NCBI RefSeq assembly: GCF_017255015.1
Contig: NZ_JAFKCS010000023.1
Location: forward strand, 1 to 58,315
DNA length: 58,315 nucleotides
Source: Bowmanella yangjiangensis
GTDB taxonomy: Bacteria; Pseudomonadota; Gammaproteobacteria; Enterobacterales; Alteromonadaceae
Direction: 5' to 3'
A program made the translations under genes and the position numbers. The notes under the pieces are model-generated. The model was not told the DNA's origin. It saw only the letters and a program-made list of their open reading frames with translations, and did not search any database. Each line of letters opens with the position of its first letter. The stretch's first letter is position 1. Shown here in pieces: positions 1-58,315 of this stretch.

Positions 1-415
1 CCTGGGCGAGTTCCTGGCCCTGGCTGTATCGCTGGAAGACCTGTCTATTAAGCAGAAAAATGCCAAAGCGGAACTACTCGCTAAGACCCTTGATCAGGCC
101 ACTGAAAAGCTGCTGAACGAGAATAAATCACCGCTACGTCGTGCCGGTGAACTGGACAACCGTGGCAGCCACTTCTATCTGGCCATGTACTGGGCTGAAG
201 CCTTGGCTAACCAAAGCAAAGATGCTGAGCTGGCGGCTAAGTTCAAACCTCTGTTTGAAGCCTTGCAAGCTAATGAAGCCAAGATTTTGGCTGAGATTGA
301 TGCGACTCAAGGCAATCCGCTGGATATCGGTGGTTACTACCTCCCTGAAGAAGCTAAGGTTAGTAAAGCCATGTTCCCAAGTGAGGTGTTTAAGAGCGTA
401 CTGGCTACCTTATAA
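1..415 (+). CDS. icd: NADP-dependent isocitrate dehydrogenase, monomeric type (C-terminal part)
   Basis: The window opens inside this gene: the frame is open from base 2 and gives about 137 C-terminal residues up to the TAA at 413-415. The segment containing NRGSHFYLAMYWAEALA, and the run to the short end VLATL, are typical of the large (about 740-residue) monomeric isocitrate dehydrogenases rather than the dimeric type. The enzyme decarboxylates isocitrate to 2-oxoglutarate with NADP+ in the TCA cycle. A rho-independent terminator follows within 25 bases. The catalytic residues lie outside the window, so identification rests on the C-terminus only. In many gammaproteobacteria icd lies next to cspD/clpS, which fits the neighbours here. 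Confidence 0.9.
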   Translation, partial: LGEFLALAVSLEDLSIKQKNAKAELLAKTLDQATEKLLNENKSPLRRAGELDNRGSHFYLAMYWAEALANQSKDAELAAKFKPLFEALQANEAKILAEIDATQGNPLDIGGYYLPEEAKVSKAMFPSEVFKSVLATL

Positions 416-436
416 TTGAAAAGTAAATGATGGAAG

Positions 437-460
437 CCCGGCATTGACCGGGTTTTTTTT
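437..460 (+). terminator. Intrinsic terminator of icd
   Basis: CCCGG (437-441) pairs with CCGGG (448-452) around a 6-base loop and is followed by eight T residues. It sits 22 bases after the icd stop codon. The AT-rich stretch after it, up to about 650, shows no gene that I can support. Confidence 0.8.
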
Positions 461-653
461 ATGCTTGGCTGAACTTGCGAGAAGCTATTCAGTATCGTGA
501 GACGATGTTGAATAATTTATTTTATGGTTCATAAGTTAAAACACCAACTAATTGAATTAAATAGCAAATCAATAATAGATCGAAGAATATAAATATAAGC
601 TATAAATCAGATGTAATTAGTCTATATTTAGGGCGGTCATAAACAGCAGAAAT

Positions 654-687
654 AAAAAAAGCAGACAATGTGTATCTGCTTTTTTTA
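654..687. terminator. cspD: Bidirectional terminator, mainly for cspD
   Basis: AGCAGA (660-665) pairs with TCTGCT (675-680), with a T run on the plus side (680-687) and an A run on the other side (654-660) that reads as a T run on the minus strand. It lies 17 bases beyond the cspD stop codon, so it would end cspD transcripts. Confidence 0.75.
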
Positions 688-703
688 TTTTGCCAAGCCG
701 GAT

Positions 704-922
704 TTATCTTTCTGGCTCGATAGCTAACTCGATGTTCTCAGCGTGTAGTCCCTTAGGACCCTGTTGCACTTCATACTTAACTTCCTGACCCGCTTTAAGA
801 GAGCGGTAACCCTCCATCTGGATCGTAGAATAGTGAGCGAAAACATCCTCACCGCCGTCTTCCGGTACGATAAAACCGAAACCCTTAGCGTTGTTGAACC
901 ATTTAACCTTGCCAACTGCCAT
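704..922 (-). CDS. cspD: Cold-shock-domain protein, CspD-like
   Basis: This encodes 72 residues and nearly the whole protein is one cold-shock domain. The RNP1-like element KGFGFIVPE and RNP2-like DVFAHYS (roughly residues 12-36) are intact. These OB-fold proteins bind single-stranded nucleic acid; in E. coli CspD inhibits replication in stationary phase. The frame is open upstream to 970, but I chose the ATG at 922 because AGAGGAAG lies 7 bases before it and the protein then begins with the canonical [10 protein letters not shown]. It is divergent from clpS, the same arrangement as in E. coli, which favours CspD over other Csp paralogues. The 208-base space to clpS must hold both promoters. 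Confidence 0.9.
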
Positions 923-1130
923 ACTTCTGCTTCCTCTAGAGCCCTTGAACTGTCCCGTGATAATCCCCACAATGAGACTTAGGGATTAAGGTTCCCTGAC
1001 TACTGCAAATTAAGGGAACCTAAAAAATGTAGATTTTTTAACCTGAATATGTCAAGGGTAAATTTAACATTTTACTAAAAAGTCAGAAATTCCCATTTAG
1101 CATTTTAATTGAACGGCTATTATTTGAAGT

Positions 1131-1445
1131 ATGAGTAAAGACAGCATCATTAGTCATGACAAGCAACTCGAGGCGGTAAAACGCAAAGTTCAGCCGCCTC
1201 CAATGTATAAAGTGTTGCTGAACAACGATGACTACACGCCGATGGACTTCGTGGTAGAAGTGTTGATGCGTTTTTTTAATATGACAGCGGACAAAGCAAA
1301 CCAATTGATGTTGACGGTGCACTACGAGGGACGAGCGGTATGTGGTATTTACACTGCGGAAATCGCTGAAACCAAGGTTATGCAAGTCAATCAGTACTCC
1401 AGGAAGCATCAACATCCATTAATGTGTTCCATGGAGCCAGCTTGA
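1131..1445 (+). CDS. clpS: ATP-dependent Clp protease adaptor ClpS
   Basis: This is the 104-residue adaptor that recognises proteins with destabilising N-terminal residues (Leu, Phe, Trp, Tyr) and hands them to ClpA for degradation by ClpAP. Family signatures are clear: [16 protein letters not shown] (about residues 26-41), which forms the N-degron pocket with its Asp-Asp pair, and [20 protein letters not shown] later. The length is normal for the family. It is followed after 30 bases by clpA, so the two are very likely one operon. Shine-Dalgarno is weak (GAAGT). Confidence 0.95.
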
Positions 1446-1475
1446 ATCGTCGAGCGCAGTAGTAAGGGGTCGCGT

Positions 1476-3740
1476 ATGTTGAATAAAGATTTAGAGCAAA
1501 CGTTAAATCAGGCGTTTATTTTCGCTCGTGAGCATCGCCATGAATTTATGACGGTCGAGCATTTACTATTGGCACTGCTTGACAACAAAGCGGCTCGAGA
1601 GGCACTCAAAGCCTGTGGTGCCAATATCGATGTTATTCGTGCTGAGTTAACCGATTTTGTCAAAGACACTACACCATTGATTCTTGATGGACCTGAATCT
1701 GATCGTGAAACCCAACCAACCTTAGGTTTTCAACGCGTATTGCAACGCGCGGTTTTCCATGTGCAATCTTCCGGAAAAGATGAAGTGACTGGGGCCAATG
1801 TATTGGTTGCCATTTTTAGTGAGCAGGAATCCCAGGCGGTTTACATTCTTAAAAAGTCGGACGTGACCCGTTTGGACGTGGTGAATTTTATTTCCCATGG
1901 TGTATCGAAATCGGAAGAAGATCGCCCCTCACAGGTTGAACGTGAAGACGAACCGGGCGAAGTAGAAGAGGGTACATCTACCCTGGATAAGTATTCCACC
2001 AACCTTAATGTGATGGTTAAGGAAGGTAAGGTTGACCCGTTAATCGGCCGTGATATGGAGCTGGAGCGTACAATTCAGATCCTATGCCGCCGGCGCAAGA
2101 ATAACCCGCTACTGGTTGGTGAAGCGGGGGTGGGTAAGACGGCCATTGCTGAAGGCTTGGCATACCGTATAGTGCAAAAAGAAGTACCGGAAGTGATTGC
2201 CGACGCCACCGTTTATTCGCTGGATTTGGGCGGATTGCTGGCGGGTACCAAATACCGTGGCGATTTTGAAAAGCGGTTGAAGGCCATCTTGAAAGAGTTG
2301 GAGCGTGATGAGCACGCTATTTTGTTTATTGATGAGATCCACACCATTATTGGTGCTGGCGCTGCGTCTGGTGGGGTCATGGATGCATCCAACCTGCTGA
2401 AACCTAAGCTTTCCAGTGGTGAGTTGCGCTGTATTGGTTCAACTACGTATCAGGAATATCAGGGTATTTTTGAGAAAGACCGGGCGCTGGCCAGGCGTTT
2501 CCAGAAAATTGATGTGATAGAACCTAGTGTGGATGATACCACCAAGATCTTGATGGGATTGAAGTCTCGTTATGAAGAGCACCATGGCGTGCGCTACACG
2601 CACAAGGCTGTGCGCGCCGCTGCGGAGCTTTCTGCAAAGTATATCAATGAGCGTCATTTGCCGGATAAGGCCATTGATGTCATAGATGAAGCCGGTGCCA
2701 GTCAGCGTTTATTGCCCGTGTCAAAGCGCAAGAAAACCATTGGCGTGGCGGAGATAGAACAGATTATTGCCAAAATGGCGCGTATCCCTGAGAAGTCGGT
2801 GTCGGCTTCTGACAAAGAAACGCTTAAGAACCTGGACCGCAACCTCAAAATGGTGGTATTTGGCCAGGACAATGCCATAGAGACGCTTACAAACGCTATT
2901 CGCTTGTCTCGCAGTGGTCTTGGCAGCGAAACCAAACCCATTGGTAACTTCTTGTTTGCTGGTCCCACTGGGGTAGGTAAAACAGAGGTAACCCAGCAGC
3001 TTGCGAAAATCATGGGGGTGGAGCTGGTTCGTTTTGATATGTCTGAATATATGGAGCGTCATGCCGTCAGCCGGTTAATTGGCGCCCCTCCAGGTTATGT
3101 GGGCTTTGATCAGGGCGGTTTGTTAACGGATGCTGTGATTAAGCATCCGTATTCGGTGGTGCTGCTGGATGAAATAGAAAAAGCACATAGCGATATATAT
3201 AACATCCTGCTGCAAGTGATGGATCACGGTACCCTGACCGATAATAATGGACGTAAGGTAGATTTTCGTAACGTGGTGTTGGTGATGACCACCAACGCAG
3301 GTGTGCAGGAGACGGTGAGGAAATCTATTGGCTTTAAACAGCAAGATCACAGCCATGATGCACTGGCCGAGATAAACCGCATATTCAGCCCGGAGTTCAG
3401 GAACCGGTTAGATGGCATCATTTGGTTTAATCATCTTGAGGCTGACATTATTCTGCAGGTGGTCGACAAGTTCATTGTTGAACTACAGGTGCAGTTGGAT
3501 GCCAAAGGCGTATCGCTGGAAATTACTTCTGATGCGCGCGCTTGGCTGGCTGAGAAAGGCTATGACAAGGCGATGGGAGCGAGGCCAATGGCCAGGGTTC
3601 TGCAGGAGCACGTGAAGAAGGAGCTGGCCAATCAGTTGTTGTTTGGTGAGCTGTCTGATGGCGGCAGCGTTAAAATTGATGTGAAGGATGACAAACTGAG
3701 CTTTGATTACAGTATGAGTAGTTCAAAGGCTGAAGTTTGA
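1476..3740 (+). CDS. clpA: ATP-dependent Clp protease ATP-binding subunit ClpA
   Basis: A 754-residue AAA+ unfoldase that forms a hexamer and feeds substrates to the ClpP peptidase. The order is an N-terminal Clp repeat domain (about 1-145, the ClpS docking site), AAA module 1 with Walker A GEAGVGKT and Walker B LFIDEIHT, then AAA module 2 with Walker A GPTGVGKT and Walker [10 protein letters not shown], ending in the C-terminal ClpB-like domain. There is no long coiled-coil M domain between the modules, which separates ClpA from ClpB. A strong AAGGGG lies 6 bases before the ATG. The C-terminus is rich in Ser, Lys and Glu, as usual. A terminator follows directly. Confidence 0.97.
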
Positions 3741-3750
3741 AAAATGTAAA

Positions 3751-3775
3751 AGGCCCGTATAACGGGCCTTTTTTT
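3751..3775. terminator. Terminator between convergent clpA and infA
   Basis: An 8-bp perfect stem AGGCCCGT/ACGGGCCT with a three-base loop is followed by seven T residues on the plus strand, 10 bases after the clpA stop. On the minus strand it is preceded by A residues (TAAAA) and could also end infA transcripts. Confidence 0.85.
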
Positions 3776-3792
3776 ATCTTTCCGCGAAAAAA

Positions 3793-4011
3793 TTAACGAG
3801 CGCGGTAGATAATACGTCCTTTAGTCAGATCGTATGGGGTCATCTCGACTGTGACTTTGTCGCCGGTGAGAATGCGGATATAGTTTTTGCGCATTTTGCC
3901 AGAGATGTGCGCGGTAACCACGTGACCGTTTTCAAGCTCAACACGAAACATAGTATTTGGAAGGGTGTCCAATACCGTGCCTTCCATTTCAATACAGTCT
4001 TCTTTCGCCAT
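3793..4011 (-). CDS. infA: Translation initiation factor IF-1
   Basis: A 72-residue S1-like OB-fold protein with the canonical start [19 protein letters not shown] and end [13 protein letters not shown]-1 binds the ribosomal A site during initiation. It is convergent with clpA and downstream of bpt/aat on the same strand. In E. coli the serW tRNA gene lies between clpA and infA; no tRNA is visible here. The 222-base space before bpt (4012-4233) shows no gene I can support and probably holds the infA promoter. Confidence 0.97.
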
Positions 4012-4233
4012 CTAAAAAAATTACCTTTGTTTATCGCTAGTTACTTTCCGGTTTGGGGGAATTCCCAAGCAGAATGTGATGAATATTGTCGTTCCCAGGG
4101 GGCAAAGTCGTGTTTACCTGAAATTTCCTTATTACCAGGGAAGTTTTTCCTATCTGGTACCCAGAGAAATGCCGCGCAGATTTTGCCCAAATATACCGCC
4201 ACTGTAAAGCGTACTCTGGATTTTTTTACTTTT

Positions 4234-4929
4234 TCAGCCCTGATCTTGCTCTCGGTACCAGTTACCACGGATAAATTTCTCGTGAGGGTGGAAGCGGGAT
4301 TTGTAGTTCATTTTGTCACATTGATCTATTTGGTAGCCCAGATAAAGGTGCGCCTTACCTAAGCTTTGCGCCACCTCAATTTGTCGCAATATGGCAAGTG
4401 TGCCCAATGAAAGTGTTGACAGGTCGGGTTCAAAGAAAGTGTATAAGGCCGACAATGCCTGCTTGGTAACATCTGTAATGGCCAGGCCGACTAACTGCGA
4501 ATCCAGCCATAGTTCAAGATACAGAGGATTACCCCAGGGCGCTTGGGTAAAGGTATGATATTGCTCTTGTGAAGGCGGGTACATGCTGCCGTCTTGATGG
4601 CGCGCCGCAATATAACGGGCGTACATAGGGTAATACTCGGTTTTGTTCGTTTCCGACAACCGGTGTTCTATGTGCAGCGTGGCTTTTATTAGTTTTCGTT
4701 GTCCACGGCTGGGTTTGAATTGCGCAACGGGAATGCGTAAAGATTGGCAGGCATTGCATTGCGGGCAGTGGGGACGATAGACATGCTCACCGCTACGTCT
4801 GAATCCTGCACCGAGCAGATATTGATAATGTTCTACGCTTACCGGCGTGGCATCGGCCAGGACGATAAGCTGCTCGTCTTCCTCTGGCAGGTAACTACAG
4901 GTAAAGGGATGGGTGAGAGCAAACTTCAT
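4234..4929 (-). CDS. bpt: Aspartate/glutamate leucyltransferase (Bpt, arginyltransferase-like)
   Basis: A 231-residue member of the ATE family. The N-terminus has CSYLPEEDEQL (about 11-21) and then the CPQCNACQSLRIPV block (about 55-68), the cysteine-rich region of the family. The C-terminal half carries the GNAT-like fold with the segment YLGYQIDQCDKMNYKSRFHP. Bpt transfers leucine from Leu-tRNA to proteins with N-terminal Asp or Glu, creating ClpS substrates; it resembles eukaryotic Ate1, which uses arginine. It lies 8 bases after aat, in the same operon, and within 3 kb of clpS-clpA. Which amino acid it transfers cannot be decided from sequence alone. Confidence 0.93.
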   Translation of the reverse strand: MKFALTHPFTCSYLPEEDEQLIVLADATPVSVEHYQYLLGAGFRRSGEHVYRPHCPQCNACQSLRIPVAQFKPSRGQRKLIKATLHIEHRLSETNKTEYYPMYARYIAARHQDGSMYPPSQEQYHTFTQAPWGNPLYLELWLDSQLVGLAITDVTKQALSALYTFFEPDLSTLSLGTLAILRQIEVAQSLGKAHLYLGYQIDQCDKMNYKSRFHPHEKFIRGNWYREQDQG

Positions 4930-4937
4930 TCTGACGC

Positions 4938-5642
4938 TTACTCGTTAAGGCATTTTTTCTGCCAGCAATCGCTGCTAACCGACGAAGCAACGGCTGGTTT
5001 GAGTCTGCTTAAAAATTGCGAGCGGGGTATTTCTTTTACGCCTAAGCTGGCTAAGTGTGGGTTTTGCAACTGACAATCTATCAAGTCAAATGCCATCCCT
5101 TTTAGATAGTGAACTAAGTGAAAAAATGCCAGTTTGGAGGTGTTGCTTCGCAAGTGAAACATTGACTCACCGCAAAATATTTTGCCGATACTAACGCCGT
5201 ATAATCCCCCAACTAGTTCCTGTTTGTCCCACACTTCCACTGAGTGTGCGTGTCCTGCCTGGTGCATGGCCATATAGGCCTGAATCATCTGCTCAGTGAT
5301 CCAGGTGCCGTTAATATCTCTTGGTACTGAGGCACAGTGGCGGATGACTGCGTCAAAATCCGTATTCAGGGTGACTTGATAACGTTTCGACCTGGCCAGT
5401 TTGGCCAGACTTTTACTACAAATGAATTCATCCAGTTCCAAAATACCCCTTGGATCAGGGGACCACCATAAGATGGGCTCGCCCTGGCTGAACCAAGGGA
5501 AAATGCCATTGCTATAGGCCAACAAGAGGCGAGCGACAGTTAGATCACCACCAAAAGCCAGTAAGCCGTTTGGGTCCACTAATGCTAGGGTTGGATCAGG
5601 GAACTGCAGGCGTTGGTCGAGTTTATAGAAATGTTCGCTCAT
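4938..5642 (-). CDS. aat: Leucyl/phenylalanyl-tRNA-protein transferase
   Basis: A 234-residue L/F-transferase. It begins with residues LDQRLQFPDP and contains FGGDLTVARLLLAYSNGIFPWF (signature region, about 30-51) and WWSPDPRG. The central part has CGESMFHLRSNTSKLAFFHL. It adds Leu or Phe from charged tRNA to proteins starting with Lys or Arg, making them N-degrons for ClpS/ClpAP. It precedes bpt with an 8-base gap, so the two transferases are co-transcribed. The 38-base gap from trxB contains a GC-rich hairpin, so partial termination between trxB and aat is possible. Confidence 0.95.
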   Translation of the reverse strand: MSEHFYKLDQRLQFPDPTLALVDPNGLLAFGGDLTVARLLLAYSNGIFPWFSQGEPILWWSPDPRGILELDEFICSKSLAKLARSKRYQVTLNTDFDAVIRHCASVPRDINGTWITEQMIQAYMAMHQAGHAHSVEVWDKQELVGGLYGVSIGKIFCGESMFHLRSNTSKLAFFHLVHYLKGMAFDLIDCQLQNPHLASLGVKEIPRSQFLSRLKPAVASSVSSDCWQKKCLNE

Positions 5643-5654
5643 AGGCGGGAAAGA

Positions 5655-5672
5655 GGCAGGCTTATGCCTGCC
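5655..5672 (-). terminator. Hairpin between trxB and aat, possible weak terminator
   Basis: GGCAGGC (5655-5661) pairs perfectly with GCCTGCC (5666-5672) across a 4-base loop. On the minus strand it is followed by CTCTTTCCC rather than a clean T run, so termination would be partial at best. It may separate trxB from the aat-bpt-infA transcript or act as an RNA stability element. Confidence 0.35.
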
Positions 5673-5680
5673 TTCGAGGC

Positions 5681-6658
<978 letters not shown>

Positions 6659-6691
6659 CTACATAATTCATGCAAGGGACCGGTGCCCCTG

Positions 6692-8158
6692 CTATTGAGA
6701 TTCAAGCCGGCGCAAAAATTCCGCCATCACTTCGTAATAAAGGGCTTGCCCTAAAAACTTGTCTTCAACGCTCGAATCGATACTAGGGTTGTCATTGACT
6801 TCAATTACCGCCACCCGGCCGTCTTTGGTCTGTTTGACATCTACCCCGTAAAATCCATCACCAATCAGTCGACAGGCTTTCAAGGACGCTTCGAGGACCG
6901 GCTGTGGTACTTCATAGGTCGGCATGGTTTCAAAGCCACCCGTAGCGGCTTTCTTACCGTCATCATGGCGGTAAATCTGCCAGTGTCCTTTCACCATAAA
7001 GTATCTGCAGGCGTAAAGCGGCTTGTTGTTCAGTACGCCGATACGCCAGTCGTACTCGGTATATAGGAACTCCTGCGCTAAAACCAAGGCCGAAGTCTTG
7101 CTTAATTTTTTCATGGCATCTACCAACTCATCCATGTTGGTGGCTTTAAACATGCCGCGCGAAAAGGCCCCGTCTGGTATTTTCAACACGATTGGAAAGC
7201 CTAAATAATCAATGGCGTGCTGCAGGCTTTCCTTGTCAGTACGACTTAGTAACAAGGTTTTTGGCGTGGGAACCTTATTGGTTCGCAACAAATCGGCCAA
7301 ATAAACCTTATTGGTACAACGCAGAATAGAGGTTGGGTCGTCTATAACGACCATGCCTTCTGCTTCAGCCTTTTTGGCGAATCGATAGGTGTGGTGGTCA
7401 ATAGAGGTGGTTTCGCGGATAAAGAGTCCGTCGTATTCCGCCAGGCGCACATAATCACGCTTGCCGATGGTTTCCAGATTGATACCCAGCTTATCTGCAG
7501 CCTTAATAAAATTGTTCAGCGCTTTCTTGTCGCTGGGAGGCATGCTTTCTTCAGCGTTAACCAACATCGCCACATCATATCGATAGTGTTTGCGTGTCTT
7601 AGGCTTACGCCACAGGCGGTTACTGAATTTCTCCAGTGTGTTGGCTAAGAATTCCTGCTCGGCTTCATCGGTGATTTCTTTTAATGACAGGGTATGAACC
7701 TTTTCCAGGCTCCACTGGCCGTCATATTCCAGCGTGACTTCCAACACAGGAGCGGCAAAGCGTTCAAAAATGTTTTTGGCCAGTTCGGCAAACTCGGTTT
7801 GCAAACATTCACCTAAAAAGATGCGGAATGTGGTCTGGGTGTCATTACCCGCTGGCTTTAACTTAGCAATAGATTTTGCGACTTCTTCGAGCTTTAGTGT
7901 GTAAAGCTTCTTACGACGCAAATCGTTAAGTACGCTGATATTGGGGATCACTTTATGCCCCCGGGCCTCCGCCAGCAAAGAGCAGTAGTAACCGCGTCCC
8001 AGCGCCCGCTTGTTGCGACAAAAATTGAGGATCCGTACCGTTTGATCGGCGGGGATATCGGTTTTGGCCAGGTATTGATCAAAGGAGATTACTTCTCGAC
8101 TGGGGAAGTAGGGAGCCCAATCGTCCAGGTCGTCCACGACCACAAAGTATCCAGACAT
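6692..8158 (-). CDS. RimK-family ATP-grasp ligase with N-terminal RLAN-type domain
   Basis: A 488-residue protein in two parts. Residues 1 to about 190 resemble the RimK-like ATP-grasp N-terminal (RLAN) domain, with a conserved segment FCRNKRALGRGYYCSLLAEA. Residues about 195-488 form a RimK-type ATP-grasp ligase: FPIVLKIPDGAFSRGMFKA is the nucleotide-binding loop and VIEVNDNPSIDSSVED holds the C-terminal metal-binding Glu and Asn. RimK-like enzymes form amide bonds, typically adding amino acids such as glutamate to a carboxylate; the substrate here is unknown. It is divergent from a GNAT-peptidase fusion gene across 212 bases. Family papers on amidoligases place this ligase in such neighbourhoods. 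It is not the ribosomal S6 modifier RimK, which is about 300 residues and lacks the extra N-terminal domain. Confidence 0.85.
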   Translation of the reverse strand: MSGYFVVVDDLDDWAPYFPSREVISFDQYLAKTDIPADQTVRILNFCRNKRALGRGYYCSLLAEARGHKVIPNISVLNDLRRKKLYTLKLEEVAKSIAKLKPAGNDTQTTFRIFLGECLQTEFAELAKNIFERFAAPVLEVTLEYDGQWSLEKVHTLSLKEITDEAEQEFLANTLEKFSNRLWRKPKTRKHYRYDVAMLVNAEESMPPSDKKALNNFIKAADKLGINLETIGKRDYVRLAEYDGLFIRETTSIDHHTYRFAKKAEAEGMVVIDDPTSILRCTNKVYLADLLRTNKVPTPKTLLLSRTDKESLQHAIDYLGFPIVLKIPDGAFSRGMFKATNMDELVDAMKKLSKTSALVLAQEFLYTEYDWRIGVLNNKPLYACRYFMVKGHWQIYRHDDGKKAATGGFETMPTYEVPQPVLEASLKACRLIGDGFYGVDVKQTKDGRVAVIEVNDNPSIDSSVEDKFLGQALYYEVMAEFLRRLESQ

Positions 8159-8370
8159 GCTGACTAATGCCTTAGACGCCTGTTAGCGTCAGATAAGAGG
8201 TATAACAAATTCGTCTGCTTATTGTGCCCGACAAGGACATTATGCAGACCGCTAAAATACACTAAAACAAGTGTTGCAATAATAGTTTTAAACGATTGGC
8301 TTGTCTTGTATTTGCATATTGCAGTTTCTGAGTTTAAGCCTAAACTATCGCGACGCATTTTTGCGAGTCT
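8159..8370. promoter_or_regulatory. Divergent control region between ligase and GNAT-peptidase genes
   Basis: These 212 non-coding bases must carry promoters for both flanking genes. I see an AT-rich core at about 8260-8330 and a small inverted repeat GACGC/GCGTC at 8175-8190 just upstream of the ligase start. No confident promoter hexamers could be picked out. Confidence 0.4.
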
Positions 8371-9474
8371 ATGTTGTTGAACACACTTGTTATTCGACCT
8401 GCTCAACTGACTGATATCTCCGATTTAGTCACGTTGGAAAAAGCCAGCTTTACGACGGACAGAATTTCCCGTCGCAGTTTTACCTATTTTATTCGTAAAG
8501 GGCATTGCTCACTGATAGTTGCCTACGATGGTCAGCACTTGGCGGGTTATGCGCTGGTGCTCTACCGCAATGGCACTCAGCTCGCCAGGCTATACTCTAT
8601 TGCCGTATCTGATGCTAGCCGCGGTAAAGGCGTGGCTCAGCAGTTGCTCAATGACGTCGAGCAGCGCGCTTCAGAAGAGTTGTGCTTGTTTATGCGTCTT
8701 GAGGTTCGGGTAGATAATCAGGCTGCCATCAACCTCTATCAAAAACTCAAGTACCGTCCGATTGGTAGGGTTGAAGGGTATTACGAAGACGGTGGCGATG
8801 CGCTGCAGATGGAGCGCACTTTGCGTCCCACTTCCCTAGGCAAACAGCCCAGCATTCGCTACCAACAAACGACAGACTTTACCTGCGGTCCGGCAAGTTT
8901 GATGATGGCTATGCATAAACTCGATACACGCTATCAAATGTCCATGGCCGAAGAGATTCAGATTTGGCGTGAGGCGACCACTATCTTTATGACGTCCGGT
9001 CATGGCGGATGCAGCGGCTTTGGTTTGGCATTAAGTGCCTGGCGTCGTGACTACAAGGTACATTTGTACGTGAATCAGACCAATGTGCCATTTATCAACA
9101 GTGTTCGCGATCCACAAAAAAAGGTGGTGATCGAAGAGGTTCACAAGCACTTCCTCCAACAGTTGCAAGAAACGCAAGTGGACATCCAGTATACGCCGCT
9201 GACCTTAGCCAAGTTGGATGAATATCTGCAGCAAGGAGCGGTGTTAGTGAGTTTGATCAGCATGTGGCGGCTAACGCGCGACAAGGCACCACATTGGGTG
9301 TTAGTGACAGGGGCTGACCAGAATTGTGTCTCTATTACCGATCCCGAGCGAGACTATGAAAGTTGGCAGACGGAAATGGACTTTACCAATGTGCCTGTGA
9401 GCCGGGAAGAATTTATAAAAATGGCCTCTTTCGGCAGAGATAGGCTAACCAGTACCTTGGTGTTATACCGATAA
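8371..9474 (+). CDS. GNAT acetyltransferase fused to a C39-like cysteine peptidase
   Basis: A 367-residue two-domain protein. Residues about 3-152 are a RimI-like GNAT domain with the acetyl-CoA motif SDASRGKGVAQQLL and a typical NQAAINLYQKLKY helix. Residues about 165-367 are a papain-fold peptidase of the C39 type: Cys172 in DFTCGPASL, His308 in APHWVLVTGAD and Asp324 in SITDPE give an intact triad. C39 peptidases normally cleave double-glycine leaders within ABC exporters; here there are no membrane or ABC domains, so the role is cytosolic. The divergent neighbour is an ATP-grasp amide ligase, so the pair plausibly makes, trims and acetylates a peptide or modified protein. The substrate is unknown. 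The start is the first ATG in frame; Shine-Dalgarno is weak. Confidence 0.85.
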   Translation: MLLNTLVIRPAQLTDISDLVTLEKASFTTDRISRRSFTYFIRKGHCSLIVAYDGQHLAGYALVLYRNGTQLARLYSIAVSDASRGKGVAQQLLNDVEQRASEELCLFMRLEVRVDNQAAINLYQKLKYRPIGRVEGYYEDGGDALQMERTLRPTSLGKQPSIRYQQTTDFTCGPASLMMAMHKLDTRYQMSMAEEIQIWREATTIFMTSGHGGCSGFGLALSAWRRDYKVHLYVNQTNVPFINSVRDPQKKVVIEEVHKHFLQQLQETQVDIQYTPLTLAKLDEYLQQGAVLVSLISMWRLTRDKAPHWVLVTGADQNCVSITDPERDYESWQTEMDFTNVPVSREEFIKMASFGRDRLTSTLVLYR

Positions 9475-9580
9475 ATAAGCTTACTGGTATTGCGGAGCGG
9501 CGAGTGACAGAAAACTTTGCCGCTAACTGGGGTAAATGCTGATATAGTTAAAACGTAGTGTTTTAAACCGAGGGGCAGTT

Positions 9581-10027
9581 ATGGGGCAATCCATCACCAG
9601 CATGTTCAAAGATGGTCAGGCTTACATGCAACTGTGGCCAATGCAGCCTGAACTGTATGGGCTTTTCCCTGAGTGTCGTGTTATCGCGGCTACGCGTTTT
9701 TCCATCCGCTTTATGCCTCCGCTGGCCGTGATTGTCGCCTTTGCCCATGTAAGCACCTTAGGCCATGAAGCCTTGCCTCAGGCGCTAGCTATGGCAGCTT
9801 TCTTTTTGAGTCTGCCATTACAGGGGTTATTGTGGCTTGGCCATAGGGCAAACCAGTCACTACCGCCGGCTATTTTTTCCTGGTATCAGGAGATCCATTC
9901 GAAAATGCGCCAGCAAGGTTGCCAGCTCCAGGATATTCAACGTAGACCTAAATATATGGAACTGGCGGGATTATTGCGTAAAGCATTTGATGAACTAGAC
10001 AAGGTATTTACCCGCCAGTGGTTTTGA
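9581..10027 (+). CDS. yfbV: UPF0208 membrane protein YfbV
   Basis: A 148-residue protein with the UPF0208 pattern: a short cytosolic N-terminus rich in aromatic residues (DGQAYMQLWPMQPEL), two membrane helices at about 42-63 and 68-88, and a C-terminal segment ending RRPKYMELAGLLRKAFDELD. In E. coli YfbV helps insulate the Ter macrodomain from MatP-driven effects; whether that holds here is unknown. GAGGGGCAG stands close before the ATG. It is convergent with the next small gene. Confidence 0.9.
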   Translation: MGQSITSMFKDGQAYMQLWPMQPELYGLFPECRVIAATRFSIRFMPPLAVIVAFAHVSTLGHEALPQALAMAAFFLSLPLQGLLWLGHRANQSLPPAIFSWYQEIHSKMRQQGCQLQDIQRRPKYMELAGLLRKAFDELDKVFTRQWF

Positions 10028-10046
10028 GCAGAGCGTAAAATCAAGC

Positions 10047-10328
10047 CTAAACAAGGGTATCGAGTAGCTGACCCTGTTCACTATGATTGTATTTATAGTA
10101 CTTCAACTCTGTTTCCAGATTGTAGTGTTGTAACTCTCGTTCAATTTTCAGCGTTATACGGTAATTCTCATCCAGTGTATTTAGCGTTTGCCTGGTTTTT
10201 TCCTGGGGTAAACGCTGTTCCTTCGCTTCTTGCCAACTGTTAGCTAAATCTTTTCGTTGCTGGACAGACTTTACGTCCCCCACAATGGATTGGTTATGGG
10301 AAAATGCGATTGCAATGGACATGTTCAT
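10047..10328 (-). CDS. Hypothetical protein, small and helical
   Basis: A 93-residue protein not recognised as any family. It starts MNMSIAIAFSHNQ and then becomes a charged region rich in Glu, Gln and Lys (about 20-75) that looks helical, ending in a short tyrosine-rich stretch. It has no signal peptide or membrane helix. The reason to call it a gene is the excellent GGAGGTGAG Shine-Dalgarno 7 bases before the ATG and a codon pattern like its neighbours. It is convergent with yfbV and divergent from the S9 peptidase gene. Confidence 0.6.
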   Translation of the reverse strand: MNMSIAIAFSHNQSIVGDVKSVQQRKDLANSWQEAKEQRLPQEKTRQTLNTLDENYRITLKIERELQHYNLETELKYYKYNHSEQGQLLDTLV

Positions 10329-10475
10329 AATGACTCACCTCCAAATCTTATATCGACATTTATGCTTAATAAATGAGCAGATTTTTCCGGTTTTTACGTT
10401 GAATGGCAGATGACAGGCTGTGCTTGAGGTGCAACAATCCAGGGGAATACCTGTCTGTTAACTCAGGGAAATAAA

Positions 10476-12518
10476 ATGAATTCCTATAAATCTCTGGCCG
10501 TGTCTTTGCTGCTGGGCGCTGGTGCCATCCAGGCAGAGCCTCAATCAATGCTGATTCCCAGTGACATTTTTAGTTTGGAGTATGCCTCCGGGATCACGGG
10601 TGGTGCTGAGTCTGGAAGTGTGTTTTTTATTCGTAATTACATGGACATCTACCAGGATAAAAAGCTTGGCAACATCTGGCAGGTGGATAAACAAGGGCAG
10701 ATGTTACCGTTAACCAGCGGGGCTCATCAGGATTATGGGTTAGCCTTGTCACCGGATAAAAGACGTTTAGCTTATGTGTCGACTCAGTCAGGGAAACCGC
10801 AGATTCATCTGCAGTGGTTGGATAAGAAAGTCAGTGGGCAGATTAGCCATTTGACCTCATCCCCCAGTGGACTGACCTGGTCACCTGATGGCAGTAAGTT
10901 GGCCTTTAAGATGTTTGTCAAAGGAAAAGCCAAGTCTCCAGTGGCCCTGAGTGGTATGCCTGTTGGTGCAAAATGGGCAGAACCGGCGGTATTTATTGAC
11001 GACGTTATTTACCGAAACGACGGTGGCGGCTATGCCGAGCCTGGGTATGTACAGATCTTTGTGCTTGATGCGCAGGGCGGCAGCCCTCGCCAGCTTACCT
11101 TTGGCGACTACAACCACAGTGGCGGTTTGAGTTGGAGTAAGGATGGCGAATCTTTGTATTTTTCTGCCAATCTGCATGAAGACTTCCGCACGGCACCGAT
11201 GAATAGCGAGATTTATCAACTGGAGCTGGCCTCTGGAAAGATAAAGGCTATTACCGAGAGAAACGGGCCGGATAGCAGCCCTCAGGTATCGCCGGACGGT
11301 AAATATCTTGCTTACCTTGGCTATGATGACAAGCGTACAAACTATGAGAATAACCAGCTCTATGTCTTGGAACTGGCCACGGGTAACAGCCGTTCAATCA
11401 GTGCTGACTTAGATCGCAGCATCAGTGATTTTAAGTGGGATGCCAAAGGGCGGGGCTTATATATTCAATATGATAACCAAGGTAAAACCCTACTGGCATT
11501 TCAGGGACTTAATGGTAAACGCCAAGTTCTGACGGACAGTTTGGGCGGACAGTCCTATGGGCGGCCCTACACCGGCGCTGAGTTTGATGTAGCAGAGGAC
11601 GGCTCCCTGGTGTTTACCTATTCTAGCCCTGACAGACCAGCAGATATTGCGGTGTTAAAAAAGGGTGAACCGCAATTATTAACCCATTTAAATGACGATG
11701 CCCTGGGTCATAAGACCTTGGGTAAGGTGGAGGAAATTTGGTACAAGTCACAAGCCGATGGTCTGGATATTCAAGGCTGGGTGGTGTATCCGCCAGATTT
11801 CGACGCCAGTAAGAAGTATCCGTTGTTGCTTGAGATCCATGGTGGGCCGACAACCGCCTATGGCCCGCACTTTTCTGCGGAAGTACAGTTGTTTGCAGCC
11901 GCGGGTTATGTGGTGCTGTATACCAATCCCCGTGGCAGCTCCAGTTATGGTCAGCAATTCGCCCAGACTATTCACCACAATTATCCCAGCCAGGATTATG
12001 ATGACCTTATGAGTGGTGTGGACATGCTCATTGGCAAAGGCTTCATTGATGCCGAGCAGCTTTTTGTGACTGGTGGTTCCGGTGGCGGCGTGCTAACCGC
12101 CTGGATTGTCGGTCATACGGATCGCTTTAAAGCCGCGGTGGTGGCTAAACCCGTTATTAATTGGTACAGCTTTGTCCTGACTGCAGATATGTATCCATTT
12201 TTTACCCAGTATTGGTTTGCTAAGAAACCCTGGGAAGATCCAGAGCATTATCTGAAACGTTCACCCATTAGCTATGTGGGTAATGTAAAAACGCCAACCA
12301 TGTTACTGACAGGTGAGGCTGATCATAGAACGCCTATTTCCGAAACGGAGCAATATTATCAGGCACTCAAACTGCAAGGAGTGGACACAGCCATGGTCAG
12401 AGTTCCAGACGCACCGCACGGCATTTACAAACGCCCAAGTAACCTTATGACCAAAGTGCAGTATATTCTATGGTGGTTTGATAAGTATCGGGGCAGCCAG
12501 GAGCAAAAAGCCCAATGA
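10476..12518 (+). CDS. Secreted S9-family (prolyl oligopeptidase-like) serine peptidase
   Basis: A 680-residue exported peptidase. Residues 1-20 form a signal peptide likely cleaved after AIQA. Residues about 40-410 carry WD40-like/PD40 beta-propeller repeats (SPDKRRLAYVS, WSPDGSKLAFK, SPDGKYLAYLG). The C-terminal alpha/beta hydrolase has Ser535 in GGSGGG, Asp616 in GEADHRTP and His648 in DAPHGIYKRP, a complete triad. Such enzymes, of the acylaminoacyl-peptidase and dipeptidyl-peptidase type, degrade oligopeptides in the periplasm. The last four bases overlap the start of the next gene (ATGA), indicating translational coupling to the CNNM protein. The precise cleavage specificity cannot be read from sequence. 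Confidence 0.93.
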   Translation: MNSYKSLAVSLLLGAGAIQAEPQSMLIPSDIFSLEYASGITGGAESGSVFFIRNYMDIYQDKKLGNIWQVDKQGQMLPLTSGAHQDYGLALSPDKRRLAYVSTQSGKPQIHLQWLDKKVSGQISHLTSSPSGLTWSPDGSKLAFKMFVKGKAKSPVALSGMPVGAKWAEPAVFIDDVIYRNDGGGYAEPGYVQIFVLDAQGGSPRQLTFGDYNHSGGLSWSKDGESLYFSANLHEDFRTAPMNSEIYQLELASGKIKAITERNGPDSSPQVSPDGKYLAYLGYDDKRTNYENNQLYVLELATGNSRSISADLDRSISDFKWDAKGRGLYIQYDNQGKTLLAFQGLNGKRQVLTDSLGGQSYGRPYTGAEFDVAEDGSLVFTYSSPDRPADIAVLKKGEPQLLTHLNDDALGHKTLGKVEEIWYKSQADGLDIQGWVVYPPDFDASKKYPLLLEIHGGPTTAYGPHFSAEVQLFAAAGYVVLYTNPRGSSSYGQQFAQTIHHNYPSQDYDDLMSGVDMLIGKGFIDAEQLFVTGGSGGGVLTAWIVGHTDRFKAAVVAKPVINWYSFVLTADMYPFFTQYWFAKKPWEDPEHYLKRSPISYVGNVKTPTMLLTGEADHRTPISETEQYYQALKLQGVDTAMVRVPDAPHGIYKRPSNLMTKVQYILWWFDKYRGSQEQKAQ

Positions 12519-13564
12519 TTTTGCTTATAGTTTATGTGTTGGTAGCCCTGGGTTTTTCGTTTCTGTGTTCTATCGCCGAGGCAGTGATCCTGAGTGTATC
12601 TTCTGCCTACATCTCTGTTCTGGAGGGGGAAGGTCGTCCGGCCGGGCAATTGCTGAGAAGTCAAACCGATGATATTAATCGGCCTTTGTCGGCAATTCTG
12701 ACCTTAAACACCTTTGCCCATACCTTTGGTGCCGCCGGTGCTGGTGCGCAGGCGGCCGTTGTATTTGGTGATGCCTATCTGGGACTTGCGTCTGCGGTGT
12801 TGACGTTACTGATCCTGATTTTTTCGGAGATTATTCCCAAAACCTTGGGCGCGACGTATTGGCGCCAGTTGGCGCCCATAACAGCCTACTTGCTGAAGTA
12901 CCTGATCTGGGGCATGTATCCCTTTGTGGTGATGTCTAACTGGCTAACCAAACATATATCGCCAGATAGTTCTCAGCGAGGTTTGAATCGCGCCGAGCTT
13001 TTGGCAATGGCTGAGTTATCCCGGGATGAAGGGCAACTGGCGTCGCGTGAGGCGCATATTCTGCAGAACCTGCTTAACTTGCATCAAATGAAAATCAAAG
13101 AAGCCATGACCCATCGCACCGTGGTGTTTTCATTGCCGGAAGTTATGACGGTGGAAACCTTCTTTCATAAGCATGACGATGTCACCTTTTCCCGTATTCC
13201 TGTGTATGAGAATGAGCCAGAGCAGGTCACTGGCTTTGTGCTCAAGTCTGATCTGCTTTTGGCTCAGGCGCGTGGCAATGGACAACGTACGTTGGGTGAG
13301 TATCGCAAAGATATGGTGACTATGCTGAGTAGCATGCCATTGGTGCAGACCTTTGATCATTTTTTGAATAATCGGGCGCACATGCTGTTGGTCGTGGATG
13401 AATACGGTGGGCTTGAAGGGATCCTGACGCTGGAAGACTTACTTGAAGCTATGTTGGGTCTTGAAATTGTGGATGAAAAAGACAAGGCTGTGAGTATGAA
13501 GAAGTTGGCACAAGTGCTTAGCCGTCGGCGTATGGATAGTGCATCTGTGCGAAAATCAGAATAA
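12515..13564 (+). CDS. CNNM/HlyC-CorC family membrane protein with CBS domains
   Basis: A 349-residue inner-membrane protein. Residues 1 to about 165 are the DUF21/CNNM domain with four hydrophobic helices and segments such as LIFSEIIPKTLGATYW. A CBS pair follows (about 195-315), with SRIPVYENEPEQVTGFV and LLVVDEYGGLEGILTLEDLLEAMLG split over the two repeats. The C-terminal CorC_HlyC domain seen in the longer family members is absent. CNNM proteins take part in magnesium or other divalent cation efflux. It overlaps the upstream S9 peptidase gene by four bases; no strong functional link is known. Confidence 0.9.
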   Translation: MILLIVYVLVALGFSFLCSIAEAVILSVSSAYISVLEGEGRPAGQLLRSQTDDINRPLSAILTLNTFAHTFGAAGAGAQAAVVFGDAYLGLASAVLTLLILIFSEIIPKTLGATYWRQLAPITAYLLKYLIWGMYPFVVMSNWLTKHISPDSSQRGLNRAELLAMAELSRDEGQLASREAHILQNLLNLHQMKIKEAMTHRTVVFSLPEVMTVETFFHKHDDVTFSRIPVYENEPEQVTGFVLKSDLLLAQARGNGQRTLGEYRKDMVTMLSSMPLVQTFDHFLNNRAHMLLVVDEYGGLEGILTLEDLLEAMLGLEIVDEKDKAVSMKKLAQVLSRRRMDSASVRKSE

Positions 13565-13665
13565 TAATAGTAACTCAGCGCATAATTACGCTGCTTGCGT
13601 TAAGTTGCTGAATATTTGACGTTTTATTCTATACTCTAGGTTCCAGTTTTTAGCAGGGGCAGGCT

Positions 13666-15816
13666 ATGTTGTGGCAGGGGCAGGGTATCGAGGTACTTGA
13701 GCAATCCGCATCCCTTCATGGGGTGATGGTTAATTGTGAGAAAGCGCATCATTTGTTTGCCCAAGGCGATCTGAATACCACCTTGTATCGTTTGGTGAGT
13801 GGTTCGGCAGTTTTGCAGTTGCGCCAGCAGGATACCACAGTGAATGCCCTGGATTTACAACCAGGACAGTGGGTAGGCCAAGCCATTTTGGCAGGCGAAG
13901 AGAACCTCGGTTTTGGCCTGCTATGTACCTCTTCGTGCCTGTTTGAATCTGTTGATTGGTCGTTAATCGACAAAGCCAAGCTGGATGAGGTGGCTGTCCA
14001 CTTTGAGCCCCTGCATCATAGGCTACATACCATCAGATTAGTGCTGCAGACCTTCTTGCGCAGTTATCCGAATGTGTCTGCCGAGTTTCTGCAGGAACTG
14101 ATTCAAAGTGCGCATTTTTCTTATCTAAAGGAAAATCAGACCCTGTTTGAGCCGGGCGATTCGGCTCAGGTGATGTATTTTTTACTGAGCGGAAAAATAG
14201 ATGTCTATGCCGGTGACAAGGACAGTCTGAGACGGGTAGGGGAGATTTTCCATGGTGAAGCCTTTGGCGAAATGTCACTGTTCAGCAACCAAGTGCGAAC
14301 CGTGCGTTTGGTGGCAACGCGTTCCTGTGCTTTGATTAGTCTGGACAGACAGCAGTTTGATCGGCTGTCGGTAGAGTTTCCCTGGCTCAGCACTTATATC
14401 GTCTCCAGTTTGATTGATCGCATCAAAAAACAAAGTGAGAAAAACAGTCGTAAGGTAAAACCGGTAAACCGCCTGGTATTAGAATGTGGTCGGGATGGTG
14501 CGCACGACACAGCTAAACAACTTAAGTCCATTTTATGGCAGAGTGCCTTTGGCGTATTCAGCGAAGAAGAGGTGTGCAGAAAATTTGCATACCGTCAGAT
14601 TAGCGATATCAACCATGCAACCTTGATTGATCATCTGGATGCCCGCGAACAAGACAATGCTATCAATCTGTATTTTTCCAGTCTGGATGCTGATGACTGG
14701 ACCAAGATCTGCCTCGAACGGGCCGATGAGGTATGGTTACTAGCCGAAGAAAGTCATGGGGTTCAGAATCTGCTGGCCTGGCTGTCTAAATTCAGCCAGA
14801 TGTTTTCCTGGCAAAAGCAGCGAAAACATCTGGTGCTTATCCACCCTCGGGTTGCCCATATCAGTGCAACCAGCCAATGGCTGGATGTTCTGGGCATTCG
14901 TCAGCATTTTCATCTGCAGCAGGACAGCCGCCTGGATGTGGAACGCCTAAGTCGCTATCTGACTGACCAGTCGCTGGGTTTAGTCTTAGGTGGCGGTGGT
15001 GCCCGAGGTTTTGCCCAGATTGGCATTTTTAAAGCTATGCAGGAAGCCGGTGTTAATGTGGATTGGGTGGGAGGTACCAGTATGGGCTCTATTATGGGCG
15101 GCTGGATTGCATTGGGATGGAACAGCGAGCAAATTATTGTCGCCATAAGGCGCTTTTTTGTGTCGGTAAATCCCCTCGGAGATTACACCTTACCGATGAT
15201 TTCGCTATCGAAAAGTCAGCGTCTGGATAAGCTATTGCATGAAGGATTTGGCGACATTCAAATTGAAGAACTGCCGTTACCGTTTTTCTGTGTGTCGTCG
15301 GATATGAGTACCGCTGAAGAACGTGATCATGAGCGAGGGGTATTGTGGCGTGCGATTCGTGCCAGTGTGTCTATTCCTGGGGTTATTGCCCCGGTAATAG
15401 ACGGCGGCCATTATCTGGTTGATGGCGGCCTGTTCAACAATTTGCCCTGCGATCTGATGCGTCAGCGCAATCGTGGGCCTATCGCCGCCATCGACGTGAG
15501 TCCAGAAGAGGATTATCTGACCCAACTCAGTGAGGTGCCGTCGCCTTGGCAATTGCTGGTTAATAAATTGCTAGGCAGAGAACAGCCCAAGGTTCCCTCA
15601 ATACTGCATACCTTACTGCGTTCCTCTATGCTGGCCAGCGCACAGCGGCAGAAAGCCAACCGAGAGATGGTAGATTACTTTATCCAGCCGCGTATCGAAA
15701 ACGTCGGTATGCTGGACTTTCGCCAAGCTCAGCGCATCATTCAGATTGGCTACCAGGAAGGGCTGGCCTACCTGCAGCAAGGCCATATGGCTTCACTGGT
15801 CAGTCAGGCCTCTTAA
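13666..15816 (+). CDS. Patatin-like phospholipase with two cyclic-nucleotide-binding domains (NTE type)
   Basis: A 716-residue protein related to neuropathy target esterase and Mycobacterium Rv3239c-like proteins. Two cNMP-binding-fold domains are visible: a divergent one at about 25-110 and a clearer one at about 140-255 with GEAFGEMSLFSNQVRTV. The C-terminal patatin domain has the oxyanion GGGGARG, nucleophile Ser472 in GTSMG and Asp586 in VDGGLFNN, so the Ser-Asp dyad is intact. It likely hydrolyses lysophospholipids or phospholipids, possibly under nucleotide control. No membrane helix is evident. AGCAGGGGCAGG precedes the ATG. Its stop codon abuts that of the convergent thioesterase gene without a single spacer base. 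Confidence 0.93.
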   Translation: MLWQGQGIEVLEQSASLHGVMVNCEKAHHLFAQGDLNTTLYRLVSGSAVLQLRQQDTTVNALDLQPGQWVGQAILAGEENLGFGLLCTSSCLFESVDWSLIDKAKLDEVAVHFEPLHHRLHTIRLVLQTFLRSYPNVSAEFLQELIQSAHFSYLKENQTLFEPGDSAQVMYFLLSGKIDVYAGDKDSLRRVGEIFHGEAFGEMSLFSNQVRTVRLVATRSCALISLDRQQFDRLSVEFPWLSTYIVSSLIDRIKKQSEKNSRKVKPVNRLVLECGRDGAHDTAKQLKSILWQSAFGVFSEEEVCRKFAYRQISDINHATLIDHLDAREQDNAINLYFSSLDADDWTKICLERADEVWLLAEESHGVQNLLAWLSKFSQMFSWQKQRKHLVLIHPRVAHISATSQWLDVLGIRQHFHLQQDSRLDVERLSRYLTDQSLGLVLGGGGARGFAQIGIFKAMQEAGVNVDWVGGTSMGSIMGGWIALGWNSEQIIVAIRRFFVSVNPLGDYTLPMISLSKSQRLDKLLHEGFGDIQIEELPLPFFCVSSDMSTAEERDHERGVLWRAIRASVSIPGVIAPVIDGGHYLVDGGLFNNLPCDLMRQRNRGPIAAIDVSPEEDYLTQLSEVPSPWQLLVNKLLGREQPKVPSILHTLLRSSMLASAQRQKANREMVDYFIQPRIENVGMLDFRQAQRIIQIGYQEGLAYLQQGHMASLVSQAS

Positions 15817-16617
15817 TCAGTCAAATACCGCAATAATCTGGCGACTGATGGCTATCAGCTCGCCCTGCTTATCCCAGATATTGGCTTCGCTATGACAGTA
15901 CCCATCGGCAGCCTGGCGCGTATCGGCTTGATAGGCAAACCAATCATCCGGCGCCACGGGTTGATGAGGATGAATAAATTCCAGGTTCCAACTCATGGTA
16001 CTGGCTGGGGCTGGCCAGCGCAGCATTTGTAAAATGGTCGGCGGCCAGGCGTCAATCAGGGCGATCAGGTGGGCATCGGTAATTTGTGCAGGAGGTTGGG
16101 TAAAGCGCATCCAACCATGTACACTGGCGTGTGACTTTCCTGTAAACGGCAAGCCACCTTCCACCACTGACAAGTCCATATGTTTAAGAAACTTAGGTGT
16201 CACTTTCGGAATTTGGGGAATGAACTTGGCTTTAGTTGGCAGTGGCATTTGATGTCGACTCTGGGATTCCACCCGAATTTTGGACTCCCGTTCAGTGCCG
16301 AAACACGCCTGGCTAAATACCGCAACCTGCCCTTCTTGTATGGCACTGGCAATAACCTGAGTAACGTTCTTACCATCCCGTAGCAAGGTCACTTCAATGT
16401 TAAAATCCGTATCTGGAAGTAATGGCCCGATAAAGTTGGTTGTCAATGACCTAAGTGGTCGGTCTGACGCGACTTTCTCGCGGATAGCGGCATATAACAG
16501 TGCCGCGGACAGTCCGCCAAACACTGTGCGCCCCTGTGTCCAATCTTTGGGTATACGTAAGGTTGGACTGGACACCTGACTGTTATGGATCTGCAGCAAT
16601 AGTTCATCAATATGCAT
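15817..16617 (-). CDS. Acyl-CoA thioesterase, double hot-dog (TesB-like) family
   Basis: A 266-residue protein with two hot-dog folds. The N-terminal half contains GRTVFGGLSAALLYAAIREKV, the TesB/4HBT_3 type helix, and LRSLTTNFIGPLLPDTDFNIEV; the C-terminal half has MSWNLEFIHPHQPVAPDDWF. These enzymes hydrolyse acyl-CoA to free acid and CoA. The chain-length preference cannot be stated. The gene is convergent with the patatin gene at zero distance, and a 66-base gap separates it from the REC-TPR gene on the same strand. Confidence 0.85.
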   Translation of the reverse strand: MHIDELLLQIHNSQVSSPTLRIPKDWTQGRTVFGGLSAALLYAAIREKVASDRPLRSLTTNFIGPLLPDTDFNIEVTLLRDGKNVTQVIASAIQEGQVAVFSQACFGTERESKIRVESQSRHQMPLPTKAKFIPQIPKVTPKFLKHMDLSVVEGGLPFTGKSHASVHGWMRFTQPPAQITDAHLIALIDAWPPTILQMLRWPAPASTMSWNLEFIHPHQPVAPDDWFAYQADTRQAADGYCHSEANIWDKQGELIAISRQIIAVFD

Positions 16618-16683
16618 GAATTACCCAAGTTGGTAAGCGATGCCGGTCAGCTTAACTGGTCGGACAACTATCGTAAAGGTACT

Positions 16684-18318
16684 TTATTCTGCCGGTTGTT
16701 CGGGTGAATCAAGCCAGTTAAGTTTGCTGGCTTTGGCGGTGATCTCAGCAAGGCGATGAGCATTGGCCTGTGACAGGGGGTGGGATGACAATTCTTTATG
16801 TAGTATGGCAATGGTTGCCCGTTTATGGGTATGTACGCCCGCTTCTACCATGCTTTGTAATAAATTAACGCTAAAGGCGGGCTCTGCGGGAAACAGCAAA
16901 TATGCCTGATAAAAATCGTCAATGGCGTCGGCAAATTCGTTTCGACTATAAAACTCCAGGCCCTGTTTGTTAAATGCCATGGCTCTGGTTTTTCTGTCGC
17001 CCAGGGTTTCCTGATTGCGTCGCATCATCAGGCTGGAAACGGTTTTTTCATTTTCATCGGGCAAATGTTCAAGTTTGTGTTCCAGTTCGCAAAGGAGCTC
17101 AGATGCTTTGGCAATTTCGCCTGCACCAAACCAGGCATTCACGGCATCCGATAAGGTGGGGATATCCATGCTAAGTACACTTTGCATATCTTGCTGATCC
17201 AGCAGCTCCTTAGCTTTGTTTAGATCCCCCTCGAGCATAAAGCTCAGGGCAGTCATAAAGTTACGCTTGATGTCTACATCCTGGCCATGCAAATTGCGAC
17301 CGGCACTGCCAATAAGAAAACGGGCGACCTGCAGGTGCTTGGCTCGCTCTGTCTCAGGAGCATCCTGAGCGCGGGTTAGGTAGCAGCGGGCTAAATCCAG
17401 GGACAGCTCGTTAAAGCGTTCGCGGATATTGCGGTTGGACTCGCGCTTTTTCTCCAGCAGGCTGATGGCATCATCCATCTGATCTTGTACCTGATACAGA
17501 TAGGCCTTCAGCCGTGCAGCAGACAGAGACAATTCTCCTTCCTTGATGCGGTCGATGTATTCCTGGGCTTTTTGATATTCCTGTTTATCTATATTAATCC
17601 GGGTCAGCCATTCGCAGGCTTTGTCATTGGTCAGATGGGTATCTAATAATGCCTGTAACATGGCCTCGCTTTTTTCTGTATTGCCAGCCAGGTAGGTGTT
17701 TTGAATCAGGCCCCATTTAGCCCAGATGATATTATCTGACGCCTTAAGGATGTCTGTGTAAATGGCCACGGCTTCATCAAAGCGGCCAAGCTTGGTCAAT
17801 AAGCGGGCACGCAATTTAATCATATTGGTGCGGGCTTTGGGCATCTGGTTGTCGCTAAGCAAGCTATCCAGGGTGTGTAAGGCTTGCTCATAGGATTCGC
17901 TGTCCATTAGCTTTAACACCGGCGACAGGTAGTGGTTAAAGTTGATACAGGCGCGTAAGGTCTTCTCCAGATTGCGAATGGTGTAGGGTTTAAGCACTAA
18001 AGCGTCCGGATGTACGTCGACAATCTGGCCGATAATCATCGGCATACGATCGGAGGTGACAAACACCAAACTGGTTGAAGGTTTTAGCAAACCTTCCTTT
18101 TGCATCTCATTGACCACCTCTACACCGTTTTTATGCTGGCCAAGATGAAAATCCATCAGGATCAAATCGAAATGTCGTTGTTTGAGCACAGGCTTGAGCT
18201 CGCGGCCATGGCTGTAACAGCCAATATCGGCATAACCCATTTCCATTAAATGATTGCGCAGATTAAGGCGGGCAACACCATTATCTTCAACAATGGCAAT
18301 GTTGATATTGTCGACCAA
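16684..18318 (-). CDS. Response regulator: receiver domain plus TPR repeats
   Basis: A protein of about 544 residues with a CheY-like receiver domain (about 3-125; phospho-acceptor Asp in LILMDFHLG, acidic IVEDN near the start, and Lys in VLKPYT) followed by about 400 residues of helical TPR-like repeats. There is no DNA-binding or enzymatic output domain, so it probably acts by protein-protein contact. No ATG lies near the domain start. I chose TTG at 18318 because GGAG lies 5 bases upstream and the receiver begins at once; the frame is open to another TTG at 18378. A paralogue of the same design lies at 41196-42848. No partner histidine kinase is adjacent. The 227-base space to mmsA contains promoter signals listed separately. 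Confidence 0.85.
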   Translation of the reverse strand: MVDNINIAIVEDNGVARLNLRNHLMEMGYADIGCYSHGRELKPVLKQRHFDLILMDFHLGQHKNGVEVVNEMQKEGLLKPSTSLVFVTSDRMPMIIGQIVDVHPDALVLKPYTIRNLEKTLRACINFNHYLSPVLKLMDSESYEQALHTLDSLLSDNQMPKARTNMIKLRARLLTKLGRFDEAVAIYTDILKASDNIIWAKWGLIQNTYLAGNTEKSEAMLQALLDTHLTNDKACEWLTRINIDKQEYQKAQEYIDRIKEGELSLSAARLKAYLYQVQDQMDDAISLLEKKRESNRNIRERFNELSLDLARCYLTRAQDAPETERAKHLQVARFLIGSAGRNLHGQDVDIKRNFMTALSFMLEGDLNKAKELLDQQDMQSVLSMDIPTLSDAVNAWFGAGEIAKASELLCELEHKLEHLPDENEKTVSSLMMRRNQETLGDRKTRAMAFNKQGLEFYSRNEFADAIDDFYQAYLLFPAEPAFSVNLLQSMVEAGVHTHKRATIAILHKELSSHPLSQANAHRLAEITAKASKLNWLDSPEQPAE

Positions 18319-18507
18319 TCTGACTCCAGTACAAGCAACGCAGCCTTGAGCATAGCAACCCAGTTCAGGATTCGACAAAAAAATATCCTAAAAACAGGTG
18401 CCTGAGCGATACGTCTGATTGTCTATGTGAAGCTCCTTGCGTTAGTTGGAATAGGACATTTTTGTTGTACAGAGAAGTTGTCATGGACGGGGAAAAATTT
18501 TTACAAG

Positions 18508-18523
18508 TTTACGTTAACGTCAA
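18508..18523 (+). promoter_or_regulatory. LiuR-like palindrome upstream of the valine degradation operon
   Basis: TTTACGTTAACGTCAA is a near-perfect 16-bp palindrome (half sites TTTACGTT and TTGACGTT), 83 bases before mmsA. From memory it matches the binding motif reported for LiuR, a MerR-family repressor of branched-chain amino acid degradation in gammaproteobacteria. TTTACA at 18500-18505 could be the -35 with the palindrome in a 19-base spacer, the MerR-type layout, though the -10 is poor. Confidence 0.55.
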
Positions 18524-18605
18524 GGTAAAAACTCTGCTAAGGTAGCTCACACTATATTAACAAGCTGCTCCATTCAGTGAGTGGCCAGCAACAGATGGAT
18601 GTCCT

Positions 18606-20096
18606 ATGAAACAGATCCCCTTGCTTATCAATGGTGAGTTTGTTGCCTCGCAATCGTCACAACTTATTGATGTGACTAACCCTGCAGACAACAGCGTGAT
18701 TGCCCAGGTTCCTTGTGCAACCGAACAGGAAGTGCAAGCTGCCATAGCCTCAGCTAAGGAAGCGTTTAAAACCTGGCGCAATGTGGCGGTACCAGAGCGT
18801 GCCCGCCTGATGATGCGCTATCAGGCGCTGCTGAAGCAGCATCACGACGAGATTGCTGAAATTCTCAGCCAGGAAACTGGTAAGACCTTTGACGATGCCA
18901 AAGGTGATGTATGGCGCGGTATTGAAGTGGTTGAACAGGCTATGAATATCCCGGCGCTGCTGATGGGTGAGACGGTGGAAAATGTAGCGCGCGGTATTGA
19001 TACTTACAGCTATATTCAGCCACTCGGCGTTTGTGCGGGTATCACACCCTTTAACTTCCCGGCCATGATCCCGTTGTGGATGTTCCCTCTGGCCATTGCT
19101 GCCGGTAATACTTTCGTACTCAAGCCTTCCGAGCAGGATCCTATGACGCCAACCCGTCTGGCCGAGTTATTCCTTGAAGCGGGCGCGCCTAAAGGGCTGC
19201 TGAACATTGTCCACGGCGGTGCCAAAGAGGTGGATCAATTACTCACCCATGAAGATATCAAGGCGGTGTCTTTTGTCGGCTCAGTGCCCGTGGGGCAGCA
19301 TATTTATAAAACGGCCACCGATAACATGAAACGCGCCCAGTGCTTTGCCGGTGCCAAGAACCATTCAGTGATCATGCCGGATGCCAACAAAGCGCAGGTA
19401 CTGAATAACCTTGTCGGTGCCTCAGTGGGTGCTGCTGGTCAGCGTTGTATGGCCATTTCCGTGGCGGTGTTTGTCGGCAAGGCCAAAGAATGGATCCCGG
19501 AATTGGCCGAGATGATTGGCAAAGTCAAACCCGGTGTTTGGAACGACAAAGAGGCCGGTTATGGCCCCCTGATAAGCCCCAGAGCGAAACAACGTGTATT
19601 GTCTTTGATTGAGCAAGGTAAACAGGAAGGTGCCGAGTGTCTGGTCGATGGCAGCCAATTCAGCCTGCCGGGTTATGAGGCGGGTAACTGGGTGGGACCC
19701 ACCGTATTTACCGGTGTAAACGAGCAGATGACCATCTATAAAGAAGAAATCTTTGGCCCGGTACTGTGCTGCATGGAAGTGGAAGAGCTGGAAGATGCCA
19801 TTGCGCTGGTAAATCGCAACCCCTTTGGTAACGGCACCAGCATCTTTACCGCCTCCGGTGCGGCCGCACGTAAATACCAACATGAAATCGAAGTGGGGCA
19901 AGTGGGTATCAATGTGCCCATTCCTGTGCCATTGCCGTTTTTCTCTTTCACTGGCTGGAAAAACTCCTTCTACGGCGACCTGCACGCCTACGGCAAACAA
20001 GCAGTGCGCTTCTACACTGAAACCAAAACGGTTACCAGCCGCTGGTTTGAAGATGATATTCCACATGGTCCGAATATGACCATCAGCTTACGCTGA
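18606..20096 (+). CDS. mmsA: Methylmalonate-semialdehyde dehydrogenase (CoA-acylating)
   Basis: A 496-residue aldehyde dehydrogenase superfamily enzyme. The catalytic Cys281 lies in [10 protein letters not shown] and the family-specific [12 protein letters not shown] precedes it. The N-terminus [20 protein letters not shown] and the C-terminus with VTSRWFEDD are those of MmsA. It converts methylmalonate semialdehyde to propionyl-CoA with NAD+ and CoA, the last step of valine degradation. It is first in a five-gene operon and lies downstream of a LiuR-like palindrome. Confidence 0.95.
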
Positions 20097-20197
20097 TTGT
20101 GATAGGGCACAGGGGCTGTTTGCCAGCGTGTCTGTGCTTTGAGTGTTTTTTCACGGCCGGTAAACACCGGCCGTAACGGACATACAGGTAATTTAAC

Positions 20198-21355
20198 GTG
20201 AACTTTAATCTTACCGATGATCAATTGGCCTTTGTTGAAACGGCCAGACAATTTGCTGAACAGGAACTGGCCCCTCACGCCGGTGAATGGGACAAGCAGC
20301 ACCATTTTCCCAAAGACGTAATCCAAAAAGCCGGTGAACTGGGCTTCTGTGCCTTGTATACCCCGGAAGAAGCGGGTGGTTTGGGCCTGTCCAGACTGGA
20401 CTCCTCGATTATCTTTGAACAACTGGCCATGGGCTGCACTGCCACGACCGCCATGATGACCATTCACAATATGGCCAGTTGGATGATTGCCAAATGGGGA
20501 ACCGAGGCGGTGAAGTCCGCCTGGTGTGAGCATTTAGTTACCGGCCAGAAACTGGCTTCCTACTGTTTGACTGAGCCTGGCTCAGGCTCTGATGCCGCCT
20601 CGCTGCGCACCTCTGCCAGAAAAGAAGGTGATCACTATGTGGTCAACGGCTCCAAAATGTTTATCTCAGGCGCCGGTGAAACTGATGTACTGGTGGTGAT
20701 GGTTCGTACTGGTGAAGCTGGCCCCAAAGGTATTTCGGCGCTGGTGATCCCGGCAGATGCCCAAGGCATTGTTTACGGCAAGGCCGAAGAGAAGATGGGC
20801 TGGAACGCTCAACCCACCCGACTGGTGACCTTTGAGGATGTTAAAGTGCCAGCAGAAAATTTGTTGGGCATGGAAGGCGAGGGTTTCAAATTCGCTATGC
20901 AGGGCCTGGACGGCGGGCGGATTAATATTGCTACCTGCTCTATCGGCACCGCGCAGCAGGCGCTGAACACGGCGCGCAACTATATGCTGGAACGTCAGCA
21001 ATTTGGTAAGCCGCTAGCGGCGTTTCAGGCCCTTCAATTCAAGCTCGCTGATATGAACACTGAACTTGTAGCGGCAAGGCAGATGGTAAGACTGGCTGCC
21101 TTTAAACTGGATAATAACGACCCGGAAAAAACCGCTTATTGTGCCATGGCCAAGCGCTTTGCTACCGATGTGGGCTTTAAGGTGTGTGATGATGCCCTGC
21201 AAATTCACGGCGGCTACGGTTATATTCGTGAGTATCCACTGGAGCGCCATGTCAGGGATGTGCGAGTACATCAAATCCTGGAAGGCACCAACGAGATTAT
21301 GCGCCTGATCGTGGCAAGACGCCTGTTGGCCGACGATGTTGGTGAGATCCTGTAG
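20198..21355 (+). CDS. Acyl-CoA dehydrogenase, probably isobutyryl-CoA dehydrogenase
   Basis: A 385-residue flavoprotein with the acyl-CoA dehydrogenase fold. Signatures are the substrate/FAD-loop YCLTEPGSGSDAASLRT, the C-terminal GRINIATCSIGTAQ and QILEGTNEIMRL, which carries the catalytic Glu. It oxidises an acyl-CoA to the 2-enoyl form and passes electrons to ETF. The operon context with mmsA, a 3-hydroxyisobutyryl-CoA hydrolase and mmsB points to isobutyryl-CoA (to methacrylyl-CoA) as substrate. The start is GTG at 20198. A 101-base gap separates it from mmsA. Confidence 0.93.
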   Translation: MNFNLTDDQLAFVETARQFAEQELAPHAGEWDKQHHFPKDVIQKAGELGFCALYTPEEAGGLGLSRLDSSIIFEQLAMGCTATTAMMTIHNMASWMIAKWGTEAVKSAWCEHLVTGQKLASYCLTEPGSGSDAASLRTSARKEGDHYVVNGSKMFISGAGETDVLVVMVRTGEAGPKGISALVIPADAQGIVYGKAEEKMGWNAQPTRLVTFEDVKVPAENLLGMEGEGFKFAMQGLDGGRINIATCSIGTAQQALNTARNYMLERQQFGKPLAAFQALQFKLADMNTELVAARQMVRLAAFKLDNNDPEKTAYCAMAKRFATDVGFKVCDDALQIHGGYGYIREYPLERHVRDVRVHQILEGTNEIMRLIVARRLLADDVGEIL

Positions 21356-21364
21356 GAGATGAGC

Positions 21365-22510
21365 ATGCAAGACATGGAACAGCAAGCTTTGGTGGTATTT
21401 GAAGAGAGAGTCACCGCCAATGGTAAACGCATTGGCCATGCCACTTTAAAGAAGCCTAAGGCATTAAATGCCCTGAACCTGTCGATGATCCGCCTGTTAA
21501 TGCCGCAAATGCTGGCTTGGCAGCAGGACGACAACATTGTCGCGGTGATCCTGGATGGCAGTGGCGACAAGGCATTTTGTGCCGGCGGTGATGTGGTAGC
21601 CATGCATAACGCTATGCTGGAGCAACCCGGTCAGGTGCCCCGCTCACTAGAAGTGTTTTTCACTGAGGAATACCGCCTTGACTATCTGCTGCATACTTAC
21701 AACAAGCCGTTGTTGGTGTGGGGTAACGGTATTGTGATGGGGGGGGGATTGGGCTTAATGAGTGGGGCCAGCCATCGTATCGTGACCGAAAGCTCACGTA
21801 TCGCCATGCCGGAAATCACTATTGGCCTTTATCCCGATGTGGGCGGCAGCTGGTTCTTAAACCGTATGCCAACTGGTTGTGGGTTGTTTCTGGGCCTGAC
21901 TGGCGCCAGCATCAATGCTACGGATGCTCTGTATGTAAAACTGGCCGATCATTTTATCAGTCATGGGCTGAAGGATGAGTTTATTGAGCAGATGCTGGCG
22001 ATTAAGTGGGGGGGGACCCAATCCCTGAATCACGAAAAGCTCAGCAATCTGTGTGCCCAGTTTCAGCGAGACTGCCAGTCGCAGTTACCCCGCGGTAATG
22101 TCAAAGAGCACCATGCTCTGATTCAACAAGTCACCAGCCACCACAGTCTGACTGACGCGGTATCAGCGATCCAGGCGCTGGATCCCATGCAAGACAACTG
22201 GCTGGCAAGGGCAGTACAAACCCTCAATGCTGGCTCCAGCGTGACCGCCCATTTGGTCTGGGAGCAACTTAAACGTGGCCGCGCCTTAAGCCTGGAAGAT
22301 TGCTTCCGTATGGAGCTTAACCTGTCCTGTCGCTGTGGCGAGGCTGGTGAGTTTCAGGAAGGGGTGCGTGCCTTACTGATTGATAAAGACAATCAACCTA
22401 AATGGCGCTACGAGTCGGTGGCTGATGTACCGGCTGACTATGTCGAATGGTTCTTCAAGCCTATCTGGGATGCTCAGCAGCATCCCCTCGCTGGGCTTGG
22501 TAAGGAATAG
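21365..22510 (+). CDS. 3-hydroxyisobutyryl-CoA hydrolase (enoyl-CoA hydratase fold)
   Basis: A 381-residue crotonase-fold protein. Its length (crotonases are about 260) and the motifs FCAGGDV, GNGIVMGGGLGLMSGASHR and MPEITIGLYPDVGGS match the HIBCH subfamily, which hydrolyses 3-hydroxyisobutyryl-CoA to free 3-hydroxyisobutyrate and CoA. I prefer the ATG at 21365 over that at 21359, because AGGAG directly abuts the first and is 6 bases from the second. The gene carries a G9 tract at 21739-21747 in the oxyanion-region codons and a G8 tract at 22008-22015, unusual for its neighbours. The separate enoyl-CoA hydratase expected in this operon is missing. Confidence 0.88.
   Translation: MQDMEQQALVVFEERVTANGKRIGHATLKKPKALNALNLSMIRLLMPQMLAWQQDDNIVAVILDGSGDKAFCAGGDVVAMHNAMLEQPGQVPRSLEVFFTEEYRLDYLLHTYNKPLLVWGNGIVMGGGLGLMSGASHRIVTESSRIAMPEITIGLYPDVGGSWFLNRMPTGCGLFLGLTGASINATDALYVKLADHFISHGLKDEFIEQMLAIKWGGTQSLNHEKLSNLCAQFQRDCQSQLPRGNVKEHHALIQQVTSHHSLTDAVSAIQALDPMQDNWLARAVQTLNAGSSVTAHLVWEQLKRGRALSLEDCFRMELNLSCRCGEAGEFQEGVRALLIDKDNQPKWRYESVADVPADYVEWFFKPIWDAQQHPLAGLGKE
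21739..21747 (+). repeat. Nine-G homopolymer within the HIBCH gene
   Basis: Nine consecutive G residues encode consecutive glycines of the GGGLG loop. A second run of eight G lies at 22008-22015 in the same gene. Long G tracts in coding sequence are prone to replication slippage and can switch a gene off by frameshift. Confidence 0.7.
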
Positions 22511-22519
22511 GAGATCTAT

Positions 22520-23416
22520 ATGCAAATTGCATTTGTTGGACTCGGCAATATGGGCGGGCCCATGGCCGCCAACCTGGTGAAAGCCGGTTTTAATGTTCAT
22601 GTGTTTGATTTGGTTGAAGACAATATTAAGTCGCTGGTCAAGGCCGGAGCCACTGCTGCAAGCTCCGCTGTTGATGCGGCTAAAGGCGCAGATGTGGTGG
22701 TGTCCATGTTACCTGCCGGCAAGCATGTGCGTAGCCTGTATCTTGGCGATGATGGCCTGGTAGCACACCTGAAATTTGGCGCTTTGGTCATTGACTCTTC
22801 CACCATCGATGCCGAAAGTGCCCGTGTGGTTGCACAAGGATTGGCGGACAAAGGTATTGATTTTGTTGATGCGCCGGTTTCCGGTGGGGTAGCCGGGGCC
22901 GCAGCGGGTACCTTGACCTTTATCGTCGGTGGCAGCGAGGAGCAATTCGACAAGGCCAAGCCCGTATTACAAGCCATGGGTCAGAATATCTTTCATGCCG
23001 GTGGCCATGGTGCCGGGCAGGTTGCCAAGATCTGCAACAATATGCTGTTGTCGGTGCTGATGGTGGGCACCAGTGAAGCGCTCAAGCTGGGACTGGACAA
23101 CGGCCTGGACGCTAAAGTGCTATCAGACATTATGCTGCAAAGCTCGGGCTGTAACTGGACACTGCAAAAGTACAACCCTTGTCCTGGGGTGATGGAGAAT
23201 GTGCCGTCTACCCATGGTTATCAGGGCGGTTTTATGGTGGATTTGATGCGTAAAGACCTGGGGCTTGCCATGGACACAGCCAAACAAAGCCATTCATCCA
23301 CGCCGCTTGGCGCTTTGGCGCAAAGTCTGTATGCCATGCATAGCCTGCACGGCAATGGTAACAAAGACTTTTCCAGTATTTTCACCCTGTTCGGTCAAGC
23401 CGATACCCATAAGTGA
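22520..23416 (+). CDS. mmsB: 3-hydroxyisobutyrate dehydrogenase
   Basis: A 298-residue beta-hydroxyacid dehydrogenase. The N-terminal NAD-binding motif is FVGLGNMGGPMAANLVKAG, and the family's substrate-binding FVDAPVSGGVAGAAAGTLT and catalytic-lysine region GAGQVAKICNN are present. It oxidises 3-hydroxyisobutyrate to methylmalonate semialdehyde, the substrate of MmsA. AGGAG lies 8 bases before the ATG. It follows the HIBCH gene by 9 bases. Confidence 0.96.
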   Translation: MQIAFVGLGNMGGPMAANLVKAGFNVHVFDLVEDNIKSLVKAGATAASSAVDAAKGADVVVSMLPAGKHVRSLYLGDDGLVAHLKFGALVIDSSTIDAESARVVAQGLADKGIDFVDAPVSGGVAGAAAGTLTFIVGGSEEQFDKAKPVLQAMGQNIFHAGGHGAGQVAKICNNMLLSVLMVGTSEALKLGLDNGLDAKVLSDIMLQSSGCNWTLQKYNPCPGVMENVPSTHGYQGGFMVDLMRKDLGLAMDTAKQSHSSTPLGALAQSLYAMHSLHGNGNKDFSSIFTLFGQADTHK

Positions 23417-23424
23417 GTGAGCGT

Positions 23425-24186
23425 ATGCAATTACAAGATAAAGTGATCGCCATTACCGGCGCAGCCCAGGGCTTGGGTTTGGCCATGGCACAGGCGTTTG
23501 TCGCTAAGGGCGCGAAAATTGCGCTGCTGGATATGCAGGCCGACGCGGTAGAACAGGCTGTCAGCCAACTCAATGCCAACGGTGATTGCGCTAAAGGCTT
23601 TGTGGTCAATGTCACCGATGAGCAACAAGTGGAGCAAGCCTTTGCCGATATCGCTGCACACTTCGGTGCGTTAAACGGATTGATAAACAGTGCCGGTATT
23701 ATGCGAGACGGTATGTTGCTTAAGGTCAAAGATGGCGAAGTGCTGGACAAAATGTCGCTAAGCCAATTTCAATCTGTGATTGATGTGAATCTGACCGGTA
23801 CTTTTTTATGTGGCCGGGAAGCCGCGGCGCAAATGGTTAAAACCAAGAGTGCAGGGGTGATCATCAATCTGGCCTCGGTATCGCGAGCGGGGAATGCCGG
23901 GCAAAGCAACTATTCTGCCTCTAAAGCAGCGGTATCAGCGATGACGGTGACCTGGGCTAAAGAGTTGGCGCGTTTTGGCATTCGCACAGGCTGTATTGCG
24001 CCGGGTCTAGTGGAAACGGCAATGGCGGCGCAAATGCGTCCGGAAATGCGTGAGCGTTTCTTAAGCGCTGTACCGCTCAGACGGTTAGCCGAACCGGATG
24101 AAATTGCCCACGCCGCGGCCTTTATTTTCGAAAATGACTACTTTACCGGTCGGGTATTGGAAGTCGATGGCGGTACACGCATTTAA
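23425..24186 (+). CDS. Short-chain dehydrogenase/reductase (FabG/HSD17B10-like), end of the valine operon
   Basis: A classical SDR of 253 residues: cofactor motif GAAQGLGLAMA (about 10-20), INSAG, the catalytic Ser in NLASVSRAGNAGQ, and the YSASK tetrad (Tyr-x-x-x-Lys). Homologues in Shewanella valine/isoleucine clusters oxidise 3-hydroxy-2-methylbutyryl-CoA in isoleucine breakdown, and this is the likely role, though SDR specificity is not readable. The frame extends back to a GTG at 23413 that overlaps mmsB; ATG at 23425 gives the standard N-terminus MQLQDKVIAITG and has a GAGTGAG upstream. Confidence 0.85.
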   Translation: MQLQDKVIAITGAAQGLGLAMAQAFVAKGAKIALLDMQADAVEQAVSQLNANGDCAKGFVVNVTDEQQVEQAFADIAAHFGALNGLINSAGIMRDGMLLKVKDGEVLDKMSLSQFQSVIDVNLTGTFLCGREAAAQMVKTKSAGVIINLASVSRAGNAGQSNYSASKAAVSAMTVTWAKELARFGIRTGCIAPGLVETAMAAQMRPEMRERFLSAVPLRRLAEPDEIAHAAAFIFENDYFTGRVLEVDGGTRI

Positions 24187-24194
24187 CCCTAAGC

Positions 24195-24226
24195 AAGGCG
24201 GCAATCTGACATTGGCCGCCTTTTTT
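24195..24226 (+). terminator. Terminator of the valine degradation operon
   Basis: AAGGCGGC (24195-24202) pairs with GCCGCCTT (24215-24222), with further pairing of AAT and ATT inside, followed by six T residues. It stands 9 bases after the SDR stop codon. Confidence 0.85.
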
Positions 24227-24284
24227 CTGCCGCTTCGAGGCTAATCTGCTATCCTTGCCCGTCGTTTAAATTGCAAAGAATGCC

Positions 24285-24830
24285 ATGCAAAAAGCCCTGT
24301 TTCTTGACCGTGACGGTGTAATCAACCTGGATCACGGTTATGTGTACCGTCCGCAGGACTTCGAGTTCGTTGAGGGCATTTTCGCCTTATGCCAACGCTT
24401 TCAACACGCTGGTTATCGTCTGGTGGTGGTCACTAATCAGTCCGGCATCGCCCGGGGGCTCTACACGGAAGAGGACTTTGCCTTGCTTACTGAGTGGATG
24501 AAGGCCGAGTTCGCGGCAAAGGGTATCAGCATTGATGCGGTATATTTTTGTCCACATCATGCCGAAAAAGGCCTGGGTGTCTATAAACGACAGTGCGACT
24601 GTCGTAAGCCGGCTCCCGGTATGTTACTTGATGCCGCTAAAGCCTTGGATATCGACTTGTCCGCTTCAGTGATGGTAGGAGATAAAGCCTCGGATATGCA
24701 GGCGGCTACAAAAGCCGGGGTGGGACTTCGCTATTTTTATGCACATCCTGGTGCTGAAGGCAGTTGGCAAGATGCCATTTGTGTCATGCATCTGGATGAG
24801 ATTGCTGTGACTAGTCCTGATTTAGGTTGA
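24285..24830 (+). CDS. gmhB: D-glycero-beta-D-manno-heptose 1,7-bisphosphate 7-phosphatase
   Basis: A 181-residue HAD-superfamily phosphatase. The nucleophile motif LDRDGVIN (Asp9, Asp11) starts the protein, followed by NQSG, the zinc loop CPHH and CDC(RKPAPGM), and the acidic motif VGDKASDMQAA. GmhB dephosphorylates heptose bisphosphate in the making of ADP-heptose for lipopolysaccharide core. It stands as a single-gene unit between two terminators. Histidinol-phosphatases share the fold, but the zinc loop and length fit GmhB. Confidence 0.93.
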   Translation: MQKALFLDRDGVINLDHGYVYRPQDFEFVEGIFALCQRFQHAGYRLVVVTNQSGIARGLYTEEDFALLTEWMKAEFAAKGISIDAVYFCPHHAEKGLGVYKRQCDCRKPAPGMLLDAAKALDIDLSASVMVGDKASDMQAATKAGVGLRYFYAHPGAEGSWQDAICVMHLDEIAVTSPDLG

Positions 24831-24863
24831 CACCTACCTTATTTAGGACGGGACAAACCCAAT

Positions 24864-24886
24864 AAAAAAGCCGGACTCAGTCCGGC
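24864..24886. terminator. Bidirectional terminator between gmhB and the yejM-like gene
   Basis: GCCGGA (24870-24875) pairs with TCCGGC (24881-24886) over a 5-base loop. The A run at 24864-24869 gives a strong T run for the minus-strand yejL-yejM transcript; the plus side has CTTT and serves gmhB less well. Confidence 0.75.
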
Positions 24887-24909
24887 CTTTCCTGTGCGGG
24901 GTGAGCTAA

Positions 24910-26442
24910 TCACTTGTGCTCCGCGAAGCGGCTCAAATGCTTAATGGCCTGACTTAGCCTGCTCATATTCAAACCGTTACTGTTTTGCTCGTCTGAATGC
25001 AGATCAAAACTCTTGAAATTACCTTGTGGGTCAATTTCCACCCGCTGTTGGTCATCCAGTAACACCAATTTGCCGTTGTTGTTACTGATAAGCCAACTAC
25101 GCTCTGGCGTTAACAAGGATTGACCGGTACTGTAGTTGTTCGTGGGCGCATTGCAACCCAGCATACCCATCAGTGTCGGCAGTAAGTCTTCATGGCTGGA
25201 TACATTACTGGCCAGTGGCATACTGCTCAGCAGCCCAACGCGCTGGTTAGGTCGCATCTGGGTAATCAGTAACTGACTGTGTTTGTGTAAATCTCCACCC
25301 AGCAACAAGTTCATCTGCTCATCGTTGACAAAAGCAATGGCGAGCTTAGGGCCATCTTCACTGACTGCATTGAAAAAACTGCTCCAGTCTTTATTCAAGC
25401 CTTGCACGCCCTTAGGTAAAGCCTGGGCTGAGTAGATAAAGGTGGGGAGTCCGAGTTTTTGCGCCAGATCCAAAGGTACAGGTTTTTGTCCCTGTAAAGC
25501 TCTTTGGTATAAGGACGGTAAGCCATAAAGTACCGAGAAACGCGCACTGGTTTGGTCGGCAGCAATATCAAAATGCAATGAATGCTGCCTAAGCGCTAAG
25601 GCAGAGCTAAGATGTCCTAATTGAGAAGGCTCGGTACCTACCAGTAACACCAAACTCGCCCTGTCATTAATGCCACAATACACGGGCGCAGAAGGGTAGG
25701 TGACATGATTAAACTGGCTGTCCAGTTGCAATTCTTTGCGCCGCTGATAGCTCTGATAGTCCAGTAAACCGTACTTGGACATCAGGGTTTTGGCCGTTGC
25801 CGGGTAGGACAGCGGGAACATATCGTCCTGCTTGATAATCGGCTGATACAAGTTGGCATCGGCCCAAATATGGCTGCCATGGCTACTGACAAAACACAGC
25901 ACAAAGAAGCTCAGTATTGGCAGACCGATACGCTGCTTTTGGAAACGTTCAATACGCTTCCATAGGGCATTGGCCATCATTAGCTGGAAGGAAAGCCAGA
26001 CTAAAAATAACAGCCCCAAAAAGCTCCACTGTTGCCAACTGAAGTTGGCCATGGCGTTCTGGGTTTCGCTGCGTATTACCTCGGCTGAGCCTAAGCTAAG
26101 ATGTAAACCATGCTTGTTGTACAGCAGGGCATCAAAGGCAAGAAGTGCCAACCCTACCGCGGCAAATACCGAACTTAAGCCTTTCACCACCCGGACATTC
26201 GGTACCAGATAACACAAGGGCAACACAAACAGGATAAAACCCATAAAGGTTAAAAAGGCAATGTGACTAAACCAGTTACTGAACAGGTAAAGTAAACCTA
26301 ACCCGGTGTCGGGTATGGGGGAATTAAACACATAGATGGAGGCGATCACTATGGCGATCAGGATATTGCTTAAGGCAAACCAATGCCCCCAACTGACCAA
26401 TTTGGTCACGCGTTGCCTTCTGGGTGTATCACCAAGTATCAT
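24910..26442 (-). CDS. yejM: YejM/PbgA-like membrane protein with shortened sulfatase-like domain (DUF3413)
   Basis: A 510-residue protein. The N-terminus RVTKLVSWGHWFALSNILIA and five hydrophobic helices (about 20-190) are those of the YejM/PbgA/LapC family (DUF3413). A periplasmic domain follows from about 240, with YCGINDRASLVLLVG and VLYGLPSLYQRAL corresponding to the sulfatase-like core. E. coli YejM is 586 residues, and here the periplasmic part is about 75 shorter and poorly conserved in metal-binding positions. YejM senses lipopolysaccharide and controls LpxC degradation through LapB in E. coli. It is downstream of yejL (11-base gap) and near gmhB, in line with a role in envelope balance. 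Confidence 0.85.
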   Translation of the reverse strand: MILGDTPRRQRVTKLVSWGHWFALSNILIAIVIASIYVFNSPIPDTGLGLLYLFSNWFSHIAFLTFMGFILFVLPLCYLVPNVRVVKGLSSVFAAVGLALLAFDALLYNKHGLHLSLGSAEVIRSETQNAMANFSWQQWSFLGLLFLVWLSFQLMMANALWKRIERFQKQRIGLPILSFFVLCFVSSHGSHIWADANLYQPIIKQDDMFPLSYPATAKTLMSKYGLLDYQSYQRRKELQLDSQFNHVTYPSAPVYCGINDRASLVLLVGTEPSQLGHLSSALALRQHSLHFDIAADQTSARFSVLYGLPSLYQRALQGQKPVPLDLAQKLGLPTFIYSAQALPKGVQGLNKDWSSFFNAVSEDGPKLAIAFVNDEQMNLLLGGDLHKHSQLLITQMRPNQRVGLLSSMPLASNVSSHEDLLPTLMGMLGCNAPTNNYSTGQSLLTPERSWLISNNNGKLVLLDDQQRVEIDPQGNFKSFDLHSDEQNSNGLNMSRLSQAIKHLSRFAEHK

Positions 26443-26453
26443 AGCGCGCTGCT

Positions 26454-26690
26454 TTATTCCTTGTTGGTGGTTTGGGCTTTATCGAGGCTTTTCAGTAAAA
26501 TCTGACTGAATTGTTCAGCCATGGCCTGACGATGTTGAGGTGCCACCTGATGGTTAAATACATTAGTAACCAGGTTGCCCAGCGCCATTAGCGTAAGATC
26601 GCGGTCGGCCTGGTGCTTTTCCAGTACGCTGATTAAATCCTGGGTAAGCAGGTCGAAACGTTCATTAGAGTATTTTGACTTTTGAGGCAT
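26454..26690 (-). CDS. yejL: UPF0352 protein YejL
   Basis: A 78-residue soluble helical protein of the UPF0352 family (DUF1414), recognised from KYSNERFDLLTQDLISVLEKH and MALGNLVTNVFNHQV. Its function is not known. It is co-transcribed with the yejM-like gene and divergent from ndpA (yejK), the same gene trio as in E. coli yejK-yejL-yejM. Confidence 0.92.
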   Translation of the reverse strand: MPQKSKYSNERFDLLTQDLISVLEKHQADRDLTLMALGNLVTNVFNHQVAPQHRQAMAEQFSQILLKSLDKAQTTNKE

Positions 26691-26796
26691 GCTGTCATTC
26701 TATGGAATTGTCTGCGGCCAAGTTTACCAATCCGTTGCGCGTATCGCCACGACAACTGCTTAAATTATAACTATTTGCAAAGGGCTTTGTGCATTT

Positions 26797-27813
26797 ATGA
26801 GTGCTGTAATTGAAGATTTTGTTGTTCATCAGTTGAGAATTAACGCTGAACAAGAACTGGTGTTGGTGCCCCGCGCCAATTGTTTTGATATCAGCGCCCA
26901 AATCGAGGAACTGGCTCAGCAGCTACACCACAGCTACAACGCCAAGCCCGGCAAAGGTGTGGGTGGCCTGAATGATGAAGAGCACCCGGAGTTTGCCCAG
27001 CTGCTCGCTCAGTTAACCGCTGAACAGCTGGATTTTCACGGCTTCAGTATCCAGATTGCCGAGCTGTTGAAAAAGACCTTAATGGATTTCGCCACACCGG
27101 AAACTGGCTTTGTGATATTCAGTCGTTATCAGTTTCTGGCCACCGATTATTTGCTGGTGGCGGTGGTCAACACCAAAGAGCACATAGAGATTAACCACGA
27201 CTTGGAGCTGACTTATAGCGACCATTTAGATCTTGCACGTATGCAACTGGCGGCGCGGGTGGATTTAACCGAGCTGAGGATTAATGCCGATAAGCAGCGT
27301 TATGTCAGTTTTATCAAGGGCCGGGCTGGGCGTAAGGTGTCAGACTTTTTCTTAAGCTTCCTGGGCTGTCAGGAACTGGTGGATATCAAACAGCAAAATA
27401 AACAGCTGGTCACCACAGTGGATGAGTTTCTGGCGGCGGAGCAGTTAGACCCACAGGAAAAACAGCAAAGTCGTAAGGCCGTGGCCGAGTATTACAAAGA
27501 AAAACTGGAACTGGGCGAGGACATCAACATCAAAGAGTTGTCTGGTCGTCTGCCCAGCGATGAAAACCGTACCTTTTACGACTTTGTCAAAACCGACGCT
27601 AACGAGAGTCCTCTTGAGGAAGTGTTTCAAGCCGACCGCGGGGCGCTAAAAGGCTTAAGCAAATTTACCGGCGCCGGTGGTGGCGTGAGCATCAGTTTTG
27701 ACCGGGCCTTGTATGGCGAGCGCATTCGCTATGATATCGCCACCGACACCTTGGTGATCAAAGGGATTCCACCCAATCTGAAGGATCAGTTGCTCAAGCA
27801 GGCCAAAGATTGA
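26797..27813 (+). CDS. ndpA: Nucleoid-associated protein NdpA/YejK
   Basis: A 338-residue member of the NdpA family, with N-terminus FVVHQLRINAEQELVLVPR, central LQFT-like core around FIKGRAGRKVSDFFLSFLGC and the C-terminal DIATDTLVIKGIPPNLKDQL. It is found bound to the nucleoid in E. coli; its precise role is unclear. It is divergent from yejL across 106 bases that hold both promoters. A weak GGCCC/GGGCC hairpin follows it at about 27853-27868. Confidence 0.93.
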   Translation: MSAVIEDFVVHQLRINAEQELVLVPRANCFDISAQIEELAQQLHHSYNAKPGKGVGGLNDEEHPEFAQLLAQLTAEQLDFHGFSIQIAELLKKTLMDFATPETGFVIFSRYQFLATDYLLVAVVNTKEHIEINHDLELTYSDHLDLARMQLAARVDLTELRINADKQRYVSFIKGRAGRKVSDFFLSFLGCQELVDIKQQNKQLVTTVDEFLAAEQLDPQEKQQSRKAVAEYYKEKLELGEDINIKELSGRLPSDENRTFYDFVKTDANESPLEEVFQADRGALKGLSKFTGAGGGVSISFDRALYGERIRYDIATDTLVIKGIPPNLKDQLLKQAKD

Positions 27814-27905
27814 TGACCTTTTGTTATACCGGTCTGACCTGTGCTTTTACAATGGCCCGTTTAGGGCCTTATAATGTCATGTGTTTTTGTTAAGTGTCCC
27901 ACCTG

Positions 27906-28787
27906 ATGCAACTATTTGTAAATGACCTCACCGTAATGGACTTCTCGTACTTATGCCCACGTCGGGGCATGGTTGGCGAAAGCTGGATTGTGGATGTAAT
28001 TCTGGACGGCGGCCTGAACGAAGAGAGCATGGTGCTGGACTTCTCAAAGGTCAAAAAGCAACTGAAGCGGCTGATTGACGAGCATGTTGACCACAAGCTG
28101 CTGGTACCTGCAGAACACCAGTATGCCAAGGTCAAGCACGATCCGCTTACCGACCAGGTTAATCTGGACTTTCTGCGCCCGGATGGACGTTCCATACATC
28201 TGCACTGTCCGCCGGAAGCTTACGCCTTTATTTATTCCGAAGAAGTGACTATGGACTCGGTGAGTCAGTATCTTAAAGAGATTATTGCCACTGAGCTGCC
28301 GGATAACGTGCAAGGCTTGACCCTGATGCTTCGCGAAGAGCAGATTGATGAGCCTTATTACCATTACACCCATGGCCTTAAAAAGCATGACGGCAATTGT
28401 CAGCGCATTGCCCATGGTCACCGCTCGCGGGTTAAAGTGACTAAAGATGGCCAGCCCTGTAAAGAGAGTGCCGCGTATTGGGCGACACGTTGGCAGGATA
28501 TCTATATCGGCACCCGCGAAGATATGGCCGAGCGTGCGGCACTGCATTTGTCTGAGCATGCCGAGACATTGGATTTTTCTGAGCATTACTTGTTTGCCTA
28601 TGAGTCCTCCCAGGGGCTGTTTGAGCTGGTGATCCCTAAGGCCGAATCTGATCTCATCGATACCGACTCCACGGTGGAATGCCTGGCCCAGTTTATGGCC
28701 GATGAGCACAAACGCTTAGCACCAGCACATGAGTATCAGGTCTTTGCCTTTGAAGGCGTGGGTAAGGGAGCTATCGCTTATGCCTAA
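27906..28787 (+). CDS. Two-domain 6-pyruvoyl-tetrahydropterin synthase-like (QueD/PTPS) protein
   Basis: A protein of about 293 residues holding two T-fold units. The N-terminal unit (about 1-115) keeps the fold signature MDFSYLCPRRGMVGESWIVDV, but the HGH zinc ligands are replaced by GES. The C-terminal unit (about 150-270) has His156 in YTHGL, Cys165 in GNCQ and His170/His172 in AHGH, the complete PTPS zinc and catalytic set. It thus looks like a pterin synthase with one degenerate domain; substrate could be dihydroneopterin triphosphate as for QueD. ATG at 27906 gives MQLFVNDLT; the frame reaches a GTG at 27894, and neither has a good Shine-Dalgarno. Its last 8 bases overlap the M23 gene. 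Confidence 0.8.
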   Translation: MQLFVNDLTVMDFSYLCPRRGMVGESWIVDVILDGGLNEESMVLDFSKVKKQLKRLIDEHVDHKLLVPAEHQYAKVKHDPLTDQVNLDFLRPDGRSIHLHCPPEAYAFIYSEEVTMDSVSQYLKEIIATELPDNVQGLTLMLREEQIDEPYYHYTHGLKKHDGNCQRIAHGHRSRVKVTKDGQPCKESAAYWATRWQDIYIGTREDMAERAALHLSEHAETLDFSEHYLFAYESSQGLFELVIPKAESDLIDTDSTVECLAQFMADEHKRLAPAHEYQVFAFEGVGKGAIAYA

Positions 28788-29577
28788 GGCCTGGGTGTTG
28801 TTGCTGGCCCTTGGTAGCTTTTACGCTCATACACTGGAGCTTAGCGGTCCAAAAGTACAAGGCACCTTGCTGCGCGGTAAGGTGGCCGCCGGTACGCAGG
28901 TTGCGCTAAATGGCGAGCCGGTCAAAGTTTCGCCTGACGGCAAATTTGTTATCGGTTTTGGTCGTGATGCGGCGCTGGAAAACACCCTTACTCTGACCGA
29001 TGAAGATGGTTTGCAGCAATGGCCCGTGACGCTGAGTGCCAGAGAATACGACGTACAGCGTATCGAAGGGGTTGAACAAAAATATGTATCTCCGCCAGCC
29101 TCTGTGACCGAACGCATCGCTAAGGATAACCGCCAGATAGCCAAAGCACGGGCGGTTACCAGCGACAGACTGGATTTCTGGCAGAGTTTTATTTGGCCAG
29201 CGCAAGGGCGTGTATCCGGTGTATATGGCAGTCAGCGGGTATTCAATGGGGTGCCCAAGCGCCCGCATTTCGGCTTGGATGTGGCAGGTCCCGTGGGTAC
29301 TGATGTGGTGGCTCCCGCCGATGGGGTGGTGACCCTGTTTGTGCCGGACATGTATTACTCAGGCGGTACACTGATCATTGACCATGGCTATGGGGTGTCA
29401 TCAACCTTTATTCATTTATCTAAAAGTCTGGTCAGTGCTGGCGATGAGGTTAAACAGGGGCAGAAAATCGCAGAAATCGGTAAAACCGGCCGCGCCACGG
29501 GGCCGCATCTGGACTGGCGTATCAATTGGTTTGGTGAACGAATCGATCCACAACTGCTGGTGCCACCCCGTCAGTAA
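28780..29577 (+). CDS. Secreted M23-family peptidase (LytM/peptidase M23) with HxD motif
   Basis: A 265-residue protein with an N-terminal signal segment (residues 1-15, LLALGSFYAHT) and a C-terminal M23 domain (about 150-262). The zinc motif HxxxD is His163-x3-Asp167 in PHFGLDVAG. The second motif, usually HxH, is His243-Leu-Asp245 (GPHLDWRINW), so a metal-ligand His is replaced by Asp. M23 enzymes cut peptidoglycan crosslinks or regulate amidases. The first 8 bases lie inside the preceding pterin-synthase-like gene; GGGAG is 10 bases upstream. A hairpin CACCCCG/CGGGGTG spans the stop codon. Confidence 0.88.
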   Translation: MPKAWVLLLALGSFYAHTLELSGPKVQGTLLRGKVAAGTQVALNGEPVKVSPDGKFVIGFGRDAALENTLTLTDEDGLQQWPVTLSAREYDVQRIEGVEQKYVSPPASVTERIAKDNRQIAKARAVTSDRLDFWQSFIWPAQGRVSGVYGSQRVFNGVPKRPHFGLDVAGPVGTDVVAPADGVVTLFVPDMYYSGGTLIIDHGYGVSSTFIHLSKSLVSAGDEVKQGQKIAEIGKTGRATGPHLDWRINWFGERIDPQLLVPPRQ

Positions 29578-29587
29578 CTGCGGGGTG

Positions 29588-29782
29588 TCAGGCAATAATT
29601 TGTTTTACCCGGCCCACTTCTCCCGACTCCAGACGCACCTTGATGCCATGGGGATGGTTTGGCGAGTTGGTCAGAATATCTTTCACTACACCCTGAGTGA
29701 GTTTGCCGCTGCGCTGGTCTTGTTTCAGCACGATGGCCACTTGCAATCCTTTCTTGATATTGGCTCTTAGGTTTCCGCTCAT
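29588..29782 (-). CDS. YwbE family protein (DUF2196)
   Basis: A 64-residue protein with the YwbE pattern: RANIKKGLQVAIVLKQDQRSGKL, then GVVKDILTNSPNHPHGIKVRL and GRVKQI. Function unknown; it looks like a small beta-barrel. The frame is open to 29896, but GGAGGATGAA lies right before ATG 29782, so the shorter form is chosen. It follows the next small gene on the same strand by 28 bases. Confidence 0.88.
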   Translation of the reverse strand: MSGNLRANIKKGLQVAIVLKQDQRSGKLTQGVVKDILTNSPNHPHGIKVRLESGEVGRVKQIIA

Positions 29783-29810
29783 TTCATCCTCCAAAGCATA
29801 AATGTGTGGC

Positions 29811-30029
29811 CTAATTGATTTCCCGGCCATTGTGTCTGGCAGCCAAATCATCCAGTTCGCTACTGGTAGCGTCAAAACCGCCGGCGACATATTCATAGCT
29901 GACTTTTACACTGTCTGCACCGCGATAGAAGCGCGCATCTACCTCTGCCACAGGCCAGTGCCTGAGGGAATTTAGAAAACGATAGGCGTCTTGCTCTGAA
30001 TCAAATTGATAGGCTATCTGTACTTGCAT
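29811..30029 (-). CDS. Hypothetical small protein
   Basis: A 72-residue protein starting QVQIAYQFDSEQDAYRFLNSL, with an alternating beta-alpha-beta look like a ferredoxin-fold small domain and FYRGADSVKVSYEYV in the second half. No family could be named with confidence. AAGAGACC stands before the ATG at 30029; the frame extends to 30086. It lies 70 bases downstream of the M61 gene and 28 bases before ywbE, so the three may be one transcript. Confidence 0.65.
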   Translation of the reverse strand: MQVQIAYQFDSEQDAYRFLNSLRHWPVAEVDARFYRGADSVKVSYEYVAGGFDATSSELDDLAARHNGREIN

Positions 30030-30099
30030 GGTCTCTTTTGCGATTCGCTGATGTTTCCCGCCTCGGCCAAGGCGGGATGGCATCATACTTGGTTAAGCA

Positions 30100-31896
30100 C
30101 TACTGTCCGATCACTTTTTGCCAATTTGCACTGAGCTTGGCATCCTGCTCGCCGAGCTCAACCACGTAATGCGGGGCACTGCTGGGGACAAGTCTTAGCG
30201 CATGGAGCTGTTGATGGCGAAACAGGTGCAAAGTGATGGGCTGATCAATTGGCTGATTTTGCAACAGCGAAAGCAGATTGCCTGCATCCAGTTTCATCCC
30301 ATCCAGAGCAATCAAAATATCCTTGGCGCAGACGCCAGCCTGTTCGGCGGGGGAGTCTTCCAGCACCATCAGCACTTCCAGACCCAAAGGATGAGCACGA
30401 TATTGAAAGCCCAGGTAAGGGGAATGTTCATTGCTCTCTGCCGCTAGTAAGTCGTTAGGACGCGGTGCACGTCGGTTAACTTTTACCCCTACTTGTGCAA
30501 GCAAATCGTCCAGCTCAAGTCGCTTATTGCTGTGCAGTATGTCTTTGAATGCTGCACTTTGGTCATTACCACAGAATTGATTCAGCAAGCTGATAAAATC
30601 CTCTTCTGTAGTGCCCTGACCGGTTTGGCCAAACTGTTGCCACAGTGCTCGCATCACATCATCAAGACTGTGTTTACCCTGGCTTTGCTGGCGGATGGTT
30701 AGATCCATCCACAGAGCCACCATTGCCCCTTTGGTGTAGTAGCTAACAATATTGTTCACTGCATCTTCGCCTTGCTGATAAAAACGCGTCCAGCTGTCAA
30801 AACTGGAGTCGGCGACCGATTGTTTAAGCTCGCCTTGGCCGCGCTGCACCCGGGTCAGGGTTTTACTTAGCAATGCCAGATAATCACCAAAAGCAATGAG
30901 GCCGGTGCGATACAGGCTCAAATCGTCATAGTAAGAGGTAATGCCCTCAAATGCCCATAACTGGCTGGTATGATTCTCCTGGCCCAGTTTCGGCGCGATT
31001 AATTCCTGGGGTTTGATACGACAGACATTCCAAGCATGAAAATACTCGTGTGAGGCCAGTGATAAGAAGGTTTTGTAACCCTCTGTTAATTCATTCGGGC
31101 GTTGCAGGTTGGGAAAGTCAAAGTTTGAACACAGCAGGGCAGTGGAGTTGTGATGTTCCAGGCCGCCAAAACCCTCAGGCAAAATATTGGTTAAAAACCA
31201 GTATTCACTGAAAGGCGCCTTTTGGTTTTTTGGGTCAAACATGCGAATATGCAATTCGCACAACTTGGTCAGTTCGCGAATAAGCCGGGCATGGTCAGCA
31301 TAATGTTTGCCGGTTAATATCAGGTGATGAGGAATGCCCAATACCTCAAATTCCAGGGCATCGAAGTTACCCATTTCCACGGGGCAATCAATCAGCTGTG
31401 TGTAGTTGCTAGCTTGATAATTGCCAAATGCGTATTTATCTGTGCCAGTCGCGCGGCTAAGGCCGGTCGCTACTCGCCAATGGGGCTGGTCGTCAGGACG
31501 AAGCAGTTTCAGTCTGTGTGAGCATTCAGCAAGTTCTTCCACCTGTAAAAACAAACTGGTGCCATTAAAGAACCCGCGATTGTCATCCAGATACGCCGTG
31601 CGAACTGAACTGTCAAAGGCATAAACCTGGTAATTCAGCGTGCAGGCTTTACCACCGCTATGTAGTGTCCAGCGCTGTTTATCCTGTTTATTCAGAGTTA
31701 AAAGTGTACTGCTTTGGGGGCACGTCGCATTAATGCTGACAATATGCTTGGCAAAATCGCGAATCATGTAAGAGCCAGGTATCCAGGCGGGCAGACTGAT
31801 ATTCAATACCTGCTGTGAATGGGCCGGAATCTCCAGCCTTACCTGAAATAAATGGCGTTTGCGTAGGCTGATATCAACCTGATAATCAAGATGCAT
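30100..31896 (-). CDS. M61 family (glycyl aminopeptidase-like) metallopeptidase with PDZ domain
   Basis: A 598-residue protein. The N-terminal beta-domain (about 1-170) has LPAWIPGSYMIRDFAKHI, typical of M61. The catalytic centre has HEYFHAWN (zinc HExxH) with the following Glu in the helix FEGITSYYDD. A PDZ domain is at about 495-580 (VLEDSPAEQAGVCAKDILIALDG). No signal peptide is visible, so it is probably cytosolic. M61 enzymes remove N-terminal glycine and alanine residues; the physiological substrate is unknown. It is divergent from the PilZ gene across 182 bases. Confidence 0.93.
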   Translation of the reverse strand: MHLDYQVDISLRKRHLFQVRLEIPAHSQQVLNISLPAWIPGSYMIRDFAKHIVSINATCPQSSTLLTLNKQDKQRWTLHSGGKACTLNYQVYAFDSSVRTAYLDDNRGFFNGTSLFLQVEELAECSHRLKLLRPDDQPHWRVATGLSRATGTDKYAFGNYQASNYTQLIDCPVEMGNFDALEFEVLGIPHHLILTGKHYADHARLIRELTKLCELHIRMFDPKNQKAPFSEYWFLTNILPEGFGGLEHHNSTALLCSNFDFPNLQRPNELTEGYKTFLSLASHEYFHAWNVCRIKPQELIAPKLGQENHTSQLWAFEGITSYYDDLSLYRTGLIAFGDYLALLSKTLTRVQRGQGELKQSVADSSFDSWTRFYQQGEDAVNNIVSYYTKGAMVALWMDLTIRQQSQGKHSLDDVMRALWQQFGQTGQGTTEEDFISLLNQFCGNDQSAAFKDILHSNKRLELDDLLAQVGVKVNRRAPRPNDLLAAESNEHSPYLGFQYRAHPLGLEVLMVLEDSPAEQAGVCAKDILIALDGMKLDAGNLLSLLQNQPIDQPITLHLFRHQQLHALRLVPSSAPHYVVELGEQDAKLSANWQKVIGQ

Positions 31897-32078
31897 GACG
31901 GGTAAACCTTATACTGCCGGGCTTGTGGCAGCTAATTCGTTATTGATTGAGCGTTGTGTTTGTCGCGACATAGGGCTACATTGGTGAGTAAGCCAGCGTG
32001 ACGTTGCTGCTGACACATATTATGCTTTCTAAATCATAAAGATAAAATCTAATCTGGTAGGCCTCAGCGGTTGAATAC

Positions 32079-32762
32079 ATGGCAATTTTAAATGAAAAAG
32101 TAGGGCTATCGAATTCCGATTTACGCAAGTTGCGTTCTATGCGACCTGGGATGGTCCTCGATGTTCAAGTCAAATCACCGAATGCCGCCAAGCGGGTGCG
32201 CACAGAATTTGTAGGAATGGATGGTACGCGCTGTATTATTTTGCGCTACCCAGACGAAGCTAAATGGGGCAATCTGAAAGACGCCATATACACGGACAAC
32301 AGTATTATCGTACGTTTCATTCTGGAAGATGAAACCGGCGAGGTCATTGCGTTTAAAAGTCGTATCTTGCTCGTTGCCACAAAGCCCACGCAACTGGTAT
32401 TTATCAGCTTTCCTATGGCTATTCAGAATCAAGGGCTGCGCTCGGATAAACGAACCAGCACCCGCACGCCGGTTGAACTGGCCGATGGTGAAACAGGTGG
32501 CCCCCTGTATGATGGATTGGTACTGGATATCTCTGCCAGTGGTTGTCGGGTCGGGGTGAAAAGAGCGGTTCAGGGCGAGAGTAAGCTGACGGGCAAGAAT
32601 CTGATGCTATCGATTCGTCCCCAGAAGGACAGTGTTTATCGTCTCAAAGGGCAGGTGATGAACCACAAGACAGATGAATTGCACCATTATTATGGCATCA
32701 AGTTTGAACAGGGTGATGAACAGATTACCCCGCTATTGTCTGAAATACTTATAGACTTCTAG
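32079..32762 (+). CDS. PilZ-domain protein, YcgR-like with N-terminal PilZN domain
   Basis: A 227-residue protein with an N-terminal beta-domain (about 15-110; YcgR-like PilZN pattern) and a C-terminal PilZ domain. The c-di-GMP-binding residues are visible: RTSTRTP (RxxxR type, about 127-132) and DISASGCRVGV (D/NxSxxG). PilZ proteins bind cyclic di-GMP and often slow flagella or control surface behaviour. There are no flagellar genes nearby. AAT-rich sequence precedes the ATG without a strong Shine-Dalgarno. Confidence 0.88.
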   Translation: MAILNEKVGLSNSDLRKLRSMRPGMVLDVQVKSPNAAKRVRTEFVGMDGTRCIILRYPDEAKWGNLKDAIYTDNSIIVRFILEDETGEVIAFKSRILLVATKPTQLVFISFPMAIQNQGLRSDKRTSTRTPVELADGETGGPLYDGLVLDISASGCRVGVKRAVQGESKLTGKNLMLSIRPQKDSVYRLKGQVMNHKTDELHHYYGIKFEQGDEQITPLLSEILIDF

Positions 32763-32799
32763 GCAAGGTAACGCTTGCCAGCGAAAAAGGAGCGAAATA

Positions 32800-33261
32800 A
32801 TGCGACAGATAGATGTGTTACTAAGGGAATATGGTGAAAGCCATACCAACAAAACCAATATACTGATCCACGCTATTGCAGTGCCGACCATTTACTTTGT
32901 GACTGTTGGTCTGCTTTGGTCAATTCCGGTGCCTGACTTTATCGATTATTTCGGGGCAACCTGGGCTCACGTATTAATGATCCCGACCTTGTATTACTAC
33001 TTTAAGCTGTCCGGGCCTATTGGTGCGGCAATGACACTGTTATCCATACTGGTATTCCTGGGCATAAAAATACTGGTGCTGTTGAATATCTCTGTGTGGC
33101 AATTCTGCCTGGCCTTGTTCGTTGTGATGTGGATACTGCAATTTATCGGTCATCATATTGAAGGTAAAAAGCCCTCATTCTTCAAAGATTTGCAGTTTTT
33201 GCTGGTTGGGCCGGCATGGTGGTGGGTGCACTGGCTAAAAAGAATGAATATTAGCTACTAG
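32800..33261 (+). CDS. Mpo1-like (DUF962) membrane protein
   Basis: A 153-residue protein with four membrane helices, matching the YGL010w/Mpo1 family: start LREYGESHTNKTNILIHAIAVP, then QFIGHHIEGKKPSFFKDLQ near the end. Yeast Mpo1 is a dioxygenase that removes a carbon from 2-hydroxy fatty acids using iron bound by histidines; His residues here at the N-terminus (HTN, HA) and at GHH fit that role. AAAAGGAGCG is 7 bases before the ATG. It follows the PilZ gene by 37 bases and may be co-transcribed. Confidence 0.88.
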   Translation: MRQIDVLLREYGESHTNKTNILIHAIAVPTIYFVTVGLLWSIPVPDFIDYFGATWAHVLMIPTLYYYFKLSGPIGAAMTLLSILVFLGIKILVLLNISVWQFCLALFVVMWILQFIGHHIEGKKPSFFKDLQFLLVGPAWWWVHWLKRMNISY

Positions 33262-33393
33262 TCACACCGCTGTGGGCTTGACGATACGCTTTTGCAACAT
33301 GCGGCGGATGACGTCAGGCTCACGACCAGCAGCCTCTGGTCTTTTGACTAAAGCCGTATAATTCAAGTGGTTGTTCTTTCCTGAGAGTTAGGT

Positions 33394-34479
33394 TTGATTC
33401 ACGGGCTGAAATTATTTGACGACAGAGAGCGTCAATTCTGGGTACTGCATACCGGGGGCTGGGTTGGCTTTGCGCTGATCTATTACCTTGGTTCCTTTCT
33501 GCATGATATGCGCAGCATCTGGTTGTTTGTGATTTTGTTGAATGCCTACGCTGGCTGGCTGATAACCATTCCGCTACGCTATGTGTTCAGAAAGTTATGG
33601 CGTCTGCAAACCTGGCAGATGATATTGGCTGCTTTGGTCTGTTCCTATTTAGTGGGCGTGATCTGGGCGGTAATAAAAAACATTAACTACTGGGAAATCT
33701 ATAAACATGGCTATCGGCCTGACGAGTGGATTTTCTATTTTTCCAACAGCGTAAACTCATTCCTGGTGATTGTTTGCTGGAGCGTGCTGTATTTCGGCAT
33801 CAAGTATTATCAGTTGTTGCAGCAGGAAAAGCAGAATGCCTTGAAAGCATCAACCATGGCTCACCAGGCGCACCTTAAGATGTTGCGTTATCAGCTTAAT
33901 CCGCACTTCTTGTTTAATACCCTTAATGCCATTTCGACCTTGGTATTGATTAAAGAAAATGACACCGCCAATGCCATGGTGTCGAGGCTCAGTGACTTTT
34001 TGCGCTACTCATTGGATAAAGATCCCATCAAGAAAGTGCCACTTGAGCAGGAAATACAGGCTATCGAGATGTATCTTGATATAGAAAAAGTGCGTTTCGA
34101 AGATAGACTGACGGTCAGTTGGGATGTGGCAGGTGAGGCGTGCGAAGCACTGGTGCCTAGCTTGATTCTGCAACCTATTATTGAAAATGCCATTAAGTAT
34201 GCCATCGCCAAAACCGAGCAGGGTGGTCAAATTAGCATCAGTGCCAAGGCTTTCGGCCGGGATTTACTCATAGAAGTAACAGATAACGGACCGGGCGCGG
34301 ATATTAGTAACGGTCAGTTGCAACGACACGGCGGTGTTGGCCTGTCTAACATTAGAGAACGATTGCAATCTTTGTATGGCAGTAACTTTTCCTTCGTTAT
34401 TGCCCATAATGCACCGTCGGGCGTAAAAGTCAGTATCAGAATTCCTTATCAGGTAGGTCAGGATGCAAACCAAGATTAA
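33394..34479 (+). CDS. LytS-type sensor histidine kinase (YehU-like)
   Basis: A 361-residue kinase with four hydrophobic helices at the N-terminus (about 20-140), then the His_kinase domain with LRYQLNPHFLFNTLNAIS (phospho-accepting His) and a HATPase with LQPIIENAIKYAI, EVTDNGPGA and GVGLSNIRERL. It has no periplasmic sensor domain, so sensing is within the membrane. It starts with TTG at 33394 with AGAGTTAGG upstream. The last 17 bases overlap the LytTR regulator gene, so the two form a two-component pair. Confidence 0.92.
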   Translation: MIHGLKLFDDRERQFWVLHTGGWVGFALIYYLGSFLHDMRSIWLFVILLNAYAGWLITIPLRYVFRKLWRLQTWQMILAALVCSYLVGVIWAVIKNINYWEIYKHGYRPDEWIFYFSNSVNSFLVIVCWSVLYFGIKYYQLLQQEKQNALKASTMAHQAHLKMLRYQLNPHFLFNTLNAISTLVLIKENDTANAMVSRLSDFLRYSLDKDPIKKVPLEQEIQAIEMYLDIEKVRFEDRLTVSWDVAGEACEALVPSLILQPIIENAIKYAIAKTEQGGQISISAKAFGRDLLIEVTDNGPGADISNGQLQRHGGVGLSNIRERLQSLYGSNFSFVIAHNAPSGVKVSIRIPYQVGQDANQD

Positions 34480-35281
34480 AACCATTATTGTCGATGATGA
34501 ACCCCTAGCACGACGTGGCCTGGCAGTTCGCTTGGCTGATTTTGCCAACATCGAGCTGCTGGACGAATGTAAAAATGGCGTGGAAGCGGTTGATAAAATT
34601 AGCAAACTGCAACCAGATCTGGTGTTCATGGACATTCAGATGCCCGGTTTAAACGGCTTCCAGGTAATTAATGAGTTGCGGGAGAAACAGCGCAATTTGC
34701 CGCTGATTGTGTTTGTCACGGCCTATGATTCTTATGCCATTAAGGCCTTTGATGTGCATGCACTGGATTACGTTTTAAAACCAGTGGATGAGAGACGCTT
34801 AAAAACGGCGGTAGACAAGGTCAGTCAAGTGCTGGCTCTGCGTCAGGATGGTACACAGAAAGACAAATTAGCGCGTCTGGTGGCTGATATTACCGGCGAT
34901 GATTGTGAAGAGATTCTGAGAAGATTGGCCGATGGTCAGCCCATAAGTCAGTATGCCGATATTCTGGCGATTAAAGACGGCAATGAAGTTACCCGCGTAC
35001 CGGTTAACGATATTCAGTGGATAGATGCGGCAGGGGATTATATGTGTGTGCATGCTGGCGGTGGTACGCACATTATGCGACGTACTATGAAAGAGCTGGA
35101 AGAAGAGTTGGATCCACGACGTTTTGTCAGAGTACACCGCAGCGCAATCGCCAATATTCAGTATGTGAGTAAATTGGTCAGTCATGTGAGTGGTGAATAC
35201 CACCTGGTTCTACAAAACGGCACCGAATTGAAGGTCAGCCGCAGCCACAGAGACAGAGTAAAATCCATGATTCATCAATAA
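34463..35281 (+). CDS. LytTR-family response regulator
   Basis: A 272-residue regulator: CheY receiver domain (about 5-120; IIVDDEPLAR, Asp in LVFMDIQMPG, Lys in YVLKPVD) and a C-terminal LytTR DNA-binding domain (about 165-268; WIDAAGDYMCVHAGGGTH, RFVRVHRSAIANI). It is the partner of the overlapping LytS-type kinase. GGTCAGGATG supplies a Shine-Dalgarno inside the kinase gene. Which genes it controls cannot be read here. A terminator-like hairpin follows at 35331-35359. Confidence 0.94.
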   Translation: MQTKIKTIIVDDEPLARRGLAVRLADFANIELLDECKNGVEAVDKISKLQPDLVFMDIQMPGLNGFQVINELREKQRNLPLIVFVTAYDSYAIKAFDVHALDYVLKPVDERRLKTAVDKVSQVLALRQDGTQKDKLARLVADITGDDCEEILRRLADGQPISQYADILAIKDGNEVTRVPVNDIQWIDAAGDYMCVHAGGGTHIMRRTMKELEEELDPRRFVRVHRSAIANIQYVSKLVSHVSGEYHLVLQNGTELKVSRSHRDRVKSMIHQ

Positions 35282-35330
35282 ATTGCCTTTGCCGCAGACA
35301 AAGCGGCAGGGTAATTGTTGCTAATATTAA

Positions 35331-35359
35331 CTGCCCCGATGGATGAATCCTCGGGGCAG
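35331..35359. terminator. Hairpin between convergent LytTR and TorF genes
   Basis: A 9-bp perfect stem CTGCCCCGA/TCGGGGCAG with an 11-base loop lies between the two convergent stop codons. T runs are poor on both sides (CTTCATT and TTAATATT), so termination would be modest. Confidence 0.45.
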
Positions 35360-35364
35360 CTTCA

Positions 35365-36045
35365 TTAAAAGGTAAAGGTTCGACCTATAGTAAAAAGTAC
35401 TTTAGTGTCGCCATAGCTATCCAAGTCCGTGCCTTGCACACCAACCGACATATCTAACCCCCAGCGACTAAAGTTAGCTGTGGCTTGCCAGTGAATATAA
35501 TCATCGTCACCCGCTTCCCATTGCCATTTGTCCTTATCCAAACTGGTGGATTTATCAATGCCCAATAGAATGGAAAATGAGTCGCTAACCTGAACCTTAT
35601 GATTCAACATGACAATGTAATGGCCTGCTCCAGTACCGAAATAGTCCCATGAATACCATAAATTAAACGAGGTATTACCCATTCCCCATTTCATATAAGC
35701 CTCGGGATAATTCCCCTCACTGCTATAACTGGCACCATGGTAAGTGTATTGGGCTAGACCCACATCGAGGTTTAACGAATCTGAAAGGTCAAGGTAGTAG
35801 CCGCCATAAATGTCTGCTTCAATCTTGGTGTCGTCACCAAAGTCCACATTAGAGCCCCAAACCCCGGCGTACCAGCCATTTTGAGAAGCCCAGTCAAGAC
35901 TACCTTGTAGTGCCGGTTTTTCGTCGGTTTGGCTTACGCCATTAAAGAGGTAATCCGATACCGCGGTGAGCGTTGCTGACCAGTCTGCCAAAGCCTGATG
36001 ACTGACTAAGGGTAACATCAGCAACCAAAATCGGGTTGACTTCAT
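35365..36045 (-). CDS. TorF family putative porin
   Basis: A 226-residue outer-membrane beta-barrel. It has a signal peptide cleaved after SHQALA, then alternating amphipathic strands rich in Trp, Tyr and Gly; YLFNGVSQTDEKPALQGSLDW is the TorF family N-terminal signature, and it ends with aromatic FTF, typical for Bam recognition. Function is not known beyond a presumed channel role. It is divergent from the DUF3718 gene across 229 bases. Confidence 0.88.
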   Translation of the reverse strand: MKSTRFWLLMLPLVSHQALADWSATLTAVSDYLFNGVSQTDEKPALQGSLDWASQNGWYAGVWGSNVDFGDDTKIEADIYGGYYLDLSDSLNLDVGLAQYTYHGASYSSEGNYPEAYMKWGMGNTSFNLWYSWDYFGTGAGHYIVMLNHKVQVSDSFSILLGIDKSTSLDKDKWQWEAGDDDYIHWQATANFSRWGLDMSVGVQGTDLDSYGDTKVLFTIGRTFTF

Positions 36046-36274
36046 CTTATTGCTTCCTAGTGAGTGTGCGAAACAGCGTGGTGACTGTTTATTTCAGTAT
36101 AGTACAGGTTCAACCGATGCTAGTTCTTTAGCCGGTTTGTTTGAACAAAGGGGAGTCTTTATTTTGGTATGAATTTATATACATGGGTGCTTTCTTGCTA
36201 GTATTTTGAGTTAAATTTCATCTGTATGATGCGCGCCGTCAAGATTTGAAACTTCATTTAAGAGGCTGTAATTT

Positions 36275-36667
36275 ATGAAAAAATCTGCTTTAGTTTTGCT
36301 TGGTTTGGCGTCATTGGCGGTATCTCCTTTGAGTGTTGCTGACATCAATGATGATTTGCAAAATATCTGCACAATTGTGAAAAACGACGACAAAGCTGAA
36401 CTGCGTAAGAAAGTAAAGCAGGTTCAGGATGACTACAATCTGCGCCTGGGTGATTACTACGAGGGTATCAGCTGCGGTGGTCAAAGCCTGATTCGTTATT
36501 CAATGGAGAATAACGCGGCAGAAGTGGGTACGTTCATGATCAAAAAGATGAGCAAAACCGACCTGCAAAAAGTTGAAAAAGACGGTATGGCATTACAGCA
36601 ATGGGCTGAAGCAAATGGTCATATTGCAACATCTATTGGTCAGGAACTGGTTTCTCGTATTAGCTAA
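36275..36667 (+). CDS. DUF3718 family exported protein
   Basis: A 130-residue exported protein with a signal peptide cleaved near LSVA and the DUF3718 pattern: DDLQNICTIVKNDDKAELRKKV and then YEGISCGGQSLIRYSMENNA with its two conserved cysteines. The function of the family is unknown; it is found in Alteromonadales. AAGAGGCTG is upstream of the ATG. A strong terminator is close downstream. Confidence 0.85.
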   Translation: MKKSALVLLGLASLAVSPLSVADINDDLQNICTIVKNDDKAELRKKVKQVQDDYNLRLGDYYEGISCGGQSLIRYSMENNAAEVGTFMIKKMSKTDLQKVEKDGMALQQWAEANGHIATSIGQELVSRIS

Positions 36668-36741
36668 AAAGTTTTTGGGCGTCACTTGTCTGTGGTCTTG
36701 ACGCCTCTAATCAGATAAGTGGCCTGGCCCAATTTCCCTTG

Positions 36742-36765
36742 GCCCCGCGAGAGTGGGGCTTTTTT
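36742..36765 (+). terminator. Terminator after the DUF3718 gene
   Basis: GCCCC (36742-36746) pairs with GGGGC (36755-36759) around GCGAGAGT, followed by six T residues. It lies 74 bases after the DUF3718 stop and 10 bases short of the convergent pfkA stop. Confidence 0.8.
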
Positions 36766-36774
36766 ATTGCCCCA

Positions 36775-37776
36775 TTAGTGGTTGTTCTTAACTAAATCGA
36801 ACATTTCCGTTTGAATGTGCAGCAGGTATGGGTCAAGGGACTTGGCTTTATCCCATGTTTGGGGGAAAGGTACTTCCACCACTTGTTGGTTTTGCTCACC
36901 AATCATAATGCCGGTCTTACCGCCAATAGCAGCCTCCACTGCATAAGCGCCAAGCTTGGATGCCAGGATCCTATCCAGGCTAACGGGTGAGCCGCCGCGT
37001 TGCACATGACCTAGAATAACAGGTCGACAGTCGATACCGGTTTTCTCTGCTAGTTGTTGAGCAAGAACTGCGCTACCTCCTGGCCAGGTGTTTTCCGACA
37101 CCACCATAATGTAGCTACATTTTCCGCGTATCTGCTGTGCGGTTTGGATATGCGCAACCAATTCGGTTAATTCCGGTAATTGTTCGGTGCAAAGTTCAGG
37201 CAGCAAAACTTGCTCTGCACCTGAACACACGGCGGCGCTCAAACCTATAAAGCCAGCATGGCGCCCCATGACTTCTATCAGGAAGATGCGTTCAAAGGCG
37301 TCAGCAGTGTCGCGGACTTTATCGATACTTTCCAGCGCTGTATCAATAGCGGTGTAATAACCAATGGTGGCGTCTGTGCCGTTAATGTCGTTGTCTATGG
37401 TGCCTGGCAAGCCAAGAATAGCGCCGGACCAGAAGCGGCTCAGATGCACTGCACCACGAAACGAACCGTCGCCACCAATAATAATCAGCGCATCAATCTC
37501 CAAAGCCTGTAAGTTCGCCGCCGCTTGCTGGCCACCTTGGTCCGTTTTAAACGGCTTGCAGCGGGCACTTTTTAAAATAGTGCCACCGCGTTGGATGATG
37601 TTATTGACATCACTAGTTTGCAGAATTTGATATTCCTGCTCTAACAAACCGTTAAATCCATGACGATAGCCAATGACTTCCAGGCCAAAGTAATGACCTG
37701 CCAGAACAATGGCTCGGATCGCGGCATTCATGCCGGGGGCGTCACCGCCAGAGGTTAATACAGCTATACGTTTCAT
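36775..37776 (-). CDS. pfkA: 6-phosphofructokinase, ATP-dependent type
   Basis: A 333-residue phosphofructokinase. It shows the N-terminal TSGGDAPGMNAAIRAIV, the ATP-site GGDGSFRGA (GDGS rather than GDDT of pyrophosphate enzymes), PGTIDNDI with the catalytic Asp, and MGRHAGFIGL. It phosphorylates fructose-6-phosphate in glycolysis. The gene stands alone, divergent from the DUF6279 lipoprotein gene. The 148-base intergenic region holds an imperfect inverted repeat at 37861-37886. Confidence 0.93.
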   Translation of the reverse strand: MKRIAVLTSGGDAPGMNAAIRAIVLAGHYFGLEVIGYRHGFNGLLEQEYQILQTSDVNNIIQRGGTILKSARCKPFKTDQGGQQAAANLQALEIDALIIIGGDGSFRGAVHLSRFWSGAILGLPGTIDNDINGTDATIGYYTAIDTALESIDKVRDTADAFERIFLIEVMGRHAGFIGLSAAVCSGAEQVLLPELCTEQLPELTELVAHIQTAQQIRGKCSYIMVVSENTWPGGSAVLAQQLAEKTGIDCRPVILGHVQRGGSPVSLDRILASKLGAYAVEAAIGGKTGIMIGEQNQQVVEVPFPQTWDKAKSLDPYLLHIQTEMFDLVKNNH

Positions 37777-37860
37777 CTCAGCTCCCTTGCGTTTTATGCC
37801 ACTAGCATAAACCCCAGTATGACGCTGCCGCTAGTGCGTATGGATAACTTTCTCATGTTC

Positions 37861-37886
37861 GGTAACAACTTAACCGTTGTTTAACC
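37861..37886. promoter_or_regulatory. Imperfect inverted repeat between pfkA and the lipoprotein gene
   Basis: GGTAACAAC at 37861-37869 is matched by GTTGTTTAACC at 37876-37886 (inverted repeat with one inserted base). It lies about 85 bases before pfkA and 39 bases before the lipoprotein start, a place for an operator; no regulator is known to me for it. Confidence 0.3.
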
Positions 37887-37924
37887 ATGCTCTGTTGCTA
37901 AACTCGCAAAAAAGAGGAGCGTTG

Positions 37925-38764
37925 ATGGCAAGAGTTCTCGCGGCAATTTTGTTGGTACTGGGTCTTAGCGGCTGCTCTACCACTTTTGTATATAACAATC
38001 TCAATTGGTTAGTGCATTGGTATCTCGATGATTATGTCGATCTTAACCGTGCGCAGAAAAAGCACTTCGATAGCAAAATGGCTGATTGGCTGGCTTGGCA
38101 TCGTAATCAGCAGTTGCCACGTTATCTGGATGATTTACAAGCCCTGAAGCAGCAACTTGAGACTGGCGAAATGACAGTCCTTCAGTGGCAGGAAGTGTTT
38201 TCCAGAGGCCGTGGTCACTGGGCATCATTGCTTAATTATCTTGCGCCTGACTTAGCTGACCTGTCATTGCTATTAACCGATGAGCAGGTTGAGTCGTTGT
38301 TTACCGCGTTGGAAAAGCAGCAACTGAAACGAGAAGAGGAAAGAGAGGAATTAACCCCGCAAGAGCGCTTGGAGCGAGATGTTGAGAATCGCTTGGAAGA
38401 TTTGCAGGAATGGACGGGCAAGTTAAATTCCACGCAAAAGGCCGATGTGGCTAAATGGACGGAAGGATTCCAGCCCACCTTTGAAGCGCGGATGGCGTAT
38501 CGTCGTGCTTGGCAAGCCGAGGCTAAACGTATGCTGTTGATGCGGGAGGACAATGAGTCATGGCGGCAGGGTTTTATTGAGCTTTTGGCGCGTCCACAAG
38601 TGTTTCAGTCCAATGAGTTGCAGTTGGCAGATAAGGCAAATCGCGAGCACTATGCCAATATGCTGGTCAGTATGAATTCACAGCTTAGCGAAAAACAAAA
38701 GCGCCACATACTGAAGGAAGTTCAAGCCCTTATTGACGATCTTACCGACCTGATTAGCCAATGA
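37925..38764 (+). CDS. DUF6279 family lipoprotein
   Basis: A 279-residue lipoprotein with lipobox LSGC (about residues 14-17) after a short hydrophobic start, then a mostly helical, Glu/Arg/Gln-rich body (YNNLNWLVHWYLDDYVDLNRAQKKHF is split over the family's N-terminal signature). The frame is open from 37877, but ATG 37925 has GAGGAG 7 bases upstream and gives a proper lipoprotein signal. Function unknown. The final ATGA overlaps lhgO, so the two are translationally coupled. Confidence 0.88.
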   Translation: MARVLAAILLVLGLSGCSTTFVYNNLNWLVHWYLDDYVDLNRAQKKHFDSKMADWLAWHRNQQLPRYLDDLQALKQQLETGEMTVLQWQEVFSRGRGHWASLLNYLAPDLADLSLLLTDEQVESLFTALEKQQLKREEEREELTPQERLERDVENRLEDLQEWTGKLNSTQKADVAKWTEGFQPTFEARMAYRRAWQAEAKRMLLMREDNESWRQGFIELLARPQVFQSNELQLADKANREHYANMLVSMNSQLSEKQKRHILKEVQALIDDLTDLISQ

Positions 38765-39963
38765 GTAAGACTCAGCAATATGACTTAATCATAGCCGGAG
38801 CGGGTATTTTAGGGGCTGCCAGTGCCTGGCAATACCTGCAACGCCGTCCTGGTAGTAAGGTACTGGTAATAGACAAAGAGTCACAGCCAGCCAGTCATCA
38901 AACCGGCCGCAATTCAGGTGTCGTACATGCCGGTGTTTACTATCCGCCTGGTAGTCTCAAGGCCCGTTATTGTCGTGAAGGACTGGAGCAAACAAAAGCC
39001 TTTTGTCAGCAGGAATATATTGCTTGGTTGCAGTGCGGAAAATTGATCGTCGCGACGGATAGCGCTGAGATGTCAGGGTTAGCTGCTTTGCACTCACGCA
39101 GTCATGAAAATGGTTTATCGCCACAATGGTTGGATGCCGATGAATTAAAAAAACGAGAACCGGCAGTTAAGGGAATGGCGGGGATCTTTATTCAGGAAAC
39201 CGCCATTACTGATTATCCAGCCATAACCCGCAGTATGCTGACAAAGTTTGAGAATGCCGGGGGCTGCATACAATTTAATCGTGAAGTAAATGAAATCACT
39301 GAACGTGAAGGCAATATTTTAGTCACCTGTGCAGATGGTCAATCTGTTGCTGCTACCCAGTTTTTGAATTGCGCAGGTCTGATGGCCGATCGGCTCATTG
39401 CCATGCAAGGCCTTAAGACGGATTTTCGCATCTTGCCGTTTCGTGGCGAGTACTACCAACTTCCAGAAAAATATAATCAAATCGTTAATCATTTAATCTA
39501 TCCTGTTCCCGATCCTCAACTGCCTTTTCTGGGGGTGCATTTAACCCGAATGATTGACGGTAGTGTTACGGTAGGCCCAAATGCGGTCTTGGCGCTCGCC
39601 AGAGAAGGGTATAGCTGGTCGGATGTTAACCTCAAGGACTGTTGGGATAGTTTTACCTACAAGGGCTTTTGGCCTTTGGCAAAACGATTCTGGCGAAGTG
39701 GTTTTAACGAATTTCAGCAGTCACTGCGTAAGTCAGAATACCTGAAACGGGTACAGAAATATTGTCCTCAAATCCAACTGGAGGATCTACAGCCATACCG
39801 ACATGGTGTGCGGGCGCAGGCTGTTACGGATAGTGGTGATTTGTTGCATGACTTCCGCTTTGTGCAAACCCATAACAGTTTACATGTGGGGAACGCGCCA
39901 TCACCGGCCGCAACCTCTGCCATTCCCATTGCAAAAGCCGTGGTGGATAAGTTGCTAGGATAG
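38761..39963 (+). CDS. lhgO: L-2-hydroxyglutarate oxidase
   Basis: A 400-residue FAD-dependent oxidase of the DAO family. It has the dinucleotide motif IIAGAGILGAASAW, SHQTGRNSGVVHAGVYYPP and YCREG, all typical of LhgO (L2HGDH). It oxidises L-2-hydroxyglutarate to 2-oxoglutarate, passing electrons to the quinone pool in E. coli. It overlaps the DUF6279 lipoprotein gene by four bases; csiD and gabD, the E. coli neighbours, are not present. Confidence 0.92.
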   Translation: MSKTQQYDLIIAGAGILGAASAWQYLQRRPGSKVLVIDKESQPASHQTGRNSGVVHAGVYYPPGSLKARYCREGLEQTKAFCQQEYIAWLQCGKLIVATDSAEMSGLAALHSRSHENGLSPQWLDADELKKREPAVKGMAGIFIQETAITDYPAITRSMLTKFENAGGCIQFNREVNEITEREGNILVTCADGQSVAATQFLNCAGLMADRLIAMQGLKTDFRILPFRGEYYQLPEKYNQIVNHLIYPVPDPQLPFLGVHLTRMIDGSVTVGPNAVLALAREGYSWSDVNLKDCWDSFTYKGFWPLAKRFWRSGFNEFQQSLRKSEYLKRVQKYCPQIQLEDLQPYRHGVRAQAVTDSGDLLHDFRFVQTHNSLHVGNAPSPAATSAIPIAKAVVDKLLG

Positions 39964-40059
39964 TTCACATATATCGAAAGATTTGATGGTTATGTTGCAC
40001 TGTTTATTTACTCTTCATTCTTTTACATTGGGTTGAATGGGGTTTAATGAGAAGTGGCG

Positions 40060-40887
40060 ATGCAAAGGCAAGTGAAACAACTGGTATCTGGTATCCAAAC
40101 CCATGATGGTGCTGGGGTATCTCTGACCCGAATTATTGGGCAGCCAGCGTTACCGCGTTTGGATCCATTTTTAATGCTGGATGAGTTTGGTTCAGACCAG
40201 CCACAAGATTATCTGGCTGGCTTTCCCCCGCATCCACATCGCGGTTTTCAGACTGTCACTTATATGTTGGCAGGTAAGATGGCCCATGCCGATTCGGTTG
40301 GCAATAAAGGCCTGATTGAAACAGGGGGCGTACAATGGATGAATGCCGGGCGGGGCATTATTCATGAAGAAATGCCTCAGCAAACAGAGGGCTTATTAAG
40401 AGGCTTTCAGCTTTGGGTTAATTTGCCTGCTGCTGAGAAGATGTCCGCACCCGGCTATCAGGATTTAGCGGCTGATAAAATCACCGAAATCACAGTGCAG
40501 CCAGGTATTAAAGCCAGGATTTTGGCCGGTCGTGTGTTTGGCGCACAAGGGCCGGTTTCGACACAAGCCGTTAGCCCGCTGTTTGTCGATATTCATGCTG
40601 CGCAGGATGCTGAGCTAACTATTCCGGTTGACGTGGGGCATAACGCCTTTATTTACCCCTATGAAGGTCAGATTCAAATTACAGACACAGCGGTGTTAAA
40701 AGGGCAGTTGGCCGTACTCAGTGACGGGGAAGAGGTCAATATTCAGGTCAGAGCCGGCGCTCGTTTTATTCTCGCCACAGGCCGCCCTTTAAACGAACCC
40801 GTGGTGCAATATGGGCCTTTTGTGATGAACACTCATGAAGAAATCCAACAGGCAATTCGTGACTATCAAAGTGGCAGGTTGGCATAA
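40060..40887 (+). CDS. Pirin family protein
   Basis: A 275-residue bicupin. The N-terminal cupin contains FPPHPHRGFQTVTY and GIIHEEM, giving the His-x-His, Glu and His metal ligands; the C-terminal cupin is less conserved, as in other pirins. Bacterial pirins can act as quercetin dioxygenases or bind partner enzymes; the role here is unknown. GTG at 40054 is in frame, but GAGAAG fits the ATG at 40060 better. A 9-bp hairpin (40874-40897) spans its stop codon. Confidence 0.9.
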   Translation: MQRQVKQLVSGIQTHDGAGVSLTRIIGQPALPRLDPFLMLDEFGSDQPQDYLAGFPPHPHRGFQTVTYMLAGKMAHADSVGNKGLIETGGVQWMNAGRGIIHEEMPQQTEGLLRGFQLWVNLPAAEKMSAPGYQDLAADKITEITVQPGIKARILAGRVFGAQGPVSTQAVSPLFVDIHAAQDAELTIPVDVGHNAFIYPYEGQIQITDTAVLKGQLAVLSDGEEVNIQVRAGARFILATGRPLNEPVVQYGPFVMNTHEEIQQAIRDYQSGRLA

Positions 40888-40897
40888 ACCAACCTGC
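40874..40897. terminator. Hairpin spanning the pirin stop codon
   Basis: GCAGGTTGG pairs with CCAACCTGC over a 6-base loop. It lies between the convergent pirin and small lipoprotein genes but lacks a strong T run on either side. Confidence 0.4.
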
Positions 40898-40905
40898 TTG
40901 CTAAC

Positions 40906-41199
40906 TCAATTCTGCTCTTCTTCGCGCTTGCGAGGCTCGCCAATCGCCCGCTCGTCACCTTTACAGATAGTGTCGTACTGGTCACGGTAGTAGCGAATTT
41001 CCAGACAGGCCTCCTCGTAACGCTTTTTAGCGGTTAATGCCTGCTGAGGATGTTCTTTATCCATCATGATTTTGCGCCATTCGGCACATTGCTGTTCCTG
41101 TTGTTTAACCTCAAGAATGCGCTCGCAGGGTGCATCATTACTGGTGCATCCCATTGATACACTGGCCAGAAGGACGGGAATAATGGCTTGATATTTCAT
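40906..41199 (-). CDS. Small lipoprotein
   Basis: A 97-residue lipoprotein: hydrophobic start and lipobox SMGC (residues 15-18), then a charged helical segment with several cysteines (CERILEV, CAEWRK, CLEIRYYRDQYDTIC). I recognise no family. Its ATG overlaps the stop codon of the upstream REC-TPR gene (ATGA), so its translation is coupled to the regulator, a notable link between a signalling protein and an envelope protein. Confidence 0.75.
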   Translation of the reverse strand: MKYQAIIPVLLASVSMGCTSNDAPCERILEVKQQEQQCAEWRKIMMDKEHPQQALTAKKRYEEACLEIRYYRDQYDTICKGDERAIGEPRKREEEQN

Positions 41200-42848
41200 C
41201 TGTGCTCCAGGTAACTTTTTACTTTGTCTTTAATGCTGTCAAATTTGGTTTGATGGCTTTCAGGTAATCGCATTCCATCGACCATACGGTAGGTTTGACG
41301 ACATTTCATAATGAGCGGTTGATCGGGCTTTTGCATTTTTTCCATCAGCTTAATAAGACACTGCAACAGATTTAGCGCCACGCCGGTATTCATTGGCGCT
41401 AACTCCTGTGCGCTGAGGAAAGACTGATAAGCGGCTTCGTATTGTCCCTCGGCGTATTGTGATATACCGGCTCGGTTGTACTTATTATAATTCTCTCTGA
41501 TTTCGTTTTGACGGTGTTCAATGTTGTTGATCAGGTATTGCAGGTTAGGATCAACCGGCAAATTGCTGCTGCGCATTTCCATCAGTAATTGGCTGGCTTC
41601 CTCAAACTCACCTAAATCAGACATTAGGGTGAGTGAGTCAGGAGCCAGTGCCATGGGATATTCTTCAAAACGCTGGCGTAGTTCATACTGGGTGGCATTT
41701 AATGCGCGTTTCGCTTCAAGTAATTTCCCATCGATAAGATTTATCCTGGCGCCAATCAGCTCCTCAAAAATATTGTAGTCAAAACTTTCCTTAGTGCGGC
41801 TAAGCAGCTCATCATTGCGATTACGCTGCAGTACCAGCATGGCTTCCTGGTGATAGCGATTGCGTATTTTCTTGTCTTCTGCCTTGGAGGCAGCATCCAA
41901 AATGCTGCGAACATAGTTGCATAGATGGGTAACGCTGCGATGTACCGATTTTTTGCTTTGTTCCAAAATGGCTTGGCAGCAGTTTTTGGCCATTTCAAAA
42001 TCACCAGCGAGACGGGCAATTTCGCAACCCAGAAATTGTCTTGTCAGTGAAAATGGTGCCAAGTTCAGGGATGTTTGAATGGTCTTTAATGCCTCGTCCA
42101 GTTCATTACGCTTAACTCTGCACTGGGCCATAATATCCAGACCTTCTACGGCGTAGAGTTTTTGTGCCGCAACCCGGCTGGCTAATAACATGGCATCTGG
42201 AATGTTACCCAGATACAGATGCGTTCTTGCCAGGGCAATATTGATCCACGGGAGTGGCTTGGCATCACTGATGGAGTTGAGTAATTGCAAGGCTTCTTCA
42301 TTACGACCTTCGCGCCACAATAAATCCAGCAGAATCGACAGACAATACTTGCTGTAGCGGTTGCCGGAACGAATCAGATTACGACATTCTTCAATCGCCG
42401 AGGCGTTATCACCATCCATGATTTTCTGATAGATGTGCTGCAAGGTTTGGCGTTTTTGATACGCCTTGGCCAGGCGATTATGTAGTTGTGACTGAGAAAA
42501 GGGCTTGATGATATAGCCGTCGGGTTGTTTCTCAATGCTGCCAAGTACCATAGGGCGGTCACTATCTGCACTGACCATCATATAAATTGTGGTGGCTTTG
42601 ACCAACTTGCGTACCCTTAACTCTTCAAGTAACTGGTAGCCGTTCTTTTTGTCGCTGCCAAGATGCAAGTCGGAAATAATAATATCGAACTTTTCCTGAC
42701 GGCAGGCCGCGACGGCAGATTCGCCGTTTTGCACTACCACCACAGATGTGGCACCCAGGTTATTCATAATGCCGCGTAATAAAATAAGAAAAGGCCGTTG
42801 ATCATCAACGACAAGTACGCGCTTGTTCAGATAGGAGAGGGTTGCCAT
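41196..42848 (-). CDS. Response regulator: receiver domain plus TPR repeats (second paralogue)
   Basis: A protein of about 550 residues, of the same design as the gene at 16684-18318. The receiver domain (about 5-130) has RVLVVDDQRPF, Asp in IIISDLHLGSDKKNG and Lys in IIKPFSQ; about 400 residues of TPR-like helices follow (for example NIALARTHLYLGNIPDAMLLA). No DNA-binding or enzymatic output domain is present. The frame is open to ATG 42869; ATG 42848 is preferred because it gives the family-like start MATLSYLNKR. Neither has a strong Shine-Dalgarno. It is translationally coupled to the small lipoprotein gene. Confidence 0.87.
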   Translation of the reverse strand: MATLSYLNKRVLVVDDQRPFLILLRGIMNNLGATSVVVVQNGESAVAACRQEKFDIIISDLHLGSDKKNGYQLLEELRVRKLVKATTIYMMVSADSDRPMVLGSIEKQPDGYIIKPFSQSQLHNRLAKAYQKRQTLQHIYQKIMDGDNASAIEECRNLIRSGNRYSKYCLSILLDLLWREGRNEEALQLLNSISDAKPLPWINIALARTHLYLGNIPDAMLLASRVAAQKLYAVEGLDIMAQCRVKRNELDEALKTIQTSLNLAPFSLTRQFLGCEIARLAGDFEMAKNCCQAILEQSKKSVHRSVTHLCNYVRSILDAASKAEDKKIRNRYHQEAMLVLQRNRNDELLSRTKESFDYNIFEELIGARINLIDGKLLEAKRALNATQYELRQRFEEYPMALAPDSLTLMSDLGEFEEASQLLMEMRSSNLPVDPNLQYLINNIEHRQNEIRENYNKYNRAGISQYAEGQYEAAYQSFLSAQELAPMNTGVALNLLQCLIKLMEKMQKPDQPLIMKCRQTYRMVDGMRLPESHQTKFDSIKDKVKSYLEHR

Positions 42849-42985
42849 CGTAGCCCGGGTTCTATACATCCAGTGTTTACAGCTTTGGTCATCTTCTTTT
42901 AATCGCCAATCGAAAGCAAGCTCAATGCCACGCTAAAGTTATAGGCAGTGCATACGATATATCTGCTAGAAGAGTAGGGAACGTC

Positions 42986-43450
42986 ATGCAATCGGTAGTT
43001 AACGATCTCGAATTTAGTGGTGTATTGAGCCGGGCGGCTAAGCCGGGTCAGGCACAGACATTTAGTCTGCTGCTGAGTATGCTGCAACAAAATCTGCTTG
43101 AACGCCTGCGGATTGCTAGCGAGCCGTCTGCGGTGGCGTTGCCTGAGGCCCCCGAAACCCTGACGGGGGCACCCGCCTTTCCCCTTAAAGCAGATATCCA
43201 ACATTGGCGACAGGCCGAGATTCAGGCGGCCTATTTTCAGCAACAACTGACGGATTCTGCGCGCCTCTGGCAATGTCTGCATCCAGGGCCTTTGTCATTG
43301 CACAATGACCCGGGCTATATCGACCCGGTTGTGATTGAAAATTGCGACTGGCATACCCGCCAGCGCCTCAGCGGAACGCAACAAACCGACCTGGAGCCGG
43401 ACGAAACCGCTTTGTTGGATATTCTTGATTCGCTTCATCAAGCCACTTGA
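42986..43450 (+). CDS. Hypothetical protein
   Basis: A 154-residue soluble protein without a recognised family. The first half is helical (FSLLLSMLQQNLLERLRIA), followed by a Pro/Ala-rich link and an acidic C-terminal half (TDLEPDETALLDILDSLHQ). TAGGGAACG precedes the ATG, and the gene is divergent from the REC-TPR gene, so a real gene is likely. No function can be assigned. Confidence 0.6.
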   Translation: MQSVVNDLEFSGVLSRAAKPGQAQTFSLLLSMLQQNLLERLRIASEPSAVALPEAPETLTGAPAFPLKADIQHWRQAEIQAAYFQQQLTDSARLWQCLHPGPLSLHNDPGYIDPVVIENCDWHTRQRLSGTQQTDLEPDETALLDILDSLHQAT

Positions 43451-43546
43451 AATTTCATATTTTATGGCCGAATCTGCACTATGTATGTCCTTTCGGTCAG
43501 TGTTGGGCATTGTTATAGTTGCTTAAAACCTCAGGTGGAGCAGCCA

Positions 43547-44509
43547 ATGAAGCAAGTGGGTATTTTTATTTATGAGCAGGTGCAAGCCGTTGATTTAGCC
43601 GGTGCTTTAGATACCTTTGGGCAAGCTAATGAGGAGCTGAAAAAATTGGGGCGCCCGGCGTTTTATCAAATACATCTGCTGGGTTTGAATACGCAACCTA
43701 TCAGGGCCGAAAACGGTCTGAAACTGATGGCAGACGTTGCACTGAATGATTGTCCTGCACTGGATTATCTGGTGCTGCCCGGTGGCAGCGGTAACCAGCA
43801 ATTACAGCAGAATCCTGTGTTTTTGCACTGGTTGCGCAGCCAGGATAGTCAGCTTGAAAAATTAATCAGCATTTGTACTGGTGCATTCTTACTGGCCGCC
43901 AGTGGTCTGGTGAATGGCAAAACCTTGTCTACTCACTGGCGCTTTGCTCAGCAATTGCAGGACGCCTTTCCTGCCGTGCAGGTTAATGCCGAGGCCTTGT
44001 ATCACAAAGAGGATAAATACTATTCCTCAGGCGGTATGACGGCAGGTATTGATTTGTGCCTGGCTATATTGGAAGAAGATCTGGGGCTACATCTGGCCCA
44101 AACCGTGGCCCAGGAGCTGGTCATGTACCTGCGCCGCAGTGGCAATCAAACCCAATATTCACGACCACTGACTGTGCAGGCCAGCGAGGAAACCCGTTTT
44201 ATTCAGCTACAACAATGGGTGCTCGACAACTTACACCGTCCCATCGGCCTGGCACAAATGGCAGATAAGGCCTGTCTGAGTGAGCGGCATTTCAGGCGCA
44301 TTTTTACTCAGCGATTTGGCCTTTCCCCCAGCCGTTATCTTGAGCAGTTGCGTCTGGATCGGGCGCGCAGTTTGTTGCTGTGTGACGGTTATAGTCTGGA
44401 GCGGGTGTGTCAGGAATGCGGATTTAGCGGTGCCAATAGCTTTGGTCGTTTGTTCAAGTTACGCTTTGGTTTTACGCCTATGGATTACCGGACACATTTT
44501 GGTGGCTAG
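43547..44509 (+). CDS. GlxA-type transcriptional regulator (DJ-1/PfpI plus AraC HTH)
   Basis: A 320-residue regulator. The N-terminal DJ-1/PfpI-like domain (about 1-180) has the nucleophile-elbow-like ISICTGAFLLAASGL; the C-terminal AraC-type double HTH (about 215-315) has LAQMADKACLSERHFRRIF and VCQECGFSGANSFGRLFK. The frame is open back to 43481, but GGTGGAG stands before ATG 43547, which gives the family's MKQVGIFIYEQV start. GlxA-type regulators often control amine or amino acid catabolism; the target is not evident. A truncated gene scar begins 8 bases before its stop codon. Confidence 0.9.
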   Translation: MKQVGIFIYEQVQAVDLAGALDTFGQANEELKKLGRPAFYQIHLLGLNTQPIRAENGLKLMADVALNDCPALDYLVLPGGSGNQQLQQNPVFLHWLRSQDSQLEKLISICTGAFLLAASGLVNGKTLSTHWRFAQQLQDAFPAVQVNAEALYHKEDKYYSSGGMTAGIDLCLAILEEDLGLHLAQTVAQELVMYLRRSGNQTQYSRPLTVQASEETRFIQLQQWVLDNLHRPIGLAQMADKACLSERHFRRIFTQRFGLSPSRYLEQLRLDRARSLLLCDGYSLERVCQECGFSGANSFGRLFKLRFGFTPMDYRTHFGG

Positions 44510-44549
44510 TCGGCAGATCATCTTATTTGATGGGGTATGCAATGGATAA
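44502..44549 (+). pseudogene. Scar of a DCC-family thiol-disulfide oxidoreductase gene
   Basis: GTG at 44502 opens a 15-codon frame reading MASRQIILFDGVCNG and then stops. ILFDGVCN is the signature start of the DCC (DUF393) family, normally followed by LCNG and over 100 more residues. The rest is not visible, so this appears to be a 5-prime remnant after a deletion. It overlaps the end of the GlxA-type gene by 8 bases. The match is short and could be chance, but the motif is specific. Confidence 0.4.
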
Positions 44550-44728
44550 TCCTACCTCCGGACCTGTACCTAAAAGTTAATTCGATAATTCATGCCTTGG
44601 TGTGACTGAAAATCACGGTTGCATACACAACGTTCGACATTCCCATACAACTTTGCCACAAGCCTGAACGGATTTCAGGCAGTCCCCTTGGCATGCTATT
44701 GGTCACATCGCCAACAAAAGGATTGAGT

Positions 44729-47284
44729 ATGTTACGACTATTTTGTTTATCAGCCATTGCTCTGGGAATAGCCGGCTGCGGCTCAGACAATAAGAAACCT
44801 GTTATACCGGTTGAACCGACAGTGTATCAGCAGGCGCAAGGGGCTTGGGTACAAAAAGGGTATGGCCGCTATTTGCAGGCGGACAGCCAGGGAGTGCGCA
44901 TTTTTGAGGCCAATCAGGTCGGTTGCCTGCCATTGATGAATGTACCAATGGCACAAGCCGATAACACTTTTGGTGACTTCTCGCTGCCCGGTGCCAATCG
45001 TCTGGAGTTCGATCTCATTGAGTATGGCCCTTACTACCACTTTGTATTTGAACGGGTCGATGCCTTACCTTCGGTATGTGTGGATGGTACAGACGAGAGC
45101 CAGGACCCGGTAGCGAACTTCGAATACTTCTGGCATAAGTTTAATGAACTTTATGCTTTTTTTGCTTTGCGTGAAGTGGACTGGCAAGCCATGTATGACA
45201 GGTATCGCCCGCTTGTTAATGCGTCCACCACGGATGAACAACTGTTCGATATCTTTACCCAAATGCTTGAGCCTCTGAACGACGGCCATGTGGTGCTGTC
45301 TGCAGAAACCCTGGACAGGGAATATTCACCCACCAGTAAAACAGGCCAGTTGTTTAAACAAATTGAGCAGGCGCAGGTTAGTGCCTTTATGGATGACCCC
45401 AGTATTAGCCAAGCGCAACTGGACGCGTTGCAGGAACTCTATATTAACGAATACATACAGCGCATTCGTAGCTATATCGTGGCCGATAGTGGTGGTGAGC
45501 TGGGCGACTCTGGTTTACCTGGCATGATTTGGGGTAAAACCGCACAGAATGTCGCCATACTGGTGGTGACCCGTATGTATGGATTTAGTGGTAAGGGTGC
45601 TCCAGAAGACCTGGCGGTACTGGACGAAATCATGCCTGAAATCATGGCAGATTTGGCTGACACTAAGGGCATGATTGTCGATATTCGCTTGAATGACGGC
45701 GGATTTGATCCGCTGGGACTAAAGATTGCCTCTTACCTGACCAATGAACGGCGACTCGCCTTTACCAAACAGGCCAGAAACAAGCATGGAAACTCGCCAG
45801 TCAGTGAGTTCTTTATCGAGCCGGATGGCGACATATTCTACAATAAACCGGTTTATCTGCTTGTCAGTGAAGATACGGTCAGCGCTGGCGAAACCTTCAC
45901 CCTGGCCATGTCTGCTCTGCCTCAGGTGACCTTGGTCGGGCAATCTACCTGGGGCGGGTTGTCAGACAAATTACCCGGAAGTTTACCTAATGGCTGGGAC
46001 GCTGAGCTTTCTCATGAATTTTACTGGGATCACCTTGGCCACCATTTTGAAAAGAGCGGTATCCCGCCCGATGTATATCTGCCAACTTACAGTCTTTCCG
46101 GTGCGCAGTTTGGCCGCTTCAGTAGTTACGATTATGTACTGACACAACTGGGTGGAAAACTGGCGCCAGCGAGCAGTGAAAGCGAGTTGGATAACAATAT
46201 CAAGACCATACTGGCTGACGCTAACCTGGTGGGCGCCAGTATTGCGGCAATCAAACAGGGGCAAATTGTCTGGCAGGGTAACTATGGTCAGGCTGATGAC
46301 AGCGGCCGGGTTGTGACACTGGATACGCCATTTAAGCTGGCTTCAGTGAGTAAGGCCTTTCTGGGCACCGCACTGGCTCATGCCCAGCACGAGCTGGAAC
46401 TGGACCTATCTGCACCGGTGCAGAACTGGTTGGACTTTCTATTGCAAGGCGTATCACAACAGGCCAGTTTCGCGCATCTGGCCAGCCACACTTCCGGTAT
46501 AACGGATGCCTCCTATCTGTGTGCTTACTACGCGCTGGATGACAGTCGCTCTTTATACAACGAGCTTTATGCCAGCGACAGCTGTCCGGACCCGGTAGAA
46601 ACCGATTTGGGAAGATTTTTAAAAAGCTATCTTGTTCCCGGCGGCGAGCTGTATCAGCAGGAGAACTATCTGCAATACCCTGGCTTTGAACCTGGCATGT
46701 TCAGTGAGTACAGTAACCTGGCAACCGGATTGGCTTCCTATGCCTTTGGACGCTTTTTAAACCAACAGGGCTATGTGGACTATTTTGATTATACTCAGCA
46801 GCGTTTGTTCACGCCGTTAGGCATGCATAATACCAGTTGGGATCCGGCTTTGCCTGATCAGGCGACGCTTTATGGTGATCTGGATGGCGACGGTGTGAAT
46901 GAGCCTATTCCACAGTATAGCGGTGTGACCAGTGCCGATGGCGAGTTGCGTTCATCTGCACGGGATCTTAGTCGTTATCTCGATGCTATGATGCATCAGG
47001 GCAAACTGGGGGATCAGCAGGTACTGAATGCCAATGCAGTGAAATCAGCACTAACAGATAACCCGGCCTTGTTTGGGCAACACGGTTTATTCTGGGAAGT
47101 GGACGGCAGCTACATACGCCATAGTGGCGGCGACCCTGGGGTATCAACAGAAATCATCGGTGATTTACAAAACGATATTGCCCTGGTGATTTTAACCACC
47201 GGCGGTGATCTTGAAGGTGATGCCTCTGCCCAGGCATTAGTGACCATTGAACAGGCCGTATGGCGGTATTTGTTAGGGCTTTAG
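44729..47284 (+). CDS. Lipoprotein: S41 peptidase fused to a serine beta-lactamase-like hydrolase
   Basis: An 851-residue lipoprotein with two serine hydrolase units. A lipobox (GIAGC, about residue 17) leads. Residues about 110-470 are an S41 (tail-specific/IRBP-type) peptidase: N-terminal helical part FWHKFNELYAFFALREVDW and nucleophile Ser385 in EDTVSAGETF. Residues about 490-850 are a class C beta-lactamase/S12 fold: Ser539-x-x-Lys542 in LASVSKAF, Tyr661-x-Asn663 in SEYSNLA, and His798-Ser-Gly in RHSGGDPG. Both active sites look intact. The start at 44729 has AAAGGATTGAGT upstream; the frame extends to 44693. Each family is common, but their fusion in one envelope lipoprotein is unusual. 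The substrate is unknown. Confidence 0.9.
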   Translation: MLRLFCLSAIALGIAGCGSDNKKPVIPVEPTVYQQAQGAWVQKGYGRYLQADSQGVRIFEANQVGCLPLMNVPMAQADNTFGDFSLPGANRLEFDLIEYGPYYHFVFERVDALPSVCVDGTDESQDPVANFEYFWHKFNELYAFFALREVDWQAMYDRYRPLVNASTTDEQLFDIFTQMLEPLNDGHVVLSAETLDREYSPTSKTGQLFKQIEQAQVSAFMDDPSISQAQLDALQELYINEYIQRIRSYIVADSGGELGDSGLPGMIWGKTAQNVAILVVTRMYGFSGKGAPEDLAVLDEIMPEIMADLADTKGMIVDIRLNDGGFDPLGLKIASYLTNERRLAFTKQARNKHGNSPVSEFFIEPDGDIFYNKPVYLLVSEDTVSAGETFTLAMSALPQVTLVGQSTWGGLSDKLPGSLPNGWDAELSHEFYWDHLGHHFEKSGIPPDVYLPTYSLSGAQFGRFSSYDYVLTQLGGKLAPASSESELDNNIKTILADANLVGASIAAIKQGQIVWQGNYGQADDSGRVVTLDTPFKLASVSKAFLGTALAHAQHELELDLSAPVQNWLDFLLQGVSQQASFAHLASHTSGITDASYLCAYYALDDSRSLYNELYASDSCPDPVETDLGRFLKSYLVPGGELYQQENYLQYPGFEPGMFSEYSNLATGLASYAFGRFLNQQGYVDYFDYTQQRLFTPLGMHNTSWDPALPDQATLYGDLDGDGVNEPIPQYSGVTSADGELRSSARDLSRYLDAMMHQGKLGDQQVLNANAVKSALTDNPALFGQHGLFWEVDGSYIRHSGGDPGVSTEIIGDLQNDIALVILTTGGDLEGDASAQALVTIEQAVWRYLLGL

Positions 47285-47310
47285 TAAAAATTGGAGTCAA
47301 TGTAACCTAA

Positions 47311-47332
47311 GGAGCGCACTTATATGCGCTCC
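47311..47332 (+). terminator. Hairpin after the S41-beta-lactamase gene
   Basis: GGAGCGCA pairs with TGCGCTCC across a 6-base loop, 27 bases after the stop codon. It is followed by CTTCAATG rather than a T run, so its action as a terminator is uncertain. Confidence 0.4.
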
Positions 47333-47532
47333 CTTCAATGCGATGCTCATCTGTCCATTAAATTTTTGCGCCTCACAACTTCTCCAGTAAATTTCATACT
47401 TTCGGCTAGAAGACGATGCGGGTGACTTAGCCTTACAATTTTGCCGGTCTGGTGGTTTGCGAAACCCTTGTTAAAGTCTGTTGTTTTCCAGCTTTGTTCT
47501 TGGTTAACCTATTGATATCAAATAATTAGATT

Positions 47533-47547
47533 TGGTGTAACTGTTGC
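47533..47547 (+). promoter_or_regulatory. Sigma-54-type promoter of the PEP-CTERM gene
   Basis: TGGTGTAACTGTTGC matches the -24/-12 consensus TGGCAC-N5-TTGC at the invariant GG and GC with exact spacing. It would start transcription about 25 bases before the ATG. PEP-CTERM genes in other proteobacteria are known to be controlled by RpoN with the PrsK/PrsR two-component system, which makes this match more credible. Confidence 0.55.
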
Positions 47548-47582
47548 TAAGGCGTTGGCTTAAAAAAGTTGTAAGGATAGTT

Positions 47583-48185
47583 ATGCTAAGTAAAAAAATA
47601 CTCAATCTGATTGCGGCGGTGGCCTTCTTCAGCCCGCTTTCATCAAATGCTGCATTAATTGTGGGGACGAATGATGCGCTGCTCGGTGCTACCGGAGTGA
47701 CGGTTGGCAATTATATCTATGATGTCAGTTTTATCGATGGGTCCTGCCAGAGTGTTTATTCGGGCTGTAATGAGATTAGCGATTTTACTTTTCAGGATTT
47801 AGCTAGCGCTGATCTGGCATCACAGGCGTTGCTGGATCAGGTTTTTCTCGGTATCTATGACACTAACCCATCATTAACTAATGGTTGTACTGCATCTGAT
47901 AGATGCTTTGTTGTTACCGCTTATGGTTTTGAGGATACATCAACTAAAAGTGCTTCTGCACGAAATGCGTCCAGCATAGAGGACATGATTGCACATTCTT
48001 CAATGAATACCTGGTGGGATCACTCAAACCCAAGCAATGGTTCTTCTGCCAGGGTGACATTTGCCAAATGGTCCCTGGTAGGGCTGGCCGATATTCCTTC
48101 TCAGATACCTGAGCCATCGGTCTGGATATTAATGCTATTAGGTTTGGCTAGCCTAAGCATGTCACGTCGCCGGGCTAAGCAATAA
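47583..48185 (+). CDS. PEP-CTERM sorting-domain exported protein
   Basis: A 200-residue exported protein. It has a signal peptide (about 1-20, cleaved after SNA), a body with paired cysteines (CQSVYSGC, CTASDRC), and a C-terminal PEP-CTERM tail: PEP motif (IPEPSVW), hydrophobic helix LMLLGLASLSM and basic end SRRRAKQ. Such proteins are anchored and then cut by exosortase (EpsH/XrtA). The exosortase is not in this window. AAGGATAGTT is upstream of the ATG at 47583; the frame extends to 47544. The body is not recognised. A sigma-54-like promoter lies directly upstream. Confidence 0.88.
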   Translation: MLSKKILNLIAAVAFFSPLSSNAALIVGTNDALLGATGVTVGNYIYDVSFIDGSCQSVYSGCNEISDFTFQDLASADLASQALLDQVFLGIYDTNPSLTNGCTASDRCFVVTAYGFEDTSTKSASARNASSIEDMIAHSSMNTWWDHSNPSNGSSARVTFAKWSLVGLADIPSQIPEPSVWILMLLGLASLSMSRRRAKQ

Positions 48186-48241
48186 AGTTTGTATGCGATT
48201 GAGAGTGAGTCGACATCGCTAACATTGTCGATGGGGTAGAG

Positions 48242-48270
48242 AAAAGCGTACTGCCGGGCAGTGCGCTTTT
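48242..48270. terminator. Bidirectional terminator between PEP-CTERM gene and dcyD
   Basis: A 12-bp stem (48242-48253 with 48259-48270, one T-G wobble) around loop CCGGG, flanked by AAAA and TTTT, lies between two convergent stop codons. Confidence 0.85.
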
Positions 48271-48275
48271 ACTCT

Positions 48276-49241
48276 TTAGAGCTCATTGGCATAGGCAAAC
48301 AGGGCGGGGGCACCGCCGGTATGCCAGAACAATATCTTGTCATCGGTTTTGAAATAACCTTTTTGGATAAGATCCAGTAGGCCTGCCATGGCGCGTCCTG
48401 TATACACGGGGTCTACTAATACACCTTCTGTTTTGGCCAATAAATCAATAGCCTGACGCTCTGCATCACCAATAACCGCATAACCGCCCCCCAGATAATC
48501 TTCATTGAGCAGTACATCTTTGGCATTAAAGGGTTCCAATGCCAGAGCCTCGGCGGTTTCATTGGCAAGATTAAGTACCTTGTCGGCAAATAGCAGTTCC
48601 GGCGTATCGGCTTTATCAATCCGAATACCCAGGATCTGCGAATCCAAGCCAACTAATCTGGCACCGGCCAGAATACCGGCATGGGTACCACCCGATGCCG
48701 ACGCGAATACCACATGGGTAAAACGGGTTTCGGATTGTTTAACCAACTCCAATACCGCATTGGCATAGCCCATTGCGCCAAGCAGATTGGAGCCGCCGTA
48801 AGGTACCATATAGGGGGTTTTACCCTTAGCCTTGAGTTCGGCAATCAGGGCGGGAATGCCTTCGCCTTTGCGGTTCTCTCCTGCCCAGTGAATATGCGCA
48901 CCAAGCAGATTATCCAGAAGTAAATTACCATTACACTTCTCTGGCGCTTCGCCGCCCAGCACTAAATGGCATTCCAGACCCAGCTTGGCCGCCGCTGCAG
49001 CGGTTTGGCGGCAGTGATTCGACTGAATGGCGCCTGCCGTGATAATGCAATCTGCGCCTTGCTCAATGGCATCGAATAGAATGTATTCGAGCTTGCGCGT
49101 TTTATTGCCGCCCAGCGCCAGACCGGTTAAATCATCGCGTTTCAGCCAGATCTGTGGGCCGCCAAGCTTAGTGCTAAGCTGCTGTAGGAATTCCACCGGA
49201 GTAGGCAGGGTTGCCAATTCAATACGATTGTCCAGGCTCAT
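48276..49241 (-). CDS. dcyD: D-cysteine desulfhydrase family PLP enzyme
   Basis: A 321-residue fold-type II PLP enzyme. The PLP lysine lies in LGGNKTRKLEY (about 44-54), with AIQSNHCRQTAAAA next and SASGGTHAG later. It fits the D-cysteine desulfhydrase/ACC deaminase family, which splits D-cysteine to pyruvate, sulfide and ammonia. The frame is open to 49310, but ATG 49241 overlaps the stop codon of map (ATGA), so coupling is likely. It is the last gene of the terC-mscS-map-dcyD operon. Confidence 0.87.
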   Translation of the reverse strand: MSLDNRIELATLPTPVEFLQQLSTKLGGPQIWLKRDDLTGLALGGNKTRKLEYILFDAIEQGADCIITAGAIQSNHCRQTAAAAAKLGLECHLVLGGEAPEKCNGNLLLDNLLGAHIHWAGENRKGEGIPALIAELKAKGKTPYMVPYGGSNLLGAMGYANAVLELVKQSETRFTHVVFASASGGTHAGILAGARLVGLDSQILGIRIDKADTPELLFADKVLNLANETAEALALEPFNAKDVLLNEDYLGGGYAVIGDAERQAIDLLAKTEGVLVDPVYTGRAMAGLLDLIQKGYFKTDDKILFWHTGGAPALFAYANEL

Positions 49242-50008
49242 GCCATTTCCTCTTGTCTTAGGGTCAGAACTTCGACGCCGGTTTCGGTAACGGCGACGGT
49301 ATGCTCCCATTGTGCCGACAGTTTGCCGTCACGGGTTACCACCGTCCAACCGTCTTTCTTTGTTTTAGTGCGGTAGCCACCCTGATTGATCATCGGCTCT
49401 ATGGTAAAGGTCATGCCCGGCTCGAGCGTAACACCGGTACCAGGCTCACCATAATGTAAGACTTGCGGGCCTTCGTGCATCTGCTCACCAATGCCATGGC
49501 CGCAATAATCCCGTACCACCGAATAGCCGGCATTCTCAGCCACGCGCTGAATAGCGTGACCAACGTCACCTAATGTGGCTCCTGGCTTGACACTGTTAAT
49601 ACCAGCCCACATGGCTTGATAAGTGGTGTCAACTAAGCGTTTAGCCAATGGGGTAACCTGGCCAATCAGGTACATTTTGCTGGAGTCTGCGACAAAGCCG
49701 TTTTTCTCTAAGGTTATATCCAGATTGACGATATCGCCGTTTTTCAGCCGCTGTGTGGCTTTTGGCATACCATGGCAAACCACTTCATTAATGGAACAGT
49801 TCAGCACATAGGGGTAGTCATACTGGCCCTTGCTGGCCGGACGCGCCATCAGTTCATTGCAAATAAAATCATCAACTTTATTGTTGATGTCCATGGTGCT
49901 GACGCCAGCCTGAACATAATCATCCAACATGGCAAATACCTTGGCTAATAGCTGTCCGGAGTTGCGCATCAGCTCAATTTGTTCGGCGTTTTTCAGGATA
50001 ATAGACAT
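49238..50008 (-). CDS. map: Type I methionine aminopeptidase
   Basis: A 256-residue metallo-aminopeptidase that removes the starting Met from new proteins. It has the pita-bread fold landmarks NCSINEVVCHGMP (His79 type), NLDITLEKNGFVADSS (metal Asp), CGHGIGEQMHEGPQV and TFTIEPM (metal Glu). ATG at 50008 shares a base with the mscS stop codon (TGATG). This may be a second copy, as the usual map sits beside rpsB; that cannot be tested here. Confidence 0.93.
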   Translation of the reverse strand: MSIILKNAEQIELMRNSGQLLAKVFAMLDDYVQAGVSTMDINNKVDDFICNELMARPASKGQYDYPYVLNCSINEVVCHGMPKATQRLKNGDIVNLDITLEKNGFVADSSKMYLIGQVTPLAKRLVDTTYQAMWAGINSVKPGATLGDVGHAIQRVAENAGYSVVRDYCGHGIGEQMHEGPQVLHYGEPGTGVTLEPGMTFTIEPMINQGGYRTKTKKDGWTVVTRDGKLSAQWEHTVAVTETGVEVLTLRQEEMA

Positions 50009-50538
50009 CAATCGGATTCCAGTTGTTCGGTTTTGCCAGACAGGCGCGGAACACCATCGGGCACTTTAATCACAGGGGTTTGTAAGATCAGGCTGTTGGG
50101 GTAGGTAATGAGCTCACCCTGGTCTCGACGGATCAGCACATGGAATGTGGTAATTTCCTCAATTACCCCCGACATATCAAAGTCTTTATTGACGATCATT
50201 ACCCGATCACCGACACGGTAAGGAAAGTTAAAGAAAATCAGAATACCGGCGGTGATATTGGCCAGAATCGACCACTGTGCCACCAGAGCCACCCCCAAAA
50301 TGGCAAAGGTAGAGGATAAAAACACCATCAGATTGGCGTAGTCTATGCCCATGGTGACCACGGCCGCAAACAGGAACACCCCTAAATGCGCCATATACAG
50401 GAACTTTTTGATCATAGCCTTGCGGGTCAGGCTGGCGTCTTTTACTTCCACCACCTTTTGCACAAACATTTGAATGGCGGTGCGGCTAATAAAAAACAAG
50501 GCCAGCAAGGCCAGCAGGATCAATATTTTGGTTTGCAT
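50008..50538 (-). CDS. Small mechanosensitive channel (MscS domain) protein
   Basis: A 176-residue protein with three membrane helices and one MscS domain: the pore-like helix LSSTFAILGVALVAQWSILANITAG is split over residues 74-98, followed by the beta domain PYRVGDRVMIVNKDFDMSGVIEEI. It lacks the long C-terminal alpha/beta cage of E. coli MscS. Such channels relieve turgor under hypo-osmotic shock. It follows terC by 10 bases and overlaps map by one base. Confidence 0.9.
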   Translation of the reverse strand: MQTKILILLALLALFFISRTAIQMFVQKVVEVKDASLTRKAMIKKFLYMAHLGVFLFAAVVTMGIDYANLMVFLSSTFAILGVALVAQWSILANITAGILIFFNFPYRVGDRVMIVNKDFDMSGVIEEITTFHVLIRRDQGELITYPNSLILQTPVIKVPDGVPRLSGKTEQLESD

Positions 50539-50548
50539 CCTATCCTCG

Positions 50549-51292
50549 TTAGCTGATGGATTTATTCAGAGTTACTTTTTTCACTTGCTGGCGTTTACGC
50601 AGACGGATATTAAGCATTTCCACTGCCACTGAGAACGCCATGGCAAAGTAGATATAGCCTTTGGGCACATGCACATCAAAGCCTTCGATGACTAAGGTAA
50701 AGCCCACCATAATTAAAAATGACAGGGCCAGCATCTTGATGGTGGGATGGGCGTCAACAAACTCGCCAATCGACTTCGCGGCAAACAGCATCACCAGTAC
50801 CGATGCCACAACGGCGATCACCATGATTGACAGGTGCGAGACCAAACCAACCGCGGTAATTACCGAATCCAGGGAAAACACCAGATCCAATATGGCTATC
50901 TGGACCAAAATGGCGCCAAAGCTGGTAGCGGCCTGATGTGCATCAGTTTCACCACCACCTTCCAGGCTGTTATGAATTTCATGGGTGGACTTGGCCAAAA
51001 GAAAAAGACCACCAAGTATCAGAATGACATCCCGTCCAGATATTTCGTTATCCAGCAAGGTAAACCAGGCCTCAGTCAGGCCCATGACCCAAGTGATGGA
51101 GAATAGCAGGGCCAATCTGGTTAGCATGGCCAGGGTAATGCCCAGTTTACGTGCCTTTTCCCGTTGCTCGGGAGGCAGTCGGCCAACCAGAATGGAGATA
51201 AAGATGATGTTGTCTATGCCCAGAACGATCTCAAGGGCCATCAAGGTACCTAAGGCTACCCAGGCTTCAGGGCTGGCAATCCATTCAAACAT
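50549..51292 (-). CDS. TerC family integral membrane protein
   Basis: A 247-residue protein with seven membrane helices. Two acidic motifs in helices, LEIVLGIDNIIFISI near the start and ILDLVFSLDSVITAVGL in the middle, are the TerC signature that may bind metal ions. TerC proteins are linked to tellurite resistance and manganese export; E. coli YgdQ/YoaE types resemble it. It is the first gene of the operon; a strong terminator for the upstream ydb operon lies immediately before it. Confidence 0.9.
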   Translation of the reverse strand: MFEWIASPEAWVALGTLMALEIVLGIDNIIFISILVGRLPPEQREKARKLGITLAMLTRLALLFSITWVMGLTEAWFTLLDNEISGRDVILILGGLFLLAKSTHEIHNSLEGGGETDAHQAATSFGAILVQIAILDLVFSLDSVITAVGLVSHLSIMVIAVVASVLVMLFAAKSIGEFVDAHPTIKMLALSFLIMVGFTLVIEGFDVHVPKGYIYFAMAFSVAVEMLNIRLRKRQQVKKVTLNKSIS

Positions 51293-51311
51293 AACGGCTC
51301 CTGCAAAAAAA

Positions 51312-51334
51312 CACGGCCAGTATAACTGGCCGTG
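51312..51334 (-). terminator. Terminator of the ydbH-ynbE-ydbL operon
   Basis: A 10-bp perfect stem CACGGCCAGT/ACTGGCCGTG with an ATA loop is followed on the minus strand by seven T residues (the A run at 51305-51311). It lies 31 bases after the ydbL stop codon and just before terC. Confidence 0.9.
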
Positions 51335-51365
51335 CTAAGGTGGTGATAGTAAAAACCTTTAAGGG

Positions 51366-51689
51366 TTATTTCTTAACCCATTGACCATCCAGCAGTATGT
51401 AGTGGCCCGGCGCGGTTTTTTCAACCGCTTTCTTGCCTGCCAGCGCTTCAACCTGGGCCAGGGAAATACCATTTTTCTGCGCTAATTCCTGATACTTGGC
51501 CTTGCGCTTAGCGTTCACATCCTGCACCAGCTCTGGCACTTCCGGGGCACTTTTCACTATACCCAGGTAGCCATCGGTTTGTTCACCCACATAACCTTTC
51601 TGCTTCGCATCGTCCAGCTCGATAGCCAGGGCAGGTAGACTCAAAAGTAACGGTAGGGCAAACAGGGCAGACAAAATTTTGTTTTTCAT
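51366..51689 (-). CDS. ydbL: YdbL family protein (DUF1318)
   Basis: A 107-residue exported protein with a signal peptide cleaved after ALA (about residue 22) and the YdbL pattern LDDAKQKGYVGEQTDGYLG. It is the third gene of the ydbH-ynbE-ydbL operon. In E. coli YdbL is proposed to act as a chaperone that stops YnbE from multimerising wrongly. AAGGAGATA precedes the ATG. Confidence 0.92.
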   Translation of the reverse strand: MKNKILSALFALPLLLSLPALAIELDDAKQKGYVGEQTDGYLGIVKSAPEVPELVQDVNAKRKAKYQELAQKNGISLAQVEALAGKKAVEKTAPGHYILLDGQWVKK

Positions 51690-51698
51690 GATATCTCC

Positions 51699-51878
51699 TT
51701 AGAACAATTCGCTGTCTTCACTGAACAGGCTGTCCAGCTCTTTGTCCACTTTGACGCGAATCTCATGGTCAACTTTGACGTTCAGATTAATCGTAATTGG
51801 TTCCTTGGTTTCCACCTGGACCCTATGCGTACAAGCGCCAAGCATTAGCACGGCAGTCAATAACAGTAAGTGTCTCAC
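51699..51878 (-). CDS. ynbE: YnbE family outer-membrane lipoprotein
   Basis: A 59-residue lipoprotein starting at a GTG. Lipobox LGAC (residues 13-16) is followed by a beta-rich body VETKEPITINLNVKVDHEIRV. The frame extends to 51971 inside ydbH; GTG at 51878 has GAGGAAAACGCT just upstream and gives the lipoprotein signal directly. In E. coli YnbE stacks as beta strands onto YdbH to form a lipid bridge to the outer membrane. It lies 10 bases after the ydbH stop codon. Confidence 0.9.
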   Translation of the reverse strand: MRHLLLLTAVLMLGACTHRVQVETKEPITINLNVKVDHEIRVKVDKELDSLFSEDSELF

Positions 51879-51888
51879 AGCGTTTTCC

Positions 51889-54345
51889 TCATTTGATTTT
51901 CTCTTGCACTTTCTTTTGCACCTCATCACCCAGTTGCAGGGCCCGAAACAGGGTGAAAAGGTTTTCCTCATGGCTATAGTTAAAGTTAACGTCCTGTTTT
52001 TGGCCAGGATTGTGCCCTTTAATTTTCATTTCCAGGTTCAGCCAGCCATCTGGTTTTAAATCAACCTTACTGGTGACAGATGAAATATCCATATTCTTTA
52101 AGGCCGACAAACTGGGTGCCAGGGTTGGTTGGCTGGCGAGTAAATCTTCAAAGGCCTGGTTGTCATAAATCAGTAATTTTGCTGGCCCTTCGTTATACAG
52201 TCTGCCACCTTGCACCTCAATGTGCCTGTCGGCAAGCTGGATAGGCACATCGGCGCTGATTCTGCCCCTTACCTCAATTCCTGCATCTTTGCCGAGGCTC
52301 GCCAGTTGTTTTGCATCTAAGTTTTTCAGATGCAAGGTGACCTGCTGTGGCTTGTCACTGAGCATAGCTTTAGGCAATAGAAAGGTGCCATCCAATACCT
52401 TGCCGCTTAAGGTTTCAACCCGCATCCCTTGTTCATCGCCCATCAGCTCGCCGCTGATATCGGTAATCTCAAGTCCGGCATTAACCGACCCTATATTCAG
52501 CCTAGCGGGGGGCAGATGAAGGCTACCTGAATGCCAATTAACCTCAGTGGCCAAATTGATGTCATTAACCAGATAATCTTGGTAGCTGAGGGATAATGAA
52601 TCTATACCCAGCGTAGCCATTAATACCTGGTTGTTAAGATTGTATTTGGCTGTACCAGCAAATTTTCCTTGGGTAAATGTCAGTTCTGGCAGCAAGGGGC
52701 GGGCAAGGGCGGTAAACTTGCTGGCACTTTGTGCTGGCAGTGTGAGCATAATCTGCTCCTGTACTTGTTCTATCGTCCCATGCAGACCTGAACTTAACTG
52801 CCAGCTATGGCTCGAGGTGCCTTGCAAAGGCTCAGTTAGTGGCATGGCTGCAGTGTGGCTAAGGCCGATATCCGCCAACTTCCATTTATCCGCTTGAAGC
52901 TCCTTTATCTGGCTGGTACCAGTCAGTGAGTAGACGGCATCCTGTAAGCTGAACTGGTGTTGATGATGAAGCCCATTGGCCTGGCCTTGCGGCGCAACGA
53001 ATTTGTCCACTGATAGATCAAGATGCCCTCTGACACTAGCAAGATCGGCTGACCGACCAAAGAGGCTGGCAGATAAATTGCTGAATCTATTGTCTTTGAA
53101 ATGACCGGCAGCCACTGCTGCTTGGGCATTCACCTCGCCTCCCTGCACTGAGCTATAGGTAAAATCAGCGTTTAGCTTAAGCGCATCGACCTGCCAGTCT
53201 GGGTCTTTCCACCTTTCGGCGCTGACCTGCCAAGCTTGCCCGGTAAGCTGGTATTGTGGTTGTCCCGCTGAAAACTGCAGCGCAAAGTCTCCCATACCCT
53301 GCATGGCCAATGGAAATAGCTTGGCCTGCCTGGCATCAGGAGTGAGATGACTATCGAGCTGATATCTGCCCGTCAGCTTACCTGATTGCTGCCAGAGCAA
53401 ATCCGTTACACGCAACTGTCCCGCGCTATTACCTTTAAACTCGGCGTGCAGGCGGGGCGTGGAGAGTTGTTGTAAGGAAAATGCCACCGGTAGAGGCAGG
53501 TTAATCTGCAATTGTTCCGGCTTGTATGCATCGGCCATGGCATAAGGCAAGGGACATTGCTGCAGGGCAATACTTAAGGGCAGGGCGGTTAAGTCAGCTT
53601 GTCCTTGTAAACTTAAGATATCCAGCGACAAACCCAAGGTACCTTGTGCCGCAAGTAATAACAAACAACGCTGGTCTTTTACGTTGTGTTGATAGGGAAT
53701 TTGCAGTGCCAGGTTGTGCTGGCTGGTGACAAATTGTCCATCAAAACTCACCTGACTTTGAATGACGGTGTTGAGTAGCTCTGGTGGCAGGCTGTCGGGG
53801 ATGGGAAAATAATCAGCAAGACTGGTTAATGACCAGTTAATTTGCGCTTGAGCCTGGTTGTCAGTTAAGGCGACCGCAGCCTGCCAAGGGCCATCCAGTC
53901 GTAGTTCACCTTTATCGTAGTGCACGGCCAATTCCAACGGCTGGCGAAGCATGGGGCTTTGCAGGTTTAGGGCCGCGATGCTGACAGACGGCAGCGTTGG
54001 GATCTGCCAACGCAGCGGCTGCTGGTCGGCCTTGTTAGCCGCAGTACTGGGCTGATGTGTTATGGCCAGTTTGGCAATCTGCAGGCTATTGCTCGCATAT
54101 ATGACCTGTTGACCATCGAGTACAAAGCCAGGGCCGCTAAGACAAAGTTGCTTAGCATCAATTTGCCAGCTGCCATTCTCACGGCTAAGTGAAAATTCCA
54201 GGCAATCCAGGCTTAGCTGATAAGGTTTTAGATAGTGATTGGCCAGCGAAAAGGCAAGAGGGTGGCGAAAGCTGTACACTAGGGCAATGATTATCAGACC
54301 AGCAATCAATATCCCACTTACCCATTTGAAGGCTGCTTTCATCAA
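51889..54345 (-). CDS. ydbH: YdbH family AsmA-like protein
   Basis: An 818-residue protein with one N-terminal membrane helix (about 8-28) and a long periplasmic beta-rich region. The C-terminal YdbH/dicarboxylate-transport-like domain is recognised around GRISADVPIQLADRHIEVQGG and the end KGHNPGQKQDVNFNYSHEEN. AsmA-like proteins (YdbH, TamB, YhdP) carry phospholipids to the outer membrane. It is the first gene of the operon. E. coli YdbH is of similar length. Confidence 0.9.
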   Translation of the reverse strand: MMKAAFKWVSGILIAGLIIIALVYSFRHPLAFSLANHYLKPYQLSLDCLEFSLSRENGSWQIDAKQLCLSGPGFVLDGQQVIYASNSLQIAKLAITHQPSTAANKADQQPLRWQIPTLPSVSIAALNLQSPMLRQPLELAVHYDKGELRLDGPWQAAVALTDNQAQAQINWSLTSLADYFPIPDSLPPELLNTVIQSQVSFDGQFVTSQHNLALQIPYQHNVKDQRCLLLLAAQGTLGLSLDILSLQGQADLTALPLSIALQQCPLPYAMADAYKPEQLQINLPLPVAFSLQQLSTPRLHAEFKGNSAGQLRVTDLLWQQSGKLTGRYQLDSHLTPDARQAKLFPLAMQGMGDFALQFSAGQPQYQLTGQAWQVSAERWKDPDWQVDALKLNADFTYSSVQGGEVNAQAAVAAGHFKDNRFSNLSASLFGRSADLASVRGHLDLSVDKFVAPQGQANGLHHQHQFSLQDAVYSLTGTSQIKELQADKWKLADIGLSHTAAMPLTEPLQGTSSHSWQLSSGLHGTIEQVQEQIMLTLPAQSASKFTALARPLLPELTFTQGKFAGTAKYNLNNQVLMATLGIDSLSLSYQDYLVNDINLATEVNWHSGSLHLPPARLNIGSVNAGLEITDISGELMGDEQGMRVETLSGKVLDGTFLLPKAMLSDKPQQVTLHLKNLDAKQLASLGKDAGIEVRGRISADVPIQLADRHIEVQGGRLYNEGPAKLLIYDNQAFEDLLASQPTLAPSLSALKNMDISSVTSKVDLKPDGWLNLEMKIKGHNPGQKQDVNFNYSHEENLFTLFRALQLGDEVQKKVQEKIK

Positions 54346-54405
54346 ATCCCTGCTTGCCCATGCATAAAGGCCTCTAGCTTAGCGCAAAATACCCTTTGTT
54401 GAGAA

Positions 54406-54764
54406 TCAGGATCGGGTGATCTGCACCTGCTGACCGTCGCGTAGCCGCTCTGCTCCGCGCACCGCGACTTTATCACCGGCCTTTAATTGCCCCTGTTCTG
54501 CCAGTGGGCCATCATAAAGTTCGCGGATTGTCTGGTTAATATCATTCAGTGCAGCAGCTTTGTAAGATCGAGACTAATACGCAGTTCTCTGGGACGCTGG
54601 CTGGCCAGGTTAACCTGCGCCACCCCAGGAATACGTGCCAGGCGGGGCTCAATTACATCTTCAATCAGTTGTTGGCATGGCGACATATCTTGCGCGTCAT
54701 TACCTGGTGTGGTTCTTAGTCGTAGTGATGCGGCAGGCGGCAAAATGTTGCGGCGAAAATTCAA
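54406..54764 (-). pseudogene. Decayed RND efflux transporter/adaptor remnant
   Basis: On the minus strand, 54764-54546 reads as an RND permease piece (SLRLRTTPGND, IEPRLARIPGVAQVNLASQRPRELRISLD) that hits a stop after TKLLH. Shifting frame at about 54550, the sequence continues as a piece like an adaptor (MFP/HlyD) C-terminus: LKAGDKVAVRGAERLRDGQQV with a stop at 54406. Neither piece has a start signal or full length, and the order (permease before adaptor) is the reverse of the usual operon. I judge it to be a gene relic produced by deletion or rearrangement. Nothing else lies between ydbH and gltA. Confidence 0.7.
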
Positions 54765-54830
54765 GCTATTAACACCATGTTACAGGTTGAAAGATTTGCT
54801 TGTGAACGGCTTACAATTTTGAGCGTGCAT

Positions 54831-54857
54831 AAAAAAACCGCCTTATGGCGGTTTTTT
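54831..54857. terminator. gltA: Bidirectional terminator of gltA
   Basis: ACCGCC (54837-54842) pairs with GGCGGT (54847-54852) over TTAT, with an A run on the left and a T run on the right. On the minus strand the seven T residues lie after gltA. Confidence 0.9.
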
Positions 54858-54872
54858 CAATTCAGACACTGA

Positions 54873-56153
54873 TTACTTGTTCAGTGGCTGGTATTTACGC
54901 GCGTCGTGGCCAGTATACAACTGACGGGGACGACCGATTTTCTGACCTGGCTGGCTGAGCATTTCGTGCCAGTGAGAAATCCATCCCACAGTACGAGCCA
55001 AAGCGAAAATACAGGTGAACATGTTAGTTGGGATACCAATGGCTTTCAGGATAATGCCTGAGTAGAAGTCCACATTGGGGAACAACTTCTTGTCTTTGAA
55101 GTAGGGGTCTGACAGCGCAATACGCTCCAGTTCCATGGCCACATCCAACAATGGATCCTGAATATTCAGCTCGGCCAAGACTTCGTGACAGCTCTCACGC
55201 ATTACTGTTGCTCGTGGGTCATAATTCTTATAAACGCGGTGACCGAAGCCCATCAGACGGAATGGGTCGTTTTTGTCTTTCGCGCGTTCAATAAACTCTG
55301 GAATGCGATCCACTGAGCCAATTTCTTCCAGCATGTTCAAACAGGCTTCGTTGGCACCACCGTGTGCAGGTCCCCACAAAGAGGCAACCCCAGCAGCAAT
55401 ACATGCATAAGGGTTGGCACCTGAAGAGCCGGCTAAACGAACAGTACTGGTAGAGGCATTTTGCTCATGGTCAGCATGCAAAGTGAAGATGCGATCCATG
55501 GCACGAACCACGGCTTCACTGGCGTTGTACTCTTCAGCGGGTACAGAGAACATCATGTTCAGGAAGTTGGCCGCAAAAGAACGGTCATTGCGCGGGTAAA
55601 CAAAGGGCTGACCAATGTTGTACTTGTAGCACATAGCGACCAAAGTGGGCATTTTTGCTACCAGGCGGTACGCACTGCGCAAACGCTGCTCTGGGTCTGA
55701 AATATCCAGGTCGTCGTGATAGAACGAAGACATAGCTCCAACGGTACCGCATAGCATCGCCATAGGGTGGGCGTCGCGACGGAAACCGCGGAAGAAGTTA
55801 TTCACCTGGTCATGCACCATAGTGTGACGGGTGATGGTGTTTTTGAACTGAGCATACTGCTCAGCAGTGGGCGCTTCGCCGTGCAGCAGCATGTAGCAGA
55901 CTTCAAGATATCCGGCGTCACGGGCCAGGTCTTCAATCGAATAACCGCGGTGTAACAGAATGCCTTTCTCACCATCTATATAAGTGATAGACGATTCGCA
56001 AGAGCCTGTAGCCATAAAACCGGGGTCGAACGTGAAGTAACCATTGGCGCCCAATGACCGAACATCGATCACATCATGGCCTGCTGTTCCAGATAGAATA
56101 GGGAGTTCGATCTCCTTGTCGCCTACCTTTAAGATGGCCTTTTGATCTGCCAT
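54873..56153 (-). CDS. gltA: Citrate synthase (type II)
   Basis: A 426-residue hexameric-type citrate synthase. The N-terminal short domain [14 protein letters not shown] and [22 protein letters not shown] are visible; catalytic His and Asp lie in [15 protein letters not shown] and [15 protein letters not shown], as expected. It condenses acetyl-CoA and oxaloacetate. It is divergent from sdhCDA, the standard arrangement of this locus in gammaproteobacteria. Confidence 0.97.
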
Positions 56154-56381
56154 AAGATGCTCTCCTTCAGATTGCTTCTGTGGTGGTGTGTTGCAACTTT
56201 TCCAGACTGGTACGCAGGAAGCAGACAGCCGAAATAAAGAGCGGAAAAGTTCACACAGGCGTTTAAAAAGTGCCGCTATTTGTACTGATATTAGCGTTCC
56301 AAGTCAATTTTAATGCGTTTTCGCCTGATATCTATTCAACTAAAGTTTAGTGTCATGTTGGGAATCTCCCCTATAACCTAG

Positions 56382-56392
56382 GCGCAACGCTG
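56382..56392 (+). repeat. First copy of the GCGCAACGCTG direct repeat
   Basis: An 11-base element found twice in the gltA-sdhC region, the other copy being at 56790-56800 near the predicted sdhC transcription start. Both copies are followed by ATT or GATT. It may be a binding site for a shared regulator. Confidence 0.4.
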
Positions 56393-56757
56393 ATTTTGCG
56401 ATTTGAATGCAAAATTGCGGCGGCCAAGTGTATGCGTCCTGCTTATGGGCTTGCAAAGGATTTTGCCAAAGCCTGAGCAAAAAAGCCGATGTTTTATCGG
56501 CTTTATACTTGGTGAAACATCTTGTTTGGTCAGTGCTTACAAGGGATGCGCGCTTGTTATGCGCGTCAATCTATCAAGAAGCTATGATTTAGTTTACTTT
56601 CTTCTATTGAATAGGAAATAAACAAAATCCAAACAAGGCGTTAGGACGTAACAAAAATTGTAATTATGGCTAGGGCTGGATATACTTTGCGACGTTTAAG
56701 TAGCGGTGTTTGTAGCATTTTTTTAACAATTTGATGCAGCACCCCGTCGTTTAATTT

Positions 56758-56786
56758 TTGACAGCTTGAATAGAGAGACGGTTAAT
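56758..56786 (+). promoter_or_regulatory. sdhC: Candidate sdhC promoter
   Basis: A perfect -35 TTGACA (56758-56763) is followed after 17 bases by GTTAAT (56781-56786, four of six matches to TATAAT). It is 66 bases upstream of the sdhC start, so the leader would be about 60 bases. Confidence 0.55.
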
Positions 56787-56851
56787 CTTGCGCAACGCTG
56801 GATTAGCGACGTAGAACTCAACCCTTCCGGGGGTGTAACGGGCAACAAATC

Positions 56852-57226
56852 GTGAAAAAACAAAGACCAGTAAATTTACAACTCAATACGATTAGTTTTC
56901 CTCCATCTGCCATTGTTTCCATTTTGCATCGGATAACAGGTGTAGCTATGTTCTTTGCCTTGATTTTTGTGATCTCGGCTTGGGCAGTGTCTGTATCCTC
57001 TGCAGAAGGTTTTGACATGGTGGTGGAATGCATGAATGGCGTTTTGGGTAAGCTGATTGCCATCGGCACAGTTTCTGCCTTCATCTATCACCTTCTGGGT
57101 GGCCTGCGCCATGTGATCATGGACATGGGGCACTGGGAAGAATTGCAATCCGGTAATGCCAGCGCTAAAGCTGTTATTGCTCTTTGGATTGTTCTGACAG
57201 TCGTAGTGGGAGTCGTACTATGGTAA
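56852..57226 (+). CDS. sdhC: Succinate dehydrogenase cytochrome b556 subunit
   Basis: A 124-residue membrane subunit with three helices. The family pattern RPVNLQLNTISFPPSAIVSILHRITG is split at residues 5-30 with the Ser/Arg quinone-site and SILHRITGV; the heme-ligand His lies in IYHLLGGLRHVIMD. The start is GTG at 56852. Its last bases overlap sdhD. Confidence 0.95.
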   Translation: MKKQRPVNLQLNTISFPPSAIVSILHRITGVAMFFALIFVISAWAVSVSSAEGFDMVVECMNGVLGKLIAIGTVSAFIYHLLGGLRHVIMDMGHWEELQSGNASAKAVIALWIVLTVVVGVVLW

Positions 57227-57567
57227 CTAATCAGGCCAGTCTGAAGCGTAACGGCGTTCAGGACTATTTATCTCTGCGCACCACCGCAGCCATTATCGCG
57301 TCTTTCTTCCTTTATATGGCGTGGTTCTTTATTTCAACGCCACAGATCACTTTTGAAATCTGGCAGGCGTTGTTTGCTGGTCTGGGAATGAAGGTCTTTA
57401 CCCTGGCGGCGCTGGTTTCCATCATGATCCATGTGCGCATCGGCCTTTGGCAGGTTCTGACCGACTACGTTAAAGCTGCGGCTTTGCGTGGCACTATTCA
57501 GTTCCTGTTAAACCTATTGGCTTTTGCCTACGTTGCTGTAGGTCTGTTCGTATTGTGGGGTGTGTAA
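57220..57567 (+). CDS. sdhD: Succinate dehydrogenase membrane anchor subunit
   Basis: A 115-residue three-helix anchor subunit that with SdhC binds heme b and ubiquinone. The heme-ligand His lies in SIMIHVRIGLWQVLTDYV. ATG at 57220 overlaps the sdhC stop codon by seven bases; the frame is open upstream to 57184 within sdhC. Confidence 0.94.
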   Translation: MVTNQASLKRNGVQDYLSLRTTAAIIASFFLYMAWFFISTPQITFEIWQALFAGLGMKVFTLAALVSIMIHVRIGLWQVLTDYVKAAALRGTIQFLLNLLAFAYVAVGLFVLWGV

Positions 57568-58315
57568 GTGACTATTCCAGTACATGAATTTGATGCAGTG
57601 GTAATTGGCGCCGGTGGCGCAGGCATGCGTGCCGCCCTGCAGATTTCCCAGTCCGGCAAATCCTGCGCTTTGCTGTCTAAAGTATTCCCAACCCGTTCCC
57701 ACACAGTATCTGCTCAAGGCGGTATTACGGTTGCACTGGGCAATGCCCATGACGACAACTGGGAATGGCACATGTATGACACGGTTAAAGGTTCCGATTA
57801 TATCGGTGACCAGGATGCCATCGAATATATGTGTAAGACAGGTCCAGAAGCCATTATTGAGCTTGAAAATATGGGCCTGCCTTTTTCACGTTTTGAAAAC
57901 GGTAAGATTTATCAGCGTCCTTTCGGTGGCCAGTCCAAAAACTTTGGTGGCGAGCAGGGCGCACGTACAGCCGCGGCTGCTGACCGCACCGGTCACGCCT
58001 TGTTGCACCTGCTGTATCAGCAAAACGTTAAGAACAAAACCAAGGTATTCAGTGAATGGTATGCCCTGGACCTGGTGAAAAACCAGGACGGCGATGTGGT
58101 TGGCTGTACCGCCATCGATATCGAAACCGGTCAGGTGGTGTACTTCAAGTCTAAAGCCGTTGTTTTAGCTACTGGTGGTGCTGGTCGTATTTACGCCTCT
58201 ACCACTAACGCGCATATCAATACGGGTGACGGCGTGGGCATGGCCCTGCGTGCTGGTGTCTGTCTGCAAGATATGGAAATGTGGCAATTCCACCCCACAG
58301 GTATCGCTGGTGCTG
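57568..58315 (+). CDS. sdhA: Succinate dehydrogenase flavoprotein subunit (N-terminal part)
   Basis: GTG at 57568 follows the sdhD stop codon directly and the frame stays open to the window end, giving 249 residues. The FAD motif [13 protein letters not shown], the covalent-FAD segment [13 protein letters not shown] and [27 protein letters not shown] are those of SdhA. The C-terminal part and sdhB lie outside the window. It oxidises succinate to fumarate. Confidence 0.97.

What the first reader, a model, noticed from the sequence alone, without database searches (positions are those of the whole stretch)
6692..9474. Head-to-head amide ligase and GNAT-C39 peptidase: candidate peptide-tag or small-peptide system
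Seen: an ATP-grasp ligase (RimK-like, with an extra N-terminal domain) and a GNAT acetyltransferase fused to a C39-like cysteine peptidase share one 212-base control region. The peptidase has Cys172, His308 and Asp324 in place and no ABC transporter or membrane part. Known: RimK-like enzymes add amino acids to carboxylates, and C39 enzymes cut leader or peptide bonds. Inference: the three activities could build, acetylate and trim a peptide tag or peptide metabolite. No substrate is known to me and no precursor is visible in between. This is my best candidate for an undescribed pathway.
Basis: partly seen in the sequence, partly recalled or inferred. Interest (0 to 1): 0.75.

Follow-up and report, generated by a model that had tools for sequence, protein, structure and literature searches.

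The report
Conserved peptide-ligase, acetyltransferase and peptidase cassette
Two neighbouring genes encode an enzyme that probably joins amino acids and a two-part enzyme that probably acetylates and cuts peptides; the pair is kept together in many bacteria, seems to have been foreseen by comparative genomics, and still has no known product.

Summary
Window 8158-6692(-) is a 488-aa RLAN + RimK-like ATP-grasp ligase; 8371-9474(+) is a 367-aa GNAT + DUF3335 (C39-like) protein. They are divergent, 212 bases apart, with the expected catalytic residues.

In all 39 fetched class loci holding both, they lie within 1.3 kb.

The third partner asked for exists in relatives: DUF2817 (M14-like), M14, ArgE or DUF155. 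Of 20 class genomes with RLAN but no strong DUF3335, 6 have a related GNAT beside the ligase and 12 a standalone C39, usually with GCS2 and an FGase-like gene. The ligase is constant; capping enzyme and peptidase are swappable.

It is probably not an undescribed pathway. GNAT-DUF3335 fusions are noted in print citing Iyer et al. 2009, which I could not open; I recall it and the Pfam RLAN note as predicting peptide synthesis from this pair. My searches listed no experiment on it. Most likely a cytosolic cassette makes and trims an N-acetyl-capped peptide; the substrate is unknown.

The parts
6692..8158 (-). RLAN + RimK-like ATP-grasp amide ligase, 488 aa
   Evidence: PF14401 1.3e-43 at residues 27-171, PF08443 2.1e-10 at 283-463; K284, K326, D440, E453, N455 invariant in 45 aligned; AlphaFold2 mean pLDDT 86.6; Foldseek neighbours Ddl, ArgX, LysX, RimK
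8371..8826 (+). GNAT domain of N-terminal-acetyltransferase (RimI/Ard1) type, residues 1-152 (boundary approximate)
   Evidence: NCBIfam rimI 84.0 bits, under its cut-off 86.4; nearest solved structures Ard1, NAA10, RimI; E111 and Y138 invariant in 49
8836..9471 (+). DUF3335 papain-fold (C39-like) cysteine peptidase domain, residues 156-367 (boundary approximate); Q166, C172, H308, D324
   Evidence: PF11814 6.7e-81 at residues 164-365; catalytic residues conserved
8159..8370 (.). 212-base divergent control region
   Evidence: conserved mainly in Bowmanella pacifica, in patches in B. denitrificans and Aliiglaciecola; one sigma-70-like site against 0.6 expected and one terminator-like site against 0.2 expected by chance, so no promoter is established

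Best explanation
It is a cytosolic peptide-building and trimming cassette. The RLAN/RimK-type ligase spends ATP to activate a carboxylate and add an amino acid or amine to it. The NAT-type GNAT half caps the alpha-amino end with acetyl. The C39 half cuts, or transfers, a peptide bond of the same product, as remodelling or turnover. In relatives M14-fold or M20 hydrolases can share the work. Shown: the families, the expected catalytic residues, conserved pairing, and exchange of partners around a constant ligase. Inferred: all the activities, that they act on one product, that the product is a small N-capped peptide or amino-acid conjugate rather than a protein terminus, and the order of steps.
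For: Families and active-site residues. Pairing: 43 of 44 class genomes, Fisher p 1.6e-33; 22 of 22 order genomes (the two samples share a few genomes, the window's among them). In 39 of 39 fetched class loci holding both, the genes lie within 1.3 kb: 35 directly adjacent, 4 with DUF2817 between. In 72 of 80 named-genome loci RLAN is in the same locus, at most 1.35 kb away, and 5 of the other 8 genomes hold RLAN elsewhere. In 20 class genomes with RLAN but no strong DUF3335: 12 have a standalone C39 beside it (10 of them also GCS2 and FGase), 1 has GCS2 only, 6 have a GNAT without C39, 1 has none of these. The 21 such GNATs examined in all score 83-196 bits on the fused-GNAT profile, against 43 for the organism's own RimI. 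The standalone C39 is homologous to the fused one (hhalign 95.5%) with Gln, Cys, His and Asp kept in 12 of 12. Exchange partners (GCS2, FGase, ArgE, DUF2817 with weak AstE/AspA similarity) mostly belong to families acting on small N-acyl or amino-acid substrates (functions recalled).
Against: No substrate or product is known, and nothing here measures activity. NAT-type GNATs and RimK usually act on protein termini (recalled), which favours a tag instead. The own genome lacks DUF2817 and DUF155; I did not look there for M14, ArgE or GCS2. Many fused-type loci have no third partner in view (20 of 39 class, 46 of 80 named). ArgE and M14 neighbours may only reflect local gene order. The distribution is patchy: 211 of 274 class genomes lack RLAN. 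3 of 80 loci come from genomes in which no RLAN was found (all three are MAGs by title), and G154 is the one class exception.
Confidence: 0.45

Rival explanations
1. Protein-terminus modification system: the ligase adds amino acids to the C-terminus of a specific protein, the GNAT acetylates an N-terminus, and the C39 half removes the tag, by analogy with RimK/S6, RimB and RimI/S18.
For: Solved relatives of the two catalytic parts include RimK bound to RpsF, LysX/ArgX and Ard1/NAA10/RimI. RimB counteracts RimK tagging in vitro (passages of PMC12239564). In the Bowmanella clade the pair lies next to aat, ate and clpA, which act on protein N-termini or N-degron substrates (roles recalled).
Against: The genome has separate canonical RimI (114 bits) and RimK (289.5 bits). 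The GCS2 and FGase swap points to small substrates. The N-degron neighbourhood is in view in only 5 of 80 loci. No conserved protein partner other than the enzymes listed was recognised nearby.
Confidence: 0.28
2. N-acetylated dipeptide osmolyte or storage compound, logically like NAGGN (GNAT plus ATP-grasp plus peptidase) or mammalian NAAG.
For: Same enzyme combination as the NAGGN trio (recalled); GNAT plus ligase is the usual core. The fused GNAT has a faint hit to the NAGGN synthetase model (23.8 bits against a cut-off of 569).
Against: That hit covers 65 residues of generic GNAT. The ligase has no hit to the NAGGN model at E 0.001. NAT-type GNATs prefer peptides (recalled).
Confidence: 0.15
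3. Cell-wall peptide recycling or modification: a Ddl-like ligase plus C39 and M14-type peptidases rework muropeptides.
For: Foldseek ranks Ddl first for the ligase. DUF2817 and M14 are zinc-peptidase-like families. Mutants lacking the secreted Rlo proteases show osmotic and cell-shape defects that mutations in the ATP-grasp gene rloC rescue (PMC12239564, abstract and passages).
Against: The sequence profile ranks RimK and LysX first, with Ddl weaker. The GNAT cap has no clear role there.
Confidence: 0.08
4. A graspetide-like ribosomal peptide system, in which ATP-grasp ligase and C39 peptidase mature a genetically encoded precursor.
For: C39 peptidases with ABC transporters head the table of families linked to graspetide ATP-grasp loci (table passage of PMC8939145).
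Against: No ABC exporter is fused to or matched in the pair, and no conserved short ORF was found in 72 examined loci.
Confidence: 0.04

Closest known systems
RLAN ATP-grasp / GNAT-papain-like peptidase neighbourhood predicted by Iyer, Abhiman, Burroughs and Aravind 2009 (paper not held; recalled, also through the Pfam RLAN note)
   Same: As recalled: the same two genes, with M20 and GCS2 neighbours and a predicted role in peptide biosynthesis
   Different: Added here: counts, GNAT-only and C39B-GCS2-FGase alternatives on a tree, and DUF2817, M14 and DUF155 partners (I cannot say which of these were in that paper)
RimK / RimB (S6 glutamate ligase and retropepsin)
   Same: RimK-like ATP-grasp ligase set against a peptidase
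   Different: RLAN domain present, a C39 instead of an aspartic peptidase, a GNAT added; 85.4 bits on rimK_fam with cut-off 143.4
RloABC of Pseudomonas aeruginosa
   Same: ATP-grasp protein with a dedicated protease
   Different: Rlo has a secreted aspartic protease and a membrane inactive transglutaminase (passages); neither is among the neighbours identified here
R2K.3 ATP-grasp family with GNAT neighbours (PMC4431377)
   Same: ATP-grasp gene in operons with GNAT genes (passage); our ligase just passes the R2K_3 cut-off (26.7 against 26.3 bits)
   Different: Reported from other phyla; the words RLAN, papain and peptidase do not occur in that paper's main text; RLAN and RimK match our ligase far better
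NAGGN synthesis trio
   Same: GNAT, ATP-grasp, peptidase (recalled)
   Different: Different domain fusion; no family-level match
LysX/ArgX with carrier LysW
   Same: ATP-grasp fold and N-protection logic; ArgE neighbour in some loci
   Different: No conserved short ORF such as a LysW-like carrier was found nearby

Membership tests
RLAN-type RimK-like ligase (PF14401 + PF08443) | RLAN domain followed by ATP-grasp domain, both above Pfam cut-off | tested here: met
   148.7 and 41 bits against cut-offs 25 and 21
RLAN-type RimK-like ligase (PF14401 + PF08443) | Gene neighbour is a GNAT fused to a papain-like peptidase (recalled from Pfam) | tested here: met
   window itself; 39 of 39 fetched class loci holding both genes
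Peptidase_C39-like DUF3335 (PF11814) | Score over cut-off and Cys-His-Asp with oxyanion Gln | tested here: met
   271.1 bits against 25; residues 166, 172, 308 invariant and 324 in 48 of 49
Peptidase_C39 (PF03412), leader peptidase of ABC exporters | Score over cut-off 22 and fusion to an ABC transporter | tested here: not met
   17.5 bits, no ABC domain
RimK (S6-L-glutamate ligase) | Score over NCBIfam cut-offs | tested here: not met
   19.4 bits against 331 and 85.4 against 143.4
RimI (S18 alanine acetyltransferase) | Score over cut-off 86.4 and best copy in the genome | tested here: inconclusive
   84.0 bits as a protein, 86.7 as a genome stretch; another copy scores 114
NAGGN synthetase | TIGR03103 cut-off 569 | tested here: not met
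   23.8 bits
Graspetide (ATP-grasp RiPP) locus | Precursor peptide gene nearby | tested here: not met
   no conserved short ORF within 2.5 kb in 72 loci; a distant precursor is not excluded
Any of the above | Catalysed reaction and substrate | not testable with these tools
   needs biochemistry

The most novel reading that the evidence does not exclude
A widespread, still uncharacterised bacterial pathway makes an N-acetyl-capped (or, in one clade, gamma-glutamyl-type capped) peptide or peptide tag. The RLAN ligase is its constant core; capping enzymes and peptidases have been exchanged around it several times.
Probability: 0.3. Interest if true: 0.75.

Novelty: new member of a known kind. Interest (0 to 1): 0.42.

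Why it matters
RLAN occurs across Gammaproteobacteria (63 of 274 sampled genomes) and beyond (30 of 49 phylum-sample hits lie outside the class), and the pair is present in several Pseudomonas species, some of them easy to work with. Yet I found no known product. Its conserved partners narrow the chemistry enough for a direct knock-out and metabolomics test of a prediction that, as I recall, dates from 2009.

Tried and rejected
Looked for a precursor peptide or carrier protein: intergenic alignment and small-ORF clustering gave nothing conserved beyond near relatives. One short minus-strand ORF (window 8164-8406, 80 aa) has counterparts in 3 of 6 close loci (window included), but its sequence diverges and it runs over the control region; I treat it as chance.

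Tested whether the GNAT or ligase is simply the organism's RimI or RimK: rejected, separate canonical copies exist.

Tested whether the pair is tied to the N-degron genes beside it: in view only in the Bowmanella-Aliiglaciecola-Lacimicrobium-XY-R5 group, 5 of 80 loci.

Tested mobile origin: in the plasmid collection 21 of 72,556 records match, 8 over at least 80% of the protein, all in replicons of 1.1-2.0 Mb, Azospirillum (7) and Tistrella (1). In phages 7 records match the ligase and none covers 80% of it.

Cluster c1 first looked like a partner family of 18 loci; I saw that it mixed a real gene (ArgE) with antisense ORFs, so neighbours were redone by homology. One search's labels miss two GNAT cases that one search shows (L052 typed 'none', L058 'noRLANfull'); the count of 6 is.

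Structural neighbours of the C39 half could not be seen: the 50 rows shown are nearly all acetyltransferases by title. The fold of the RLAN domain alone was not searched.

Literature: nine full-text searches listed no experimental work on this pair; most listed papers were seen as listings only. Passages were read in PMC12239564, PMC12096838, PMC10318531, PMC3765264, PMC8939145 and PMC4431377; no paper was read whole.

Full report
Observation. The minus-strand protein has an RLAN domain (PF14401) and a RimK-like ATP-grasp domain. The plus-strand protein has a GNAT domain and DUF3335, a papain-fold 'Peptidase_C39 like' family. AlphaFold2 models are confident overall (mean pLDDT 92.9 and 86.6; residues 184-192 of the ligase are under 50). 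By profile and by fold the GNAT half is nearest to N-terminal protein acetyltransferases, Ard1, NAA10 and RimI. The ligase's catalytic part is nearest to RimK and LysX by sequence, and to Ddl, ArgX, LysX and RimK by fold. The C39 half gave no visible structural neighbour.

Co-occurrence. In 274 class genomes, 63 have RLAN and 48 have a DUF3335 match. Four of those 48 are weak (E 1.7e-5 to 1.9e-4) and I set them aside. Of the 44 strong ones, 43 also have RLAN (Fisher p 1.6e-33). The exception (G154) sits on an 11.4-kb contig. In 119 order genomes, 22 strong DUF3335 genomes (a 23rd match is weak and set aside) all have RLAN, out of 25 RLAN genomes; the order and class samples share a few genomes, the window's among them. 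Of the 43 class genomes, 39 were fetched with both genes on one contig: 35 have them directly adjacent and 4 have DUF2817 between, all within 1.3 kb; in 3 the genes lie on different contigs; the last is the window. Of the other 8, 5 carry RLAN elsewhere and 3 gave none. The pairing is therefore not refuted; it is patchy across the class, and in the window's own family three sampled genomes lack both genes.

Partners. DUF2817, an M14-like family with a weak AstE/AspA match, is in 29 of 80 named loci, in 28 of them touching or close to the GNAT-C39 gene on its strand; in 4 of 39 class loci; and in 11 of 20 fetched loci outside the class (20 of the 30 available were fetched). M14 flanks 4 and ArgE 10 of the 39 class loci. 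20 of the 39 show none of the partners looked for. DUF155 is enriched with RLAN (20 of 36 strong DUF155 genomes have RLAN against 63 of 274 overall, p 4.8e-6) and is the next gene in about ten loci. The window's genome has neither DUF2817 nor DUF155. Genome-wide, DUF2817 is not tied to RLAN: of 10 class genomes with a strong DUF2817, 4 hold RLAN.

Exchange around the ligase. Among 20 class genomes with RLAN but no strong DUF3335, 12 have a standalone C39 upstream (10 followed by GCS2 and an FGase-like gene), 1 has GCS2 alone, 6 have a GNAT without C39 (one of them, L052, in an ORF shared with a partial RLAN in a frame-broken locus) and 1 has none of these. The standalone C39 aligns with the fused one and keeps its residues in 12 of 12. 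Outside the class, of 20 fetched loci 13 have the fused gene, 1 has a C39 piece cut by the contig end, and 6 have GNAT alone. The 21 GNATs without C39 score 83-196 bits on a profile of the fused GNAT (the three lowest, 83-85, come from one genus); the organism's canonical RimI scores 43 and three other GNATs of the same genome 16-41. On a tree of 98 ligases the GCS2 type is one side of a branch with 100% SH-aLRT, while fused and standalone GNAT types interchange repeatedly (11 changes over three labels; at least 7 forced by well-supported branches for the GNAT label; quick tree, midpoint root). So the ligase and a capping enzyme are the stable theme, and the peptidase is an add-on.

Local setting. 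In five close relatives (Bowmanella pacifica, 92% identical in GNAT-C39, B. denitrificans, Aliiglaciecola, Lacimicrobium, XY-R5) the order clpA, ate, aat, trxB, ligase / GNAT-C39, yfbV is kept. It is not in view in the other 75 named loci, so I do not tie the function to N-degrons. The window genome is probably a Bowmanella relative (inference from identity).

Mechanism. Established knowledge of the families (recalled): ATP-grasp ligases make acyl-phosphates and then amides; RimI/Ard1-type GNATs acetylate alpha-amino groups; C39 enzymes cut peptide bonds. The conserved combination and the swaps to GCS2, FGase, ArgE and DUF2817 point to one peptide-like product that is capped, extended and cut. 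Small molecule versus protein tag is not settled; I favour the small molecule because most exchange partners belong to families acting on small substrates, and because no precursor or carrier ORF is conserved nearby.

What is known. [quoted passage not shown] 2009. That paper is not held. From recall, it and the Pfam RLAN note describe this neighbourhood and propose peptide biosynthesis. PMC12239564 (abstract and passages) describes the parallel RloABC and RimK/RimB systems. PMC4431377 (passages) reports another ATP-grasp family, R2K.3, in operons with GNAT genes. PMC8939145 (passages) treats graspetides. PMC12096838 and PMC3765264 (passages) cite the 2009 paper; the words GNAT and C39 do not occur in the first, nor GNAT and peptidase in the second. 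Nine searches listed no experiment on this pair. Hence a new member of a known, predicted kind.

Noticed in passing
window 1476-6634: clpA, then ate, aat and trxB on the other strand, directly beside the ligase: an N-degron locus kept in the five closest relatives and not in view in the other 75 named loci
   Followed up: partly
L223-L228 (genomes G436, G440, G515): Three genomes of about 6-7 Mb carry two RLAN ligases each: one copy beside GNAT-C39, the other beside a standalone GNAT
   Followed up: partly
L003, L006, L018, L037, L097, L154, L206, L213, L221, L238: DUF155 (RMND1-like) gene next to the ligase or GNAT-C39 gene on the same strand, within about 50 bases or overlapping
   Followed up: partly
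control genome: Methanosarcina acetivorans has DUF3335 but no RLAN match, so the peptidase family also exists apart from the ligase
   Followed up: no
window 13666-15816: 716-aa protein with a CRP-like cyclic-nucleotide stretch and an RssA-like patatin stretch
   Followed up: no
L110: A MAG labelled Bacteroidetes holds a GNAT-C39 46% identical to the window's, beside an RLAN ligase; may be mis-binning
   Followed up: no
phage records H16-H19: Four Methylophilales phage Melnitz records carry a RimK-like ATP-grasp stretch similar to the ligase's catalytic part
   Followed up: no
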